A DNA stretch of 64,000 bases from Paenibacillus sp. JNUCC-31 (GTDB lineage: Bacteria; Bacillota; Bacilli; Paenibacillales; Paenibacillaceae). Shown here piece by piece: positions 1-64,000 of this stretch. The position numbers were made by a program, and so were the translations under genes. The notes below the pieces were generated by a model, which was given only the letters and a program-made list of their open reading frames with translations, was not told the DNA's origin and did no database searches. The DNA lies in the NCBI RefSeq assembly GCF_014844075.1, contig NZ_CP062165.1, forward strand, positions 62,001 through 126,000. Reading direction: 5' to 3'. Within the stretch, counting starts at the first letter, position 1; each line of letters starts with the position of its first letter.

Positions 1-1
1 T

Positions 2-379
2 ATGATACTCCTCTTCAAACCCTTCTTTCAGGGTTAGAGTGGAAAATAGTGCAAGTGGGTGTAGAAGATTGTAAGCGATTAATCCCAGTTTTCTGTAAGA
101 AAATAGTTGTTTTGCTGTAGGACTAGCCAATCGCTCCAAAATGGTAATTGGTAAACACGTAATCATTCCTAAAGTTTTATCCCCCATTTTTGCCTCAAAA
201 GCATATTCATGACTGAAGCGATTGTTCTTATACTGCCATAGTCTTCTAAATGTAGAATCTAGGATGCCTTGTTTACTTGAACCCGCAAGGGTATAAGCCA
301 TATTGCCAACCGCCATTAAATTAAGTTTAGCTCCAACTAATGACTGCGAATGAGCTTTTACAATTGAAATATTTGTCAT
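2..379 (-). CDS. GNAT-family N-acetyltransferase, 5'-terminal part (runs off the window)
   Basis: An open minus-strand frame of 126 codons begins at an ATG at 379 and runs off the left edge. It starts MTNISIVKAHSQSLVGAKLN. A later stretch, SKQGILDSTFRRLWQYKNNR followed by FSHEYAFEAK and a MITCLPITILERLAS segment, resembles the beta-strand region of GNAT acetyltransferases. That family transfers an acetyl group from acetyl-CoA to an amine. An AGGAG lies about 14 bases before the ATG. The acetyl-CoA loop is outside the window, so the family call is a judgement from the N-terminal part only. A broken relative with the same CLPIT block lies at 46085-46265. Confidence 0.55.
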   Translation of the reverse strand, partial: MTNISIVKAHSQSLVGAKLNLMAVGNMAYTLAGSSKQGILDSTFRRLWQYKNNRFSHEYAFEAKMGDKTLGMITCLPITILERLASPTAKQLFSYRKLGLIAYNLLHPLALFSTLTLKEGFEEEYH

Positions 380-483
380 CTTGATCAAGACTCCTGTCGA
401 TTGGTTTTATTACTCAAGGAAAGAGGGATACTTCCAGTCTCAATTTTATATTACGGATATACCAGTCAATGTCCTGCATTGCT

Positions 484-1341
484 TCACAACATCAAGTAAC
501 TGATTGCAATCGAGTTCGGGCCTGTGTGTGAACCAATCACACAACCGCCCTCAATCACAACCACTTCCTTAAAATGTTTATGCTCTAACAAACGAGCTTG
601 AACCATATCAGTCATTTTCTCCGCAAGCGTTTGAGCGATAATCAAAATGTTTGGACAGATCTGATTCTTCTGACTCATAATTTTCTCTATCGTACCCTCC
701 AAAGCTTTTTCCATTCTGCCACGATATTTTTGTACAGAACGCACCTCCCCATCAAGAATGTTTAAAATTGGGCGCACTCTCAGTACATTAGCAATAAGAT
801 GTTGTATACTATTTACGCGACCTCCTTTATGTAGATAATCGAGCCTATCCACCAGTACTTCTATCTTAACCTTCTCTCTCACATTCTCTATATCCGCAGC
901 CACTTCCACAATAGTCCGACCCATTTCAATCGCACGTGCAGCACGAATTACTAACATCGCATAACTTGCTGATAGATGCAGTGAGTCAATGATATGAACA
1001 CGTCCGGTCGGAAGTTCTCTAGCAGCTATATGGGCATTATGATTGGTAGAAGATACTTTAGATGACATGCTGATATATAAAATATTTTTACCGGCTAGGA
1101 TCTCTTCATTAAAGACTCGATAAAAATCGGAGGGGGATGGAGCTGCTGTTTTCGGGATGCCCCCTTCTTCCTCGGTGCGACGATATAGCTCAGCTGGAGT
1201 TATTTCCAAATTATCTTTATAAGTCTGACGTCCCATTGTAACGTAAAGTGGGACAACACTTATGTTGTATTGTTTAATCCAATCACTCGGTAAATCTGAT
1301 GTGCTGTCGACTACTAATTTTATAGCATGGTCTACTTTCAT
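484..1341 (-). CDS. DegV family protein (fatty-acid-binding, FakB-like)
   Basis: The product of about 285 residues has the DegV signature near its N-terminus (KLVVDSTSDLP), then a TAAPSPSDF segment, and a C-terminal GGCVIGSHTGPNSIAI segment. DegV/FakB proteins bind a fatty acid and present it to the kinase FakA for phosphorylation, feeding phospholipid synthesis. No FakA gene is visible here. I chose the ATG at 1341 because AAAGGATG precedes it at good distance; in-frame ATGs at 1350 and 1368 are alternatives with poorly placed ribosome sites. The Asp23-family gene lies 100 bases upstream on the same strand, and that family often sits beside fatty-acid kinase genes, so joint expression is plausible. 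Confidence 0.85.
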   Translation of the reverse strand: MKVDHAIKLVVDSTSDLPSDWIKQYNISVVPLYVTMGRQTYKDNLEITPAELYRRTEEEGGIPKTAAPSPSDFYRVFNEEILAGKNILYISMSSKVSSTNHNAHIAARELPTGRVHIIDSLHLSASYAMLVIRAARAIEMGRTIVEVAADIENVREKVKIEVLVDRLDYLHKGGRVNSIQHLIANVLRVRPILNILDGEVRSVQKYRGRMEKALEGTIEKIMSQKNQICPNILIIAQTLAEKMTDMVQARLLEHKHFKEVVVIEGGCVIGSHTGPNSIAISYLML

Positions 1342-1443
1342 AATATTCATCCTTTCACTTTCATCCATATTCCTCTGTTATACTAATAAACCATTACGTA
1401 AACGATCATTTTAACCCCACTCTATATAGTGAAATCTAAAATC

Positions 1444-1791
1444 TCAATTAAAGGATAATCCCACAATAGTGACGTTAACGCGGGCAATAACTAAACCAGT
1501 GAAGTTTTCAACAGCTTCCCGAATATTTGACTGCAACTGCCGACCGACTTCTAGCATCATCAAACAATATTGAATAGTTACACGTACGTGAATATCTAAA
1601 CCTTTATCCGAATTCTTTATCTCAACTCCCTTTTGGGTGCTGCTTCCACCTATCCAATTTGTGATGTTAGTAATCATTCCGTTTGTTGATTCACATAAGA
1701 TACCACTAGTCTCATTCACTGATTTGAGAATGATTTTCGAAACAATTTGTTCTGAAACAGTAATCTTCCCCAATACATTTTGAATTAGCAT
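1444..1791 (-). CDS. Asp23/Gls24 family envelope stress protein
   Basis: This 115-residue protein starts MLIQNVLGKITVSEQIVSKI and has the alternating helix-strand pattern of Asp23/Gls24 proteins, ending in a VNVTIVGLSF strand. Family members are small cytosolic or membrane-associated proteins linked to cell-envelope stress; some (YloU type) are encoded with the fatty-acid kinase. It has no transmembrane segment. The next gene downstream is a DegV protein, fitting a lipid or envelope theme. A TATCAAATGATA motif at 1861-1872, upstream of this gene, also occurs within a large palindrome at 3588-3637. Confidence 0.75.
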   Translation of the reverse strand: MLIQNVLGKITVSEQIVSKIILKSVNETSGILCESTNGMITNITNWIGGSSTQKGVEIKNSDKGLDIHVRVTIQYCLMMLEVGRQLQSNIREAVENFTGLVIARVNVTIVGLSFN

Positions 1792-1860
1792 GTGCTACCC
1801 TACTTTCACTATAATTTCCGAAAATAAGTATCCACTAATCTGCTAAATAAAAATTATACT

Positions 1861-1886
1861 TATCAAATGATATTGATACATATCAA
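1861..1886. promoter_or_regulatory. AT-rich operator-like motif upstream of the Asp23 gene
   Basis: TATCAAATGATA is followed closely by TTGATACATATCAA, giving overlapping partial palindromes 70 bases before the Asp23 start. The ATCAAATGATA core recurs inside the 50-base palindrome at 3588-3637. A shared regulator, perhaps the TetR protein encoded at 1973-2542, is an inference. Confidence 0.3.
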
Positions 1887-1972
1887 AAATGAGCATGGAT
1901 CAACTTTATTTTGAAAGTTGATCGTATGCTTTTTGAGAAAATTTTATAAGCTAAATAAGTTCATACAATGAT

Positions 1973-2542
1973 CTAAAGCTTTTTAAAACCATGATAAAAT
2001 GTATTTACTAGCAAGTCAGCTGCCGAATTTTTAGCAATATTCCCCTCCGCCACCTGTTGCCAGGTAAGAAATAGCAGTGAATACAAAACATTAACAATCC
2101 AATTCTTGTCTACATCTTCACGAAAATGTCCCTTCTGCTGTAGCAAACCGATTGCATTCAGTAAAGGCTCCCTTAAAATTTGGTCCTCTTTCTCGATCTC
2201 TTTGTCGCTATTGACGGTAACGTCATGGTTTAGAAAATATATTTTGTCACCTAACGGTATTAACTCCTTAATTAACTCGGGTATATAAGCTTCGTAATTT
2301 TCCTCATCCATTTTTATATCTTGCATTGTCTCAGCAACAACTTCAATTGCGCGAAATCCTAAATGGATCATCAGTTGTTCCCTACTCTCAACATAACGAT
2401 GCAAAGTCGCAATACCAATACCTGCTGATTCGGCAATTTCATGCATTGAAGCACTTGGATTCTCAATCAAACATTTTGTTGCTTCATCCAAAATTGAATT
2501 TAAACGCAACTGTTTAATTGAAGTAAGTTCTTTTCTTTTCAT
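1973..2542 (-). CDS. TetR/AcrR family transcriptional regulator
   Basis: The protein has 189 residues. Residues 10-60 form a TetR-type DNA-binding domain with the helix-turn-helix stretch MHEIAESAGIGIATLHRYV. The rest is an all-helical ligand-binding domain. It lies downstream of, and on the same strand as, two SMR efflux genes, with 192 bases between. This arrangement resembles the Bacillus yvdSRT locus, so it probably represses the efflux pair in response to a cationic compound. That role is inferred from position. Confidence 0.85.
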   Translation of the reverse strand: MKRKELTSIKQLRLNSILDEATKCLIENPSASMHEIAESAGIGIATLHRYVESREQLMIHLGFRAIEVVAETMQDIKMDEENYEAYIPELIKELIPLGDKIYFLNHDVTVNSDKEIEKEDQILREPLLNAIGLLQQKGHFREDVDKNWIVNVLYSLLFLTWQQVAEGNIAKNSAADLLVNTFYHGFKKL

Positions 2543-2734
2543 AGTTACACCTCTTATTGAGTAATGCTACTTTATTCATAATCGTTCATTGATAATATAC
2601 ATATGGCAAGGTCTCAATCTCTTTTTGTTTATTGTTTTCCTATGGTTGAAGCGTAAACTTAAGTTTTTCTTCAGATCAAAAGTTGAAAATCATACACATT
2701 TAAAAGGGATCACGCCTTTGAAACCTCGATTTGC

Positions 2735-3049
2735 CTAGGATACTAACTTTAAACCAACGATACTTAAAATTATTCCGCCTACAAGAGCCAACTTTTTCAC
2801 ATTTTTAGGCTCTTTGAAAAGATACATCCCTAACAGTACACTCCCCGAGGCACCTATACCTGTCCAGATCCCATACCCAATACTGATTGGGATGTCTTTC
2901 AGGGACAACGAGAGAAATATAAAGCTCAGACCAAAGAACAAAGCAAAAGTTAATGTATGTTTTAACTTAGTAAATCCTTCAGATAATTTCAAGAATATAA
3001 CGCCACCTACTTCAAAAACACCTGCTAAGATTAAGAGAATCCAACTCAT
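2735..3049 (-). CDS. SMR family efflux protein, second subunit
   Basis: The 104-residue membrane protein has four predicted transmembrane helices. It begins MSWILLILAGVFEVGGVIFL, with the family's essential membrane-embedded glutamate at residue 13. SMR proteins are proton-coupled exporters of small cations; paired subunits usually form heterodimers. Its ATG comes one base after the stop codon of the upstream SMR gene, so the two are translationally linked. Known pairs of this type export guanidinium or quaternary ammonium compounds; the substrate cannot be told from sequence. Confidence 0.9.
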   Translation of the reverse strand: MSWILLILAGVFEVGGVIFLKLSEGFTKLKHTLTFALFFGLSFIFLSLSLKDIPISIGYGIWTGIGASGSVLLGMYLFKEPKNVKKLALVGGIILSIVGLKLVS

Positions 3050-3052
3050 ATT

Positions 3053-3394
3053 CTATACACCTGCTTCTTCTTTTGGTTGATTAGAAACTAATTTTAAGCC
3101 AATAATACAAAAAATTAATGTAAGGACTAAAAGAATTTTAAGTGCACTTACTTTATCTCCTAAAAATAGCATTCCGACAGTTGCAGTCCCGAAGGAGCCT
3201 AATCCTGTAAAAACTGCATAAGCTGTGGATACGGGTAAAATTTTTATTGATTTCGCAAAAAAGTAAAAGCTACCCACCATTAAAATAACGGTAGGAATTA
3301 CAATCTCAATTTTTGAAAATCCATCAGAAAATGATAAGCCTAAAGCCCAACCTATTTCTAGAACTCCCCCTAAGATAAGAAATAACCATGCCAT
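3053..3394 (-). CDS. SMR family efflux protein, first subunit
   Basis: The product has 113 residues and four hydrophobic helices. It begins MAWLFLILGGVLEIGWALGL, with the conserved glutamate at residue 13. It is the upstream partner of the SMR gene at 2735-3049; the two stop and start codons are one base apart, typical of YkkCD-like or YvdRS-like heterodimeric exporters. A clear GAGGAGAG ribosome site precedes the ATG. A TetR gene follows the pair. I looked for a guanidine-I (ykkC) riboswitch upstream and did not recognise one. Confidence 0.9.
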   Translation of the reverse strand: MAWLFLILGGVLEIGWALGLSFSDGFSKIEIVIPTVILMVGSFYFFAKSIKILPVSTAYAVFTGLGSFGTATVGMLFLGDKVSALKILLVLTLIFCIIGLKLVSNQPKEEAGV

Positions 3395-3906
3395 TTAAAT
3401 CTCTCCTCTTTGTCTTTAATAGAATTATTGGATAGTGCTGACTCTTCTAATACAAATTACAGCCATAAAATAAAGTTTAATAAATATCTCACATCAGTTC
3501 GTCACAATGAAATCAAAATGCTGATCTATAATGCTGGGGTAAATTTTATATTCATTTGTAAACCTTTCTTTTTTCAAAGAAAATGAAATATAATATAATC
3601 AAATGATAGTTAATCATATCATTTGATTATATTATATAAACATTACTGTATATTTGCAAATTTAATTATTTTGTAATAAAACAAAGGTTGTTTAGGAGCT
3701 GATTTAGAATAAGTCATGTTACTTAAATGAAGTTTTTTTATTTTCGAACCTCGAGCATGGTTGGTGGGCAAATGTTAATGTAATCCCTTTACACACAAGT
3801 TCATGGAATGAAAAATAATTGCTATAGCCATAAAAACTGCACTCCTACAATTTCATCGGATAAACGATGGGGGTTCTGATATTTATTCTCAGGGGTGCAT
3901 TTTGTA
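3395..3906. other. Intergenic region with a large palindrome, no gene seen
   Basis: This 512-base AT-rich gap lies between the SMR operon and the FAD monooxygenase gene, both on the minus strand. I see no coding stretch. It holds the palindrome listed separately at 3588-3637 and the presumed promoter of the SMR pair. Confidence 0.6.
3588..3637. promoter_or_regulatory. 50-base AT-rich palindrome (probable operator)
   Basis: A perfect 21-base inverted repeat, arms 3588-3608 and 3617-3637, surrounds the 8-base spacer GTTAATCA. The arms contain TCAAATGATA. It lacks a GC-rich stem, so it is unlikely to be a terminator. It is about 195 bases upstream of the SMR start and could be a TetR-type operator or part of a lost divergent promoter. 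Confidence 0.45.
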
Positions 3907-5070
3907 TTAATCCTCCCAATCAATTTTGTAATTTGGATCAATGGTAGAACCGCTAAACAAACCAATATCAAACCCATTACTGAAATCGAACCCTTTACTT
4001 ACATCAAATATTTCCAATGTATTCTGTATTGCATTTATACGATCTTTGCGATCTGCTTCTAAATAATATAAAGCATCGGTATAATGATGTTTCTTTAAAA
4101 GTTTTGCTAAGTACATTGCGTCCTCTAAGGCAACAGAGCATCCATATCCCGTGTTAGGGTTTATTGTATGTGCAGAATCTCCAATTACTACAACCCGTCC
4201 TTTAGACCAACTCGGAATAGGATCAACGCAATAAATTTGTTTAGGGATAATGTTAAATGATTTCTTGATAATCTCTGACAGAGCTCCATGTTCACCATAA
4301 CGTTGTAATAAATCTGATTTAATTTCATCAAGATTCTTAAATTCGAATTCCTCTTTTGGAATTTTTCTCTCTTGATATCCGGATGATTGCCAAGATAGGT
4401 TTAATTCATTAGTTGGGTGGCTTTTAGAAATTAAGAAGTTGGCATTTTCCGTAAAATAAAATAATTCATCTCCACTCATTAGGTTTTGTACTACTTCGTT
4501 ATCAATATCCTTTGAAGATGCAATTCCATACAACGCCCATGATTTTGCATAATCTAACATATGGTTAGGAAACATTTGGTTCCTTACTGTTGAATGTAAA
4601 CCATCGGCGCCAACCAACAAACTCCCCATTTCCTGATGACCGTCATCAAAACATGCCGTTACACTCGAAGCGTCCTGTGAGAAACTAGTGAGCTTTTTAC
4701 TGTAATGTATTTCAACGCCACTAGATTTAGCTTGACTCATCAAAATTTCTATAAGATCTGAACGTTGCATGTAGATGGATCTTTTACTGAAAGTCGAATG
4801 CTGCATTAAATTTATCGAGGCAATTTCCGTATTGTCAGTCGTTAAGAGTCTCATTCGATCAGCAGAGTGACTACTCTTTTTGATTTGTTCTTCTATCCCT
4901 AATTCTTTCATCACGTGAACACCACTTTTGTTAATGCGGAAACTAGATCCTTCAATTCGCTTGTAGGGATAGTTCTCGTAAACTGCACAATCAATTCCTG
5001 CCTTTTTCAAAAAAATTGCTAATGAAAGTCCACTAATTCCAGCGCCAATAATAATGATTTTTTGTCTCAT
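3907..5070 (-). CDS. FAD-dependent aromatic-type monooxygenase
   Basis: The 387-residue protein belongs to the PHBH-fold flavin monooxygenases (salicylate hydroxylase, TetX and relatives). The N-terminal dinucleotide motif is IIIIGAGISGLSLAIFLKKAG. The middle holds the DG motif LLVGADGLHSTVRNQ. Near residue 295 is the second FAD motif VVVIGDSAHTINPNTGYG. Such enzymes use NAD(P)H and oxygen to hydroxylate a substrate, which ranges from phenolics to tetracycline; the substrate is not predictable here. GGGGAGAG precedes the ATG. It stands alone, with gaps of 512 bases downstream and more than 1 kb upstream. Confidence 0.85.
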   Translation of the reverse strand: MRQKIIIIGAGISGLSLAIFLKKAGIDCAVYENYPYKRIEGSSFRINKSGVHVMKELGIEEQIKKSSHSADRMRLLTTDNTEIASINLMQHSTFSKRSIYMQRSDLIEILMSQAKSSGVEIHYSKKLTSFSQDASSVTACFDDGHQEMGSLLVGADGLHSTVRNQMFPNHMLDYAKSWALYGIASSKDIDNEVVQNLMSGDELFYFTENANFLISKSHPTNELNLSWQSSGYQERKIPKEEFEFKNLDEIKSDLLQRYGEHGALSEIIKKSFNIIPKQIYCVDPIPSWSKGRVVVIGDSAHTINPNTGYGCSVALEDAMYLAKLLKKHHYTDALYYLEADRKDRINAIQNTLEIFDVSKGFDFSNGFDIGLFSGSTIDPNYKIDWED

Positions 5071-5852
5071 AATCTCTCCCCCTAATATCTCATAATTGTC
5101 CTAACATGATCTAACCGGCGAAACGTTTTTGAAGAGATCTACCTTCATCCACAGGATCTCATAAAACACTAAATAAGTTTTGTTCATAAATTTCACAAGT
5201 AATTAAACTACAAGTTTGTCTAAATTTTTCGCTTTAAACATCACTTATAGACATCACAACCTTTCAAGTGATATTTTATTATATATTTTGATAGTATTGT
5301 ATATCAATTTATTCTCGAAATCAAATATACGTACTATTTTAGAAAATTGACTAGGAGTTAGGAAACTTAGGGATAAGGCCTCGGCTAAATTAATTGGACA
5401 GAACAAAAGGCCGATTCCTTTTTGAGGATCGGCCTAACAGAGAGATGGGAAAGACTCGAGTTACAACTGAATTAAAAGTTTAATTCAATTCCAATTGACA
5501 ACATCATAATAGCCCTTTTATTTAATTTTAAACCTTTAGTCGGTGAAATGTTATGTGTTTTAGATTGTAACCCCTTGTTATAAACTTTTTTTCTCTGAAT
5601 CTTCTTTTGTTGTCTCATTGTATAGTTGCTTCTCGCCAATTAAATGAAGATCCCCAATCAGCTCGTCCCTTAAAGAAGGGTGTCCACTTCGTATCTCAAT
5701 TATGGAGAAATCGTTTGAATGCAGGCTTTACAGCAAATAAACTTAGCCTTCTATACTCAACATAAACTTGGCTTTTCATTAAATGACCCTTCCTTTTACA
5801 AAAGGGTAACTTCCTAATTTATCTTATCAAGACAATCCACATATTGGAACTA
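5071..5852. other. Non-coding or fully decayed stretch
   Basis: No credible gene is visible on either strand. A hairpin-forming inverted repeat, AGGCCGAT with ATCGGCCT, lies near 5408-5435 without a following T-run. The rest is AT-rich sequence leading into dispersed-repeat material. Confidence 0.5.
5408..5435. terminator. Hairpin without clear T-run
   Basis: AGGCCGAT and ATCGGCCT form an 8-base stem around a short loop, about 340 bases upstream of the monooxygenase start. It may be the terminator of a lost gene. Confidence 0.3.
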
Positions 5853-6085
5853 ACCTACCCGTGAGCTTAATGAAACAGATAATATTCTAATCGAAATTGA
5901 TTACCATGTTCCCAATCTTTTCAGCAATGGAACTGAGTTCTTGCCTTCAGAAAGCGAATTGTACTTTTAGCTCGCCACATAAGTTCCGTCATGATAAGAT
6001 TTTGATAACAATCTAATCCGAAATGACACAATGTTCTTGTCCTTTTCGGCAAAGGAACCAAGTTCTTGTCCCTAACAATGACAAA
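5853..6085 (+). repeat. Degenerate dispersed repeat, long form
   Basis: It begins with CTACCCGTGAGCTTAATGAA, a variant of the CTGCCCGTTAGTTTAATGAA block seen at 9258, 14320, 15511, 38527, 40464 and 56481. Two GTTCTTG(T)CC-type blocks follow, ending in ACAATGACAAATCAGCACTAAG. The adjoining 6080-6280 resembles 40545-40745, so a longer unit is shared by these two places. Confidence 0.5.
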
Positions 6086-6297
6086 TCAGCACTAAGTGCG
6101 ATATCTGCCCCTTGATCCAAAATCACATTCAGCTTCCTCCCCTTTTCTTTGCTAAAGTGCTTGTTAACGAACTTGTTTTATCTATTTCAAATGGGATTAC
6201 AGTTCAAGTGGAAGTCTCTCCTAGCGTTGAAGCTGGTCTCTTATTCATAATCCAACCCGTAGTCTGTTAATCGCTCAAAAGAGGCTCACTTCTACAC

Positions 6298-6376
6298 TTA
6301 GATATTTATCTAATCGGAAATGGGAACAAGTTCGTGTCCATTTCGGCAATCGGAACAAGTTCGTGTCCTTCAACAG
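6298..6376 (+). repeat. Dispersed repeat, short form
   Basis: It contains TTAGATATTTATCTAATCGG, then two GTTCGTGTCC blocks separated by TTTCGGCAATCGG, ending at CTTCAACA. The GTTCGTGTCC spelling differs from the common GTTCTTGTCC, which suggests divergence or a local conversion event. Confidence 0.55.
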
Positions 6377-6507
6377 CTAGTTTCATTACGAAATTCCGCT
6401 TTTTTAATGCTTAGCAGCCTGTGTTTACCCTCAGAAACGCTGTTGCTTCATCGTGATGTGACAATTGTATAGTTTGTATTTGTCCCAATAAAACTTTACC
6501 TGAATAC

Positions 6508-6664
6508 TTAGATATGCACCTAATCGGCAATGGGACGATGTTCTTGTCCATTTCGGTAATCGGTACAAGTTCTTGTCCTTAGCTTGGGACAAGAACTTGT
6601 ACCGATAAAATAAAAAAGCCGCTAAAATAGCGACTTCAATGGGAATATGTTCTTGTCCCTCGAC
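6508..6664 (+). repeat. Dispersed repeat, near-complete copy with 20-base inverted repeat and hairpin
   Basis: This is one of the best copies. In order it has a TTAGATAT..ACCTAATCGG block, a GTTCTTGTCCATTTCGG block, a perfect 20-base inverted repeat (6559-6578 and 6587-6606) with an 8-base loop, a terminator-like hairpin at 6616-6636, and a closing GTTCTTGTCCCTCGACA. Read on the minus strand the hairpin is followed by TTTTTTATTTTA, typical of an intrinsic terminator. A long open frame crosses it on the minus strand but reflects the repeat, not a gene. Confidence 0.8.
6610..6637 (-). terminator. Terminator-like hairpin inside dispersed repeat
   Basis: The stem AGTCGCTA/TAGCGGCT (minus strand) is followed by a run of T residues. 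It would stop minus-strand transcription. The same module occurs in the copies at 8461, 11664, 15746, 30650 and 40800. Confidence 0.55.
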
Positions 6665-6722
6665 ACAAAAATAGCGTCGACAGGAATCCCGCGACATGTT
6701 GTAGTGTCATCGTTTGGATTTT

Positions 6723-6755
6723 CAAAAGCAGCCGATCAATGTGATCGGCTGCTTA
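6723..6755 (-). terminator. Intrinsic terminator of the sigma/anti-sigma operon
   Basis: The stem AGCAGCCGATCA (6727-6738) and TGATCGGCTGCT (6741-6752) is followed, read leftward, by TTTTGAAAA. It lies 45 bases after the anti-sigma stop codon. The GCAGCCG(A/G)TC hairpin is itself repeated in the window, near 14340, 38547 and 48855. Confidence 0.75.
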
Positions 6756-6800
6756 CTTAATTCAAGGAACTTGTTACAAGTTTAGATGAACAAACAAACG

Positions 6801-7796
6801 TTATTTCTGATTGGAGATAATTGCTGCTGCAAAATTGCGTAAATCCTCATCATCAGCGGTTTTAGTGACTACTGCGTAACTCCGATAATTACCATCGGCT
6901 ACTTTCTTCGACCAATTTATAGACTTTTCACTTCCATTGAGATCCCGATAAAAATAAGCATCGACTCCTTTAATAGAGAGTATTGAGTCCGAGGAAGGTT
7001 TACTATCATAAAAAATTGGCATTACTGGTATATTTAATGATGCGTTAACCCTTATTTCTTTTTTCTGCTTGCTATAGAACCAACTCAAAAATTGAGGCTC
7101 CGTTCCGCTTGGTCCTATTGTATATTTGTATCTAGTTCCAGTCTGATCATCCGTAGCAAAATTCCATACTTTCTCCTTTGAACTAGTGCTCAAAATATCA
7201 TTTTGTAGTTCAGCCCGATTAAGACTCCACCCCATCCATTTGGATAGCGGAATATTGATTTCGACTCCACGTTCCAGTAAATAATCATTCATTCGTTCAG
7301 GAGAATCGAACTCAAGAGGTTTAACAACCATAGAATAATGAGATCCATTCTGTGGCAAAACTTCACCCTTCTGTTCTTCATCCGCTTTTTTTCCAATAAA
7401 TACAGTCGCTTGTTCCCCATCTTTCAATGTCTCACGTATATCATCTAATATACTTATCTCCTCTACAGGCGGCGATGGTATATCTGTTGGTGCTATCTGA
7501 AATACTGTATCACCTGACTTATTATTAAGTGATAGTACATATTCGAAATAAGCTGCATAACCGGTTCCTCCAACCAGCACAAATACACAGAGCATCACAG
7601 CCACGCGAGTAGCCATGTTTTTCCGCACGCTTCTGCTATAGCGAGACCCTTCTCTCTCGTTAAGTAATCGGTTTATCACATTTGTTGTTACTTCACTACT
7701 CGAACGTACTGGAGAAGGGATATTGCGATATGCTGCCGAGAGCTCCTCCAAATAATTATCGTTCCGGTGATATAGACGTCCACGATTCTTGCCCAT
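6801..7796 (-). CDS. Putative membrane-anchored anti-sigma factor
   Basis: The protein has about 331 residues. The first 65 or so are cytosolic and hydrophilic. One transmembrane helix follows (VAVMLCVFVLVGGTGYAAYF), then a large extracytoplasmic domain of about 240 residues. It is co-transcribed with, and overlaps by about 40 bases, the ECF sigma gene upstream, the usual arrangement for a cognate anti-sigma factor that holds the sigma at the membrane until a signal arrives. The ATG at 7796 is chosen because GAGGAGGGGGAAG lies just before it. I do not recognise the extracellular domain, and no zinc-binding HxxxCxxC motif is evident, so it is not a ZAS-type anti-sigma. Confidence 0.75.
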   Translation of the reverse strand: MGKNRGRLYHRNDNYLEELSAAYRNIPSPVRSSSEVTTNVINRLLNEREGSRYSRSVRKNMATRVAVMLCVFVLVGGTGYAAYFEYVLSLNNKSGDTVFQIAPTDIPSPPVEEISILDDIRETLKDGEQATVFIGKKADEEQKGEVLPQNGSHYSMVVKPLEFDSPERMNDYLLERGVEINIPLSKWMGWSLNRAELQNDILSTSSKEKVWNFATDDQTGTRYKYTIGPSGTEPQFLSWFYSKQKKEIRVNASLNIPVMPIFYDSKPSSDSILSIKGVDAYFYRDLNGSEKSINWSKKVADGNYRSYAVVTKTADDEDLRNFAAAIISNQK

Positions 7797-8340
7797 AATC
7801 TTCCCCCTCCTCATGCACATAATTGCGTTGTATCTTATATCTCGTTCGCTCGAAACGTTTTCGCACTGTCGCTACCTTGCAGTCGAGGATCACTGAGATC
7901 TCTTCAAATGTCAACTCTTCAACGACGCGTAAAAGCATAATCTGTCTCTCTTCCATCGACAATCCTCGCAGCAGTTCATCTACTCTAAATGAGGTATCGT
8001 AGTCAGTTGTAACTGCTTCAAGACGGAACAGATGCAACCTGGACATTAAACCTTTACGCTTGCGGATTAAATTTAAGCAATGATTGTAGGCAATCTTATA
8101 CAACCACGAGGTAAATGAGACCTGTCGAGTATATTTATCTATATTCTTGATTACTTGCAAAAACACATCTTGAACGGCATCTTCTGCTTCCTCCCGATTC
8201 CGGATCAAATTGTAGACATAACGATACAAAGGAAGCTGATAGATTTCAATTACATGCCTAAGGGCATTCATGTTCCCAGCTTTAACCCTAATTATCCATT
8301 CTTCAATATTTTCAGCATTATTGCGTGTACTGTTTTCCAT
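7756..8340 (-). CDS. ECF-type RNA polymerase sigma factor
   Basis: The 194-residue protein has sigma region 2 (YVYNLIRNREEAEDAVQDVF, then SFTSWLYKIAYNHCLNLIRK) and sigma region 4 (LRVVEELTFEEISVILDCK, then VATVRKRFERTRYKIQ). ECF sigma factors redirect RNA polymerase to a small stress regulon and normally activate their own promoter. GGAGGACAT precedes the ATG. The 3' end overlaps the putative anti-sigma gene, implying translational coupling. The 5' end now abuts sequence derived from a dispersed repeat and the tail of the phosphatase reading frame, so its promoter region may have been altered. Confidence 0.9.
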   Translation of the reverse strand: MENSTRNNAENIEEWIIRVKAGNMNALRHVIEIYQLPLYRYVYNLIRNREEAEDAVQDVFLQVIKNIDKYTRQVSFTSWLYKIAYNHCLNLIRKRKGLMSRLHLFRLEAVTTDYDTSFRVDELLRGLSMEERQIMLLRVVEELTFEEISVILDCKVATVRKRFERTRYKIQRNYVHEEGEDYGQESWTSISPER

Positions 8341-9187
8341 ATGTCCTCCTTTCTTTACTTCTCAAGGCCTTTAATAATTTAAACACTCGAAGTCCTCCAT
8401 TTGTGACATGCATTAAGATATAATTTTCCAGTTGGCGCGAGCCGGTGATACACTCAATTATTAGATATACATCTAGTCGAAAATTGGGCGATGTTCTTGT
8501 CCATTCCGGTAATCGGGACAAGAACTTGTACCGATAAAATAAAAAAGTCGCTAAAATAGCGACTTCAATGGGACCTTGTTCTTGTCCCTCGACATATATC
8601 GACTGAATATCTCCTTTATAACCGGGCTGCCTGTTATATAATTGGCATGCCCACTTGTTGTTAGTGTGTGTAAGAATGGTTATAGAAGTATTATCTATAT
8701 ACGTTTTTTGGAAATGTTGCGGCAAAAGATGTTGTAATGACAGCCCAATCAATGCTCCATGACTTATAACTAATATTCTTTTATCAACATGTTCTTTAAT
8801 CAGTTTTTCGAGAAAAGTTAGACCTCGCTTTGCAACCATTTTGAAATCTTCCATACCAAGATTTTGCTCACGCCAATTTGCTCCCCAACGAGTGATACGC
8901 TCTTCCTCGGTGGTGCCTTCAATTAGGCCGCAATTAATCTCTCTAATACGTTCATCATTGAATACGGGTACTCCTAAACATTGCTGAATGATTTCGGCAG
9001 TTTGCCTAGCTCTCGTTAGATTACTGGAGAATATAACATCCCATTCTTCGCTTGAAAGTCTTTTTGCCAGTGCAGTTGCTTGCTCTATTCCTTCTTCGTT
9101 TAGCGGTATATCAGATATTCCTTGAGCCTTGCTAAGATTATTCCATTCAGTAACCCCATGTCTAATAAGACCTATTGTGGTCGCCAT
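8318..9187 (-). CDS. Histidine phosphatase (phosphoglycerate-mutase-like) with repeat-derived C-terminal extension
   Basis: From the ATG at 9187 the protein starts MATTIGLIRHGVTEWN, with the catalytic RHG motif, then SSNLTRARQTAE, RIREINCGLIEG and VISHGALIGL, the second catalytic histidine. The phosphatase core is about 185-190 residues and acts on phosphorylated sugars or nucleotides. After RQPGYKGDIQSIY the frame enters the dispersed repeat at 8461-8594 and gains about 95 residues (VEGQEQGPIEVAILATFLFY and on). It stops only inside the sigma gene's 5' end, so the natural stop codon seems lost. The frame also extends upstream to 9418 through another repeat copy, but those residues are not family-like. 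Confidence 0.75.
   Translation of the reverse strand: MATTIGLIRHGVTEWNNLSKAQGISDIPLNEEGIEQATALAKRLSSEEWDVIFSSNLTRARQTAEIIQQCLGVPVFNDERIREINCGLIEGTTEEERITRWGANWREQNLGMEDFKMVAKRGLTFLEKLIKEHVDKRILVISHGALIGLSLQHLLPQHFQKTYIDNTSITILTHTNNKWACQLYNRQPGYKGDIQSIYVEGQEQGPIEVAILATFLFYRYKFLSRLPEWTRTSPNFRLDVYLIIECITGSRQLENYILMHVTNGGLRVFKLLKALRSKERRTYGKQYTQ
8461..8594 (+). repeat. Dispersed repeat lacking the left arm of its inverted repeat
   Basis: It has TTAGATATACATCTAGTCG, GTTCTTGTCCATTCCGG, then directly GGGACAAGAACTTGTACCGA, the AAGTCGCTA/TAGCGACTT hairpin (a perfect 9-base stem here) and GTTCTTGTCCCTCGACA. Compared with the copy at 6508, the left inverted-repeat arm and loop are deleted. It forms the 3' part of the phosphatase frame. 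Confidence 0.75.
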
Positions 9188-9255
9188 ACCTGCCCCGTTA
9201 ATGATTACAATTTCCCCATCATTGCCCAAACAAATAGTACCACATATTGGAACTA

Positions 9256-9366
9256 TACTGCCCGTTAGTTTAATGAATTGAAGGGCAAGATGACGATTAG
9301 TTATGCGTCTAACCGGAAATAGGACCATGTTCTTGTCCCTCGACAGAGGACAAGAACATTGTTCCA
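9256..9366 (+). repeat. Dispersed repeat, long-form left part
   Basis: It starts at CTGCCCGTTAGTTTAATGAA and runs through GATTAGTTATGCGTCTAACCGG to GTTCTTGTCCCTCGACAG, followed by an inverted GGACAAGAACATTG. It lies in the 5' flank of the phosphatase gene, which therefore has a repeat copy on each side. Confidence 0.6.
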
Positions 9367-9435
9367 TTGCCTTCCTCTTCTTATCTTTTTGCGACAACCA
9401 AGAGCCGTTAATCAACATTGCACTGATTAACGGCT

Positions 9436-9597
9436 CTAAAAATTTAATCTTTTCACATATGCTTCAACTGATTTTTGTAATACTTTCTTTTCATCATCCT
9501 GGATGCTTCTTCTGATCAGCATCGCAACAGATTGAGGTGTATAAGACTTCATAGTATAAATATTACGTTTGGCGCTTTCATGTTGATATGACGGCTG
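9436..9597 (-). pseudogene. Short orphan coding remnant
   Basis: An open minus-strand stretch reads SYQHESAKRNIYTMKSYTPQ, then SVAMLIRRSIQDDEKKVLQK and a short tail to a stop at 9436. Composition looks protein-like and the product would be helical. It has no ribosome site and is cut at its start by the decayed repeat of the secreted-protein gene. I do not recognise the family. Confidence 0.3.
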
Positions 9598-9802
9598 ACG
9601 AAAATTGCTAATTGATAGAGTTACTGAAATTAGAAGTCAAAGCTTATAAGCATACCGTTTTCGGTGGTGTAACCTTAAGGGTTAAAATTTGAGATCATAT
9701 GACGACCGTTATGGAATAGCAGTTAATGGCACAGGTTCTTATCAATAAGTATCAACCGGCTGATAAAGTCACATACAACAAATCCAATGTTCAATGAAGC
9801 CA
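9595..9802 (+). pseudogene. Decayed partial copy of the 3' end of the secreted-protein gene
   Basis: This stretch matches 10700-10956 (the last third of the gene at 10170-10901 plus about 55 bases after its stop) with substitutions and at least four internal deletions. Shared landmarks include CTGACGAAAA, TACTGAAATTAGAAGTCAAA, GGTTCTTATCAATAA and CAACCGGCTGATAAAGTCAC. It has no open frame. Confidence 0.7.
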
Positions 9803-9878
9803 CCCTGCCCATTACTTTAATGAATTGACGGGCAGGATATCATAACAATTGGCTAGCTGAATGAATGAATGAATTAAT

Positions 9879-10091
9879 TTAATTTATTTTGAAAAATTTT
9901 ATTAATAAGAAATAAAACAATATCCCTCCTAAAACCCCAAAAAAAGCATATAAATCAGTAAACATATACGCTATGAAAATAGAAGTTATTAATGTCACAA
10001 CGGTCCCGGTTTTTATATTAGAAAATTTGTAGACCATAAAACCCAGAAATCCAGAGATTAAAGTCGTAATAAAAGGAATAAAAAGGTACAT
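9879..10091 (-). CDS. Small integral membrane protein, unknown function
   Basis: The product has about 70 residues and is almost wholly hydrophobic, with two or three membrane helices (FIPFITTLISGFLGFMVY, TVVTLITSIFIAYMF, FFGVLGGILFYFLLIKFF). The ATG at 10091 has GGAGG nine bases before it; an upstream in-frame ATG at 10145 lacks such a site. It is divergent from the secreted-protein gene at 10170, 78 bases away. A partner or immunity role for that protein is possible but only a guess. Confidence 0.5.
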   Translation of the reverse strand: MYLFIPFITTLISGFLGFMVYKFSNIKTGTVVTLITSIFIAYMFTDLYAFFGVLGGILFYFLLIKFFKIN

Positions 10092-10169
10092 ATTTGCTAA
10101 CCTCCTAACTTGCACTAAATTTTTACAATGGTATACTCGGTTCATACTAAATTTTGGGAGGTAATAAAT

Positions 10170-10901
10170 TTGATTAAACAGATTCCAGCTTTTAGAACGA
10201 TATCTTTAGCTCTTATCCTTTTCTTACTTGGTACGCTCGTTTACCCTTCGTCTTATTCCAGCGCCTCTGCTAGCTACTCAGATAAAGATTATCAAAAAAT
10301 TGCTGAACATATGAGAGAAGATGGTTCTTCACAGGATGATATTAACAGTGTAATCAACAAATTAAAAAAAGGAGAAATACTAGATGCTGATAAACCAAAT
10401 CCAACTGCTTTAAGAACAACAGATTCGAATAACAACGAAAGTTTAACGGTCACTTCTGAAAATCCAACGATACACCAAAAATTTGAGGATGGTTCATACA
10501 AGAAATTAAGTTTAGTGATTGAGCCTTCAGTTACCGTGGCTGCGTCTAATGGACAGTCCATGTATTTTAAGGTTGAAGGAACAAGTGTCTTTGGGACAGC
10601 AAGCTTCAATACCTCTGCATTCATAGACACGCACATCGGTAATAGCTATATTACTGGTGTATCCGGCACCTCTATTCATTCCATTATGGGGGTATATTCT
10701 GACGAAAAGTTGCTGATTGATAGACTTACTGAAATTAGAAGTCAAAGTATTCCTGCTGAAGCACATTTAACTTATAAGCATACCGCTTTCGGTGGTGTAT
10801 CAGCTAAAACAAGAACCTTGAGGGTTAAAATCGGAGATCATATTGACGATCGTTATGGAATAGCAGTTACTTTTACTGATGGCACAGGTTCTTATCAATA
10901 A
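10170..10901 (+). CDS. Secreted protein of unknown function
   Basis: From the TTG at 10170, preceded by GGGAGGT, the protein has about 243 residues. An N-terminal signal peptide (IKQIPAFRTISLALILFLLG and on) ends near ASA. A charged helical segment of about 40 residues follows (SDKDYQKIAEHMREDGSSQD), then a C-terminal beta-rich domain with SLVIEPSVTVAAS, INTSAFIDTHIG-like strands and GDHIDDRYGIAVTF. I do not recognise the family. A strong stem-loop lies 100 bases downstream, and a broken copy of the 3' half lies 900 bases upstream, so a tandem duplication once existed. Confidence 0.6.
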   Translation: MIKQIPAFRTISLALILFLLGTLVYPSSYSSASASYSDKDYQKIAEHMREDGSSQDDINSVINKLKKGEILDADKPNPTALRTTDSNNNESLTVTSENPTIHQKFEDGSYKKLSLVIEPSVTVAASNGQSMYFKVEGTSVFGTASFNTSAFIDTHIGNSYITGVSGTSIHSIMGVYSDEKLLIDRLTEIRSQSIPAEAHLTYKHTAFGGVSAKTRTLRVKIGDHIDDRYGIAVTFTDGTGSYQ

Positions 10902-11000
10902 ATATCAACCGGCTGATAAAGTCACATAAAACAAATCCCAAGTTCAATGAAGCCAACCCTCTCTTATGATATTAACCTTTTTAATGGATGTTCAAAAAAA

Positions 11001-11053
11001 TAATTTAGTAGAACCCTTTTCCGCTTGAGCGAACAAAGGGTTCTACTAAATTA
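11001..11053 (+). terminator. Strong hairpin downstream of the secreted-protein gene
   Basis: A perfect 19-base inverted repeat (11001-11019 and 11035-11053) encloses a 15-base loop. It is AT-rich at its foot and lies 100 bases after the stop codon at 10901. It could work in either direction. Confidence 0.6.
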
Positions 11054-11109
11054 TGTGTGATGATTTTGGACTCAGCATTCCTGTGAATCTCCAAGCAATA
11101 CATAACTTA

Positions 11110-11440
11110 AATGGCACCGAGTCCTCTTCCCTCTTTAAACATGACTGCCTGCTCCTTCATAAATTCTACAGCTGACAGCTCATTATTCTTCCAGTTGAGA
11201 TACTCGGTATTCAGGACTGATCTGGTGTATTTGTATTCAAATTCATTTGTGGCCGCCCCAAGTGTTTACCTTTTTTCTTGGCTTCAGCAATACCCTCAGC
11301 CTGTGCTTGTTAAATCCATTACGTTCCTCTTCGGCAAGCCAGCTAAGCATCTCACAAGATCCATAATAAGCTGCCCTATCCCTGAAACTCCTAGTACTTT
11401 CTCGTATCGAGAATCCTAATGTCGATCACCACAATATGAA
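11110..11440 (-). pseudogene. Serine recombinase (resolvase/invertase) remnant
   Basis: Minus-strand pieces in different frames read IVVIDIRILDTR, then EMLSWLAEEERN, then QAEGIAEAKKKGKHLGRPQ. These match in order the C-terminal catalytic and hinge region of small serine recombinases. Several frameshifts and stops separate them, so the gene is dead. Resolvases come from transposons, plasmids or prophages, which supports past mobile-element activity here. Confidence 0.65.
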
Positions 11441-11663
11441 TTTTTGCAATGATCAGCCATTGCCTCTCTTTTCTACTTTTTATTCCCCCCAACCGTTTGA
11501 TGAACTTAACAAATTATTTATCACCCTCACGGATGAAACGCTGTACAACCTCACCTTCTCGAATTTCATCTGTATGTTGGCCAGAGCATTTTTAAATATT
11601 AGATACTCATAAAATCGGTAATGAGGACGGTTTCTAAAGTCTAAGTAACAAGTGTAAATTTGT

Positions 11664-11796
11664 CTAGGTCACCATCTAATCGAATTTGACACAATGTTCA
11701 TATCCTTTTCGGCAACCGAGACAAGAACTTGTACCGATAAAATAAAACAGCCGCTAAAATAGCGACTTTGAATGAAACGTTTTATTGTCCCACGAC
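11664..11796 (+). repeat. Dispersed repeat, diverged copy
   Basis: It contains ACCATCTAATCGAATTTG, a diverged GTTCATATCC block, GAGACAAGAACTTGTACCGA, the GCCGCTAAAATAGCGAC hairpin and a diverged tail TTTATTGTCCCACGAC. The left inverted-repeat arm is missing, as in the copy at 8461. Confidence 0.6.
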
Positions 11797-11885
11797 TATT
11801 TACGCAATTTTTTCAACCGGCGTCTTGACTGACGCCAGAGCGTTGTTAATGAATTGTGGAGGCGTAAACACTTAACATCCTTTTA

Positions 11886-12500
11886 TTACTTTTCTCCAAC
11901 ATGAAACACACCAATTACAGTTTTACCATCAACATCAAACAGCGGAATATCAAGACCTCCTGGTGATCTACTGTTCTGTATTGCAATGGCTTCCTCGGGT
12001 GATTTTGGTAACTCACCGTCTAAGTCTTTTTTTAGCACATATCCTGAAGTGCCATCCTCACCTATAGCACTGATTAATTCAGGTTCCGTTTCTGGAGAAG
12101 TAGCATCTGCGCTTGAACCGTATGTCTGTCCTTTTTTATTTTTAGGATAGTTCATACTCTTAGGGCTAATATGAAAAGAGCCAATTATGGTTTTCCCATA
12201 AACATCATACAGTGGGACATCACCAGGTTCACCGAGATAATCTTTTTTCAGTAAGTACCCTTTAATGCCATTTACACTTCCTGCATAGATTAAGTCAGGT
12301 AGTATCTCAAAGGAGTTAGACTCTTCAATTGTTCCGAATGTCAGTCCATGTTCATTTTCAGAATAGTCGATAGGCGTTATGTGACTTGGATTAACCGTAT
12401 TTTTAGCACTTGTATTCTGGGATACCATCAGACCGCCTGAAACACTAATGATAAAAATCGCAAAACCCGATATTAGAGCGCCCTTAGAGTACATTTTCAT
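11886..12500 (-). CDS. Exported or membrane-anchored protein with two repeated domains
   Basis: The 204-residue protein has an N-terminal signal/anchor helix (ALISGFAIFIISVSGGLMV). Two related units follow. Each has Y(S/P)xNxxGxTxG near its start, a GYxLKKD motif in the middle and ends with a P-L-(Y/F)-D-V-x-G-K-T-(V/I)-I-G-x-F-H segment (PLYDVYGKTIIGSFHI and PLFDVDGKTVIGVFHV). The second unit carries an extra SPEEAIAIQNSR insertion. I do not know the function. It follows the TPR gene by 36 bases and is probably co-transcribed with it. GAGGAGTG precedes the ATG. Confidence 0.65.
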   Translation of the reverse strand: MKMYSKGALISGFAIFIISVSGGLMVSQNTSAKNTVNPSHITPIDYSENEHGLTFGTIEESNSFEILPDLIYAGSVNGIKGYLLKKDYLGEPGDVPLYDVYGKTIIGSFHISPKSMNYPKNKKGQTYGSSADATSPETEPELISAIGEDGTSGYVLKKDLDGELPKSPEEAIAIQNSRSPGGLDIPLFDVDGKTVIGVFHVGEK

Positions 12501-12536
12501 AACTGTTCACTCCTCATCTTCCATTGTTTCAATACT

Positions 12537-13478
12537 TTATCGCAATTTATTTTTTGCAATTATATTTTCAGGGTCAATTTTTAAGATGCGGATGTAACAA
12601 GCTCTTTCTTTTTCTTTGAAATGGATCAAACTATAAATTTGAGCTAATAGTAACAAAATATCTATATCAATCGGATCTAATGAAGAGGCATGTTCTAATA
12701 GTTTGATTGAGGCCTCGTAATTGCCTTGTCTCTCAAGTAACTTACCTTTGAAATAAAGCGCAACAGTATTATTTGGATCAAAACTTAATATTGATTCTAA
12801 ATAATATGCTGTTAATTCAAATTGATTTTCTTCAAGAAAAATTTTTGCGATTTGTAACCTTACATCGTAATCTTCAGGTTCTGATATTAGGATCTTTTTA
12901 AAATCAATAATAGCCTCCTCTTTTTTCCCCATATGCTTTAACACTAATGCTTTGTTATACATTGCATTAGTTGATGAAGGATCTATCTGTAAAGCCCACT
13001 GAAATTCGTTGAGCGCTTCTTGATTATTGCCCATTTCATGGAAAATTAATCCTAGGTTAATGTGAGCCTCTTCTTGATTAGTATTAAGCGCTAATGATTT
13101 TTGATAGTATTCTATTGCTTTCTTATATTCCTCCTTTTTTTGATAACAAAGGGCAAGATAATACAAAGCATCTTCAGAATTTGAGTTTATCATTACTGCA
13201 CGTTTACAAAAAATTAGTGCATCTTCAGTATTGCCTAATTGTAAATAGACATAACCTTTATTAAAGTATAATCTTTCCCATGTAGGGAATAGTCTAATTG
13301 CCCTGTCGTAAACTTCAATTGCGGCATTATATTCTTTTAACTCTGTAAGACATCTTCCCATGTAATTTAGTGTATCTTGGATATCTATATTATCATTGAG
13401 AGCTTTTTTAAAGTAAACTAATGCTTCATCATAATTACCTTCTTCATAGAGCTCTTCCCCTTGTTCAAAAAAAGTCAT
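12537..13478 (-). CDS. Tetratricopeptide-repeat protein
   Basis: The protein of about 313 residues is made of eight or nine consecutive 34-residue TPR units with the usual W/LG-Y/F-A-P pattern, for example DEALVYFKKALNDNIDIQDT, EALNEFQWALQIDPSSTNAM and YEASIKLLEHASSLDPIDID. TPRs form a superhelix that binds partner peptides. There is no signal peptide, so it is cytosolic. The ATG at 13478 is preceded by AAGGAG at a good distance. The exported two-domain protein follows 36 bases downstream. No specific partner can be named. Confidence 0.85.
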   Translation of the reverse strand: MTFFEQGEELYEEGNYDEALVYFKKALNDNIDIQDTLNYMGRCLTELKEYNAAIEVYDRAIRLFPTWERLYFNKGYVYLQLGNTEDALIFCKRAVMINSNSEDALYYLALCYQKKEEYKKAIEYYQKSLALNTNQEEAHINLGLIFHEMGNNQEALNEFQWALQIDPSSTNAMYNKALVLKHMGKKEEAIIDFKKILISEPEDYDVRLQIAKIFLEENQFELTAYYLESILSFDPNNTVALYFKGKLLERQGNYEASIKLLEHASSLDPIDIDILLLLAQIYSLIHFKEKERACYIRILKIDPENIIAKNKLR

Positions 13479-13711
13479 TTTTCGCATCTCCTTTTTATAA
13501 TATTGACCCCAACAAATAAGTTGTTGAGATCAAAAATACTAAGATCAAATTGATAATTAATTATCTATACATGTCCAAATCATTCCAACTTCTGTTGTTA
13601 TCATTTCTAATTTCATTTTGATTTTCTCCTATATTACAATGTAATTATTTTTGATTGTTGTTCTGATTGTGCCATGCTGCAATTTCTTCCATCCTTTGTT
13701 TAATTTTAGAT

Positions 13712-14236
13712 TCAGATCCGCTCTTTCATAAGCTTCGTTGGAGCATTCCGAAGTTGCAATGGGACAGGTTCACTCATGGAATGTAAAGCATCTTTTTTCG
13801 CATAGCGATAAGCCAAGTAAGCGGAATTCGATTTAGGAGCCAGGGTCAAATAAATAACTGCTTGTGTTAGATGAACATCACACTCTGGCATCCCTATAAA
13901 TTGACATGCTTGAAATACCGAAACAGTGATTTCCAACGCCCTATTGTCTGCCAAACCTACGTCCTCACTTGCAAACCTAACCAGTCTACGAGCGATAAAT
14001 AACGGATCTTCACCTGATTCCAACATTCGTGATAACCAATAAATAGATGCATTTACATCACTATTTCGCATGGATTTATGCAATGCAGAAATAATATTGT
14101 AGTGTTCTTCACCATCTTTGTCATACAATAGTGATTTTCGATGAATAATTTGAAGTAGCCCTTCTTTGCTAATTAGAATAGCTTCATCTTGTTTCTCTCC
14201 ATTTAGCACAGCCATTTCTAAGGTGTTTAATGCCAT
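13712..14236 (-). pseudogene. rarA: Fragment of the RarA/MgsA recombination ATPase
   Basis: About 175 residues match the middle-to-C-terminal part of RarA: LLQIIHRKSLLYDKDGEEHY, then SMRNSDVNASIYWLSRMLES, RRLVRFASEDVGLADNRAL and QLRNAPTKLMK. RarA acts at stalled replication forks and is normally about 420 residues. The whole N-terminal AAA+ ATPase domain and the last 40 or so residues are missing here, so this cannot be a working RarA. It begins abruptly at RMALNTLEMAV. No ribosome site fits its first ATG. Presumably the intact gene is elsewhere. Confidence 0.8.
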
Positions 14237-14339
14237 TCGATACATGTTTTCATTTCTAAAACCTCATCCTCAGCATTTTTAAGGGTAGTTTTCACTAAAT
14301 GAGAATTTATTAAGTTATCCTGCCCGTTAGTTGAACAAA

Positions 14340-14372
14340 AGCAGCCGGTCACAGGGATCAGCTGCTTTTTTC
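14340..14372 (-). terminator. Terminator of the DinB gene
   Basis: The stem AGCAGCCGGTC/GATCAGCTGCT has an AAAA run on its left side, giving a T-run for minus-strand transcripts. It lies 28 bases beyond the DinB stop. TTTTTT on its right side could serve the other direction. Confidence 0.6.
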
Positions 14373-14399
14373 TACGTTCTATTACACTATCGTTTTCCT

Positions 14400-14933
14400 T
14401 TAGCTTAATGAATTATTACATAAGCCTGCTTCAGCAAGCTTCTCGTCCAGTCTTGCCTTCTGGCGCAAATGATGCCTGCTGTGCATGTTAATCATCTCAA
14501 ACCATTCACGGGCATTAAGCCAGCCAAACCAGCCATGACGCACCTTGCAAGCCTGATTCGTCCCGTGAATGTGTTCCTCCCAGTATTTCAATTTTTTCTG
14601 CACCTGCTCCAGACCGGCTATGATCTCATCCTTACTATCGGGGTTACGGGTCCTGTTGACCGGTTCCTCAAGTTTTACACGGACATCGGGCCATGCTTTT
14701 TCGATAAACGCCTTTGTTCCGTCTTCAGTCTTGCCTTCATATATTTCTTGTGTCGCCATAATACAGATTTGAATATGATCGATGTACTCTTCAGCCACAT
14801 CGATCACGTGAATATACATTTGTCCAATCGACCAAACGTCTTCCTGAGATTTATACCGCAACTGGTCTATCGTATATCCAGCCAGTCTTTGCTTATAGTG
14901 TTCGATAATAGCCAGGGAATCATTTATTAACAT
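14400..14933 (-). CDS. DinB/YfiT-like putative metal-dependent protein
   Basis: The 177-residue protein has the DinB four-helix pattern: MLINDSLAIIEHYKQRLAGY, IGQMYIHVIDVAEEY with the first histidine, and REWFEMINMHSRHHLRQKAR with the paired histidines of the metal site. DinB-superfamily proteins include thiol transferases and enzymes of unknown substrate; no specific reaction can be assigned. The VOC gene lies 29 bases upstream on the same strand, so they are probably an operon. A second, 5'-deleted copy is at 38600-38768. Confidence 0.8.
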   Translation of the reverse strand: MLINDSLAIIEHYKQRLAGYTIDQLRYKSQEDVWSIGQMYIHVIDVAEEYIDHIQICIMATQEIYEGKTEDGTKAFIEKAWPDVRVKLEEPVNRTRNPDSKDEIIAGLEQVQKKLKYWEEHIHGTNQACKVRHGWFGWLNAREWFEMINMHSRHHLRQKARLDEKLAEAGLCNNSLS

Positions 14934-14962
14934 ACGGTTTTCCCCCTATCATATCATAGTCG

Positions 14963-15310
14963 TTAAAGCACCTGAGCAATCTCCCAAATATGCCCTTCAG
15001 GGTCGGCAAAACAAGCTGTCCGCCGCCCCCAAGGACGCGTTATCGGCCCATTTAACCATGTAACGCCCCGCATTTCCAACTCATTGCACCCCCGGTCAAC
15101 GTCGGGCATTTGGATTGTAAACAAGAACCTTGCACTATCTCCGACACGACCAACCTGAACCGGATCAATCAACTCTCTGGCATTCGATTGATTTAAGAGA
15201 TTTATGCATGTATTTCCGTAATTAAATACCGCGCAGTTTTCGTCTTCGTATTGGATTAATAGTTGAAATGACTCTTGGTAAAACGTCTTCGATCGCTGCA
15301 GATTTTCCAT
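14963..15310 (-). CDS. VOC-family (glyoxalase/dioxygenase fold) protein, start degraded
   Basis: The product contains RSKTFYQESFQLLIQYEDEN, GNTCINLLNQS, a GDSARFLFTIQMPDVD strand and the C-terminal ACFADPEGHIWEIAQ motif of VOC proteins. VOC members isomerise or cleave small molecules or bind antibiotics. In-frame codons before the ATG at 15310 still read KITEITLF, the normal first strand, but no start codon precedes them before a stop. The gene may therefore have lost its proper start and may make a shortened product. It is duplicated at 38718-39140 with a frameshift. Confidence 0.7.
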   Translation of the reverse strand: MENLQRSKTFYQESFQLLIQYEDENCAVFNYGNTCINLLNQSNARELIDPVQVGRVGDSARFLFTIQMPDVDRGCNELEMRGVTWLNGPITRPWGRRTACFADPEGHIWEIAQVL

Positions 15311-15323
15311 AAATAATGTGATT

Positions 15324-15508
15324 TCGGTAATTTTATTCGCTCAGCCAGTTATCCCTATCTACATCCGCTCCTATTATTTATTAGTAAACACCCGTAATCA
15401 TTCCGGTCTTTCGCTTATTCGTTCCTTCTACTCTACATTCTGTAAGTCAATTTCGTTTAGTTGGAGTTTTCTGTTTGCAATATGAGTTTCGACGTTCTCA
15501 TTAAACTA
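15324..15508. other. Intergenic stretch with no gene seen
   Basis: AT-rich sequence between the duplicated segment and the next dispersed repeat. No coding signal or clear hairpin is visible. Confidence 0.4.
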
Positions 15509-15593
15509 ACCTGCCCGTTAATGAAATGAAGGACAAGATGACGATTAGATACACGCCTAATTGGCAATAGGAACATGTTCTTGTCTCTCGACA
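15509..15593 (+). repeat. Dispersed repeat, long-form left part
   Basis: CTGCCCGTTAATGAAATGAA, GATTAGATACACGCCTAATTGG and GTTCTTGTCTCTCGACAG occur in the same order and orientation as at 9256 and 40463. The inverted repeat and hairpin are absent; the hairpin module appears separately 150 bases later. Confidence 0.6.
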
Positions 15594-15745
15594 GTTCTAG
15601 TGCTTATTTCAATTTCAGTTCCTTCGATTGGCTGCTTTTTATGTTTGAATGAGCTTAAGCAATACATTAGCTAATTTTCATTTTTATTTCTCCTTACATA
15701 CCCATACTTTGATCTTTTGGAACTTTTATTTCATGCTGATCTGTA

Positions 15746-15807
15746 AAAAAACAAAAAAGCCGCTAATATAGCGACTTTCAATGGGACCATGCTTTTGTCC
15801 CTTGACA
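15746..15807 (+). repeat. Dispersed repeat, right part with hairpin
   Basis: AAAAAAGCCGCTAATATAGCGACTTTCAA (written here by position 15754-15782) is followed by GGGACCATGCTTTTGTCCC and TTGACATA. It carries only the terminator module and the closing block. It lies 62 bases beyond the permease stop and could end that operon's transcript. Confidence 0.65.
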
Positions 15808-15868
15808 TATAATCTAAAGATGCATCCCGGCTGAACATGTTCCTATGTTGCACGTAAACCCGGCTCCC

Positions 15869-17578
15869 TCAAGATCTGCTGTTTCTTCCATAAACGAAAT
15901 ATAAAGTAACGGAGGACATGATCATCAATATCACCGAATAAACCAATGTCAACGCTTTGGTATCTGCTAGCGCTTGCGCATCCGTACTGTTCTTGATGAC
16001 GATTCCTAACGGCTGGTACAAAGGATGATAGAGGAACACGGTAACGTCATAATCGGCCAAAACTCCGTTGAAATTCAAGGCAAGAACAGCTAGCGTCGAC
16101 GGTAGAATGATCGGCAGCAATACCTTTCTGAACGTATAGAACGGTTTGGCACCCAAATTCCTTGCAGCGTCTTCCAGATTGCTGTCCAAGCTGAAGAAGG
16201 AGGCCTTGACCATTCGCAGGGTGAAAGGAATATGGACGATGACATAGGCAATCAGAAGCATCCAGACCGTGCCAACCAGCACCGTATTCCCGATCATCAG
16301 CTTTGGCGTGTTAAAGGTTACGATCAGTCCGATTGCAATCAGCGTTGACGGCAGAATCCACGGAATCAGCAATGCGTATTCCAGGGCAAGCGCCCACTTG
16401 TTCTTATATTTATGTAAGATCCTTGAGGCGGCCAGCGCCAATGCAACGACAATGACCGAGGCTCCCGCGGCATATAGAATACTTACGAGATAAGGCTTGA
16501 ATGCCGACATGGATGAAAACACTTGAATGTAATTATCCAACGTGAAGCTGTTCAAATTCAACGTGGCGGTCGAGATACTGGCCGCATCGGTGAACGAAAA
16601 GATGATGATCAGCACAACCGGAACGATGTAGAGAACAAACAGGCCGTAAGCCAGAATATGAGCAGCTATGTTACCGGATTTGCTGCGGATTTTTTGTTTG
16701 ACCAGCTCCGATTTGACTTTGGAGACCGACATGAAGTTGCCCTTACGTTCGAACCGGATCATCACGGTCAACAACACCAGTGTGGCCACCCCGAGAATAA
16801 GAGCCAGCAGCGCAGCCAAGTCTCTTGACGTCATGCTTCTCGAGAATGTCAGAATCATCGGCGTAATCGTCTGGAATTCCTTGCCCCCGAGGATAAGCGG
16901 CGCGGACGTCGCAGCCAGGCCGGTGAGAAAAGTCAGGATCGTCAGCGCGTAGATCGTAGGCTTCAGGACCGGAAGTACGACCCGCCATAGGATATACCCC
17001 GTAGACGCTCCCATATTTCTCGCGGCTTCCACCGTTTGGAAGTCGATTTTGCGAATTGCATTGCTCAGGAACAGGAAGTGGTTGGATGTGCAAGCGAACG
17101 TCATGACGAATAGAACCGCCCAATAGCCATGAAACCATGTCGTATCAAAAGAAGGGAACAATTGAACTAAGAGCTTGGTCATAAACCCCTCTTCGCCATA
17201 GACGAATTTATAGCCGGACACCAGCACGACTCCGCTGTAAATTAGGGTGGTAAAGTAACCCAACCGCAAAATCTTCGCGCCTTTGATATCGAAATATTCC
17301 GAAATCAAAACCAGCGTAATGCCCACCACATTTACCGTAATGACAAGCGAAAAAGCGAGAATAAAGCTGTTGTATAAACTTCTCATCGCGCGTTTGGACG
17401 ACAGCAGCTTCTCTGCCGCTTCCAGCGTGAATTTGCCGTCCTTAAAGAAGATTTCGCCGTAAATATTCAAGTTCGGAAAAATCAGGAAGGCAATGACAAA
17501 CCAGACAATCAACCCGTATAAAAGGATCGAGAAAGGGTTTATGGAAGCCAGCCGGGTACTCGGGTTCCGGGCATTCAT
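15869..17578 (-). CDS. ABC transporter permease with two fused membrane domains (iron / 2-aminoethylphosphonate type)
   Basis: The 569-residue protein holds two MetI-type permease domains in tandem, each about six helices with its own EAA loop: VEAARNMGASTGYILWRVVL in the first half and LEDAARNLGAKPFYTFRKVL in the second. This layout is typical of the FbpB/PhnV group that imports ferric iron, thiamine or phosphonates. The start ATG overlaps the upstream ATPase stop as ATGA, showing tight coupling. Together with the ATPase, the lipoprotein receptor and a PhnP-like hydrolase, an organophosphorus substrate is the best guess. Confidence 0.85.
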   Translation of the reverse strand: MNARNPSTRLASINPFSILLYGLIVWFVIAFLIFPNLNIYGEIFFKDGKFTLEAAEKLLSSKRAMRSLYNSFILAFSLVITVNVVGITLVLISEYFDIKGAKILRLGYFTTLIYSGVVLVSGYKFVYGEEGFMTKLLVQLFPSFDTTWFHGYWAVLFVMTFACTSNHFLFLSNAIRKIDFQTVEAARNMGASTGYILWRVVLPVLKPTIYALTILTFLTGLAATSAPLILGGKEFQTITPMILTFSRSMTSRDLAALLALILGVATLVLLTVMIRFERKGNFMSVSKVKSELVKQKIRSKSGNIAAHILAYGLFVLYIVPVVLIIIFSFTDAASISTATLNLNSFTLDNYIQVFSSMSAFKPYLVSILYAAGASVIVVALALAASRILHKYKNKWALALEYALLIPWILPSTLIAIGLIVTFNTPKLMIGNTVLVGTVWMLLIAYVIVHIPFTLRMVKASFFSLDSNLEDAARNLGAKPFYTFRKVLLPIILPSTLAVLALNFNGVLADYDVTVFLYHPLYQPLGIVIKNSTDAQALADTKALTLVYSVILMIMSSVTLYFVYGRNSRS

Positions 17579-18603
17579 GCTTCCCCCTCCTTCATCGGAT
17601 ATTGCAAAATATCGCGGGCTGGGAGGTAGATGTCTACATCGTCACCGACCTCATGATGGACGAGCGGGCTTTCTATTTCGATGATTTTTAACCGTCCGCC
17701 GCCGGCAATCTCCAATACGTACTTGCTGTATAAACCGTAAAATTCCCGGTCCGCAATCTTGCCTTTCAGTTGGACCGTATCGATCCCCTGCAGGGGCAGC
17801 AGGCTTACCTTCTCATTGCGGATATAGGCGATATTCTCTGGCAGAACTATATCCCTCAACCGGCTGTTCTCTACCATCCGCGGATCGAACCGATTAATAT
17901 CTCCTATGAAATTGCATACAAACTCGGTTTGAGATTGATTGTAAACTTCCATGGGCGTGCCCACTTGCTCCAGGACCCCATGATTGAATACGCCAATCCG
18001 GTCGGACAGCGTTAACGCTTCTTCCTGGTCGTGCGTGACATAAATCGTTGTGATCCCGAATTTCTTCTGCAATTGTTTCAGCTCATTGCGCAGCTGTACC
18101 CGCAGCTTGGCGTCCAAGTTGGATAAAGGTTCGTCCAGTACCAAGATGCTCGGCTTCAAAACCAGCGCCCTGGCAATCGCAACGCGCTGCTGCTGGCCGC
18201 CGGATAGTTCCGATACTTTCTTGAACAGCTGATCATCTTTCAGATCAACCTTCCGAGCAATGTCCTTTACCTTCTGGTCCACTTCCGTCTTGGAAAACTT
18301 CTTGACACGCAAGCCAAAAGCGATATTCTCGTACACATTCATCGTCGGAAACAGCGCATAGCTTTGAAATACCATCCCGATCTCTCTTTTTTCGATCGGC
18401 AAACGGGTAATGTCGGTGTCTTTCAGCAGGATCTGTCCGCTCGTAGGCATAATAAACCCGACCAGACTGCGGAGGGTCGTCGTCTTCCCGCAACCCGAGG
18501 GACCGAGGAACGTGAAGAATTCCCCTTCCCGAATATGCAAATTAAGGTTTTTGACAGCATGAAATTCTCCGAATTTAATGTCAACGTTCTGGAATGTAAT
18601 CAT
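17575..18603 (-). CDS. ABC transporter ATP-binding protein
   Basis: The protein of about 342 residues has Walker A (GPSGCGKTT), signature LSGGQQQRVAIARAL, Walker B (SILVLDEPLSNLD) and switch histidine (YVTHDQEEAL). A C-terminal TOBE-like domain of about 100 residues follows, as in the PotA/FbpC/PhnT group. It energises the permease encoded next. The ATG at 18603 is supported by AGGAAG and by the family's usual ITFQNVDIKF start; a longer in-frame start at 18660 is unlikely. Confidence 0.9.
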   Translation of the reverse strand: MITFQNVDIKFGEFHAVKNLNLHIREGEFFTFLGPSGCGKTTTLRSLVGFIMPTSGQILLKDTDITRLPIEKREIGMVFQSYALFPTMNVYENIAFGLRVKKFSKTEVDQKVKDIARKVDLKDDQLFKKVSELSGGQQQRVAIARALVLKPSILVLDEPLSNLDAKLRVQLRNELKQLQKKFGITTIYVTHDQEEALTLSDRIGVFNHGVLEQVGTPMEVYNQSQTEFVCNFIGDINRFDPRMVENSRLRDIVLPENIAYIRNEKVSLLPLQGIDTVQLKGKIADREFYGLYSKYVLEIAGGGRLKIIEIESPLVHHEVGDDVDIYLPARDILQYPMKEGEA

Positions 18604-18690
18604 ATTATTATCTTCCTTTTTGTTGGACTTGAATGAACGGCTGCATATTGGCGTTCCCAATATGCAGCCGGCTTGACTCCATTCCGTTAT

Positions 18691-19797
18691 TTAGTGCATA
18701 ATCTCCAACTCGATTTTCTCCGCCCACAGATCCATGTTTTCGGCAATAAAGGCCCAATCGAAATCTTGTGGTTTTAACGATGTAAACAGTTCCTTGACGG
18801 AATCATTGGCTTGCTCGACCGCTTTCGTATTTGCCGGCATGGCATTGAACTCAGCCGCAAATTCCCCTTGAATTTCGCTGGATCCGAGCCATTCTACGAA
18901 CCGCTCCGCCGTTGCCTGTTTCTTCGTTCCGTTTACGAGCGCTGCATGTTCCACGACCATCGGTACGCCGACTTCAGGACTGACAATGCCTGCTTTCACT
19001 TTATATTGCTCTTCCTTCTGCTGCAGGGTTCCGGAAACGAGCGCCCCTAGCGGTGTTTTGCCGCTGGCCAAATTGGCATAGAAGTCTTCGCCCTCGACTG
19101 CGCTGACGCCGTTGTCATACAACTGCTGAATTTCATTCCAGCCTTCCTCGGATATACCGAGATCACCATTCGGATCTTGGAAACGGGTCAGAATGCCCGC
19201 TACAATAAGACGAGGCGTATTTTGTCCAAGCAGCGTAGGAGCTTCGTACTTCCCTTTGTACGCATCGTTCTTATAAAGATCGGTCCAGTCCTTTGGCGCG
19301 GTATCGGCCGTGAATTCGTTCGGGTTATACCCAAGCAGAATCGCTTGCTTCACAAGGCCATGATAGTAGCCTTCCGGATCGTTCAAGCCCTGCTCCACAT
19401 CTCCGGCCCAGCTTGGAACAAACTTAGCCAGAACGTCTTCCTTTTTCAAATTCTCATAAAGCATATTGTTCAAGCCGTATACGACGTCCGCGATCGGGTT
19501 GTTCTTCTCGGCAATCAACCGGTTCGTTAAGTCGGCGCCGCCCGCTCCGACAATTTCGATGTCAAAGCCCGCACCTTTCGCTTTCTCCATCAGCCATTCG
19601 CCGCGGCCGTCAGAGTTCGCATTCGTGTACACGATCAACTTTTCATTCTGGACCGGTTCCGTAGACGACAATTCCGACCCGGCCGGAGCTCCGGACTCCG
19701 AAGTGCCCGAGTTTGCATTACCGGCATTGTTGCCGCCTCCGCAAGCCGATACAATCACACACATAATGAGAAGTAGCGCCATTGAAAGTTTTCTCAT
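18691..19797 (-). CDS. ABC transporter substrate-binding lipoprotein
   Basis: The 368-residue protein has a lipoprotein signal (MALLLIMCVIVSACGGGNN) with the lipid-attached cysteine near residue 19, then a low-complexity N/G/S linker. The mature domain resembles family 1 iron/AEP receptors: KLIVYTNANSDGRGEWLMEK, VYGLNNMLYENLKKEDVLAK and KQATAERFVEWLGSSEIQGEF. It would capture the substrate outside the membrane and deliver it to the adjoining transporter. It lies in the middle of a five-gene minus-strand operon. Confidence 0.85.
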   Translation of the reverse strand: MRKLSMALLLIMCVIVSACGGGNNAGNANSGTSESGAPAGSELSSTEPVQNEKLIVYTNANSDGRGEWLMEKAKGAGFDIEIVGAGGADLTNRLIAEKNNPIADVVYGLNNMLYENLKKEDVLAKFVPSWAGDVEQGLNDPEGYYHGLVKQAILLGYNPNEFTADTAPKDWTDLYKNDAYKGKYEAPTLLGQNTPRLIVAGILTRFQDPNGDLGISEEGWNEIQQLYDNGVSAVEGEDFYANLASGKTPLGALVSGTLQQKEEQYKVKAGIVSPEVGVPMVVEHAALVNGTKKQATAERFVEWLGSSEIQGEFAAEFNAMPANTKAVEQANDSVKELFTSLKPQDFDWAFIAENMDLWAEKIELEIMH

Positions 19798-19838
19798 GAT
19801 TCCCTTAACTCTCCTTTGATCGTGTCATTTTATTTGGT

Positions 19839-20663
19839 TTAAATGTTGATGATCAACCCGTCATATGCCGGCAAAATTCCGACGGGGCTGAAGATGCGGA
19901 CAAAATCATCATGAAGCAGCTTGGAATTATGGCTAAAATGTGTGACGACGATTTGGCCTTCAGGCTTAAGGATATTTTCTTTTTGGAACTCGCGCTGGAC
20001 TTCCAGCACTGTTTCCACGCACATATGATTGCGGTCGTGGGAGTTCCCCGTATATCCATGCGTGCAGTCGAGGATGGCGCAATCCAGATTTTTGCCCTTT
20101 AACCATGCCCATGTCGCATCCGGGAACCAGCCCGAATCGTGCCCGTACAGCAGTTTTTTCCCTTCCTTTTCGATCACGTATAACAGACAGGTTTCCATGG
20201 GGTCATGATCCGCCAACAATGGCGTTACCCTTGCATTGCCCATAGCGAAGGTCTCAAACGGGCGCAACAGATGGAATTGATACCTTTGTCCCTCAAAGCG
20301 GCCGATGGCGGCACGCGTGTGATGCATCACCGTACCATTCCCATAAATGTGCATCGGATGCTGAAGGCCGTGCGCAATTCCCTCCCTGCGGCATTCCAAA
20401 TCAACGGCATTGTAATGGTCCGAATGCGAATGCGTGACCAACAGGTGCTCGATTGCTCCCAGATCGATATTGTCCCGCAGCGCCTGCATATAAGAATCCG
20501 GGGAATAGTCAAACTTGATGACATCGTCCAGGATGGCGGAAGTTCGCGTGCGAATATTTTTCCCTCCAAGCTCCCGCGCTTTGTTACAATGCTCGCAGCG
20601 GCAAAAGGCATTGGGAAAGCCCTCTGCGGCTGCAGTTCCTAGAAAGTGAATTTTCAAAGTCAT
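19839..20663 (-). CDS. PhnP-like metallo-beta-lactamase-fold phosphodiesterase
   Basis: The 274-residue protein has the metal motif THSHSDHYNAVD, further ligands in LLADHD and YGHDSGW, and ILDCTHGYTG with VVTHFSHNSK. Cysteines at residues 21, 23 and 26 (CRCEHC) match the extra structural zinc site known in PhnP. PhnP opens the cyclic phosphate of 5-phosphoribosyl 1,2-cyclic phosphate in phosphonate breakdown. No C-P lyase genes are in this window, so here it may instead process an imported cyclic or ester phosphate. It lies between the regulator and the transporter genes with short gaps. Confidence 0.8.
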   Translation of the reverse strand: MTLKIHFLGTAAAEGFPNAFCRCEHCNKARELGGKNIRTRTSAILDDVIKFDYSPDSYMQALRDNIDLGAIEHLLVTHSHSDHYNAVDLECRREGIAHGLQHPMHIYGNGTVMHHTRAAIGRFEGQRYQFHLLRPFETFAMGNARVTPLLADHDPMETCLLYVIEKEGKKLLYGHDSGWFPDATWAWLKGKNLDCAILDCTHGYTGNSHDRNHMCVETVLEVQREFQKENILKPEGQIVVTHFSHNSKLLHDDFVRIFSPVGILPAYDGLIINI

Positions 20664-20690
20664 GTCTCCTTGCTACTGTAGTGATCCATT

Positions 20691-21842
20691 TTACGTCCTG
20701 GACTGAACGGATTGTCGTTCTACAATCGATGTTTGAATTTTAATGGTGATTGGATTCTCGTTGGAGTTGCCAACGCGCTTCATCAGCAAATCAACGGCCG
20801 ATCGGGCAAGCTTCTCGGTATCTTGTCGAACCGTCGTAAGCGGGGTCGGAATATATGCCGCTAACTGGATATCGGAGAACCCGACGATGGACAGCTTTTC
20901 AGGAACCGGAATCCCCATTTGCAGTGCGGTGTGAATGGTCGAGATGGCGACATGGTCATCCCCGCACATGATGGCCGTCATCCGGGGGTTGTCCTGAATA
21001 AACCGCTCCTGTTCCGGATCACACTCATTAATGCGGCTGGTATCGCAAGCGACGCTTCGAAAATGAATGTTCTGGATCTTCACCGGAATTTTATGGTCGA
21101 GCAGCGCTTGGATATAGCCTTGATACCGTTCCTTCCGGCTTGTGATATTGTCGATCGGATTCGAAGTGTATCCGACTTCCCGGTGCCCCTTCTCGATCAA
21201 ATACTTCGTCATTTGATAAGAGCCCATATAGTGGTCGTGATACACGCAATCAATCTCCACTTCATGGAAAATACGATCGATGATCACCAGCGGCAGTTTG
21301 CGCAACTTTAGTCGCAGCACCTGATCGCTGCAGGTCTTCCGGCCCTGAGGAAACAGAATGATACCGGTGATCCCTCCTTCGACCAGCCTTTCCAGACAAA
21401 GATCCTCATCGTCGCAGTCCTTGGTCATTTTTAAAATGAGGTCGCACCCGTGCTTTCGCACTTCAGCTTCGGCGGCGGCGATGATTCTGGAAGTGTAATC
21501 AGATAGATGTGGCATAATGAGTGCGATCTGTCCGAACGGCCTGTCCACGTTCGGTGCTGCCTCGGTGACATGGGGAGAAGTTCCTCCATCGGCCATCATC
21601 TCTTCTGACGGCTGGGCAAGGAAGGTCCCTCTTCGGGGCAAGCGGTACACCAGTCCCTGCTCGGCCAGCTTTTGAAGCGCCAGCTTGCTCGTCATTCTGC
21701 TCACCCCGAACAGCTTGGCAAGCTCTCCTTCGGATGGAACAGGATCATGTGGCCGTAGCCTGCGGCTCTGAATAATCTCGATTACCTGATCAGCCACCCG
21801 GTGATATAATTGATTCTGTTTAATTAAACGTACATCTTTCAT
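20691..21842 (-). CDS. GntR-type regulator with a LacI-like ligand domain (AraR architecture)
   Basis: Residues 5-75 are a GntR winged helix: LYHRVADQVIEIIQSRRLRP, then EGELAKLFGVSRMTSKLALQ. Residues 100-380 form a periplasmic-binding-protein-like domain: IALIMPHLSDYTSRIIAAAE, VIIDRIFHEVEIDCVYHDHY and KLSIVGFSDIQLAAYIPTPL. Such hybrids sense sugars or sugar phosphates. Here it heads the transporter/PhnP-like operon and ends 27 bases before the hydrolase, so it probably controls that operon. The ATG at 21842 follows AGAGGGATG. Three TCAnTGA motifs upstream are candidate operators. Confidence 0.85.
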   Translation of the reverse strand: MKDVRLIKQNQLYHRVADQVIEIIQSRRLRPHDPVPSEGELAKLFGVSRMTSKLALQKLAEQGLVYRLPRRGTFLAQPSEEMMADGGTSPHVTEAAPNVDRPFGQIALIMPHLSDYTSRIIAAAEAEVRKHGCDLILKMTKDCDDEDLCLERLVEGGITGIILFPQGRKTCSDQVLRLKLRKLPLVIIDRIFHEVEIDCVYHDHYMGSYQMTKYLIEKGHREVGYTSNPIDNITSRKERYQGYIQALLDHKIPVKIQNIHFRSVACDTSRINECDPEQERFIQDNPRMTAIMCGDDHVAISTIHTALQMGIPVPEKLSIVGFSDIQLAAYIPTPLTTVRQDTEKLARSAVDLLMKRVGNSNENPITIKIQTSIVERQSVQSRT

Positions 21843-21906
21843 CAAATCATCCCTCTAATCGTTGAGTCGACTCGTATCCACAAGGGATCTATTTTAACCT
21901 TAATTA

Positions 21907-22010
21907 ATGTCACTGACATATTCAATGATATATATGTAAAACCCTTGTAAATTCTGTGTTAAATCGAAATTATGTGTTCCTGAATCAAGTATTATATATC
22001 AGTGATATAT
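21907..22010. promoter_or_regulatory. Cluster of three TCAnTGA palindromic boxes
   Basis: AATGTCACTGACATATT at 21907-21923 and ATATATCAGTGATATAT at 21994-22010 are near-perfect palindromes about a TCAnTGA core. A third core, TCAATGA, is at 21923-21929. They lie 65-170 bases upstream of the GntR/LacI-type regulator and could be its operators. Confidence 0.4.
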
Positions 22011-22184
22011 TAATTCGCCTCACATATTTGCTATCAAGGTACACTACACTATGCAAGCTATTGCCATTTCCCCGATCAGCAAAAGAAAAACCTGCCGGTT
22101 TGGTATTATCCCCTTTAAGTAGACACTTAAAAAAACCTTCATGTTATCATGAGGGTTCAAGTGACACTTGGAGGGGATATTTTT

Positions 22185-22507
22185 ATGGCGAAAAAAGGAC
22201 AAACATTTCAGACGTATACCGAAGAATTCAAATTGAATGCCGTTAGATCATATGTCGAAGGTTCCTCTAGTTACAAGGTAGTCGCTGAACGCGAAGGAAT
22301 TCGAAACTGTTCACAACTGAAGGTGTGGGTGAAAAAGTGGAAAAACGGGGAAGCGTTCGATGAGCGAAAAAACAATGTCTCGAATCCACTGTAGGGGCGT
22401 CCCCGTACTGCCTTTAGCCGTGTAGAGGAAGAACGTGACTATCTTCAAGCACAGGTAGATTATTTAAAAAAGCGGTATCCAAATCTAGTAAAGGAGAAGC
22501 ACTGAAC
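22185..22507 (+). pseudogene. IS3-family transposase orfA, interrupted by a stop codon
   Basis: It begins MAKKGQTFQTYTEEFKLNAV with a helix-turn-helix for transposon-end binding (SYKVVAEREGI, QLKVWVKKW). A TAG at 22392 interrupts it; the same frame continues GRPRTAFSRVEEERDYLQAQ and VDYLKKRYPN, the leucine-zipper part, to a TGA at 22505-22507. GGAGGGGATATTTTT precedes the ATG. Confidence 0.8.
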
Positions 22508-22759
22508 CAACGAGAGAACTACGATATCATCGATGAATTGCGCTGCTCACATGGCATTACACGCCTATTAACCATAGCAGGAATACCCCGATCCAGTTAC
22601 TACAAATGGCGAGCAATCCAGCCGCAGCGAGGCGCAAGACAAGACCGTGATCGTGAGATCAAAGAATGTATGATGGCCATTCATATGACAAACCGAGAGT
22701 TTGGTTATCCTCGCATGACCACGGCGTTGTGGGAGGCCCACTGTTTCTTGAATTGTTGA
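22502..22759 (+). pseudogene. IS3-family transposase orfB, 5' fragment
   Basis: The frame reads LNQRENYDIIDELRCSHGIT, then RLLTIAGIPRSSYYKW and MTNREFGYPRMT, the N-terminal region of IS150-type orfB. It then breaks off at ALWEAHCFLNC. The DDE integrase domain is lost. Confidence 0.75.
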
Positions 22760-22844
22760 AATACAAATTCTAAAATTGTCCACCGTTAGCTGGAACATGC
22801 ACGTTTTCAATCCTAATTCTATACAAGTTCAAGATTCGAACTTG

Positions 22845-23264
22845 TTACTCGCTGAGCTCTTCAAAATTCCAATACATATGCATCAAGTTATATTCAAATA
22901 ATTCTTTAAGTTTTAAAAATAGTGGTAATTGCATAAGCACTTTAGAAGAGAGAGCATTCTCTTCCTTATATCCCTCGATCAATTCCTTGGTTATGGATTG
23001 TTCATAATCTCGTATGTTTCCTCCCCCGGAGTACGAGAACTCAAGCGCAGAATAGGTTGGAACGGCTAAATCGTATGCATAAAAATGCTTCTCACAATCT
23101 TGAAAATCAATCATAGTTAGTTTAGATTCATTGTCTATCTTCTAGCCAAAGGTCTCCATGTTCAGGAATAATTGAGCCGTCGGGAAAATCCAGTTAGCAA
23201 TAGCATTGCTGTATTCTTTTAGACCCACTTGTTCGAGCTGTTGTATTACGTTTTCTTTGTTCAT
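22845..23264 (-). pseudogene. Aminoglycoside-phosphotransferase-like kinase, internally deleted
   Basis: A start at 23264 with GGGGG before it gives MNKENVIQQLEQVGLKEYSN. The frame then jumps to EHGDL, equivalent to the catalytic HGD motif. After a frameshift KIDNESKLTMIDFQDCEKHF and YAYDLAVPTYSALEFS follow, the DFxDC metal-binding region and C-terminal helix of APH-family kinases. A normal member has about 320 residues; roughly 170 in the middle are missing. The surviving 89-residue open frame (22845-23114) cannot be functional. Confidence 0.7.
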
Positions 23265-23289
23265 TATAAGCCCCCAAAAAGGTGCTTTC

Positions 23290-23325
23290 TTCTGTGCATG
23301 GATAAATCATCGATGCACAGAACAG
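23290..23325. terminator. Hairpin between the kinase remnant and the next gene
   Basis: TCTGTGCATGGAT and ATCGATGCACAGA form a 13-base stem with one mismatch around a short loop. It lies just after the stop of the membrane protein gene (23350, read leftward) and just upstream of the kinase remnant, so it probably terminates the former. Confidence 0.55.
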
Positions 23326-23349
23326 TTCCGGCTAAACGTTTTGCGTTTA

Positions 23350-23994
23350 TCATATAGATTCAACAGCTTCCGGCAATATTCTCTCGTATTCTTTATGTAA
23401 CACGTAACGATGGACACCTCTTGAAGAATCAACTGCTTCCCTAGCATGCTGAATGGCCTTTTCGCGGTGACCTGCTTTGATTTCTATTTCCGCGAGTAAC
23501 GCAGATCTCATCCAACGCTTTTTGATTGACTTAAGACGTTCTCTTGCTTCAGAACTTTTCTCATCCTCCGATAATAAAATGGTTTCGTAATATGCACGGT
23601 AATCCGAAAAGCGGATATGCGGCACAGCTTCCCGAACATCATTCATATCCTTGCGGTGAACCCCATAAGCTGCCTTGTACACTGCTTGTGCCTTTTCCCT
23701 CTTATGTTTGTTCATAATCTGCTCCATAACCATTCTTGCTTCATCCTCGAATCTATTCGCAAGTACATAATTAACATAAAGTTCAGGCGTATTTTTCTGA
23801 ATAAGTAAAAAGGACTCCACACGATCCATACGCTTTTCAAGGGCCAACGGATAAAAGTAGTGGATGATAAACGCAATAAGGGCTACACCCATACCAACCC
23901 CTATGGTCAGGATTTTCGAATACCCATTTAAACTCATAAATAAGACAAGTAAGAACACGGCGACATAAAAAGCAACTTTCCATCGAAACTTCAT
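23350..23994 (-). CDS. Membrane protein with a cytosolic helical (TPR-like) domain
   Basis: The protein of about 214 residues has two N-terminal transmembrane helices (KVAFYVAVFLLVLFMSLNGY and LTIGVGMGVALIAFIIHYFY), then about 150 charged helical residues that read like degenerate TPR units (RFEDEARMVMEQIMNKHKRE, AEIEIKAGHREKAIQHAREA). The ATG at 23994 has AAAGGAGAG before it; the longer start at 24030 does not. I do not recognise a named family. It stands alone. Confidence 0.65.
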   Translation of the reverse strand: MKFRWKVAFYVAVFLLVLFMSLNGYSKILTIGVGMGVALIAFIIHYFYPLALEKRMDRVESFLLIQKNTPELYVNYVLANRFEDEARMVMEQIMNKHKREKAQAVYKAAYGVHRKDMNDVREAVPHIRFSDYRAYYETILLSEDEKSSEARERLKSIKKRWMRSALLAEIEIKAGHREKAIQHAREAVDSSRGVHRYVLHKEYERILPEAVESI

Positions 23995-24030
23995 TATTAC
24001 TCTCCTTTGAACATAGTAATGAACAAGCAA

Positions 24031-24533
24031 GTCTCTATTATACCAAAATAAATTCTCTTTTTTGTAAAATGTTAGGAGTGGCGGTTTGCTATTGCCCAGT
24101 CGTGTCAGGAGATGATTCTGCTCGTCATAAGGTACAGACTAGTAAAGAATTATCTCTACATAAAGAATGATTACAATGTAAGGAGGAAGCTTGTTCACAT
24201 CCAAAACTTATGAATTAGGCACTCCACAGGGTTGAAAAAGAACTCCGATATCCCTAAATGTAGTGGGTATGCGGAGTTATTTATTATTCTATTCGATCGT
24301 CTCCTGCGTGATGCTCGCCATGACTGTCGAAGGCTCTGGGTGATTAACGTCTGTGAATCATGCATACGTGTAAGGGGTCACATCCGTCTCCTCTATGTAC
24401 GCTCAAACTTAAAATATAGTAATATACCCATATCATGATAGATCTAAGGAATGGACATTATACGAAAAGATAAATCTTTGAATGTATTATTTTTGTTTTG
24501 TCCTAATTATGGGATAAGAAAAATACAATCTCA
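24031..24533. other. Non-coding stretch with one hairpin
   Basis: No credible gene is visible. AACTCCGATA and TATGCGGAGTT at about 24240-24278 form an imperfect stem followed by TATTTATTATT on the plus strand, which could be a weak terminator. Confidence 0.4.
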
Positions 24534-24699
24534 ACGTTGAATTTACACGCCACAAGTAAATACTCCCGATCTCGGGACGGACGTTGGGCTATATGGACAT
24601 TTGACAGAAGATAAAGATACAGAAGTGTTCCTCCTCATTAACTATGAGACAGTTGAAGTCGTCACTGTAGGCGTTCCTGAAGAGATAATTCAAAAATAG
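24534..24699 (+). pseudogene. Short orphan coding remnant
   Basis: A plus-strand frame reads YTPQVNTPDLGTDVGLYGHL, then TEDKDTEVFLLINYETVEVV and TVGVPEEIIQK to a stop at 24699. The amino-acid pattern is protein-like (beta-strand, acidic). There is no start codon or ribosome site, and a stop lies just upstream, so it is probably the tail of a deleted gene of unknown family. Confidence 0.3.
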
Positions 24700-24968
24700 G
24701 AATCTAAGCTGCCAATGGGAACAGGCACCCTCCACTCTGATTTTTACTAATTAGAAAGTCCTCACTTTTTATCATTATATATGCCTCCAAATAATCATTT
24801 CTACGTTAGCTTAATCACTGTTTTAATTTGTGATACGGTTCGGCGTATTATCTGTAGAGCGAAATCGAAGACACCCAGTAGGGTGCCCTTCGACTTTCTT
24901 ACTGTCTCTCTTTGGCGAGTTGGATAAACGAACTCAAATCGATCAACCAACCTTGTTGGGACACTCGT
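24700..24968. other. Intergenic, nothing recognised
   Basis: No gene or strong hairpin is evident between the orphan remnant and the GH43 gene. Confidence 0.4.
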
Positions 24969-25952
24969 TCACTGTACGGAACGTGCAAGTGCTGCAACAG
25001 AGCCTCGGAAATCGGGTCTGCCGTCAGCCGTCCACAAAAGCTCTGTCACAAATGTATGGCGATTCGGATCGTACAGCGGATCTCCTATAATGTTCTTGTA
25101 TGTTCTTGCATGGAACACAAATAGCGTCTTTTCGCCCGTCTCTGACACCGTGAAGGAATTATGACCGGGACCATACATAGAGATGCTCTCATCTGTCGAG
25201 AAAACTGCTGCTTGCGACTTGCGCCATGAGGTGGCATCGAGCAAATCAGCATCCGCATCGGCTTCAAGCAGGCCCATGCAATAATTGAAATCTGTGGCGC
25301 TAGCCGAGTAAGAGAGGAATACCCGATTCCCCTTGCGAAGAAATGCCGCGCCTTCGTTCACTTTATAACCAATGATCTCCCAGTCATATTCCGGCATCGA
25401 AATCATGGTTTGCGGCCCAGTCAGCGTCCACGGATTGCTCATTTTAGATATATACAGATTAGAGTTACCTTCGATATTCGGATCCTTTTGTGCCCATACA
25501 TAATAACGGCTGCCATTATGCTCAAAGGTAGTGGCATCGAGGGAGAAGCTTTCCCACGCGGTACGAATCTGTCCTCTTTCCGTCCAACTGCCTTCGAGCG
25601 GATTGGCATTTTCATTCTCTAGCACGTACATCCGATGGTCGAACAAGCCTTCATTCGTATCCGTCGTGTGTGCGGCAGCGAAATAAACGTACCATTTGTC
25701 ATCAATAAAATGCAGTTCAGGCGCCCAAATATTGGCACTAAGGATACCAGTCTCGCGCTTTCTCCAGATCATCACAGGAGTTGATGTAACAAGCCCCTCA
25801 ACGTTCTGGGCTCTACGGATTTCAATTCGATCATACTCCGGAACGGATGCTACGAAGTAATAATAACCGTCCGAATGTCGGTACATAAAAGGATCTGCTC
25901 TCTGCTCAATTAATGGTTGAATGTCGTGTAAGGCTCTCTGTTGGATTTCCAT
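24969..25952 (-). CDS. Glycoside hydrolase family 43 (arabinofuranosidase/xylosidase type)
   Basis: The 327-residue intracellular protein is a five-bladed beta-propeller of GH43. The three catalytic acids can be seen: the base Asp in EQRADPFMY, the modulator Asp in FSLDATTFEH and the acid Glu in KVNEGAAFLRKG; IWAPELHF is also typical. With no signal peptide it acts on imported oligosaccharides, releasing arabinose or xylose. It is the last gene of an operon with AraNPQ-like transporter genes (28 bases after the AraQ-like stop), so arabino-oligosaccharides are the most likely substrate. Confidence 0.85.
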   Translation of the reverse strand: MEIQQRALHDIQPLIEQRADPFMYRHSDGYYYFVASVPEYDRIEIRRAQNVEGLVTSTPVMIWRKRETGILSANIWAPELHFIDDKWYVYFAAAHTTDTNEGLFDHRMYVLENENANPLEGSWTERGQIRTAWESFSLDATTFEHNGSRYYVWAQKDPNIEGNSNLYISKMSNPWTLTGPQTMISMPEYDWEIIGYKVNEGAAFLRKGNRVFLSYSASATDFNYCMGLLEADADADLLDATSWRKSQAAVFSTDESISMYGPGHNSFTVSETGEKTLFVFHARTYKNIIGDPLYDPNRHTFVTELLWTADGRPDFRGSVAALARSVQ

Positions 25953-25980
25953 CTTATCACCTGTTTCATCTTAATTTTTA

Positions 25981-26829
25981 CTACCCTTTAACAGCACCTG
26001 CAGTCATACCGTCTATGAAATATTTCTGGAAAGCAATAAACAGGATGAAAATTGGAATGATGGAGAAAAAGGAGCCCACGATCAATAGGTCATAGTTATT
26101 GCCATAAGGAGTTAACAACGTTTTCAAACCGATTGGAAGTGTAAATTTACTCTGATCTCCGAGCACCATGAATGGCCACAACAGATTATTCCAGCTATTC
26201 ATCCCATTCAAAATAGCCATTGCCGCAAAGGATGGTTTCATAATCGGCATAATTAGTCTGAAATAAATCGTATATTCATTTGCGCCATCAACCCGCCCAG
26301 ATTGAATAATCTCTTTGGGTATGCTTCTTAGATATTGCCTGAAGAAAAATATTGTCGCGGCATTAGCTATACCCGGCAGAATGATTGCTGAATAGCTATT
26401 CACCATTTTCAAATCATTAATTAGGCTGTACAAAGGAACCAGCAGTATTTCGAAAGGCACCATCATAATGAGCAGAACACATATAAAGAGGAAGTTCTTA
26501 CCTTTAAAATCATATGCTGCAAAACCATATGCAACAAATGCGCTTACAAAAAGTGTTAAAACCACTTGAACGATTGTTAAAGTCATACTGTTCCAAAACC
26601 ATACAAAATAATCATGTTCTCCAGTAAACAGATAGATGAAATTATCAAAACTCATGATTTCAAAATCCAAACTTAGGTTAAGACCATATCTAACTAATGA
26701 TTCACCAGGTTTAAAGGAAGATAGGGCCACTGCATAGAAGGGGATCATAATTATAATGAATAGTATAATGAATAAACAAATAATTACTATTCTAGAGATA
26801 AAATCACTCCTCGTCTGACTTTTGCCCAC
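25981..26829 (-). CDS. araQ: AraQ-like sugar ABC transporter permease
   Basis: The product of about 282 residues has six membrane helices and the permease EAA-type loop (RVDGANEYTIYFRLIMPIMK). FTLPIGLKTLLTPYGNNYD and FFSIIPIFILFIAFQKYFID resemble Bacillus AraQ closely, as far as I can judge from memory. The GTG at 26829 is preferred: AAAGGAGGAGG lies before it and it begins one base after the upstream permease stop. It forms the channel with the AraP-like protein to import arabino-oligosaccharides. Confidence 0.8.
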   Translation of the reverse strand: MGKSQTRSDFISRIVIICLFIILFIIIMIPFYAVALSSFKPGESLVRYGLNLSLDFEIMSFDNFIYLFTGEHDYFVWFWNSMTLTIVQVVLTLFVSAFVAYGFAAYDFKGKNFLFICVLLIMMVPFEILLVPLYSLINDLKMVNSYSAIILPGIANAATIFFFRQYLRSIPKEIIQSGRVDGANEYTIYFRLIMPIMKPSFAAMAILNGMNSWNNLLWPFMVLGDQSKFTLPIGLKTLLTPYGNNYDLLIVGSFFSIIPIFILFIAFQKYFIDGMTAGAVKG

Positions 26830-26830
26830 T

Positions 26831-27727
26831 TTAATCCTCCTCCTTTTTGAACATTCCACTAAATTTCAACTGCGTTAAATTGATAATCATAGCAATGACT
26901 AACAGAACGATACCAACTGCAGCTGCGTAACCCAGCTTATTCTTCTCAATCCCTTGTCTATACAGATATCCAACAATGGTTAAGCCAATATTTTTGGGTG
27001 AATTGTTACCGTTAAACATCATCAGGCTCTCGGTAAACATGGCTAAACCTGCATAAACACTAATTGTCGTAACATATACCGTTGTCGGCTTCAGTAATGG
27101 CATTGTGATCGTTCTAAACTTCTGCCAAGCAGATGCCCCGTCAATTGAAGCAGCCTCATAATATTCATTGTCAATGCTTTTCAAACCGGATAGATAGTAA
27201 AGCATATTAACACCTGTCCATCTCCAACATGCGAGGATTAACAGTGCTGCCATACTCCAATTTCCGTCTTTCAAAAATTTAATATGCTCTACACCAAATA
27301 GACCTAGGAAACTGTTCATTAATGAACCTTCCATTTCACCGAATGTAAGGCGAAAAATGGTACCCGCAACTGCGACAGATGTCAATGCAGGGAGAAAGAA
27401 CGAAGATTTAAAAAACTCTCTTCCCATCATTAACTTACTGTTGATCATAACGGCGAATAACATGGGAAAAGGAATTAACAGCACTAAGGTTCCTAACATG
27501 TACACAACGCTATTTTTAATAGATGTCAAAAACACTTTATCTGTAAGTAATTTCGAATAATTCGCTTCACCAATCCATTTAGGATCCTGTCCCAACATCC
27601 TATCTTGAAAGCTCATTACGAATGAATTTCCAAGTGGAAAAAACCAGAATAACAAAAATATGAGTATAAATGGCAATACAAAAACATAAGGCGCAACTTT
27701 TTGAGAGTATACAAATTTCTTTATCAT
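26831..27727 (-). CDS. araP: AraP-like sugar ABC transporter permease
   Basis: The 298-residue MalF-type permease has six helices and the EAA loop YEAASIDGASAWQKFRTITM, which contacts the ATPase. No ATPase gene is in this operon; carbohydrate importers of this class in Bacillales often share MsmX, encoded elsewhere. It lies between the receptor and AraQ-like genes in one minus-strand operon. GGGAG precedes the ATG. Confidence 0.8.
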   Translation of the reverse strand: MIKKFVYSQKVAPYVFVLPFILIFLLFWFFPLGNSFVMSFQDRMLGQDPKWIGEANYSKLLTDKVFLTSIKNSVVYMLGTLVLLIPFPMLFAVMINSKLMMGREFFKSSFFLPALTSVAVAGTIFRLTFGEMEGSLMNSFLGLFGVEHIKFLKDGNWSMAALLILACWRWTGVNMLYYLSGLKSIDNEYYEAASIDGASAWQKFRTITMPLLKPTTVYVTTISVYAGLAMFTESLMMFNGNNSPKNIGLTIVGYLYRQGIEKNKLGYAAAVGIVLLVIAMIINLTQLKFSGMFKKEED

Positions 27728-27754
27728 ATTCTCAATCTCCCTTGACTATGGTTA

Positions 27755-27792
27755 AACCTGCCGACCACTATACCTGCCGACAGGTTTAATCA
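27755..27792 (-). terminator. Stem-loop between receptor and permease genes
   Basis: TTAAACCTG and CAGGTTTAA with CCGAC/GTCGG-like inner bases form an interrupted hairpin in the gap between the receptor and AraP-like genes. Such internal stem-loops often protect the receptor mRNA and reduce downstream expression. Confidence 0.4.
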
Positions 27793-27811
27793 AATCATTT
27801 ACTTATTATAT

Positions 27812-29149
27812 TTATTTCAATTCTTGTTCAATTGCGGCTTGTGCTTCATCCAGCGCTTCCTTTACGTCTTGGCCATCTTCAAAGATCGCATTCAAAGTAA
27901 CCGTATTGAATATATTGCCGATGGTCGGTGAAGCTTTAACGGACTTGATCGCTCTAATTTCGTCCTTGATTTCATTCAAAGTATCAAATGCATTTGTTTT
28001 AAAGTATTGGACGTATTCATTTTCAGGGTTTTTCGTTACTGCATCATCTTTCCATACTTCCATGTTGATTGGGTCAAATCCAAGTGTATTCCAAATTTCA
28101 GTAGTAGCTTCTTTCGAAAGCTTAGCAAAGGCTACAAATTCTTTTGCCAACTGAACGTCTTTACCATTCTTAGTAACAACTGTGCCAGTACCGCCTAAGC
28201 CAACGGAACGAGGATTACCTTCTTCAAATACTGGCAATGGAGCAATTGCATACTTACCTTTGAGGTCTTTCATTTCGTTTACAAAGCGGGACATGTACCA
28301 CTCAGGCATCAATGCACTTGCGTAGTTGCCTTTGTTGTATTCGCCTTTTGCTTCTTCTGTGTCGGGTTGTCCGCCAGGGATCGTATGAATAACATTGTTC
28401 TTCTGCAGATCGACCAACATTTCATACGCTTTAATCATTTCAGGCGAGTTAACTTTTGGATTACCATTTTCATCTGTAAAATCAGCGTTTTGCTGAGCTA
28501 ACAGCAGCGATGCTTGCCACGTAGCTGATGTATCAGCAGTACCTAAGTACTTGCCAGTCTTTTCATAAACCTTGATACCTGCTTGTTTGTAATCTTCCCA
28601 CGTTTTAATTGTCTTGTAGTCAACACCTGCTTGTTCGAGAATTTCAGTATTGTAGAAAGCAAGCGTCGCACCTACGTGATAATCAAAGCCGTAAACCTGA
28701 TCGGCTTTGGAATAAATCTCGACACGTGAAGGAACAACAACATCTTTGTATGGTGCAAATACATCATTCAAAGATTCCAGTGGAACGTTGTCACCTTCCA
28801 GGAATTTAGGGAATTGACCAAGCTCGATATCCGCGATATCAGGAGCACCTTTTCCGCTTGTAACTGCCAATAAGAGCTTGTTGTGCATATCATCGTAAGG
28901 CATAACCGTTACATTCAACTTAATCTGTTTGTTTGGGTTCTGTTGGTTCCATAAGCCCAGCATTTTATCCAAATGCTTACCGTGCAAATCTACGAATGTC
29001 CAAAATGACAATTCTGTTGCATTCTCACCAGCATTAGCGCCTAATTGCTGTGTTTCCGTTTTTGAATCGGAAGGATTACCACATGCTGTAAAAACAAGTG
29101 ACATAATAAGGATTGTAACGATGGAGATTAACGTACTGCGTTTTTTCAT
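27812..29149 (-). CDS. araN: Sugar ABC transporter substrate-binding lipoprotein (AraN-like)
   Basis: The 445-residue protein has a lipoprotein signal (LISIVTILIMSLVFTACGN). The mature part is a family 1 sugar-binding fold: ATELSFWTFVDLHGKHLDKM, GKGAPDIADIELGQF, YNKGNYASALMPEWYMSRFV and PRSVGLGGTGTVV. It would bind an arabino- or xylo-oligosaccharide at the cell surface for the AraPQ-like permease. It is the first gene of the operon, divergent from an AraR-type regulator 260 bases away, with a cre-like site between them. The exact sugar is not proven. Confidence 0.85.
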   Translation of the reverse strand: MKKRSTLISIVTILIMSLVFTACGNPSDSKTETQQLGANAGENATELSFWTFVDLHGKHLDKMLGLWNQQNPNKQIKLNVTVMPYDDMHNKLLLAVTSGKGAPDIADIELGQFPKFLEGDNVPLESLNDVFAPYKDVVVPSRVEIYSKADQVYGFDYHVGATLAFYNTEILEQAGVDYKTIKTWEDYKQAGIKVYEKTGKYLGTADTSATWQASLLLAQQNADFTDENGNPKVNSPEMIKAYEMLVDLQKNNVIHTIPGGQPDTEEAKGEYNKGNYASALMPEWYMSRFVNEMKDLKGKYAIAPLPVFEEGNPRSVGLGGTGTVVTKNGKDVQLAKEFVAFAKLSKEATTEIWNTLGFDPINMEVWKDDAVTKNPENEYVQYFKTNAFDTLNEIKDEIRAIKSVKASPTIGNIFNTVTLNAIFEDGQDVKEALDEAQAAIEQELK

Positions 29150-29311
29150 TTGTTCGTCATCCTCTCTTTTTTGTTATGCATTTGAAAAGTCGGCTGACTA
29201 GTTAGTTCTGTTAATTTAAGCGGTTTCAATCTGACTTGGCACCACCATCCTTAACATAATTCTAACCGTTCAAAGAAAAGCCCCTTCGCAACAATTTCTC
29301 AGATTCCATAT

Positions 29312-29326
29312 TGTAAGCGCTTTACA
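29312..29326. promoter_or_regulatory. cre-like site (CcpA catabolite repression)
   Basis: TGTAAGCGCTTTACA resembles the CcpA operator but has one extra base relative to the 14-base consensus. It lies in the divergent promoter region between the AraN-like gene and its regulator. The AAGCGCTT core is typical. Confidence 0.45.
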
Positions 29327-29409
29327 TGCCGTATTATAATATATATGAAATAAGCTTTATATAACCAATTGATTATAAAATCATAAAGTTTATGGGGAGA
29401 TGCTACTCT

Positions 29410-30471
29410 TTGAAAAAGCTGGCGCTCTACAAACAAATTCGAGAAAATATTATACAGAAAATTAAATCAGGACAGCTTCGGCCAACGGACCGCATTCCTT
29501 CTGAGCAAGAACTAATGGACGAATTTAGAGTAAGTAAAATAACAGTCAAGAACGCCCTAACCCTACTAGCTGACGAAGGATTAATTATACGCGTACAAGG
29601 CAAAGGCTCATTCGTCTCTTCTAGTCTTGATGTTTTTAGCATCAATTCTCTGCCATCCCGCAGCGCGTCGACCATGCCACTCATCGGCTTCATCATTCCA
29701 ACGATGAGAACCCGTGTCATTCAGAAACTCGTTGACTACACGGAACAATTCCTACAAGAATCCGGCCTCAGCATGGTACTAAGTATCACGCGCGAGTCCT
29801 CCTCTATCGAATCCAATGTCATTCGTACACTAACGGAGCTCGGTGTGAAGGGGCTGATCGTTTTTCCGACAGAAGATGAGAAGTACAACGAATCACTACT
29901 GCGTCTGTCGCTCGATAAATTCCCGTGCGTTTTCATCGACCGCTATCTGCGCAACATTGAGACGTACACCATTACATCCGACAATTACGGCGGTGCGTAC
30001 AAAGCTGTCTCCCATTTGCTATCCAAGAGTCATCAACAGATTGCGCTCATCTCACCTGAGAATGTTAATACAGCCGTCGAGGATCGCACGCTCGGCTTCG
30101 AAAAGGCTTACACAGATCAAGGCCTATCGATTGACAAGAGCTTGTGGTGTCACATCCCTCTCGACATTCTACGCGGCGAGCAAGCATTGGAATATGTAAG
30201 CGACTTCTTGCAGGACCACAGTGGAATTTCGGCCGCCTTCTCCTTGACTGAAGAAACTGCACGCCTTACATCGACCGCTATCAGTCGTCTGAACAATCAC
30301 TCCAATATCGATTTGCTATCTTTCGATAATCCACATCTTTCAGGCGTAGCTTATGTGCAGCAGGATGAACAGGAAATGGCACGAACAGCCGTAAGGCTGT
30401 TACGTGAACAAATGGAAGATGTTTATTCTCCTAAGAACGCCGTCATTCCCGTGCAACTCATCTTACCTTGA
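29410..30471 (+). CDS. GntR/LacI-hybrid regulator of the arabino-oligosaccharide operon (AraR-like)
   Basis: The protein has about 353 residues. Residues 1-70 are a GntR winged helix (LYKQIRENIIQKIKSGQLRP, then EQELMDEFRVSKITVKNALT). The rest is a LacI/ribose-binding-like domain (MPLIGFIIPTMRTRVIQKLV, CVFIDRYLRNIETYTITSDN). It is divergent from the AraNPQ/GH43 operon and so probably represses it until arabinose or an oligosaccharide binds. The TTG at 29410, eight bases after GGGGAGA, is preferred over the ATG at 29392. It shares its architecture with the regulator at 20691-21842. Confidence 0.85.
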   Translation: MKKLALYKQIRENIIQKIKSGQLRPTDRIPSEQELMDEFRVSKITVKNALTLLADEGLIIRVQGKGSFVSSSLDVFSINSLPSRSASTMPLIGFIIPTMRTRVIQKLVDYTEQFLQESGLSMVLSITRESSSIESNVIRTLTELGVKGLIVFPTEDEKYNESLLRLSLDKFPCVFIDRYLRNIETYTITSDNYGGAYKAVSHLLSKSHQQIALISPENVNTAVEDRTLGFEKAYTDQGLSIDKSLWCHIPLDILRGEQALEYVSDFLQDHSGISAAFSLTEETARLTSTAISRLNNHSNIDLLSFDNPHLSGVAYVQQDEQEMARTAVRLLREQMEDVYSPKNAVIPVQLILP

Positions 30472-30649
30472 CACGACAAACGTTGCAGCCAGATGATAGA
30501 TGAACTGGACATATCAATTGGTTTTACCGGCGATGTTGTTCATGATTGTCTGCCCGGCTTTTTAAGACTCACTACCAATTTAGTCGTGCCCCTTGCAACG
30601 GCCATCTCCTACGCGAATGCTAAGGAATCTCAGAGCATAACTGGCACTT
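30472..30649. other. Intergenic, nothing recognised
   Basis: A 67-codon frame at 30493 has no ribosome site and no family resemblance. No clear terminator is seen after the regulator. Confidence 0.4.
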
Positions 30650-30905
30650 ATGTTTTACCTTTTCATCGTGTCAGTTCTGTCATAACAATGTGAACATTTT
30701 CATGTATTACGGTACTTAATGTGGTTTTAAGTACATATGTTCATTTTTTAGATATCCATCTAATCGGAAATGGGAACATGTTCTTATCCATTTCGGCAAT
30801 CGGTACAAGTTCTTGTCCTTAGCTTGGGACAAGAACTTGTACCGATAAAATAAAAAAGCCGCTAAAATAGCGACTTCAATAGAATCATGTTCTTGTCTCT
30901 CGACA
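30650..30905 (+). repeat. Dispersed repeat, longest copy seen
   Basis: It opens with TTATGTTTTACCTTTTCATC and GTGAACATTTTCATGTATTA, continues TTAGATATCCATCTAATCGG, GTTCTTATCCATTTCGG, a perfect 20-base inverted repeat (30799-30818, 30827-30846), the GCCGCTAAAATAGCGAC hairpin and GTTCTTGTCTCTCGACA. The opening 70 bases recur alone at 61915-61985 and partly at 38085-38130, so this copy probably shows the full unit. Confidence 0.8.
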
Positions 30906-30959
30906 ATAATCGTCTCATCTTTCTCATTCCGAAACACCAGTGCTTCTTTAATATTCATC

Positions 30960-31220
30960 CCCATAGCTAAGAGAAATGCAAGGCTCATTAAAACAATTGC
31001 AGGTGTTGTCTCTTTACTTTTTGGAGCTTTTGTTTCGAATTACCCAGGTAGAGCGCACTGGTATGATGTGGGTGTAGATGAGATATTCGTCTCAGTTCAG
31101 TTTTGTGCAGTTATCTTATCAACTGCACTATATGTACTTCTACTAAAAGACGAGAGGAAAGTTTTTAATAAAATAGAGACCTATTTTAACTTTATTATCC
31201 CTCGGCTTTCTCATATTTAA
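30960..31220 (+). pseudogene. Membrane-protein remnant, 5' end lost
   Basis: A plus-strand frame without an ATG reads LIKTIAGVVSLLFGAFVSNY, PGRAHWYDVGVDEIFVSVQF, CAVILSTALYVLLLKDERKV and ends at a TAA at 31220. It has two probable membrane helices. The 5' part is replaced by the dispersed repeat. The family is not recognised. Confidence 0.4.
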
Positions 31221-31480
31221 TATTGTTGCCGAGTCCTCTTACTTGATTGCCCAATTGTTAGACACAACTGAATCGCTAGGCTTCCAATCGCCTTAAATCG
31301 TTCTACCTCTATCGTTTTGCCGAAATAATCGGCTGGATCAACGTCTTCCATCAGTCCCCATTCGACCATATCTGGCGTACGGGTCAGCAATTTCCGATGC
31401 GACTGTCGAGAATCCTCTCTATCGCTGGATATTCCCCGAATCTTCTCTCGATGAAATGTTGAATAACCACCCCGTATAGG
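31217..31480 (-). pseudogene. Orphan coding remnant on the opposite strand
   Basis: A minus-strand frame reads HREKIRGISSDREDSRQSHR, KLLTRTPDMVEWGLMEDVDP and ADYFGKTIEVERFKAIGSLA, ending at 31217. It begins inside a terminator hairpin without a start codon. Its stop overlaps that of the plus-strand remnant. The composition is protein-like; the family is not recognised. Confidence 0.35.
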
Positions 31481-31490
31481 GGCGGTTTTC
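31466..31490. terminator. Intrinsic terminator
   Basis: AACCACCCC and GGGGCGGTT form a 9-base stem around a TATA-containing loop, followed on the plus strand by TTTTCTTA. It begins directly after the stop codon of the minus-strand gene at 31491 and can also serve that transcript. Confidence 0.6.
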
Positions 31491-32168
31491 TTAGGCTTGC
31501 ATAAATGCTTCTAACGGTTCCAGAATCGCGAACGTCTTCTTTGCATCCTTCTTACGTTGCTCATCATAGAGTTTGGTCAACTCTTCGAATGATTTAGCTT
31601 TAATCTTCGTATAACTCGATTTGGTGTATCTGATTATGTACGTCTTTAACCCTTCCTCTTCACTCCACTCGTAAACGACATCATATTTGTCCCTTAAATT
31701 CTTTAAATGAAGTGACCGGCGCAACACTGCAAAGTGTTCTTCAATGGCTTCATCGCATTCCTCCATAATCTTCTCGTATGTGCAGCCAACTCGCATCAGA
31801 ATTTCCGATGCCCGTTCATCGCCATATCTCGCGAGAAATTCCTTCAACGAAACCAGCGCATATAGCAATATTTGTTCCTTGTCATTCGGATTCCTGTATT
31901 CATAACAGCCTACAACCAAATTGCGGTCGGTCATCTCCTCCTTACTGAATTGCATATTAAACAAATACTCGAGAGTCTTTTGCTTCATAACGGTTTCCAA
32001 CATCTGTTCTTTATCAATCCTGATGCCCGTTGTCACCCACGGAAACGGTAGTTGGCCGTTACCTTCACGCGGTATGCTACCCCTAAGATTCAAAATCGGC
32101 ATACCCGTAGCAATTGCGTACGACCTGTTATATCCTTCGCCCGCGAATATTTCCTGTTCTTCTAGCAT
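31491..32168 (-). CDS. Hypothetical protein, 225 residues
   Basis: The protein starts MLEEQEIFAGEGYNRSYAIA and appears cytosolic, with an N-terminal mixed segment (ATGMPILNLRGSIPREGNGQ) and a highly charged helical C-terminal half (KIKAKSFEELTKLYDEQRKK). AAGGAGGC precedes the ATG and a hairpin follows the stop, so it looks like a genuine single-gene unit. I recognise no domain and no informative neighbour; remnants surround it. Confidence 0.6.
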   Translation of the reverse strand: MLEEQEIFAGEGYNRSYAIATGMPILNLRGSIPREGNGQLPFPWVTTGIRIDKEQMLETVMKQKTLEYLFNMQFSKEEMTDRNLVVGCYEYRNPNDKEQILLYALVSLKEFLARYGDERASEILMRVGCTYEKIMEECDEAIEEHFAVLRRSLHLKNLRDKYDVVYEWSEEEGLKTYIIRYTKSSYTKIKAKSFEELTKLYDEQRKKDAKKTFAILEPLEAFMQA

Positions 32169-32378
32169 GTGTCCTGCCTCCTTTTAGTACCAAGTTCCAT
32201 TCGGCGACTATTGCATATCCATAAAACTACCACTTTTTTTGTGCTGGTCTCTTATTAGTTCATCAGCGCTTTTCATTAACCCACGAAGATATTTCTGGGA
32301 TATATTGTATCATATGAGAACAATAAGTCCATCTAATGGTTCCGTTATCCTGCCCGTTGGTTAATGCCGGCTGCCAGT
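32169..32378. other. Intergenic, nothing recognised apart from a repeat motif
   Basis: Near 32348 is CCTGCCCGTTGGTTAATGCC, a variant of the left block of the long repeat form. No gene is visible. Confidence 0.4.
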
Positions 32379-32439
32379 CTACAACTTTATTTTCACGGTC
32401 TAATACTTTATTTTTCAGTCTAACAATTTATTTTCACAG
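32379..32439. repeat. Three tandem 20-21 base repeats
   Basis: CTACAACTTTATTTTCACGG(T), CTAATACTTTATTTTTCAGT and CTAACAATTTATTTTCACAG lie head to tail. They are too few and have no spacers, so this is not a CRISPR array. Confidence 0.6.
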
Positions 32440-32442
32440 AAC

Positions 32443-32703
32443 AGCTGAAGCCCAGGCGACCGGCACGCAACTGCTCTCTCCGATCCGGACGAGATCCACG
32501 CAGCTTCATACATAGTGCCCAACGGTGCAGCTCATACACACAGGACGGCCCAGGCTGTCCTTTTGTCCGTCTCCGGAAGTATCGAGCAGCCAGGCGCGTA
32601 CCAGGAGTGCCCACGAGCTGAAGTCCGAGCGACCGGCCCGCGGCTGCTCCCTCCGATCCGGATCCACGCAGCTCCATAGCGCCCGCCGGCGCAGCTCATA
32701 CAC
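32443..32703. repeat. GC-rich island with two related ~90-100 base units
   Basis: Units at 32443-32541 and 32616-32703 share AGCTGAAG, GCGACCGGC, CTCCGATCCGGA, GATCCACGCAGCT and GCAGCTCATACACA in the same order, with indels and about one base in five different by eye. The island is much richer in G+C than its surroundings, suggesting a foreign or structural-RNA origin. Confidence 0.6.
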
Positions 32704-32704
32704 A

Positions 32705-32912
32705 AATTTCTCTTGCTTTACCGTAACAAACCGTTTGTCCAAGTCCTTCAAATTAGAAATGTCACCTTGAACGCCAGTAACCCGATCACCGATCAATTGT
32801 ACTGCCGCGTCTAACTCCCTTTTGTCTACGGCCGGAATAAATACGTAGGCTCCTTCCGAAACGAATCGTTGTGCCGTCGTAAGTCCGATCCCGCTTGTTC
32901 CTCTAGCCAGCT
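32705..32912 (-). pseudogene. Short-chain dehydrogenase/reductase remnant
   Basis: The minus strand reads [20 protein letters not shown], then [20 protein letters not shown] and [16 protein letters not shown]. This is the N-terminal NAD(P)-binding region of an SDR (TGxxxGIG motif, Rossmann strands). The catalytic YxxxK part is missing; the remnant ends at the GC-rich island. Confidence 0.75.
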
Positions 32913-33010
32913 ATCTCTCGTGCCTTGCCATGTTTCATAAAAGATCAAGTCATCCGTCTGATCCAGATCGTCCGAAACTATGGCACTAATGAATGCCTTC
33001 TCGGATGAGC
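32913..33010 (-). pseudogene. Antibiotic-biosynthesis-monooxygenase-like remnant
   Basis: The minus strand reads KAFISAIVSDDLDQTDDLIF, then [14 protein letters not shown], closely similar to the intact protein at 39356-39697 (NAIVSDDLDHSDDLVIYEIW, QGTRESW). It runs straight into the SDR remnant, so a deletion has joined two genes. Confidence 0.7.
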
Positions 33011-33157
33011 GTTCTTTATTCTTCTTTCTAACTTCTTATTTGATGGAACCATTAGTACTTGGAAATGACTTTTGACCCTCTTGTTTACCTGCTGAAAAAC
33101 TGTCGATTGACCTGTTCTATAAATGGAACTATACTTTGTAGCAAAGAAGGTGAGTAG

Positions 33158-33592
33158 ATGAAACAAATAAGCAGTCGCTTTTCGATGGCAGTCCATATTC
33201 TCTCGATGATTACGTTGGATCCCATATATAGTACAGGTGATCGAATTGCACGTAGCATTAATAGTAACCCTGTTGTAATTAGAAGGATTATGGCCCAGCT
33301 CAAAAAAGCAGGGTATATTGAAACAAAACCAGGAGTTGCGGGGGCCTCCCTTCTGGTATCGCCCGAAAGATTAACCCTGCTGGATATCTTTCAAGCGGTC
33401 GAATCTGTGGAAGGAAATCAGCTTTTCAATTTTCACAAGAATACTGACCCCAATTGCTCTGTAGGTATGAACATTGAATCGATACTATTACCAAAACTCT
33501 CTAATGCGCAGAAGGTCATGGAGCATGAACTGGCTTCTGTTACCCTAGCTCAAATTGTGGAGCAAATACGGACAGAGGCAAATGTAAAATAA
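33158..33592 (+). CDS. Rrf2 family transcriptional regulator
   Basis: The 144-residue protein has the Rrf2 winged-helix layout: MKQISSRFSMAVHILSMI, then TGDRIARSINSNPVVIRRIM, and LLVSPERLTLLDIFQAVESV. A single cysteine (DPNCSVG) lies in the effector region, rather than the three cysteines of iron-sulfur members, so it resembles the YwnA type that senses other signals. AGAAGGTGAG precedes the ATG. It ends in a strong hairpin shared with the convergent VOC gene. Its target is unknown. Confidence 0.85.
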   Translation: MKQISSRFSMAVHILSMITLDPIYSTGDRIARSINSNPVVIRRIMAQLKKAGYIETKPGVAGASLLVSPERLTLLDIFQAVESVEGNQLFNFHKNTDPNCSVGMNIESILLPKLSNAQKVMEHELASVTLAQIVEQIRTEANVK

Positions 33593-33634
33593 AGCTACTC
33601 CTACGGTGTATGGAGTAGCTTTATTTTACATTTT
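33589..33634. terminator. Bidirectional intrinsic terminator
   Basis: TAAAATAAAGCTACTCC and GGAGTAGCTTTATTTTA form a 17-base stem around a 10-base loop, with T-runs in both directions. It separates convergent genes. Confidence 0.85.
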
Positions 33635-33649
33635 TTAATTTTTCACCAA

Positions 33650-34012
33650 TCAAACAGTAGATTGCGCAGGCTCTACATATTCAATAAAACTGCCATCGGG
33701 ATGCTGCACAAAAATGCTTGGACCAATAGGACCATACTGATCCCTTATTATGAGGGTATTTTGTTTTTTTAATTCTTCCTTCAATTCGTTCATAGAATCC
33801 ACATACACCACGGCACGGAGTGATTTAGCAGGCTCCATGGCATCGGGACTTCCAGATACAATAACGTAAGGATATACTGTGGCTAAAGATAAGCCAGCTT
33901 CAGGAATGTCCCACGTCCGATCCGTAGATCGGTTAGCAAGAGATTCATAATAAGCAACGGTTGATTCAAGTTGCTCGGTAAAAACGGGGATAAAATGATT
34001 TAAGATTTTCAT
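33650..34012 (-). CDS. VOC-family (glyoxalase-fold) protein
   Basis: From the ATG at 34012 (GGAGG eight bases before) the protein has about 120 residues: MKILNHFIPVFTEQLESTVA, RAVVYVDSMNELKEELKKQN and GPSIFVQHPDGSFIEYVEPA, which contains the C-terminal glutamate of VOC domains. Such proteins act on or bind small electrophiles or antibiotics. It converges on the Rrf2 gene across a shared terminator. The function is unassigned. Confidence 0.75.
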   Translation of the reverse strand: MKILNHFIPVFTEQLESTVAYYESLANRSTDRTWDIPEAGLSLATVYPYVIVSGSPDAMEPAKSLRAVVYVDSMNELKEELKKQNTLIIRDQYGPIGPSIFVQHPDGSFIEYVEPAQSTV

Positions 34013-34024
34013 GTTAGCCTCCAA

Positions 34025-34320
34025 TTTTTTGTTTTCTAATTATAACCACAATAGTTATAACTGTTTTAGTTATACAAGAACATCTTGATTCTGTCAATTT
34101 TTTTCGATGAGTATTCTCATGATTTGTATACTTGTCTTGTTTCGTCTACTTGAGATCTGTTTGGTCACTCGATTCCTGGCAATGACATCGTTCTATGACG
34201 CCTTAGCTTGGCATCTCTTTTCTACAACACAAAGGGTTTGATAGCTGAGTTTTTCAAACCAAGCAAAAAACACGGGCATTTTCTCTCTACTTCCTAACTG
34301 TGTTGAAGTAAGATTCAACG
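34025..34320. other. Intergenic, nothing recognised
   Basis: AT-rich gap. TATAACTGTTTTAGTTATA near 34053-34071 is a palindrome just upstream of the VOC gene and could be an operator. No gene is visible. Confidence 0.4.
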
Positions 34321-34399
34321 TTTAGGTACTCATCTAATCGTTCATCGGACTATGTTCTTGCCCATTCCGGCAATCGGTACAAGTTCTTGTCCCTCGACA
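34321..34399 (+). repeat. Dispersed repeat, short form
   Basis: TTTAGGTACTCATCTAATCG, GTTCTTGCCCATTCCGG and GGTACAAGTTCTTGTCCC end in TCGACA. The hairpin and right inverted-repeat arm are missing. It supplies the 3' end of the reading frame at 34334. Confidence 0.7.
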
Positions 34400-34717
34400 G
34401 TCGTCAATATCATCTTCTTTTACAGACTCTTTAATTCTTATATAACAATCTTTTAAACCAAGATTAACAACTATAGAGAGTATAATGTCTATACCTTCGT
34501 AAGACTTCGTATTCCATAACCTGCTCAGTGTGATATCTACATCGTATCTTGTTTTGTCCTCTAACAGCTCATAAGTCATGATTTGTCGATCTGTCAATTC
34601 GGCGAGGATCAACAAAAACTCTTCTTTATCCATACGCTTACTTTCAAAATCTATTAGCACATTTCTAAATAAAGATATTCTCAACTTTATGAAAATTTTA
34701 TTTGAGATTCGGGCCAA
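34334..34717 (-). CDS. Hypothetical protein with a repeat-derived C-terminus
   Basis: The 127-codon frame encodes a helical protein: MDKEEFLLILAELTDRQIMT, then YDVDITLSRLWNTKSYEGID and VNLGLKDCYIRIKESVKEDD. The last 20 or so residues, after DDIDD, come from the dispersed repeat at 34321-34399. I do not recognise a family. The start is uncertain; the ATG at 34633 is an alternative. It may be a 3'-truncated gene. Confidence 0.4.
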   Translation of the reverse strand: MARISNKIFIKLRISLFRNVLIDFESKRMDKEEFLLILAELTDRQIMTYELLEDKTRYDVDITLSRLWNTKSYEGIDIILSIVVNLGLKDCYIRIKESVKEDDIDDCRGTRTCTDCRNGQEHSPMND

Positions 34718-34966
34718 GGACTAGTTTGTTTTGTTCATTAATATTCTTTACATCCATTGAACGTTAAAAAAATCTGCGATCAGAATCAATATTTTATTCT
34801 AACCAATTTGTAAAAAAAGAACATTATATTCATATTTGTGAAACAAAAATTTGCACATGTATTGCTAATATTTAAGGCTAAAGTTGTATATTAAGAATAA
34901 TACTATAATGGTAAAATAATCCTTTGTATGATTGGTTTTATACTATCCATATTGGGAGAGAAACAA

Positions 34967-36061
34967 TTGAAACTATTGAATTCAAACAAAACTTCTTTAG
35001 AAAAAGGAATTCGTTACATCGCACCTGTGACCGTGATGATGCTGGCTCTTTTGGGAGGATGTGATGCTCCTCCAGACACAAATGTACCGGAAACAAACAA
35101 TATAATGAGTGAGCAGGCGGATGATCTCCATTTGTTTTCTGATGACCGTAAAGTTAGTGTCACTGTACCGGCAGATTGGACGACTTTTTCCAGTGACAAA
35201 ATCCCTGCTCTCTTGAGCGTCGTAAATAAGCAAGGGGATTATAATTTTGTCATACAACGCAACAGCCAAGTTGATATGGTTTCTGAGATCACTTTGGAAG
35301 AGTATGCGTTAGTTGCCCCAAACGGCATCTCTTTTGGTAATGAGGTTATGCTAGAAGCTAAAGATTCAAATACGACAACTACCATAGATTCAGAAGAATC
35401 CTATATGAGCGAAGGATCAATAACTTACGACGGTATGGCTACCAATTACATAAGTGCTTCATTCAAAAAAGAAGATCATTATTATCGTGCCCTTTTGATC
35501 ATCCAACATGAGCTAACCGAAGAGGATCGGGTTCTGTTCCATCAATTAGCCTCTTCCCTGCATGTCGTCGATAATCAACCGGAATCAGATCGTATCGCTT
35601 CTCATTCATCGACCCAAGTGGTAAAAGATATTGATACAGAAGTTGAATTACAGATTCCCTCCAGTTGGATTACAAAATTCAAACAAAACACAGAAACAAA
35701 CATTAAAGCTATAGATCCGACTGGTAATGAACTTGTAACCCTGACCAGATATAGAAAATCAGATTTCGGTGACTCATCTCCCCCTCTTGATTTTATGGCA
35801 GATGCCCATATCGAATATATATCGGAAAATTTCAAAGCTGTTAAGCAATTGAGTTCAAGCGAGGAAGAAATAGACGGTAGAAACGTGATTCAGTACGAAT
35901 TTGTGGCCACAGTTGGAAAAAGCAATCTAGGTTTTCTGGTTTCCGTTTTCGATTACCCTGAAAACTTTACAATTATTGAGTTTATCGCGCCCGTCAGCAC
36001 TTTTGAACAAACAAAAGAGGCATACCGAAATCATATTAAGAGTTATCGCGAGAACCCTTAA
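34967..36061 (+). CDS. Lipoprotein with two internal repeats, first of a tandem pair
   Basis: From the TTG at 34967 (GGGAGAG before it) the protein has about 364 residues with a lipobox (TVMMLALLGGCDAPP). The mature part has two related domains of about 150 residues. Each begins with a strand pair ending in P(A/S)(D/S)W (KVSVTVPADW and VELQIPSSW), a pattern also seen in PsbP/DcrB-like domains. It would be anchored on the outer face of the membrane. The next gene encodes a paralogue. The function is unknown. Confidence 0.65.
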   Translation: MKLLNSNKTSLEKGIRYIAPVTVMMLALLGGCDAPPDTNVPETNNIMSEQADDLHLFSDDRKVSVTVPADWTTFSSDKIPALLSVVNKQGDYNFVIQRNSQVDMVSEITLEEYALVAPNGISFGNEVMLEAKDSNTTTTIDSEESYMSEGSITYDGMATNYISASFKKEDHYYRALLIIQHELTEEDRVLFHQLASSLHVVDNQPESDRIASHSSTQVVKDIDTEVELQIPSSWITKFKQNTETNIKAIDPTGNELVTLTRYRKSDFGDSSPPLDFMADAHIEYISENFKAVKQLSSSEEEIDGRNVIQYEFVATVGKSNLGFLVSVFDYPENFTIIEFIAPVSTFEQTKEAYRNHIKSYRENP

Positions 36062-36153
36062 ATGTCTGATTAATTTACCTGAACTAGCAAATAATCTAAA
36101 AATACCAAACAATTATTGTGAAAATACATACGTTGTCTGAGGAGCGTTGTAGT

Positions 36154-37248
36154 TTGATATCCACCAATAAAATCATACAGGTTACCTTAGTCACTGGCAT
36201 CATTGTGGCAATTGCAGGTTGTACCACCAGCAACACCAATGTGGAGAATTCATTTATCGAAAACCAAGAGCTTGAAATTCCAATGCAAGAAACCAAACCG
36301 ATTCATAAAACCATCTACTCCAAACAAAAGGAAGTCCAAGTCACGCTTCCTAGTGAATGGAAAGCAGAGGATGAGCCTAATTCAATCTCACTCGTTCATG
36401 CTGTTTCATCAGATGGAAGTAAAACCTTAGATATGAGTCGATATAAACGCAGTGATCTAGCTTCAAAAATTAATCTTACAGATTATATTGGAATACAACA
36501 AGAAATTAAAAATACTAGTACCGATTCACCTAAGAAAAAGGAACGATTGCTCCGGACAAGTGAAGTAACCATTGACGGATACACTTCCTATGTAAAAGAA
36601 ACAGAAATGGATTACGATTCAAGTCAAATCGGATACATCACTGCTTACTTCGAACGCAAACACCATTTTTATACTATTTCATTAGAATCAAACGGTGGGC
36701 TGACGGAGGAGGATCGGATTCTCTTTGAAGAAACTGCAAAGCATGTTCGAATATATCATGATGAACCAACGGATACTTCTACAGTTGAATCTCCATTGGA
36801 ACTGATAGATCGTTCATTGGATGAATCTGCTTCCCAAATCAGTCTCCCATCCAGTTGGACTGTTGATCCACAATATTCGAAAGAGCAGGAATTCAAATTT
36901 TCCGGTTTTCTCAACACCTTCAATAACGAATCTGTAATGATCGCTCGCTATCCCAAATCTTTTGGAACGACATTAACTAAATTCTATTCTTCTATGGTTA
37001 AGAGCAGTATAGAGCCTTACAGCTTAATACCTCTTCCTGCTCCTGCCTCCGTAGAGATCAATGGTTTAAAAGGGTTTCAGGTGGAAAACTATTCGGAAGC
37101 TACCAAGCTGAAAACTGGTGAACTATACACCTTCTTGGATACTCCAAAGGACTTCGTAATTATCATTTTCACTTCGAAAGCCAGCCGTTTTGAGCGAGTG
37201 AAGCCTGATTACATCAAGTACACACAGACTTATCGAGAAATACCATAA
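36154..37248 (+). CDS. Lipoprotein with two internal repeats, second of a tandem pair
   Basis: The protein of about 364 residues has a lipobox (VTGIIVAIAGCTTSN) and the same two-domain layout as its upstream neighbour: VQVTLPSEW opens the first domain and ISLPSSWTVD the second. LTEEDRVLF there and LTEEDRILF here close the equivalent regions. The TTG at 36154 with GAGGAGCG is preferred; the ATG at 36118 is possible. The pair probably arose by tandem duplication of an already duplicated domain, and they are likely co-transcribed, ending at the hairpin at 37252-37292. Confidence 0.65.
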   Translation: MISTNKIIQVTLVTGIIVAIAGCTTSNTNVENSFIENQELEIPMQETKPIHKTIYSKQKEVQVTLPSEWKAEDEPNSISLVHAVSSDGSKTLDMSRYKRSDLASKINLTDYIGIQQEIKNTSTDSPKKKERLLRTSEVTIDGYTSYVKETEMDYDSSQIGYITAYFERKHHFYTISLESNGGLTEEDRILFEETAKHVRIYHDEPTDTSTVESPLELIDRSLDESASQISLPSSWTVDPQYSKEQEFKFSGFLNTFNNESVMIARYPKSFGTTLTKFYSSMVKSSIEPYSLIPLPAPASVEINGLKGFQVENYSEATKLKTGELYTFLDTPKDFVIIIFTSKASRFERVKPDYIKYTQTYREIP

Positions 37249-37251
37249 AAT

Positions 37252-37292
37252 AAACAAAGAGATCTGCCTGATTCAGGCCAGATCTCTGTTTG
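37252..37292. terminator. Intrinsic terminator of the tandem lipoprotein genes
   Basis: ACAAAGAGATCTG and CAGATCTCTGTTTGT form a stem with additional CCTGA/TCAGG pairing inside, followed by GTTTGTATAATC. It starts a few bases after the second lipoprotein stop. Confidence 0.75.
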
Positions 37293-37540
37293 TATAATCA
37301 CCATATTGACCTTAACTACATTTTCGTTATCTAAGATAGGTTTTAGATTCGTAATTTTGTAGAGTCGAACTTCATCATAGGAACTACATTGCCACAGAAG
37401 TCTTTTTTGTCTTGCCTCCATATCCGATTAACAACTGCCCTTTAAAGCTTGAGACTACGTTCTTCGGTCATCTACCTTCACTACCAACCATGGTAACATT
37501 GTATAATGATTTCATTCCCTATCATAAGGAGGCCTGTAAA

Positions 37541-37783
37541 ATGAGTTACAGTAAATACTTCCCATTGGAAAATTACCTAAACCAAGTGTCAATCACCCTT
37601 ACATATTCAGAGCTGGAGGAGATCCTTGGATTCAAATTACCACCTACCGCCTATAAACGTGAACAGTGGTGGGAAAATAATACTATGCATCATCCACAAG
37701 CTAATTCTTGGTTGAACGCCGGATGGAAAGTTGAAAGAGTAAGTTTGGGAAAGGAAGTTACCTTTGTACGTGACGAATCATAA
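37541..37783 (+). CDS. Small DUF7662-like protein
   Basis: The 80-residue protein starts MSYSKYFPLENYLNQ with AAGGAGGCC before its ATG. It contains ITLTYSELEEILGFKLPPTA, then REQWWENN and HPQANSWLNAGWKVERVSLG, ending EVTFVR. This pattern (a short DNA-mimic-like or regulatory domain of unknown role) is found in many bacteria, alone or fused to restriction or regulatory proteins. I assign it by pattern memory only. It stands alone. Confidence 0.65.
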   Translation: MSYSKYFPLENYLNQVSITLTYSELEEILGFKLPPTAYKREQWWENNTMHHPQANSWLNAGWKVERVSLGKEVTFVRDES

Positions 37784-37886
37784 TCTATCTTACTGAAGCT
37801 TGAAATCCAATTAAGCTAACTATTCAATGCCTCAATGGTCTGCAATTGTTATGAGCAGTAGCTGCCTTGAAGTGAGGGAATTCTAA

Positions 37887-38096
37887 CTATTGGACAGTTA
37901 AAAGCATAATTTTCTTCTCGAACCCACCGCGCTCATCTTGTTTATTTTTACGAATATTTTCTAGTTCCTCTATTGTAGTACCGTGATTAAGGGCAAAACT
38001 ATAAACTACCTCTAACAAGTCAGCTAGTTCATGTATCTGCTCGTTTTTGTTTTTAGCTTCAAAGAACTCGTTTATGTCACATAATATTGTGAACAT
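37887..38096 (-). pseudogene. MazG-like pyrophosphohydrolase, 5' end replaced by a repeat
   Basis: The frame reads DINEFFEAKNKNEQIHELAD, then LLEVVYSFALNHGTTIEELE and KQDERGGFEKKI. This is the C-terminal part of the small house-cleaning MazG/phosphoribosyl-ATP-pyrophosphohydrolase-like proteins (ExxE..D metal helix). The N-terminal region (normally NKLVRDKIPE) is absent; the sequence instead enters the dispersed repeat at 38085-38224. Confidence 0.75.
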
Positions 38097-38224
38097 TTTC
38101 CTGTATTATGGTACTTGATAAAGCTTTAAGTGCATGTGTTCAATGTTTAGATATACATCTAAACGGCAATCGGACTATGTTCTTGTCCATTCCGGCAATC
38201 GGTACAAGTTCTTGTCCCTCGACA
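38085..38224 (+). repeat. Dispersed repeat without hairpin
   Basis: AACATTTTCCTGTATTATGG, TTAGATATACATCTAAACGG, GTTCTTGTCCATTCCGG and GGTACAAGTTCTTGTCCC end in TCGACA. The right arm and hairpin are missing, as in the copy at 34321. It replaces the 5' end of the MazG-like gene. Confidence 0.75.
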
Positions 38225-38325
38225 TCTGATTTATATTACCTGGTGCTAGTGGAGCACCACAATTTGTAAACCAATTTATTCTATCTATTCTATCAAAGAT
38301 TAATTTGTCTACTTTCACTGTAGCT
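38225..38325 (-). pseudogene. Short N-terminal gene fragment beyond the repeat
   Basis: Downstream of a GAGGTGAG ribosome site the minus strand reads VKVDKLIFDRIDRINWFTNC, GAPLAPGNIN, then enters the repeat. It looks like the start of a gene cut by the repeat. The family is not recognised. Confidence 0.35.
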
Positions 38326-38599
38326 CACCTCTATCTAAGGTTTTTTGGTTTGATTAATTTTACTAGGTATTCGATGCACTGGCATTCCTCCTTTTTGAAT
38401 TCACAGATTGACGCAGCACCGTCGCATCGACAGGAGATTACTTTTTAAAATTACGTGTCATGTATTTCTAAACTAAAACTGTGAGAGGCTATCACAGTAT
38501 CTTTTTCAGTCCCCACATTAAATAACCTGCCCGTTAGTTGAACAAAAGCAGCCGGTCACAGGGATCAGCTGCTTTCTACGTTCTATTACACTATCGTTT

Positions 38600-38768
38600 C
38601 CCTTTAGCTTAATGAGTTATTACATAAGCCTGCTTCACAAGCTTCTCGTCCAATCTTGCCTTCTGACGCAAATGATGCCTGCTGTGCATGTTAATCATCT
38701 CAAACCATTCACGCGCATTAAGCCAGCCAAACCAGCCATGACGCACCTTGCAAGCCTGATTCGTCCCG
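38600..38768 (-). pseudogene. DinB-like gene, C-terminal third only
   Basis: It is identical in layout to the last third of 14400-14933 (WFGWLNAREWFEMINMHSRH region). The start codon and about two thirds of the gene lie in the 372-base deletion. Confidence 0.85.
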
Positions 38769-39140
38769 TTTTCCCCCTATCATATCATAGTCGTTAAAGC
38801 ACCTGAGCAATCTCCCAAATTGCCCGTCAGGGTCGGCAAAACAAGCTGTCCGCCGCCCCCAAGGACGCGTTATCGGCCCATTTAACCATGTAACGCCCCG
38901 CATTTCCAACTCATTGCACCCCCGGTCAACGTCGGGCATTTGGATTGTAAACAAGAACCTTGCACTATCTCCGACACGACCAACCTGAACCGGATCAATC
39001 AACTCTCTGGCATTCGATTGATTTAAGAGATTTATGCATGTATTTCCGTAATTAAATACCGCGCAGTTTTCGTCTTCGTATTGGATTAATAGTTGAAATG
39101 ACTCTTGGTAAAACGTCTTCGATCGCTGCAGATTTTCCAT
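38718..39140 (-). pseudogene. VOC-family gene copy, frameshifted and fused to DinB remnant
   Basis: The first 105 or so residues match the VOC protein at 14963-15310. A one-base loss near 38820 changes ADPEGHIWEIAQVL into ADPDGQFGRLLRCFN and removes the stop, so the frame runs on through the deletion joint into antisense-frame DinB sequence, ending ASWLVWLA. The VOC C-terminal metal ligand is lost. Confidence 0.85.
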
Positions 39141-39355
39141 AAATAATGTGATTATGGCGAAAAAAAAGGTTATTAACTTACTGTGCCTTTTTTATCATAT
39201 CATCCATATCATCTTTTATAGTGATGCTAGCGAGAACATCTTCCTTTGATTAAGTTTGGCAGTAAATCCATCACGGTGAAATATTCAGAGATTATTTGTC
39301 ACAAATCGACTTGGAAGCTACAGCAAGGATTGCAAGTGATAATCCTTTAAAAAAC

Positions 39356-39697
39356 TTACCGTCTTACATTCGTCAGTGTACTCCCCCATTCACCGACTGG
39401 TTCAAGCCAGCTTACGATTCTATCATCAATAAGGTTGGTAAGTGTACCTTCATACTCAGCACGATAAGGTTTATTAAGTTCGTGTTGAATCCAACTTTCT
39501 CTTGTTCCCTGCCAGATCTCATAGATGACAAGATCATCAGAATGATCAAGATCATCGGAGACGATCGCATTGACAAAGGCAGGTTCACTTTTGAAATTGC
39601 TAATCATTGCAAATAGGCTTTCACGGAAAGTTTCTTTCTTACCAGGTTTAATTTTAAAACGGATATTGAGAATGATTTGATTGTTGTTTGTTGACAT
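39356..39697 (-). CDS. Putative quinol/antibiotic-biosynthesis monooxygenase (ABM domain)
   Basis: The 113-residue dimeric ferredoxin-like protein reads IILNIRFKIKPGKKETFRES, VNAIVSDDLDHSDDLVIYEI and WQGTRESWIQHELNKPYRAE. ABM proteins such as YgiN act on quinones or polyketides without cofactors. AAGGAG precedes the ATG at 39697. The HxlR regulator gene lies upstream on the same strand; HxlR proteins often control quinone or aldehyde stress genes, so co-regulation is likely. A broken relative is at 32913-33010. Confidence 0.8.
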   Translation of the reverse strand: MSTNNNQIILNIRFKIKPGKKETFRESLFAMISNFKSEPAFVNAIVSDDLDHSDDLVIYEIWQGTRESWIQHELNKPYRAEYEGTLTNLIDDRIVSWLEPVGEWGSTLTNVRR

Positions 39698-39765
39698 CAC
39701 TACACACTCCTTTTATTAATTCTTAATTTTCTTCATGGCCACAAGTCTCATTATGTACTATGTAT

Positions 39766-39815
39766 CACTTTTAAAATAGTACGTACTTTTTAGTTATATA
39801 GTAACCAAAAAGTGA
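39766..39815. promoter_or_regulatory. Palindromic operator between HxlR and ABM genes
   Basis: AGTACGTACT at 39778-39787 is a perfect palindrome, flanked by CACTTTT and AAAAGTG as outer inverted arms. It lies upstream of the ABM gene and downstream of the HxlR gene, and may be the HxlR target. Confidence 0.45.
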
Positions 39816-39863
39816 TAATTGTGATAAAGTAAAGAATAAATTAATTTAATTTTTTAAATTACT

Positions 39864-40211
39864 CTATTCTACATTTAATCTCCGATATTCATCCTTGTTC
39901 CATGTCTTCTCTGCGTAATCCTGCCCCCAATCACAAAGAGCTCGCAAAGTGGGTTCAAGTGACATACCCATTTCTGATATTGCATATTCCACTTTTGGTG
40001 GTACCTGATTGAACATTTTTCTTATAATCAAATTATTACTCTCCAACTCCCGCAACGACTGTACCAACATTTTCTGAGAAATTGATGGTATGAGCCTTTT
40101 CAATTCACCGGTCCGTTTAGGACCTTTTATTAAGTAATACAGAATAAGAGGTCTCCACTTTCCGCCAATGACATCTAAGGTTATTTCCAGATCACAATAA
40201 AAAGTTTTCAA
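39864..40211 (-). CDS. HxlR family transcriptional regulator
   Basis: The 115-residue protein has the HxlR winged-helix signature: CDLEITLDVIGGKWRPLILY, then LKRLIPSISQKMLVQSLREL and VEYAISEMGMSLEPTLRALC. A cysteine at residue 6 is where redox- or quinone-sensing members (YodB, HypR type) carry their sensing thiol. It precedes the ABM monooxygenase gene on the same strand, suggesting a quinone-stress response unit. Confidence 0.85.
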   Translation of the reverse strand: MKTFYCDLEITLDVIGGKWRPLILYYLIKGPKRTGELKRLIPSISQKMLVQSLRELESNNLIIRKMFNQVPPKVEYAISEMGMSLEPTLRALCDWGQDYAEKTWNKDEYRRLNVE

Positions 40212-40462
40212 TTGAGAAACACCATCCCTTATTTAATTTCCATTATTATAGTACATGTGTTGATTAAATCCACCTCCCTTGCCCTATATTCTGTCAGTTT
40301 TAATCAATGCTATTACATGATCTGTTTAAATCAGATATTCTTTAAGACGATTGAACTAACGGGAAATGATTGCTCAAAATGCCTGAGTTATTTATCCTTT
40401 TTCAAAATTCAAATGCGAACAAAAAGAGCTGAACGCGAACCTTAACTAGGAATGGATAAATC
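40212..40462. other. Intergenic, nothing recognised
   Basis: A plus-strand frame at 40212-40445 overlaps the HxlR promoter region and lacks a ribosome site. I see no supported gene. Confidence 0.4.
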
Positions 40463-40760
40463 CATGCCCGTTGGCTTTATGAAATAAGGTGAAATACCGA
40501 TTAGATATACGCCTAATCGGTAATAGGAACATGTTCTTGTCCCTCAACAATGACAGGATCAGCACTAAGTACGATATCGGTATATGTTTTCATTCCTCGA
40601 GCCAAAAGACACATCCAGCATCCTCTCCACTTCTTTGCTAAAGTGCTTTTACGAGTTTGTTTTATCTAATTCAAATGAGATCACAGTTTTAATCGAAGTA
40701 CTTCCGATCATTGAAGCTGGTTTCTTTGACTATAAAACAGCATTCAGTGTTTCTGTCACC
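40463..40760 (+). repeat. Dispersed repeat, long form with extended body
   Basis: CATGCCCGTTGGCTTTATGA, GATTAGATATACGCCTAATCGG (positions 40499-40520) and GTTCTTGTCCCTCAACAATG open it. About 200 further bases match 6080-6280 (TCAGCACTAAGT, TTTGCTAAAGTGCTT, TTTGTTTTATCT, TTGAAGCTGGT). The two places share the same order of blocks, so they may be copies of one longer decayed element. Confidence 0.6.
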
Positions 40761-40799
40761 CATAAGAGACACAACACTTCTACTCAGATCTGAAATGCG

Positions 40800-41011
40800 A
40801 AAACTGTCCTGTATAATGCTGCTTATTGAGGTTTTAATTACATTTCTTCTCATTTAGATACCCATCTAATCGGTAATCGGACTATGTTCTTGTCCATTCC
40901 GGCAATCGGTACAAGTTCTTGTCCTTGGCTCGGGACACGAACTTGTACCGATAAAATAAAAAAGCCGCTAAAATAGCGACTTCAATAGGAACATGTTCTT
41001 GTCCCTCGACA
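40800..41011 (+). repeat. Dispersed repeat, near-complete copy
   Basis: TTTAGATACCCATCTAATCG, GTTCTTGTCCATTCCGG, inverted-repeat arms at 40905-40924 and 40933-40952 (one mismatch), the GCCGCTAAAATAGCGAC hairpin and GTTCTTGTCCCTCGACA. It lies about 170 bases past the LicT stop and could terminate the first beta-glucoside operon. Confidence 0.75.
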
Positions 41012-41183
41012 AAAATTCTATTCCCCGGCCACACCAGCCTCAATCATATGGCGCAAAAAATAGTTCCATTCAATTGGAAGTATTTCCAAAACTCAATATC
41101 CCTTATACTACTTACTAAACAATATGTATGTATAGGCAAACATCCTCCCGTGGAGTTGGTTTACCTATTAAAAGATAAAGACC

Positions 41184-42026
41184 TCATTCATTTGAATTGA
41201 TTAATAGACGGCTAATATGAATGGTCAGATAGATCTGTTCCTCTTTGGTTAAAATGAATTTAAATGATTTCTCGATATAAGATTTTATGACAAGGGTACA
41301 TTGATGCTCTTTAGCAAAGGTGGAGCTTATGTTATCATACAAAAAGAAATTATCAGAATCTAATGTTCGCTCCTCCAGTAAACGCTGAGCCAGAAATTGC
41401 AAGTGAGTCACAAAGCGTGAATAATTGATGGAGTTGGTATCCAATTCAATGGCAAAGTAGTGATTTATCATTTTGGTAACATCTTTAATAAACGTGGTGA
41501 CAAATATAACGTCCTGCAGATTACCTTCATTTTTTTGTGCATTTACGATATGGAAAGCAATGTTCCCCGCCTCTTCTTCTGGTAATTGAAGTCCTAAACC
41601 AGATTCAATTTCGTTCAGCGCCATAAGGCCAATTTCAAATTCCTTCGGATAGAATTTTTTGACTTCCCAAAGTAATCTATTCTGTAATGTCATCCCTGAC
41701 TTGAAGCGGAGAACCGCCATATGAAGGTGGTCTGTCAAAGTAACGTATACCGAATCGAAAAGTTTTGATCCTAATGTCTTTTCTGCCACTTCAACAATTC
41801 GCCGGGTGATCTCCAAATACTCTGGTGGTGTCTCCTCCATCAATTTAATCAAATTTTCTGAAACGGACTGGTCTTCAAGAACATAGATTTTTTCGATTTT
41901 GGAAGAGTCAATGCGATTACCAATCTTGTTGTTATATCCGATAGCTTTACCCATGACAACGACATCTTCACCAGTATCCTTCTCTGCAAGAACGATACTA
42001 TTATTCAGAATTTTAATAATTTTCAT
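41184..42026 (-). CDS. licT: LicT/BglG-type transcription antiterminator
   Basis: The 280-residue protein has an RNA-binding CAT domain (MKIIKILNNSIVLAEKDTGE, VVVMGKAIGY) and two PRD domains. All four regulatory histidines are visible: TDHLHMAV and AGNIAFHIVN in PRD1, RFVTHLQFL and LTIHISRL in PRD2. With substrate present, PTS phosphorylation lets it bind the RAT RNA upstream of its operon and prevent termination. It is the last gene of the PTS-GH1-licT operon. AAGGAGG precedes the ATG. Confidence 0.9.
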   Translation of the reverse strand: MKIIKILNNSIVLAEKDTGEDVVVMGKAIGYNNKIGNRIDSSKIEKIYVLEDQSVSENLIKLMEETPPEYLEITRRIVEVAEKTLGSKLFDSVYVTLTDHLHMAVLRFKSGMTLQNRLLWEVKKFYPKEFEIGLMALNEIESGLGLQLPEEEAGNIAFHIVNAQKNEGNLQDVIFVTTFIKDVTKMINHYFAIELDTNSINYSRFVTHLQFLAQRLLEERTLDSDNFFLYDNISSTFAKEHQCTLVIKSYIEKSFKFILTKEEQIYLTIHISRLLINSNE

Positions 42027-42105
42027 AATCGATTGCTTCCTCCTTAAAACTACATAAACTCAGAACCCGCATCAGCAGGTCCTGAGCCCATCCATCAAGC
42101 TGGAG

Positions 42106-45448
<3,343 letters not shown>

Positions 45449-45473
45449 CGTTATCCCCTCTTCTTGGTTATCT

Positions 45474-45549
45474 GAAAACGAAAAAGGCCTGAATAAAGTA
45501 GAGGAAAGCACATCAACAATGTACCATTCCAATACTTCATCCAAGCCTT
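45474..45549 (-). terminator. Leader terminator controlled by antitermination
   Basis: Arms at 45484-45500 and 45533-45549 form a 17-base stem with three G-U pairs, followed on the minus strand by TTTTTCGTTTT. Its 5' arm overlaps the RAT, so antiterminator binding would prevent it. It lies just upstream of the permease start. Confidence 0.8.
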
Positions 45550-45570
45550 GCCTGCATTATCAGTAACACA
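45543..45570 (-). promoter_or_regulatory. RAT (ribonucleic antiterminator) of the first beta-glucoside operon
   Basis: On the minus strand TGTGTTACTGATAATGCAGG followed by CAAGGCTT matches the LicT-type RAT pattern (GTTACTG, variable loop, GCAGGCA, pyrimidine-rich end). It overlaps the terminator's first arm. Confidence 0.8.
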
Positions 45571-46084
45571 CTCGGTAAGTAAATTTATAAAGTTATAAAA
45601 TAAAGAAACCCATGTTCATTCCGGAATAAAGCGATTCCATTTATCTGACAAGATCATACATGATAATTTTATAAAAGTAAAGCTCTTCATCTTAATTTTA
45701 AAAAAAGCACTTAAGAGGCGGCAGGTCACTGACACGAGGGATAACTCTGTGTGGCCGGACTACCAACTTTTTACACTCTATAAGAAGAAGTTCCGAATCA
45801 TGTTGTTGATCTTCTGATATATCCATTCCTCGATTTCTTATCGGTTACCATCTTGTTATGATTGTACTATCTACACTCTAACCTGAAATATTCATGACTA
45901 TCTAACTAAGGTTAGAAATTAGTTCTAAGTATTCGATCGCCATTTTACAATTAGTTTCTTCAGGGATCCCCATTGAAACGCGGGTCTAATACGATGAGTA
46001 ATACTGTTCACAAGTCTGAAAGTACTATGATTATGCGCTGAATGCGGGAGAAAACTCATAAATCGGTATGCTCTTTTCCCTTTA
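45571..46084. other. Promoter region and intergenic sequence
   Basis: No gene is seen. The promoter of the first beta-glucoside operon should lie here. I found no convincing cre site. Confidence 0.4.
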
Positions 46085-46265
46085 GTACTATTACTTTAAT
46101 TTTTTTACCATTCTGTACAATGACACAGTGGGTTTACTTATTTCAGATGTAATTTCATACCCAAGTCGGGCATATAATTTTGCTGCCAGATGATTTTCTT
46201 TTTTTACTTGTTGTTGAGGCTAATTTCTCCAATACGGTGATAGGTAAACACGTTTTAATTGGTTT
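46085..46265 (-). pseudogene. GNAT acetyltransferase remnant with internal deletion
   Basis: The minus strand reads TCLPITVLEKLASTTS, matching the TCLPITILERLASPT of the GNAT gene at the window's left edge. A frameshift later it reads NHLAAKLYARLGYEITSEIS and KPTVSLYRMVKKLK, the acetyl-CoA-loop helix and C-terminal strand. About 70 residues between these are missing. Confidence 0.65.
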
Positions 46266-46342
46266 TGGACACCAAGTTCAGATCGGATGCCCAAAACCGC
46301 GAAGTAATAAACCGTTTCATAGAATCAAGCCATTGCTAAAGT

Positions 46343-47935
46343 CTAAATAGTCTCATTTCCCCAAATGCTTACCAGATCATTAATTTGAAGCGACATGACC
46401 TTTAGTTCTCCGCCAAGGGCATAGAGTTCTAGTCCGCAACTTTCCAAGTGCGGGAAAATCATGTCTGAAATAGCGGTTGTTCCATTGTTACCAAAGACCT
46501 CTACACTAGACCAATCAACATAGATGCTCAACTGTATCCGTTCATGCTCTGGCTTCATGGGGGCCTTGTGTTTTGCAGCAAAATCGGGATGGAAATCAAC
46601 GGTGTTCGACTTCGTCCGGTCGACAAACAACTCCTCATTCAAGACAGTATATCCGATGACTGTCTCCTGATCGGAAGAGGAAGATTTTCGCACCTTGAAC
46701 CCGAATTCTGTTGCAGTACCGATTTCAAATTCCGCAATAATTTCCATCTTCGCAGCAGAAACAGCAGCCAAAACGTTCAGATCTGGTTTAATCGTAATGT
46801 CTTGCAGAGACAGCATCGGTCTTCTAAGTTGATTTAACTCAGTTACGGGTGATTGAGTTAAGCGAAGACCTTCCGAATACGTCCTAAGCTGAATCTCGCG
46901 TGGGATTGACATGTGGCCACGCCATTCCTTGGAAGGAAGAGTGGAAGCATAACGCCAATTGTTCATCCAGCCGACCCAAATCTTTCGCCCGTCCTCATTC
47001 GGGATACTATCCCAGGTCACGGCCGCATAAAAGTCAGATCCGTAATCTATCCATCTGATTGTATCGAATGATTCTAATGTTTCATCTAGTTTAAAAACCT
47101 TCCCATCAAAGTCACCAATAAAATACATCATGCCAGAACCACCTGCGGGTGGCTCTGAATCGTTTGGATTTACGCCATTTCTATCTCCGACACTTAGTAT
47201 CAGAATCCACTTTGTGGTATTAGGGTCCTCATCCACTTGGATTTCAAACACCTCAGGACATTCAAATATTCCACGATGGATACCTGGAATATCGGAACCG
47301 AAATCACTTTCAAAAGACCAGTCCTTAAGATTCGAAGATGTGTAAAATTCTACACGGTCTCTTACAGCAAGAACCATTACCCAGTTTGAAGATTCTTCAT
47401 GCCAGAATACCTTTGGATCCCGAAAGTCTAGCGTTTCTTTGGGGAATAAAACAGGGTTACCTTCGTATTTTGACCAAGTTCGACCTTTATCTTTGCTGTA
47501 TGCGATGCTTTGAACCTGTGGTTTACCGGGCTGAGCGCTGTTGCCATCATTAGTATAAATTGCAACCAATCCTGATCCTGCTTCGTTGAAGAATCCGCTT
47601 GTATTGTTCTTATCGACTACTGCACTTCCCGAAAAGATCGCTCCATCTTCCCCAGGCGGGATGGCTGGTGGAAGTTCATCCCAATGTACTAAATCATTAC
47701 TTACTGCATGACCCCAATGCATTCTGCCGAAGTCAGGCTGCGTATCGTGAGGAGTATGTTGGTAGAAAAGGTGATATTCTCCTTCGTAATAAACCATTCC
47801 GTTAGGATCATTCATCCAATTTCCCTTAGGTGAATAATGTATTTGAGGTCTGTATTCATTTTTATAAATAAAGTTTTCTGGCCCTTTGCTGATACTATTT
47901 TCACCTAATAAGTTTACTTTTTTAATTTTGTTCAC
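46343..47935 (-). CDS. Glycoside hydrolase family 32 (fructan/sucrose hydrolase)
   Basis: The 530-residue protein shows the three GH32 catalytic motifs: nucleophile Asp in GNWMNDPNGMVYY, stabiliser in LDFRDPKVFW, acid/base Glu in IFECPEVFEI. A five-blade propeller is followed by a C-terminal beta-sandwich (LSIYVDWSSVEVFGNNG). There is no signal peptide, and the length and EPPAGGSG insertion resemble levanase/exo-inulinase relatives. It releases fructose from beta-fructans or sucrose. The start appears to be a GTG at 47935 with GGGAG only one base away, so the true start is uncertain. It stands alone. Confidence 0.85.
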   Translation of the reverse strand: MNKIKKVNLLGENSISKGPENFIYKNEYRPQIHYSPKGNWMNDPNGMVYYEGEYHLFYQHTPHDTQPDFGRMHWGHAVSNDLVHWDELPPAIPPGEDGAIFSGSAVVDKNNTSGFFNEAGSGLVAIYTNDGNSAQPGKPQVQSIAYSKDKGRTWSKYEGNPVLFPKETLDFRDPKVFWHEESSNWVMVLAVRDRVEFYTSSNLKDWSFESDFGSDIPGIHRGIFECPEVFEIQVDEDPNTTKWILILSVGDRNGVNPNDSEPPAGGSGMMYFIGDFDGKVFKLDETLESFDTIRWIDYGSDFYAAVTWDSIPNEDGRKIWVGWMNNWRYASTLPSKEWRGHMSIPREIQLRTYSEGLRLTQSPVTELNQLRRPMLSLQDITIKPDLNVLAAVSAAKMEIIAEFEIGTATEFGFKVRKSSSSDQETVIGYTVLNEELFVDRTKSNTVDFHPDFAAKHKAPMKPEHERIQLSIYVDWSSVEVFGNNGTTAISDMIFPHLESCGLELYALGGELKVMSLQINDLVSIWGNETI

Positions 47936-48442
47936 TCTCCCTTGAGGAAATTTAGAATCTAAAAAAAAGTAATATTAAAACTTTTTTTCTTACTAATAGG
48001 ATTGCATGCCTTAATGTGTTTAAAAATACATTCCTTATTAACAAAATAATCCAACAGTTTTCATTTGTCAAAGTATTTTTTGTATATTGCACAATATTTA
48101 TTTGTTTTTTTCTTTCTCAAGTTTACATTTGCACATTTTATGGCGGATTAATCGATAATAACAACTTTTATTTAAGTCAATCTAAATAGTCTTCTTAATT
48201 TTTAAACAACGTAATTTGCAAATGTAAACTAAAGATGATATTGAAAAGCGTTAATTTAATCTATCCTGCCATCCCAGCGAGCCTGCATTAGCCACCATTG
48301 ACAGTAATGAGAGGAGTATCAAGGATGTTCATATAATTTCATCCATTAGTAAAAAAACAGCTGTATCAGATCTCACTTATTGTAATCAAACAACCAATCA
48401 GTGAATCTGCACTAGCACTCATGTTTCCTAATCATCAAATGT
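47936..48442. other. AT-rich upstream region of the GH32 gene
   Basis: About 500 bases without a gene. It contains the widely spaced inverted repeat at 48120-48230 and T-rich tracts, likely the promoter and control region of the GH32 gene. Confidence 0.5.
48120..48230. promoter_or_regulatory. Two inverted 14-base operator half-sites 83 bases apart
   Basis: AGTTTACATTTGCA at 48120-48133 and its exact reverse complement TGCAAATGTAAACT at 48217-48230 flank an AT-rich segment. The spacing fits a looped repressor-operator complex. They lie 185-295 bases upstream of the GH32 start. Confidence 0.5.
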
Positions 48443-48456
48443 ATGATAATTCTGCA

Positions 48457-48515
48457 AAATGAAATAACCGTATTCTTGATGAGTATGACTCGTCAAAAAT
48501 ACGGTTATTTCATTT
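48457..48515. terminator. Perfect 18-base stem-loop
   Basis: Arms 48457-48474 and 48498-48515 are exact reverse complements (AAATGAAATAACCGTATT) around a 23-base loop. No intact gene adjoins it; it may end the transcript of a lost gene. A 60-codon frame starting at 48443 crosses it and is not supported. Confidence 0.5.
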
Positions 48516-48670
48516 GGACGTTCTTTACCATTTTGTTTGTACTATTTTACATTGTACTGATAGTGCTGTATCACACTAATTCCGAAGTCTCTCATAAACT
48601 TCTTTCGATCTGGTGTCAGCAGTAAATAAAGCCTTAGACTGTCGCTATTTTATTGAGCTAACGTTCCTCG

Positions 48671-48845
48671 TTAGTTTAACAAAAGTTGTCCGTCTTTTGC
48701 GTTGAAAAACAGCTTTATAAAGTTCCCTTGGGTATCGTATCCATAGACATTAATACATGTTTGACCGTTGACCATGGCTAGACGGAAATGATATCCCGAT
48801 GCCCAGTCGGTTCCGGGTTTTAACTGATACTTTGACCTGCTATAT
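48671..48845 (-). pseudogene. C-terminal remnant of an unknown protein
   Basis: The minus strand reads LKPGTDWASGYHFRLAMVNG, then QTCINVYGYDTQGNFIKLFF and NAKDGQLLLN to a stop at 48671. It is beta-rich and protein-like, without a start. The family is not recognised. A GCAGCCGATC-type hairpin lies just beyond at 48855-48882. Confidence 0.4.
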
Positions 48846-48945
48846 CATTCAACAAAGGCAGCCGATCGTGTGACCGACTGCCCTCGTGGGTATATTCTGC
48901 TATCATTCTTCGATAGTTCCCACCAAACATAAATTAGTGTGCACA

Positions 48946-49842
48946 TTAATGCTGGATGGACAGAAATCCGGCTATCTCTGCCTGCAACGTTTCGTGAAAT
49001 CGTAAGCGATCAAAGCCAGGCGGGTCCTGCGAGGGGATAAAGGCTGGTGAAATCATCGCAGATGGGAACGGGCTCAGGAAGGAAAAATGTCCAGCGTTCT
49101 CAACAGTCCGATAGAGAACCTTTCGTGGGTCTGCAACACCATTTAAGACGATTTGAGCGTGGAAAGGCGGCGTGTACGGATCATGCTGCGCATCCATCAT
49201 CAGAATGGGGAGATTCACACTGCTAAGCGCTCCTTCATTCCGGAACCAAACGGACGCCGGCGCCAGCAAAACCAGGGATCGAATGCGCCGATCGCGCGTA
49301 ACCTTGATCGGGTACGGCTGCCCGTATGGACTTTCGTTAGGGAAGGAAGTCGGGACGCCTCCTGCTACCGCTAACGCTGTGTATCCGCCCATGGAATGCC
49401 CAATGACCGAAAAACTGTCCGACTCGATCAGCCCTTTGAATCTCTCATCTTCAGAAAACCAGTCAGCCGCAAGGCAAAGGTGTCGGGGGCGATTGGTGAG
49501 ATTGGTGACCGTACCTTCCAGACTATTATCATTGCGATTATTGTGCGGATGTTCGGGGAGACCAACGATAAAGCCGCTTCGCGCCAAATGCCGGGCAATT
49601 GACCGGTATACAAACGGAGAACCACCTGAACCGTGTGAAATGATAACCAGCGAAAACTTCCCCTTTCGTGGTGCCGCATCTTTGGCCACCTCAATAGGAT
49701 ACGGACCTAACTGATGGGTCTGTTCCGGGGAATCTGCCGGATACATGACGATCATGGGGAAGGTTATCCCCAACGAAGGGTCGGTTATCTTCACCTCGCA
49801 GTATCCCGCGTATCCTTCTATAATTTCAGCATTTTTGTTCAT
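48946..49842 (-). CDS. Alpha/beta hydrolase (PAF-acetylhydrolase/dienelactone-hydrolase-like)
   Basis: The 298-residue protein has the nucleophile elbow VIGHSMGGYTALAV, an oxyanion region IISHGSGGSPFVYRSIARHL, an acid in ILMMDAQHDPYTPPFHAQI and the histidine in ENAGHFSFLSPFP. It is probably a cytosolic carboxylesterase; the LPEHPHNNRNDNSLEGTV region resembles PAF-acetylhydrolase type II proteins. It follows the AraC gene by 33 bases, so it is likely controlled by it. The substrate is unknown. Confidence 0.8.
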   Translation of the reverse strand: MNKNAEIIEGYAGYCEVKITDPSLGITFPMIVMYPADSPEQTHQLGPYPIEVAKDAAPRKGKFSLVIISHGSGGSPFVYRSIARHLARSGFIVGLPEHPHNNRNDNSLEGTVTNLTNRPRHLCLAADWFSEDERFKGLIESDSFSVIGHSMGGYTALAVAGGVPTSFPNESPYGQPYPIKVTRDRRIRSLVLLAPASVWFRNEGALSSVNLPILMMDAQHDPYTPPFHAQIVLNGVADPRKVLYRTVENAGHFSFLSPFPSAMISPAFIPSQDPPGFDRLRFHETLQAEIAGFLSIQH

Positions 49843-49875
49843 CTCGAATTCCCCTCTTCTTGTGATTCGTACTCT

Positions 49876-50751
49876 TTATGATGGTGAACGAATTGGAATA
49901 TAAATGTCCAGTACAGAGTCCTCGTTTGTCGGACCTAAAAATCGCTGGTCATAACGCGCGAATTCCGGGGCATTGGTACGAACGCTGCCCGACTGGGGTA
50001 ACCATGTTTCGTAGATGTACTGGAAAGTATCATTGAGTCTGTCTAACGGCCCCTTGTGTGAAAATACTGCATAAGTTGTTGCTGGGAACAGCTTGGCAAT
50101 CATCCCTGCTGGAACCGGACTTGCTTCGTTGTCAGCCTCGACACATGCGGTATAAGAGACTTCCCATTGCTCACCTGTAAGTTCAATAACCGCATAATAA
50201 ATGCCTTCCGAGTTAGGTTTTCGCTTGATTTCAGAAACTCTCTGCCTGAAGCTTCGCCATAACAATCCGACCTCGTCCGATTCGACACCTCTTATCGACA
50301 TGCCAACCAGATTCAACTTTTCCATGTGAACTAAAGAAGGTTCGAGAGAAATACCAGTGTGCAAATGTTGCAACCTCTCTTCATTCAAAGGATGCATTTC
50401 CATGGTCCGGAACAACGTATCCTTCATGTCTCTTTGCTTGCGGAATTGTCCAGGCGAGATGGAGAACATTTTACGAAAGGCGCGTGCGAAAGCTTCTTGG
50501 GATTCGAACCCGCACTTTATGGCGATCTCGATAATCCTTTGGTTGGTATGAAACAAATCATATGCCGCGCGAGTCAATCTCCGCTTGCGGATGTACTCCG
50601 AAACGGAGCATCGTGTAACAGATAGGAAGATACGGTGAAAATGGTATTGCGAATAGCCTGTGACCTCCGTAATCTTAACGTTTAAATTCTCATCGAACAT
50701 ATGATCTTCAATATAGGATATGGCCTTGATTACTGATTCCTTATAGTTCAT
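49876..50751 (-). CDS. AraC family regulator with GyrI-like effector domain
   Basis: The 291-residue protein has two AraC helix-turn-helix motifs at the N-terminus (NVKITEVTGYSQYHFHRIFL and IEIAIKCGFESQEAFARAFR, then FRKMFSISPGQFRK). A C-terminal GyrI/BmrR-like domain follows (VGMSIRGVESDEVGLLWRSF, YAVFSHKGPLDRLNDTFQYI). Such proteins (Rob/SoxS-like with a multidrug-binding domain) respond to small hydrophobic or cationic compounds. GGAGG precedes the ATG. It probably drives the esterase gene downstream. Confidence 0.85.
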   Translation of the reverse strand: MNYKESVIKAISYIEDHMFDENLNVKITEVTGYSQYHFHRIFLSVTRCSVSEYIRKRRLTRAAYDLFHTNQRIIEIAIKCGFESQEAFARAFRKMFSISPGQFRKQRDMKDTLFRTMEMHPLNEERLQHLHTGISLEPSLVHMEKLNLVGMSIRGVESDEVGLLWRSFRQRVSEIKRKPNSEGIYYAVIELTGEQWEVSYTACVEADNEASPVPAGMIAKLFPATTYAVFSHKGPLDRLNDTFQYIYETWLPQSGSVRTNAPEFARYDQRFLGPTNEDSVLDIYIPIRSPS

Positions 50752-50949
50752 TTCAATGCCTCCATGGAGATATTCTCACTTTACGGCATGCGAAACGCCT
50801 TGTTTTGATTTTTTTTGCGGATTGTGCTTTTTTCTCGTATATTAACACAGTCAGGTTCCGGATCAGCTGCATTCTTGTTAAACGCCCATCAGGCAACCGA
50901 AAGCAAAACTTAAACACAAAGTTTATTTATTCCAAGTAAATCACCTATA

Positions 50950-51173
50950 CCTTCAGTTGGGAACAATTTCGAACCCCTTCGCGCTCAGCGACTGCTTTAT
51001 AACTTGAAGAACCTTCGACATACGCTCTAACTGCTTTCATTTTGATTTCTTCGGTCTACTTGTCTGAAATGTTTGTCCTTTTTTCGCCATAAAAATATGC
51101 CCTCCAAGTTTCACTTGAACCCCCATAATAACATGAAGGTTTTTTTAAGTGTCTACTTGAAGGGGATAATACC
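50950..51173 (-). mobile_element. IS3-family (IS150-like) left-end remnant
   Basis: The reverse complement matches the left end and orfA start of the element at 22103: TATTATCCCCTTCAAGTAGA, GGAGGGCATATTTTT, then ATGGCGAAAAAAGGACAAAC. The orfA piece (MAKKGQTFQTSRPKKSK in one frame, VEGSSSYKAVAEREGVRNCSQ-like codons in another) is frameshifted and stops near 50950. Confidence 0.75.
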
Positions 51174-51176
51174 ACT

Positions 51177-51207
51177 TTTTATGGTACCATGTTCTTCTCC
51201 CTCGACA
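51177..51207 (+). repeat. Dispersed repeat, closing block only
   Basis: ATGGTACCATGTTCTTCTCC followed by CTCGACA is the right-hand block of the repeat, directly beside the IS3 left end. Confidence 0.55.
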
Positions 51208-51289
51208 TGGTCTTAGCCTGTTCTACCACTCCCGATTCGGTATCAAGTGGCCGGATGAAAGGATCCATGCTCTGGTAACGTAGTCCCGA

Positions 51290-51510
51290 GGAATCCAGAA
51301 TATTGAAAAAAATGCTGAATATAGTTGCTCTGTACAGGTGTATTTTGCAGCCCCTATTCCTCCTGGCAACAGGCTCAAATGAGAATGCCAATGGTCTTTT
51401 GCGAGAATGCTTTCCTAAATGCACGGATTTCGCTCCAATGACAGACGAAGCTTTATGCCGTGTTCTTGATCTGATAAGCCACAGACCACGGAAATGTCTG
51501 GGCTGGAGGA
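51290..51510 (+). pseudogene. IS30-family transposase, C-terminal remnant
   Basis: The frame reads GSNENANGLLRECFPKCTDF, then APMTDEALCRVLDLISHRPR and KCLGW, the conserved end of IS30 transposases. Upstream, VYFA and PYSSWQQ appear in neighbouring frames, so at least two frameshifts are present. No start or DDE core remains. Confidence 0.75.
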
Positions 51511-51518
51511 TGAAAAAA

Positions 51519-51580
51519 GAAGCTGCAACAAAAGGTCCGGGTAACGCCAAACCTCTTGATGCAGCTTCTTTTGTATTTCT
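51519..51580. terminator. Bidirectional stem-loop after tdh
   Basis: AAAAGAAGCTGCA and TGCAGCTTCTTTT form a 13-base stem around a 30-base loop, with T-runs on both sides. It lies 32 bases after the tdh stop. Confidence 0.65.
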
Positions 51581-51611
51581 ACTCGCTTTGCACAGCGAAT
51601 ACATAATAACT

Positions 51612-52571
51612 TTAAGCCTTGCGAAGCATTTGTCTCTCGCTTAGCTGTGATAGCATATCCTTCGTCATGGCCTTCAGGTCGTAGCGGGCATGAAATCCCC
51701 ATTCTGTCTTCGCTGCCGTCGCATCAATGGAATGCGGCCAGCTATCGGCAATTGCCTGTCTCTTCGGATCAACGTCATAATCGAGGATAAAGCCGGGAAA
51801 CTCATCCCGAATCGCTGCAGCGATCGCCTCCGGATCCACGCTCATTGCGGTGACATTAAATGAATTTCGGTGCATCAACCGGGAAGAATCCGCTTCCATC
51901 AATTCGATGATAGCGTTCAGGGCATCCGGCATATACATCATGTCCATGTTTGAGTCCTTTGCGATATAAGATGTATATCGGCCAGCCGTCACGGCTGCGT
52001 AATAAATTTCCACCGCGTAATCCGTCGTTCCTCCGCCGGGAGGCGTCATATAAGATATCAAACCCGGGAATCGCAGCCCCCTGGTATCCAGGCCGTATTT
52101 GTGAAAATAATAATCACAAAGCAGTTCGCCGGACACTTTGTTCACGCCGTACATCGTATTGGGCCTCTGGATCGTATCCTGCGGGGTATTGTCTTTCGGA
52201 GTCGAAGGACCAAAAGATCCAATGGAGCTTGGAGTGAAAAATTGGCAGCCGAGCTCTCTGGATATTTCAAGTGCATTCATCAATCCGCCCATATTCAAAT
52301 TCCAGGCAAGCAGCGGTTTCTCCTCTGCGGTAGCCGACAGCAGCGCAGCCAAATGGATGACGGTATCAACTTCGTACCGCTTGGCGATTTCGAACATCGC
52401 CTTATCATTCGTCACGTCCAGCAGCTCGAATGGCCCGGATCGGGTAATTTCGTGGGCTGATGACCTGAGATCCGTAGCAACGACGTGATCCGCACCATAA
52501 ATTTCACGTAATTTAACAACTAACTCAGAACCGATTTGGCCTAGTGCTCCGGTCACCAAAATTTTGTCCAT
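51612..52571 (-). CDS. tdh: L-threonine 3-dehydrogenase (SDR/epimerase type)
   Basis: The 319-residue protein has the NAD motif VTGALGQIGSEL, the catalytic tyrosine-lysine pair in NTMYGVNKVSGELLCDYYF and the TDH-like segment GTTDYAVEIYYAAVTAGRYT. It oxidises threonine to 2-amino-3-ketobutyrate using NAD. The gene follows kbl by 37 bases, and kbl encodes the next enzyme of the pathway, which firmly supports the call. It is the epimerase-fold version, distinct from the zinc-dependent MDR type. Confidence 0.9.
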   Translation of the reverse strand: MDKILVTGALGQIGSELVVKLREIYGADHVVATDLRSSAHEITRSGPFELLDVTNDKAMFEIAKRYEVDTVIHLAALLSATAEEKPLLAWNLNMGGLMNALEISRELGCQFFTPSSIGSFGPSTPKDNTPQDTIQRPNTMYGVNKVSGELLCDYYFHKYGLDTRGLRFPGLISYMTPPGGGTTDYAVEIYYAAVTAGRYTSYIAKDSNMDMMYMPDALNAIIELMEADSSRLMHRNSFNVTAMSVDPEAIAAAIRDEFPGFILDYDVDPKRQAIADSWPHSIDATAAKTEWGFHARYDLKAMTKDMLSQLSERQMLRKA

Positions 52572-52608
52572 AAGACATTCCTCCCGAAATATACTCCCGC
52601 GAATGCAG

Positions 52609-53799
52609 CTATATCAGCTTCATTTCCTTGCCAACTTTCTCATAAACGGAGATCACCTGGTCGAGCATCTCCTTGGTATGGGCAGCTGTCGGCATGTTGC
52701 GTATTCTTCCGGTTCCTTTCGGAACCGTCGGAAACACGATTGCCTTGGCGTAAACGCCTTCTTCATAGAGCCGTTTGCTGAACTGTTGGGTGGTTACTTC
52801 ATCGCCAATGATACAAGGTGTGATCGGCGTTTCGCTTTGGCCTACATCATATCCAAGCCGGCTCAAGCCATTTTTCAAATCATTGCCGTTCTCCCACAGC
52901 TTCTCGATCAGCTCTTTGTCATTCATCAAAATGTCGACAGAAGCGCTGCAAGAAGCGATTGCAGCCGGAGGTAGCGATGTCGAGAACAGAAACGGACGGC
53001 TTCTCAGCTTCAGCCATTCGATCAGTTGTTTTTTACCCGCCACATAACCGCCGACAACGCCGATCGCCTTGGAAAGAGTACCAATTTGAAAGTCAATGCG
53101 GTCGGACAATCCAAAATGCTTCACGGTTCCCGCACCTGCTCCGAGAACGCCCGAACCGTGGGCATCATCCACATAAGTAATCAGATCGAATTCTTCTGCT
53201 ATTTTCACGATTTCGGGCAGCTTTGCTATATCACCATCCATGGAGAAAACTCCGTCGGTGATGACCATAATTTTATGGTACTGACCGGATTCCTTGGCAT
53301 TTTTGGCCTGCTGTCTTAAATCATTCATATCCGAATGCTTAAAGCGAATCACCTTGGCTCTCGACAGACGGCAGCCATCAATAATCGAAGCGTGGTTCAG
53401 CTCATCTGATAAAATCGCATCATGCTGGTCCATTACCGCGGATATAGCAGCCATATTGCAGTTAAATCCCGATTGATACACGATAACGGCTTCCGTTTTT
53501 TTGAAACGGGCCAGTTTTTCTTCAAGCTCAATATGAAGATCCATCGTACCATTAATTGTTCTCACAGCCCCTGCGCCTGCCCCATATGTCTGCGATGCCT
53601 TAACTGAAGCATCAATCAGGCGGTAATCTGTTGCCAGTCCCAAATAGTTATTGGAAGACAAATTGATTAGGGACTTTCCGTCGATACGAATAACAGGACC
53701 ATTTGCACCCTGCAGCGTATCGATGACGTTATATAGACCTTTAGACTTTAGATCTTCGATGTTCGAACTTAAAAATTGGTCCAATGCTTGACTTGACAT
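52609..53799 (-). CDS. kbl: Glycine C-acetyltransferase (2-amino-3-ketobutyrate CoA ligase)
   Basis: The protein of about 396 residues is an alpha-oxoamine synthase: [49 protein letters not shown] and the PLP-lysine in [17 protein letters not shown]. It cleaves 2-amino-3-ketobutyrate with CoA to glycine and acetyl-CoA. It forms an operon with tdh for threonine catabolism. The ATG at 53799 has GAGGAGGG eight bases before it; the track-like longer start at 53856 lacks a site. Related KAPA synthase (BioF) is the main alternative, disfavoured by the tdh neighbour. Confidence 0.9.
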
Positions 53800-53957
53800 T
53801 CCATTCCCTCCTCGATATACGTATGTCCTCGTACAGGAGACATAGTATTTCTCCAAAAAACCCTGTTATAAAAGGAATTAAACTAATTTCAATGTATCAT
53901 CTTTTTTATTTTTTGTACACATGTGGCGGACAGAAAATAAAAATATCCGCAAAAACA

Positions 53958-53998
53958 CATAGCGATTGCTTCCCCCATTCCCGGAAGCAATCGCTACT
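53958..53998. terminator. Hairpin upstream of kbl
   Basis: TAGCGATTGCTTCC and GGAAGCAATCGCTA form a 14-base stem with a 9-base loop. It probably ended the transcript of the dehydrogenase gene whose tail remains at 54063-54160. Confidence 0.6.
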
Positions 53999-54062
53999 AA
54001 ATCTTTGCTTATATCTTTTGCTGCTCGGTAACTTCTTGTGCAGCCATTATTTCTTTTGCTTA

Positions 54063-54160
54063 TTCCTTTAAATCAATCGATTTACCCCGATTCAAACGGG
54101 ATTCTTCCGCGGCAAATGCAATGAGATGACTCCGTACGAAAGCGCTTGCCGAGGTTAGGT
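54063..54160 (-). pseudogene. Gfo/Idh/MocA oxidoreductase, C-terminal tail
   Basis: The minus strand reads LTSASAFVRSHLIAFAAEES, RLNRGKSIDLKE and a stop at about 54063. This matches the conserved end of Gfo/Idh/MocA sugar dehydrogenases. Nothing of the rest remains. Confidence 0.5.
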
Positions 54161-54234
54161 TCTCCTGACCACTATAGTTCCATAGCTACAAACTCCTGCA
54201 TCTTCAATATAATAGACACTCGTTTCTTCCGAAA

Positions 54235-54345
54235 ATGTCGACGCCATCATGCGAGAAACGGGTGGCCGTGGAGTCGATGTCGTGTTCGACACCATCGGCG
54301 GCAACACATTGTCGCGCAGCCCCGACACGCACGCACTCCTTGAAC
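54235..54345 (+). pseudogene. Medium-chain dehydrogenase/quinone reductase fragment
   Basis: The plus strand reads [27 protein letters not shown], the nucleotide-binding stretch found in zinc-independent MDR quinone oxidoreductases. It is GC-rich compared with its flanks and has neither end of the gene. Confidence 0.55.
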
Positions 54346-54402
54346 GAAGCTATTTTTCAAGCCCTTGCGCAAAGGAATACTGCCTTAGCAAAAAAAAATG
54401 CC

Positions 54403-54450
54403 TATTCGGTAATCGGTACAAGTTCTTGTCTTCGGCTCGGGACACGAACC
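54403..54450 (+). repeat. Dispersed repeat, central inverted-repeat part
   Basis: TATTCGGTAATCGGTACAAG, TTCTTGTCTTCGGCTCGGGA and CACGAACC are the left arm, loop and the start of the right arm. The copy at 40800 has the same CGGGACACGAAC variant, so these two are close relatives. Confidence 0.6.
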
Positions 54451-54886
54451 ATCATTTGATCCAAAAGATTGGATACCTCACTATCTAGTGGTAATACTTT
54501 ACTTAATTAATGCAAGGAAGAGGGATATTAATGAGGATTATTGCTAGGACTAATCCATATATTAAAGCATTTTCGATCAACTAACTGTTTAAATAGTCAT
54601 CTAAATCAGAAATCGGAAACACGACCAGGCTGATTGCCATTCCCCGCCACGTCATTTTTTGTTTCAGTCTTCTCATCCGCTACTCCTCGTCCATTTATTA
54701 TGAACATATTGTTGATGATCAACCTTGCAATGTTCATCTGTAAAAAGCTCACCTTGATATATAACTGCCCCGCATGTTCACTTAATCGTAATGGATATAA
54801 GAAGTCAAAACTTATCACTCAAATGCCAAAGACATCACCATAACTAAATTCAGTGATGTCTTTCTTGCGATTCAGCTGCATCAAAC

Positions 54887-55666
54887 TTAAAATCTGCTGT
54901 TCGAATTCTTTCGTTTTTCTGCCGGCAGCATGGCCTCGATGACGTCCCAATGTTCGGCGATCTTTCCATTCTCCACGCGGAACATGTCGTAGAAAGCAGT
55001 ACGTTGATTGTCGAAGAGACCTTCACTCACTGTAAGAACAAAATCACCTTGTCCAATCACCTGATGGACATGAGTATATTCAAATTCAATGTTTTTCTTC
55101 TTCAGTGCCTGCAATGCAGCATGGAGACCGGAAAGGCCATCTGCTATATGTGGACTATGCTGAATGTAGTTATCCCCATCAAAGTAAGCGACAAGCAGGC
55201 CAGGGTTCTTCCCAAGCAAGATGTTCTCAACATAGCTTTTGACCAATTCTTTGTTGGCATCCGTCTTGTCGATATCCTTTATCGTGACCGGTCCGTCTAT
55301 CATCGTATGATTGCTGGGTGTCTTTTCCACCATCTCTTGCATATTATCCCAATGTTCAACGATCAGTCCATTCTCAAAACGGAAAATATCAATGATAATT
55401 TTGGAGCCGAAAAACTCATATACGGAATGAAGTGCCACATAATCTCCGTCGACCAAAGCACGCTTAACACTTACCTTCGTACCCATTTCCTTTAAATGGC
55501 CAAGTGCATCAAGCATGGCCGCACGACCATCGGATAAGCCTTGGTTGTGCTGAATATATTGCTTTGGATGAATGTAAGCTGTAATTGCTTCAGGATTGCC
55601 GCTCTCAAAACTTTCCAGAACAGCGATTGCCTTATGGACAAGCTCATTTTGGTTTATTGATGTCAT
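54887..55666 (-). CDS. Two-domain NTF2/SnoaL-like protein
   Basis: The protein of about 259 residues holds two SnoaL-like (NTF2-fold) domains in tandem. Each has a HPKQYIQHNQGLSDG or YFDGDNYIQHSPHIADG block, a DYVALHSVYEF or DFVLTVSEGLF strand and an ENGLIVEHWDNMQEM or ENGKIAEHWDVIEAM end. SnoaL-like proteins are often polyketide cyclases, hydrolases or stress proteins of unknown substrate. The ATG at 55666 is preceded by GGAGG. It is divergent from a TetR gene across a large palindrome, so it is probably repressed by that regulator. Confidence 0.8.
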   Translation of the reverse strand: MTSINQNELVHKAIAVLESFESGNPEAITAYIHPKQYIQHNQGLSDGRAAMLDALGHLKEMGTKVSVKRALVDGDYVALHSVYEFFGSKIIIDIFRFENGLIVEHWDNMQEMVEKTPSNHTMIDGPVTIKDIDKTDANKELVKSYVENILLGKNPGLLVAYFDGDNYIQHSPHIADGLSGLHAALQALKKKNIEFEYTHVHQVIGQGDFVLTVSEGLFDNQRTAFYDMFRVENGKIAEHWDVIEAMLPAEKRKNSNSRF

Positions 55667-55694
55667 TTGTATATCCTCCAAAGTTTATAGTCAT

Positions 55695-55731
55695 TAGATA
55701 AATAATGAACATAATGTTGTTTATTTATCTA
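55695..55731. promoter_or_regulatory. 37-base palindromic operator between divergent genes
   Basis: TAGATAAATAA (55695-55705) and TTATTTATCTA (55721-55731) are exact inverted arms; AACA/TGTT pairs extend towards the centre. It lies in the divergent promoter region of the NTF2-like and TetR genes and is a good TetR-operator candidate. Confidence 0.6.
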
Positions 55732-55856
55732 CAGCTCATTATAATAGTGGGTAATATTACGCTCAATATTCAATATTTTTAGTCTTGAAGTATAACAGAC
55801 ATCTCAACAAACTTTGTCGCTTAACTGCTCCAAATAAATTGAAGGGGACAGAAATA

Positions 55857-56468
55857 ATGAACAAGAAAACCGACCTAAGAATACTTCGCACGAAACAATC
55901 GATTCGAAAAGCGTTTTATGAGCTGATTCAGGAAAAAGGATATGAAGCGATAACAATTCAGGATATTGCCGATCGGGCTATGATCAATCGAAATACATTT
56001 TATCTTCACTACCAAAATAAACCCGATTTATTAGATACATGTATTAATGAATTATTGAGCGAATTTAAGGATGTGATCGTCCTTTGTCCCATCAGCATGA
56101 ATCCGTTCAGTATTTCTATACTTGAGACAGTCATGCAAACGGTACTGGAACATATTTCTCTCAACACTTCCTTTTACTACGCCATGTTAATTGAAGAGAA
56201 GAGAATCTATCCGTTTCGAGCAAAAATGGAGAATATCATTAAAGATAAATTAAACGAGGGGTGGAATGCTGATCAGGTAAATGCTCCTTTAGCGATATCC
56301 AAAGAATTGCTGCTCGAATATCTCGTATCGGCTTTCATGGGGATTGTCATTTGGTGGATTAAAAACGATCAGCCTCTTCCTTCGAATGAAGCTTCATCTC
56401 AGTTTAGTAGAATTGTTGCCTATGGGCATTTGAAGACTGCCGGCATCCCCGTCGAGGAATCAAATTAG
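55857..56468 (+). CDS. TetR/AcrR family regulator
   Basis: From the ATG at 55857 (GAAGGGGACAG before it) the protein has 203 residues. The helix-turn-helix is EAITIQDIADRAMINRNTFY, LHYQNKPDLLD. The C-terminal helical domain resembles the TetR_C_8/YfiR-like group. It is divergent from the two-domain NTF2-like gene and probably controls it through the palindrome at 55695-55731. The longer in-frame ATG at 55785 lies in the promoter region and lacks a ribosome site. Confidence 0.85.
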   Translation: MNKKTDLRILRTKQSIRKAFYELIQEKGYEAITIQDIADRAMINRNTFYLHYQNKPDLLDTCINELLSEFKDVIVLCPISMNPFSISILETVMQTVLEHISLNTSFYYAMLIEEKRIYPFRAKMENIIKDKLNEGWNADQVNAPLAISKELLLEYLVSAFMGIVIWWIKNDQPLPSNEASSQFSRIVAYGHLKTAGIPVEESN

Positions 56469-56479
56469 CGAGGGGCGCT

Positions 56480-56580
56480 ATTCTGCCCGTTAGCTTAATG
56501 AAACAGATTAATATTCTAATCGACATTGGTACCATCTTCTTAACCTTTTCAGCAATGGCACTAAGTTCTTCCCTTAGGTT
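56480..56580 (+). repeat. Dispersed repeat, diverged long-form left part
   Basis: CTGCCCGTTAGCTTAATGAA and CAGATTAATATTCTAATCGA, then two blocks with TTTTCAGCAATGGCACTAAG and TTCTTCCC. It is closest to the diverged copy at 5853, sharing AATATTCTAATCG and TTTTCAGCAATGG. Confidence 0.55.
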
Positions 56581-56654
56581 GGAAAAAACTAATTTTATTT
56601 AGGCAGAAGCTTCTCCTTGTTCTGTTCTTTAAGTTGTTTTACATGCAAGTAAAT

Positions 56655-56692
56655 AAAAAAACCAAAATTCCTGATCGGAACTTTGGTTTTTT
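56655..56692. terminator. Bidirectional intrinsic terminator
   Basis: AAACCAAAATTCC and GGAACTTTGGTTT form a 13-base stem (one G-T pair) around a short loop, with A/T runs on both sides. It ends the transcript of the small-peptide gene at 56789-56935 and can serve the plus strand as well. Confidence 0.75.
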
Positions 56693-56788
56693 TATACAAC
56701 ATTTGGAGTCTTTTTGATTCCGTTGACTTTCGCATCAGGTGCTTCGAATAGCCCTTAATTGGGACTACTAGAGTCGCACCTAGCTTTT

Positions 56789-56935
56789 TCATTTAATAAC
56801 TTCAACCTTTTTATCCCCTGCTGACTTCGCTACCTCTAACGATGTTTTACCTTGGATAGCGACTATCACGCCAGTAGCCAGCATAGAAACGATTAAAGCT
56901 GCGCTCAGGGCTTTGGAAATTTTCTTCTTGAGCAT
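56789..56935 (-). CDS. Small exported peptide (signal peptide plus short tail)
   Basis: From the ATG at 56935, seven bases after GGAGG, the 48-residue product is a strong signal peptide (LKKKISKALSAALIVSMLAT, GVIVAIQ) followed by GKTSLEVAKSAGDKKVEVIK. The size and layout resemble Phr-type signalling peptide precursors, but no Rap gene is adjacent. Its TGA overlaps an ATG (ATGA at 56789-56792) that opens a 65-codon frame ending in the terminator at 56655; that frame shows no convincing family pattern. It could also be the 5' end of a broken secreted-protein gene. Confidence 0.4.
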   Translation of the reverse strand: MLKKKISKALSAALIVSMLATGVIVAIQGKTSLEVAKSAGDKKVEVIK

Positions 56936-56982
56936 AACCATACCTCCGATATCTTTTACATAGACTTCACTAATCAATTAGA

Positions 56983-57196
56983 ATATCTCACTTTTTTTGT
57001 TAGGTAATCCATCTAGTGATTGTATTATAACGTAATTACAATTACTGTAAAAGTATTTTTTCCTTGTTCAAATAAAATAAAGTATTAGACTCGACACAGC
57101 CGCTAGTCATCACCCCGATCCACCTCCCGCTTCACATTCAAGAAGTCCAACAAGGCCTCTTCCAGCAAATTACACTGCACACAGGCACTATACGAA
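56983..57196. other. Intergenic, nothing recognised
   Basis: AT-rich promoter-like sequence followed by a GC-richer stretch. No gene is visible. Confidence 0.4.
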
Positions 57197-57229
57197 GACC
57201 GTTTTCCGAAAGAATACGGGAAAACGGTC
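57197..57229 (-). terminator. Hairpin downstream of the second beta-glucoside operon
   Basis: GACCGTTTTCC and GGAAAACGGTC form a perfect 11-base stem with an 11-base loop, 120 bases past the antiterminator gene stop. Confidence 0.5.
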
Positions 57230-57352
57230 ATAGTTAGAAAGTATCTTTTTTCCTGCCTACTAAAAGGCATATGAACATGCCAGAAATCAAGAGCATCAGA
57301 TGTTCAGAGAATCGCTCCTCCCTAAGTAAGGAAATATAACTTTAACTTTGTT

Positions 57353-58204
57353 TTATAATCGTCCCTCGTCACCTTGCTCCTCCTGCACAATTCGAGCAAT
57401 GTGAATCATCAAATATAATAATTCCTCGTTCGATATGGAGATATCCAGCATGTTTTGCACGTAGGTTTTGATCATCTCCGCGCATTTGTATTCAAGAGGA
57501 TGCTCCTTCACCATGTGCTGAAAGATGAAATCTTTCGGCGAATTGCCCAGGCGGCCCTCTTGTAAACGCTGGATGAAAAATTGCAGGTGTGTGACGAGTC
57601 TCACATAATGGATGGAGTTTTTGTTCAATTGCATATCAAAGGTGTATTGAATAAGGTTAAAAATATCTTTTAACATTTTAACGGATTGCATCGTGCGCTC
57701 CATATTTTGTTCATGCGTTTGGGCATTCACGAAATGAAAAGCGATATTCCCTGCTTCCTCTTCCGGCAGTTCAACCCCCAGTTCTAGATTCAGCATCTGA
57801 ACGGCTTCAAGGCCAAGTTTGAATTCGACGGGATGAAACCTCTGGATCTCCCATAACATGCGATTCTGTAATGCTACACCTTTTTTCCATCGTTCAATGG
57901 CAAACGACAAGTGATCCATAAGCGTAAAGAAAATTTGATCGTCAAGAGACAACTTTTCTTTCGCATTGGTAATCAATTTGTTTATGACATTCACATGTTT
58001 TTCTGGCATGTTTTCGATGGTTCGTACGTAAGCCTGGGCAGACGGATTATTTTGCAGAATGAATCGTTTCTGGATGTGCTCCTCATCGAGTCGCTCGCCG
58101 ACTTTGCCTTTGAATGCCAAGCCTTTGCCCATGACAATCATTTCTTGTCCCTGTTCATCTTTGGTCAGAAGCAAGCTGTTATTCAATATTTTGATTACTC
58201 TCAT
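57353..58204 (-). CDS. LicT/BglG-type transcription antiterminator, second copy
   Basis: The protein of about 283 residues has a CAT RNA-binding domain (MRVIKILNNSLLLTKDEQGQ, MIVMGKGLAF) and two PRDs with all four histidines: LMDHLSFAI, AGNIAFHFVN, RLVTHLQFF and LMIHIARI. It would control the RAT at 61771-61798. It begins 17 bases after the GH1 stop. It is a paralogue, not a recent duplicate, of the protein at 41184-42026; cross-talk between the two RATs is possible. Confidence 0.9.
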   Translation of the reverse strand: MRVIKILNNSLLLTKDEQGQEMIVMGKGLAFKGKVGERLDEEHIQKRFILQNNPSAQAYVRTIENMPEKHVNVINKLITNAKEKLSLDDQIFFTLMDHLSFAIERWKKGVALQNRMLWEIQRFHPVEFKLGLEAVQMLNLELGVELPEEEAGNIAFHFVNAQTHEQNMERTMQSVKMLKDIFNLIQYTFDMQLNKNSIHYVRLVTHLQFFIQRLQEGRLGNSPKDFIFQHMVKEHPLEYKCAEMIKTYVQNMLDISISNEELLYLMIHIARIVQEEQGDEGRL

Positions 58205-58221
58205 GCATTCATCACGATCCT

Positions 58222-59681
<1,460 letters not shown>

Positions 59682-59722
59682 TTAATGTAGATCAAGATAT
59701 ATGACAGATGATATTACGGTTG

Positions 59723-61681
59723 TTACGAAAGGTGGATAATGCTCGCTCCAACCTCCACAAGACTCTGCTTCTCCAGCTTAATATCCGGGAAACGATCCGA
59801 ATTGGCGATAATGATCGGGGTTATGACTTCATACCCTTCCGCCTTGATGGCATCGATATCAAAGCTGATCAACAAATCCCCCCGCTGTACCCGGTCCCCT
59901 ACTTTAATGGAAGAGTCGAAATGTCTCCCCTTCAGGTTGACAGTATCCACTCCAATATGAATGAGAACCTCCTCCCCATCATAACCATTTAATTTGACCG
60001 CATGTTTGGAGTCCATGAAAGCCGTAACTTCACCAGCGATTGGTGCATACAGTTCTCCTTTGGCAGGAATAATTGCAGCGCCTTTACCCAGTAATCCCAA
60101 AGAGAAGACATCGTCTGGTACACGGTCCAGATGGACTAATTCCCCTTGCATCGGGCTGGCGATGGTAAGTGAGCGTGTTTCATTTTGGCTCGGTACATTT
60201 TCATTTGTTGTTGCAACAGACTGCGTGCTTGGAGTGTTATCTTGAACAGGCTGCCCGGAAAGCGTCTTGTCCTCGTTAACGTTGGTATTGCCTTCTTCTT
60301 CATCGTCTACTGGATCTTCAAAACCGATAATCCATGTCAGAGCAAAAGTAACGATAAAGGCAATCAGACAAGTCACAATGGCATGAACGATGTTCATCGG
60401 ATTGCTGCCAATGAAGGCAGGCAATGCGGCAAGCCCCGGAGAAACGAACGCATAACGTACTAATCCGGTCAGACCAGCGTATATCCCTGCTACACCACCA
60501 CCAATCATTGCGGCAATCAAGGGTTTCTTCAGTTTCAGCGTTACGCCGTACAAGGATGGTTCCGTGATGCCCAGCACAGCAGTGAAACCGGATGAAGCAG
60601 CGAGCTGCTTGAGTTTTTTGTTTTTCGTTTTTAATGCTACAGCAAGCGTAGCTCCACCTTGAGCAATATTGGACGCGAGCATTCCCGGGCCGTTGATCAT
60701 TTCATATCCATTTTTGGTCAGTTGGCTAGTTGCAATCGGCGTCATGGCCCATGCGGTACCTGTCACGATCAGGAACGGTTGCAAAGTTCCCATTAACAAA
60801 GGAATCAGCCAACTGGCTCTGGCATTGATCGCTTCTGCACCCATTGCAACCAGATCATTCAGATACGTTCCGAAAGGTCCGATCGCTACCAATGCAAGTG
60901 GTGCTGTAATCAATAGCACAATCATCGGTTTTGTGAAAAATTTGATCATGGAAGGCGATACCCGATCCGCAAAACGTTCAATGTAAGACATGAGCCAAAC
61001 GACAATAATAATCGGCAGGACGGAGCCTGCATAGTCGGTTAATCGAACCGGAACACCGATGAAAAACACGTCTTTTCCTTCCGCCATCAGGGCGCTCCAT
61101 CCCGGATGTAATAACACGCCGGCAACTGTCATTGCCAGAATTGGACTTGTTTCGAACTTAATTGAAGCTCCATAAGCCAGCAGAATAGGCATGAAATAAA
61201 AAGCCGCGTCCGCAATGGTATTAAGGATATAATAGTTTTGGCTTTCCGTCGTTACGAGGCCTGTCAGCACAAGTACGGCTAATATTGCTTTGATCATACC
61301 CGCGCCAATGATTGCCGGTATTACCGGAGTAAATGTCGTCGAGATTACGCTGATGAATCTGGAGATCCAGCTCTGTTTTTGCTTTGGTCCGTTATTTTTG
61401 CCAGAATCCGATTTGGAGTCCGCATTTCGGGTTGCCGAACCCATCTGCTGAGTGATAACTCGGTAGACCTGCTGCACCTCATTGCCCACAACGACCTGGT
61501 ATTGTCCACCATTGTTCACAACGGTAATGACGCCTGGAAGAGCTTTGAGTTTTTCCGTCTCCGCTTTGGAGAGGTCGTGCAGTTCGAACCGAAGTCGGGT
61601 TGCGCAGTGCGTAAGCCGAGCGATATTATCCTTCGTTCCCACCAATTCCGTAATTTCTTGTCCCAACTTGCGATAATCCAT
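59723..61681 (-). CDS. Beta-glucoside PTS permease EIIBCA, second copy
   Basis: The 652-residue protein has EIIB with its cysteine in RLTHCATRLRFELHDL, EIIC with SSGFTAVLGITEPSLYGVTL, a linker rich in N, Q and T, and EIIA with its histidine in VLIHIGVDTVNLKG. It is the first gene of the second PTS-GH1-antiterminator operon. GGGGAAAAGG precedes the ATG. It imports and phosphorylates an aryl- or beta-glucoside; how its specificity differs from that of the first copy cannot be told here. Confidence 0.9.
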   Translation of the reverse strand: MDYRKLGQEITELVGTKDNIARLTHCATRLRFELHDLSKAETEKLKALPGVITVVNNGGQYQVVVGNEVQQVYRVITQQMGSATRNADSKSDSGKNNGPKQKQSWISRFISVISTTFTPVIPAIIGAGMIKAILAVLVLTGLVTTESQNYYILNTIADAAFYFMPILLAYGASIKFETSPILAMTVAGVLLHPGWSALMAEGKDVFFIGVPVRLTDYAGSVLPIIIVVWLMSYIERFADRVSPSMIKFFTKPMIVLLITAPLALVAIGPFGTYLNDLVAMGAEAINARASWLIPLLMGTLQPFLIVTGTAWAMTPIATSQLTKNGYEMINGPGMLASNIAQGGATLAVALKTKNKKLKQLAASSGFTAVLGITEPSLYGVTLKLKKPLIAAMIGGGVAGIYAGLTGLVRYAFVSPGLAALPAFIGSNPMNIVHAIVTCLIAFIVTFALTWIIGFEDPVDDEEEGNTNVNEDKTLSGQPVQDNTPSTQSVATTNENVPSQNETRSLTIASPMQGELVHLDRVPDDVFSLGLLGKGAAIIPAKGELYAPIAGEVTAFMDSKHAVKLNGYDGEEVLIHIGVDTVNLKGRHFDSSIKVGDRVQRGDLLISFDIDAIKAEGYEVITPIIIANSDRFPDIKLEKQSLVEVGASIIHLS

Positions 61682-61710
61682 ACCTTTTCCCCATTTCTGA
61701 ATTTGGATAT

Positions 61711-61774
61711 AAAAAAGACCAAAACGATATGCCTTCCCCTACTCACATAAGGAAAATGCAAAATCATTTTGGTC
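61711..61774 (-). terminator. Leader terminator of the second beta-glucoside operon
   Basis: Arms 61717-61728 (GACCAAAACGAT) and 61763-61774 (ATCATTTTGGTC) form a 12-base stem with one G-U pair, followed on the minus strand by TTTTTTATA. The 5' arm overlaps the RAT. Confidence 0.8.
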
Positions 61775-61798
61775 ATGCCTGCTTTACCAGTAACAGCC
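61771..61798 (-). promoter_or_regulatory. RAT of the second beta-glucoside operon
   Basis: On the minus strand GGCTGTTACTGGTAAAGCAG followed by GCATGACC matches the LicT/BglG RAT consensus closely. It overlaps the terminator stem, the classic antitermination layout. Confidence 0.85.
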
Positions 61799-61828
61799 AA
61801 ACACTGCTAATATTCAATTCGTTATTGA

Positions 61829-61842
61829 TGTAAACGTTTACC
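61829..61842. promoter_or_regulatory. cre site upstream of the second beta-glucoside operon
   Basis: TGTAAACGTTTACC matches the CcpA operator consensus at all fixed positions except the last base. It lies 30 bases upstream of the RAT, consistent with glucose repression of the operon. Confidence 0.65.
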
Positions 61843-61914
61843 GGATCATAATATCACACAATAAATTAGTTAGCAATCACTTTATTCGACATTTTTCTTT
61901 ATACCTAACCACTT

Positions 61915-61985
61915 ATGTTTTACCTTTTATCGTGTCAGTTGTTCCGCAACAAGGTGAACATCTTCATGTATTACGGTGCTTAAGA
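61915..61985 (+). repeat. Opening block of the dispersed repeat, alone
   Basis: TTATGTTTTACCTTTTATCG, TGTCAGTT and GGTGAACATCTTCATGTATT match the first 70 bases of the long copy at 30650. The rest of the unit is missing. It directly follows the stop codon of the TetR gene at 61986. Confidence 0.6.
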
Positions 61986-62645
61986 TTAATATAAGTTTTT
62001 TGAAATTTTTTGTGCCATGCACTCAATTTTAGGGATCATCAAGTTGTCATCTATCAATTTAATTTTATCAGGTTTAAACAACTGAAATTTCTTTAGATTG
62101 TAATAGTCAAATAGCACCTGATACACAGTCAAATGGTTCTCCATCAGGTACTTTACATCTAAAACGTTACTTAGAATCTCATCTTGCATAATGATAAGTC
62201 TACCATCAATCTTATTAAAAATACCCTCTTTTATTCCTTCATCATAAAAAGCCAATTCCTGATATTCTCGTTGCTTCATGGCTTCTTTTAGTCGCTCATA
62301 GTTCTCAGGATAACTATTTTCAAGTTCCCTTAAGAAAATGTCTGTGATGAACTCTTTTAATAAGATTGTTTGTTCAAATGTTTGCTGAAATCGCTGAACA
62401 AATACTTGATCAGCATCAGAATCTTCAATAATTTCGTGGATGTATTTGACAAATGTACTCACAATAAACGAAATAATATCTTCTTTGGTAGAGAAATATT
62501 TATATAAAGTCGCCCTGCTTATATCCATAATCTTTGAGATTTCATCCATTTTCAAACCTTGAAACCCATTTTTTCTAACGTGTAATAACAATCTATTAGT
62601 AAGCTTTTGCCTCATCTGATGTTGTTTTTCAATCTGCCGTTCCAT
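61986..62645 (-). CDS. TetR/AcrR family regulator
   Basis: The 219-residue protein has a TetR helix-turn-helix (GFQGLKMDEISKIMDISRAT, LYKYFSTKEDIISFIV) and a helical ligand domain. It is divergent from the aldo-keto reductase gene with 199 bases between starts, so that gene is the likely target. AAGGGGGC precedes the ATG. Confidence 0.85.
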   Translation of the reverse strand: MERQIEKQHQMRQKLTNRLLLHVRKNGFQGLKMDEISKIMDISRATLYKYFSTKEDIISFIVSTFVKYIHEIIEDSDADQVFVQRFQQTFEQTILLKEFITDIFLRELENSYPENYERLKEAMKQREYQELAFYDEGIKEGIFNKIDGRLIIMQDEILSNVLDVKYLMENHLTVYQVLFDYYNLKKFQLFKPDKIKLIDDNLMIPKIECMAQKISKNLY

Positions 62646-62844
62646 CTAACTGCCCCCTTATAAATTATATTATATCCCATAATCATCATTTTAAACAAAC
62701 TATACTAAATAGACATTTTATATACTTTTTGTTTACTTTATTCAACTCCCATGCTATTATGTTTTTTGTTCCTATGAATAACCGTGATGAAAATTCATAT
62801 TGAACGAGCTAAGATCGGATACCTTTATTTAAGGAGGAACAAAA
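62646..62844. promoter_or_regulatory. Divergent promoter region of TetR and aldo-keto reductase genes
   Basis: An AT-rich region with a TTTACT-17 bases-TATTAT promoter candidate reading toward the reductase near 62732-62760. AAACAAACTATA and TATACTTTTTGTTT near 62693-62733 form an imperfect inverted pair that could be the TetR operator. Confidence 0.35.
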
Positions 62845-63843
62845 ATGCAAACCCGAAGTCTTGGTCAACAAGGTTTAAAAGTCTCTTCTATTGGTTTGGG
62901 TACGATGGGGATGACAATGGCATACGGTCCTTCAAATGAAGATGAAGCAATACCAACTATTCGTCGAGCTTATGAGCTTGGAGTTAACTTTTTTGATACG
63001 GCAGAAATATATGGATATGGAAATGGTCACAATGAACAGTTGCTGGGTAAAGCTGTAAAGGATTTTCGTGACAAGGTAGTACTGGCTACCAAGTTTGGCT
63101 TTGATATGACAGCCGAGCAGATTGGAACACGTTTTAACAGCCGGCCAGAAAATATTCGTAAGGTAGCTGAGAACAGTCTTCGCTATCTGCAGACTGATTA
63201 CATTGATGTGTTCTATCAGCATATCCCAGATCCCAATGTTCCTATCGAAGAAGTAGCAGGGGTCGTCGGAGACCTTATCAAAGAAGGCAAAGTTAAATAT
63301 TTCGGTTTGAGCAACACCGGTTCAAACACAATTCGTAAAGCTCACGCGGTTACCCCGGTCTCTATGCTTCAGACTGAATACTCGATATTCGAACGCGAGA
63401 TTGAGGACAACAATATACGAAAGACATTGAATGAACTCGGTATAGGTTTAGTGCCTTACGCTCCTTTAGGCAGAGGGTTCCTGACAGGTGCTGTTAAACC
63501 AGCCCAAGAGTACGCGGAAGACGATATGCGCCGTTACGACGAGCGCTGGCAAGGCGAAAATTATATCTACAATTTACGAGCAACGGAACAACTTAATGAA
63601 CTGGCTTCTAACAAAGGTATTTCTGTAACCGAATTGGCACTCGCTTGGCTTCTCGCCCAGGGAGAAGATATCGTTCCGATCCCGGGTACACGAAGTGCTA
63701 AGCGGGTTGAGCAAAACGTTGCTGCTGCTAACGCTAAACTTACAGAAGCTGATCTTCAACGTATTAAAGAGATCCTTCCACACGGATCAGCCGGTAGCCG
63801 GTATCCAGCTGGAATGATGGAGAATTTCACAAGAGATTCATAA
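62845..63843 (+). CDS. Aldo-keto reductase
   Basis: The 332-residue TIM-barrel enzyme has the catalytic tetrad: Asp and Tyr in NFFDTAEIYGYG, Lys in VVLATKFGFD and His in VFYQHIPDP. The NADPH-binding end is IPGTRSAKRVEQNVAA. It resembles YakC/AKR13-type reductases that reduce aldehydes and keto compounds. AAGGAGG precedes the ATG. It is divergent from a TetR gene and ends at a strong terminator. Confidence 0.9.
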   Translation: MQTRSLGQQGLKVSSIGLGTMGMTMAYGPSNEDEAIPTIRRAYELGVNFFDTAEIYGYGNGHNEQLLGKAVKDFRDKVVLATKFGFDMTAEQIGTRFNSRPENIRKVAENSLRYLQTDYIDVFYQHIPDPNVPIEEVAGVVGDLIKEGKVKYFGLSNTGSNTIRKAHAVTPVSMLQTEYSIFEREIEDNNIRKTLNELGIGLVPYAPLGRGFLTGAVKPAQEYAEDDMRRYDERWQGENYIYNLRATEQLNELASNKGISVTELALAWLLAQGEDIVPIPGTRSAKRVEQNVAAANAKLTEADLQRIKEILPHGSAGSRYPAGMMENFTRDS

Positions 63844-63871
63844 CTTTTATAGAAAATTAAAAAGATGAATA

Positions 63872-63922
63872 AAAAAAACAGCTAACTAAGGACATAGTCA
63901 TAGTTAGCTGTTTTTTTATCAA
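63872..63922. terminator. Bidirectional intrinsic terminator
   Basis: AAAAACAGCTAACTA and TAGTTAGCTGTTTTT form a 15-base stem around an approximately 14-base loop, with A/T runs on both sides. It separates the reductase from a convergent gene. Confidence 0.85.
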
Positions 63923-63927
63923 CACAC

Positions 63928-64000
63928 TTAAAACTCCGTATCATCCTGTTCGAAAAATCCTATAAGCTTAAGTGTATGATCAGACTTCGCCCCTGTTTCG
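63928..64000 (-). CDS. C-terminal end of an unidentified gene (runs off the window)
   Basis: An open minus-strand frame reads ETGAKSDHTLKLIGFFEQDD, TEF and a TAA at 63928-63930, eight bases from a shared terminator. The position and the shared terminator support a real gene; 23 residues are too few to name it. Confidence 0.45.
   Translation of the reverse strand, partial: ETGAKSDHTLKLIGFFEQDDTEF

What the first reader, a model, noticed from the sequence alone, without database searches (positions are those of the whole stretch)
6508..6664. Family of dispersed repeats with iterated GTTCTTGTCC blocks, a 20-base inverted repeat and a built-in terminator
About 16 recognisable copies occur in 64 kb (5853, 6298, 6508, 8461, 9256, 11664, 15509, 15746, 30650, 34321, 38085, 40463, 40800, 51177, 54403, 56480). 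The fullest copies read: opening block, TTAGATAT.CATCTAATCGG, GTTCTTGTCC, inverted repeat, hairpin with T-run on the minus strand, GTTCTTGTCCCTCGACA. They carry no gene. Copies are modular: some have only left, central or right parts, cut at the same internal boundaries. This looks like a non-autonomous element or a REP-like genomic sequence not matching any family I know by name.
Basis: seen in the sequence. Interest (0 to 1): 0.8.

Follow-up and report, generated by a model that had tools for sequence, protein, structure and literature searches.

The report
Tn7-like transposon ends beside dif
These repeats match one end of Tn7-like jumping elements that, in related Paenibacillus, sit next to the predicted dif site where chromosome dimers are resolved; they are likely relics of repeated insertions there, possibly steered by a transposon-borne, catalytically dead copy of the XerS recombinase, and they would make the replication terminus a dumping ground for mobile DNA.

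Summary
The repeats are real and are transposon ends. In the home genome 37 of 40 places lie within 380 kb of the predicted dif site at the GC-skew switch, and 39 of 40 point the same way relative to it. Their sharp terminus (CTCGACA; read inward TGTCGAGGGACAAGAAC) is the dif-distal end of Tn7-like transposons. In P. pabuli (G020) the partner end lies 42 bp from dif, followed by tniQ-tnsC-tnsB-tnsA, an inactivated XerS homologue and, as the next exact match 19.7 kb away, a window-type end. Uninterrupted TniQ shares the dif contig in ten genomes, lies 116-403 bp from dif in nine, and has TnsB beside it in nine. One 3.1-kb element with both ends beside dif has identical 5-bp flanks. In the window a distal end abuts a proximal-end remnant and a TniQ relic (9329-9615). 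The home genome shows no TnsB, so these are relics. Open: proximal ends are rare (8 of 106), there is no age gradient, and targeting by dead XerS is inferred. My searches found no paper on dif-targeting Tn7-like elements in Paenibacillus.

The parts
   Evidence: profile hit L039:8001-8074; sites 6033 and 6062
6298..6370 (+). distal-end array unit, 210 nt left of the full copy
6508..6665 (+). full distal end: palindrome TTAGATAT.CATCTAATCGG, sites s4-s3, inverted s2, terminator hairpin, s1, terminus CTCGACA
   Evidence: same terminus as in L234 and as the exact ends
6615..6637 (-). terminator-like hairpin inside the end
8461..8594 (+). distal end with internal deletion (s3/s2 fused)
9297..9345 (+). 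distal end, single-site form, exact terminus
9346..9371 (+). remnant of the proximal (dif-facing) end of another element, directly abutting the distal end: GAGGACAAGAAC..., first bases missing
   Evidence: sequence compared by eye with proximal ends beside dif
9439..9615 (-). TniQ C-terminal relic next to the proximal-end remnant
   Evidence: tblastn with TniQ of G020; one search gives 71439-71597; translation ends ...VKRLNF*
11665..11796 (+). degenerate distal end
15545..15593 (+). distal end, single-site form
15747..15807 (+). distal end, terminator plus s1 part
30747..30905 (+). full distal end with upstream spacer
34322..34399 (+). distal end, two-site form
38147..38224 (+). distal end, two-site form
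40501..40549 (+). distal end, single-site form (terminus CTCAACA)
40853..41011 (+). full distal end (inside the queries)
51191..51207 (+). terminus only
54402..54449 (+). internal fragment (s3/s2)
56515..56585 (+). degenerate left part

Best explanation
The repeats match the dif-distal end of Tn7-like transposons that sit beside the predicted dif site in related Paenibacillus, and they are likely relics of repeated insertions there, with orientation set by dif and targeting probably done by TniQ, possibly together with a transposon-borne, inactivated XerS homologue. Shown: shared site motif and TGT termini at both ends, the tniQ-tnsC-tnsB-tnsA operon inside the proximal end in G020, fixed orientation and place beside dif in many genomes, identical 5-bp flanks of one element, and loss of catalytic residues in the XerS homologue. 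Inferred: that the 29-mer is dif, that TniQ with or without the dead XerS recognises it, that the next exact distal-type end of G020 belongs to the same unit, that new elements insert between dif and older ones, and that deletions anchored at the distal terminus remove older proximal ends and cargo, leaving strings of distal ends.
For: Home genome: 37 of 40 places within 380 kb of dif, 39 of 40 oriented alike (from the 51 matches after dropping 11 echoes of the internal palindrome; one search scored 40 of 62 candidates). GC skew flips at 7.485-7.491 Mb, dnaA at 3.41 Mb. A 29-mer at the flip is single-copy in 70 of 75 genus genomes, absent in 5. In 10 chosen genomes, 69 of 70 distal-type exact ends on the dif contig have their inner side toward dif, 65 of 70 on its 3' side. 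Beside dif, proximal ends TGTC(G/T)GA(G/T)GACAARAAC lie 37-63 bp away in 7 genomes. TniQ without internal stops shares the dif contig in 10 genomes: 116-403 bp from dif in 9, 16.4 kb in G029; all read toward dif; TnsB is beside it in 9, not in G054. G020: TnsA PF08722 49.6 bits and TnsC PF05621 42.5 bits, both over cut-off. TnsB-like protein: D233, D338, E375 invariant in 32 sequences; profile hits CAST TnsB at 3e-8; model matches CAST and Tn7 TnsB and MuA. L234: complete 3,146-bp element, identical 5-bp flanks, 1 match in 5 pairs, 0.005 expected, about 68 bp from dif. Window 9329-9615: distal end, proximal remnant, TniQ relic. XerS homologue: 23 of 23 sequences of its group lack the first catalytic Arg and the Lys; 13 of 13 active-type relatives keep them.
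Against: The home genome has no TnsB-like match and only two TniQ relics; TnsB-like proteins occur in 15 of 75 genomes. Proximal ends are rare: 8 of 106 exact ends. Of 211 distal-end flanks only 9 have a family-1 site within 140 bp, hardly more than on the opposite strand (8), and 9 a family-2 site (opposite 4, shuffled 2). A site of either family within 160 bp 3' of dif is seen in 11 of 29 dif loci parsed, not in 18. G029 has a proximal-type end only 5 bp from dif. No decay of copies with distance from dif: Spearman 0.10, -0.19, -0.31, none significant. No clean empty site for any window copy. The duplication rests on one element. The XerS homologue was seen inside a tns unit only in G020; the stretches read around the tns genes of G029 and G059 show none, though the G059 contig ends early. 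One of 40 places (4.54 Mb) is far away and reversed. Copies on plasmids were not checked for a dif site.
Confidence: 0.86

Rival explanations
1. Functional polar terminus sites, such as a replication fork trap or terminus-organising sites, kept by selection in one orientation on each arm.
For: Polar placement flipping at dif, in many genomes; core sites look better conserved than the spacer in tandem units (by eye).
Against: The same motif forms both ends of an element with identical 5-bp flanks and the end of a unit with tns genes. 65 of 70 distal-type ends on dif contigs lie on one side of dif, which a trap for both forks would not need. Many copies are truncated.
Confidence: 0.05
2. A free-standing MITE or REP family mobilised by an unrelated transposase.
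For: Short, gene-free, many copies, hairpins.
Against: The right boundary is sharp while the left varies. The partner end and tns operon exist. No transposase among the 25 most recurrent ORF clusters of 120 loci, judged by eye.
Confidence: 0.04
3. Xer-dependent integration at dif (IMEX-like arrays): circular elements joined to dif by a tyrosine recombinase, the repeat being the attachment site.
For: The variable region starts at the last base of dif; XerS-like sequence within 1.5 kb in 6 of 30 dif loci.
Against: I saw no dif-like core at the copies (by eye); termini are TGT..ACA with a DDE transposase; a 5-bp duplication is not expected from tyrosine recombinases (established knowledge, recalled).
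Confidence: 0.04
4. Tn7-like elements aimed at terminating replication forks (TnsE-like) rather than at dif itself.
For: Terminus clustering and one orientation are what TnsE targeting gives (terminus preference recalled; TnsE and lagging-strand synthesis in a passage of PMC11406308).
Against: Seven proximal ends sit 37-63 bp from dif, a fixed-site pattern; 65 of 70 distal ends on one side of dif; a TniQ gene is present. No TnsE search was made.
Confidence: 0.06

Closest known systems
Tn7-like transposons (Tn7, Tn5053/Tn402, CAST relatives)
   Same: TGT/ACA termini, several TnsB-type sites at each end, tnsA-tnsB-tnsC-tniQ, orientation control by an attachment site, 5-bp flank identity in one element
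   Different: attachment site is the predicted dif; distal end holds an inverted site pair, a terminator hairpin and, in some species, tandem units of 216-223 nt; relics spread over hundreds of kb
IS1202 family (ISAjo2 group; PMC10132070, abstract and sections 15 and 19 read)
   Same: TGT..ACA, TnsB-like transposase, 5-bp duplication, found in one orientation beside dif/pdif
   Different: 1.5-kb IS with one gene, 5 bp from the XerC site; ours have tnsA/B/C/tniQ, mostly lie 37-63 bp away and use a site that resembles difSL
Tn6022 with TnsF, and Tsy (PMC10293859, abstract and passages seen)
   Same: Tn7-like element working with TniQ and an inactivated tyrosine recombinase as target selector; active relatives known
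   Different: TnsF has N-terminal zinc fingers, resembles XerH and targets comM; ours is a full-length XerS homologue, its role and target inferred
Tn5053 res-site hunters (named in search listing)
   Same: Tn7-like elements that home on recombination sites
   Different: resolvase res sites, not chromosomal dif (recalled)

Membership tests
Tn7-like transposon | TGT/ACA termini with TnsB-type site arrays at both ends | tested here: met
   distal TGTCGAGGGACAAGAAC and proximal TGTC(G/T)GA(G/T)GACAARAAC share the site motif; binding by TnsB not tested
[quoted passage not shown]
   G020; TniQ with TnsB on the dif contig in 9 of 10 genomes. TnsB and TniQ of G020 have no Pfam hit themselves; assigned by 49% and 32% identity to G059 proteins (PF06527 over cut-off in G059), and TnsB also by profile and fold
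Tn7-like transposon | tns genes in the genome of the window | tested here: not met
   no TnsB-like match, two TniQ relics: the window copies are relics, not working elements
Tn7-like transposon | 5-bp target duplication | tested here: met
   one element, L234; not tested for G020 or for window copies
Tn7-like transposon | fixed attachment site and orientation | tested here: met
   exceptions G029 (5 bp; TniQ 16.4 kb away), insertion on the 5' side in L234 and G059
Tn7-like transposon | demonstrated transposition | not testable with these tools
   needs bench work
IS1202 family | single-gene 1.5-kb IS with 24-26-bp inverted repeats | tested here: not met
   unit with four tns genes
TnsF target selectors | inactivated tyrosine recombinase in a unit with TniQ | tested here: met
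   G020; not seen in the stretches of G029 and G059 that were read
TnsF target selectors | N-terminal zinc-finger region | tested here: not met
   XerS-like protein, Pfam shows only integrase domains
Catalogued RNA family | Rfam match at gathering score | tested here: not met
   0 matches in the window
dif (XerS type) | single copy at the skew switch | tested here: met
   single-copy in 70 of 75 genomes; at the skew switch in own and G021; left arm TTTCACAAAA against difSL TTTCCGAAAA (passage)
dif (XerS type) | recombinase gene next to the site | tested here: inconclusive
   XerS-like sequence within 1.5 kb in 6 of 30 dif loci; in the home genome the XerS-like gene found is 380 kb away
dif (XerS type) | recombination by the host recombinase | not testable with these tools
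   needs bench work

The most novel reading that the evidence does not exclude
A Tn7-like lineage captured the host's own dimer-resolution recombinase, XerS, killed its catalysis and uses it as a homing device for dif. Repeated landings, plus deletions anchored at the distal transposon end, have built a one-sided, orientation-locked, hypervariable island hundreds of kb long beside dif across the genus, through which Paenibacillus takes up and discards genes.
Probability: 0.42. Interest if true: 0.85.

Novelty: new variant of a known kind. Interest (0 to 1): 0.72.

Why it matters
It adds the chromosome dimer-resolution site to the attachment sites of multi-gene Tn7-like transposons and suggests a testable way it is found: a dead host-type recombinase. 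It offers an explanation for a terminus-linked variable region in a genus, gives tools to mark transposon borders and the predicted dif site in Paenibacillus, and makes the question of how insertions beside dif are tolerated directly testable.

Tried and rejected
Mobile RNA or riboswitch: no Rfam match. Cognate gene beside copies: ORFs of 120 loci (up to 8 kb) clustered; none of the 25 most recurrent clusters looked like a transposase (by eye). Clean empty sites: 8 indels of 35 nt or more in own/G021 aligned blocks, none with the element; flank pairs of the merged elements (325, those near a locus edge dropped), none clean. Age gradient with distance from dif: not significant in three genomes. 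B. subtilis-type dif pattern: 3 weak hits, none at the skew switch, 2 in the control. Plasmid tblastn with TniQ gave 2 weak records, with TnsB 67 records below 60% identity, mostly Burkholderiales. Phage records: no match. A 47-nt proximal-end profile proved too short to count relics. Counting proximal ends behind distal ends gave no clear excess over the opposite strand for family 1. An integron-like reading was dropped because junctions at the terminus are one-sided. After rechecking, the probability of the novel case was lowered from 0.5 to 0.42, because the tns stretches of G029 and G059 show no XerS homologue.

Full report
WHAT IS THERE. The window carries a real repeat family. GTTCTTGTCC with one mismatch allowed occurs 35 times against 3.5 expected, and the terminal 17-mer GTTCTTGTCCCTCGACA 12 times with up to three mismatches, all on the plus strand, against 0.08 expected. 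A full copy (for example 6508-6665 or 40853-41011) reads: near-palindrome TTAGATAT.CATCTAATCGG, two direct sites 29 nt apart, an inverted site that forms the 20-nt inverted repeat with its neighbour, a minus-strand terminator-like hairpin, a last site and the sharp terminus CTCGACA. Shorter copies join the terminus to an earlier site. In other species the left part recurs in tandem units of 216-223 nt before one final full copy; 6298 and 6508 look like such a pair.

WHERE IT IS. A blastn search of the home genome gave 51 matches (40 of 62 candidates scored). After dropping 11 minus-strand echoes of the internal palindrome, 40 places remain: 37 lie within 380 kb of one point, 39 have the same orientation relative to it, and orientation flips there; 33 of the 40 lie on one side. 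That point is the replication terminus: dnaA is at 3.41 Mb and the GC skew switches at 7.485-7.491 Mb. The places outside 380 kb are 739508 and 1591119 (orientation kept) and 4537741 (reversed). A 29-mer at 7486372-7486400, TTCACAAAACTCGTATTTTGTACATATGT, is the last stretch shared with the relative G021 before synteny stops, and is single-copy in 70 of 75 genus genomes and absent, at up to three mismatches, from five. I infer that it is dif. Its left arm TTTCACAAAA resembles that of difSL, TTTCCGAAAA (passage of PMC5357621). XerS-like sequence lies within 1.5 kb of it in 6 of the 30 dif loci held; of five proteins scanned, three pass the XerS cut-off, one of them beside dif.

GENUS-WIDE. 69 of 75 genomes of the genus match a 661-nt query that carries the element and part of a neighbouring gene; in some, such as G060, the best match is to the gene (about seven candidates scored per genome). 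In 10 chosen genomes the pattern TGTCKRRKGACAARAAC gives 106 exact ends: 98 of the distal type of the window and 8 of a second, proximal type (typed by sequence). Of the 70 distal-type ends on the contig that holds dif, 69 have their inner side toward dif and 65 lie on its 3' side.

THE OTHER END AND THE GENES. Directly 3' of dif some genomes show ends such as TGTCGGAGGACAAGAACTTGTACCGTTAAAGGACAAGAACTTGTACC, which repeat the window's site motif in the opposite orientation. The gap from dif is 42, 47, 56, 63, 43, 43 and 37 bp in G020, G054, G004, G035, G055, G073 and G023, but 5 bp in G029, where a second end follows at once. Of 29 dif loci that could be parsed (one could not), 11 show a site of this or a second family within 160 bp on the 3' side; 18 do not. 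Next to the proximal end lies a gene read toward dif that is homologous to a TniQ protein (PF06527 over cut-off in G059). TniQ without internal stops, whole or in two pieces, shares the dif contig in ten genomes: it lies 116-403 bp from dif in G020, G055, G054, G035, G004, G046, G073, G023 and (on the other side) G059, and 16.4 kb away in G029. TnsB is beside it in nine of the ten, not in G054. G066 and G071 have further copies on contigs without dif. In G020 the order is dif, proximal end 855484, tniQ 855610-857085, tnsC 857089-858084 (PF05621 and AAA over cut-off), tnsB 858091-860109, tnsA 860060-860758 (PF08722 over cut-off), tyrosine-recombinase homologue 861125-862204; the next exact distal-type end is at 875183, 19.7 kb from the proximal end. 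The DNA between 862900 and that end was not read. TnsB and TniQ of G020 have no Pfam match of their own and are assigned by identity to G059 proteins (49% and 32%). The 32-sequence TnsB alignment keeps D233, D338 and E375, its profile finds CAST TnsB at 3e-8, and the predicted model (mean pLDDT 77) has TnsB of CAST and Tn7 and MuA as top matches, at modest TM-scores.

TARGET DUPLICATION. Among five inverted end pairs in the sequences held, one has identical 5-bp flanks (0.005 expected): L234 of P. sediminis, 3,146 bp, distal end at 2138 and proximal end at 5283, GGAGA on both sides, no tns gene recognised inside. Its proximal end is about 68 bp from dif, on the 5' side. Insertion on that side mirrors the orientation, as seen for copies on the other arm of the home chromosome.

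THE WINDOW RE-READ. At 9329-9345 a distal terminus is followed at once by GAGGACAAGAAC (a proximal end lacking its first bases) and, at 9439-9615 on the minus strand, by a TniQ C-terminal relic ending in VKRLNF*, the same order as proximal end and tniQ beside dif. A second TniQ relic is at C1:14300-14569. Distal ends followed by a proximal end within 2, 27 and 40 bp occur in L125, L219 and L230 and within 27 bp in G073:C10. The home genome has no TnsB-like match, so these are relics.

HOW IT LIKELY WORKS. The tns-bearing unit in G020 also encodes a homologue of XerS (best NCBIfam match XerS, 209.7 bits, below the cut-off 267). In all 23 members of its group examined the first catalytic arginine and the lysine are replaced; in the 22 that reach so far the histidine of the HxxR motif is replaced, and in 18 of these 22 its arginine too; the tyrosine is kept. 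Thirteen XerS-type relatives keep all six residues. Five contig lengths are shared between the lists of this group and of TnsB homologues, which suggests linkage in other genomes. Tn6022 uses such a dead recombinase, TnsF, with TniQ to find comM (PMC10293859, passages). I therefore infer that dead XerS may bind dif and TniQ passes the site to TnsC and the transposase. Against this, the stretches read around the tns genes of G029 and G059 show no such homologue; G029 has an intact XerS-like gene beside dif. Each landing puts the proximal end next to dif and the distal end outward. In one comparison, OVF10 (G054) against P. pabuli (G020), a 34.5-kb colinear block at 98.2% identity starts exactly at the distal terminus, and relative to G054 an 8.1-kb stretch is missing in G020 up to a 571-bp segment of 99.3% identity. 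I read this as a deletion anchored at the terminus; beyond the 571 bp no match remains, so another rearrangement is possible. Such deletions would explain why distal ends outnumber proximal ends.

WHAT DOES NOT FIT. Proximal ends are too rare for simple stacking (8 of 106). Of 211 distal-end flanks, 9 have a family-1 site within 140 bp on the same strand, 8 on the opposite strand and 0 after shuffling; for family 2 the numbers are 9, 4 and 2. Copies do not decay with distance from dif. The duplication is seen once. No clean empty site was found. The nature of dif and its recognition are untested.

LITERATURE. IS1202-family IS target dif and pdif and share TnsB ancestry (PMC10132070, abstract and sections 15 and 19). 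The main texts of PMC10293859 and PMC8649781 hold neither the word dif nor Paenibacillus; PMC11406308, PMC5357621, PMC3025954 and PMC2731167 were seen in passages, none with Paenibacillus. Searches for Paenibacillus with Tn7, dif and transposon (0 papers), with Tn7-like and TnsB, with dif site and Xer, with XerS and dif, for Tn7-like with dif, XerC and target site, and for two of Tn7-like, dif site, TnsD (20 of 59 listed) showed nothing on this system by title and abstract; the library lacks most subscription journals.

Noticed in passing
own genome C1:7486400-7486450 and loci L354, L365, L372, L373, L374, L375, L385: A second end family, TGTACATTGACACAAAGTTCCCTAC with repeated TGACACAAAG sites, also sits about 23-50 bp 3' of dif; none occurs in the window.
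   Followed up: partly
window 5855, 9258, 9805, 14320, 15511, 38527, 40464, 56483: The block CTGCCCGTTAGYTTAATGAA recurs 8 times with up to 3 mismatches, all on + (0.01 expected); several lie at the inner border of distal ends. Role unknown.
   Followed up: no
window 6602-13608: A 7-kb block is 99.2% identical to G021, while aligned blocks left of dif are 84-93% identical; it starts inside the repeat copy, as if transferred recently with an element as anchor.
   Followed up: partly
window 9601-9838 and 10706-10958: Several segments are duplicated about 1.1 kb apart at roughly 90-97% identity beside the TniQ relic.
   Followed up: no
own genome C1:315258-316316 (L051): XerS-like gene with all catalytic residues (371.8 bits) lies about 380 kb from dif, near the outer edge of the repeat island, whereas some relatives have XerS-like sequence beside dif.
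   Followed up: partly
L242, L243 and plasmid hits H1-H7: Copies also occur on large Paenibacillus plasmids (7 records, 31 places); whether these hold a dif-like site was not checked.
   Followed up: no
own genome C1:262406, 2574707, 2885381: Three rve matches with the same score and 319-aa open frame, plus three weaker ones; no link to these repeats was seen.
   Followed up: no
plasmid records H10-H34: TnsB of G059 has relatives below 60% identity on 67 plasmid records, mostly Burkholderiales, often annotated only as hypothetical protein or integrase.
   Followed up: no
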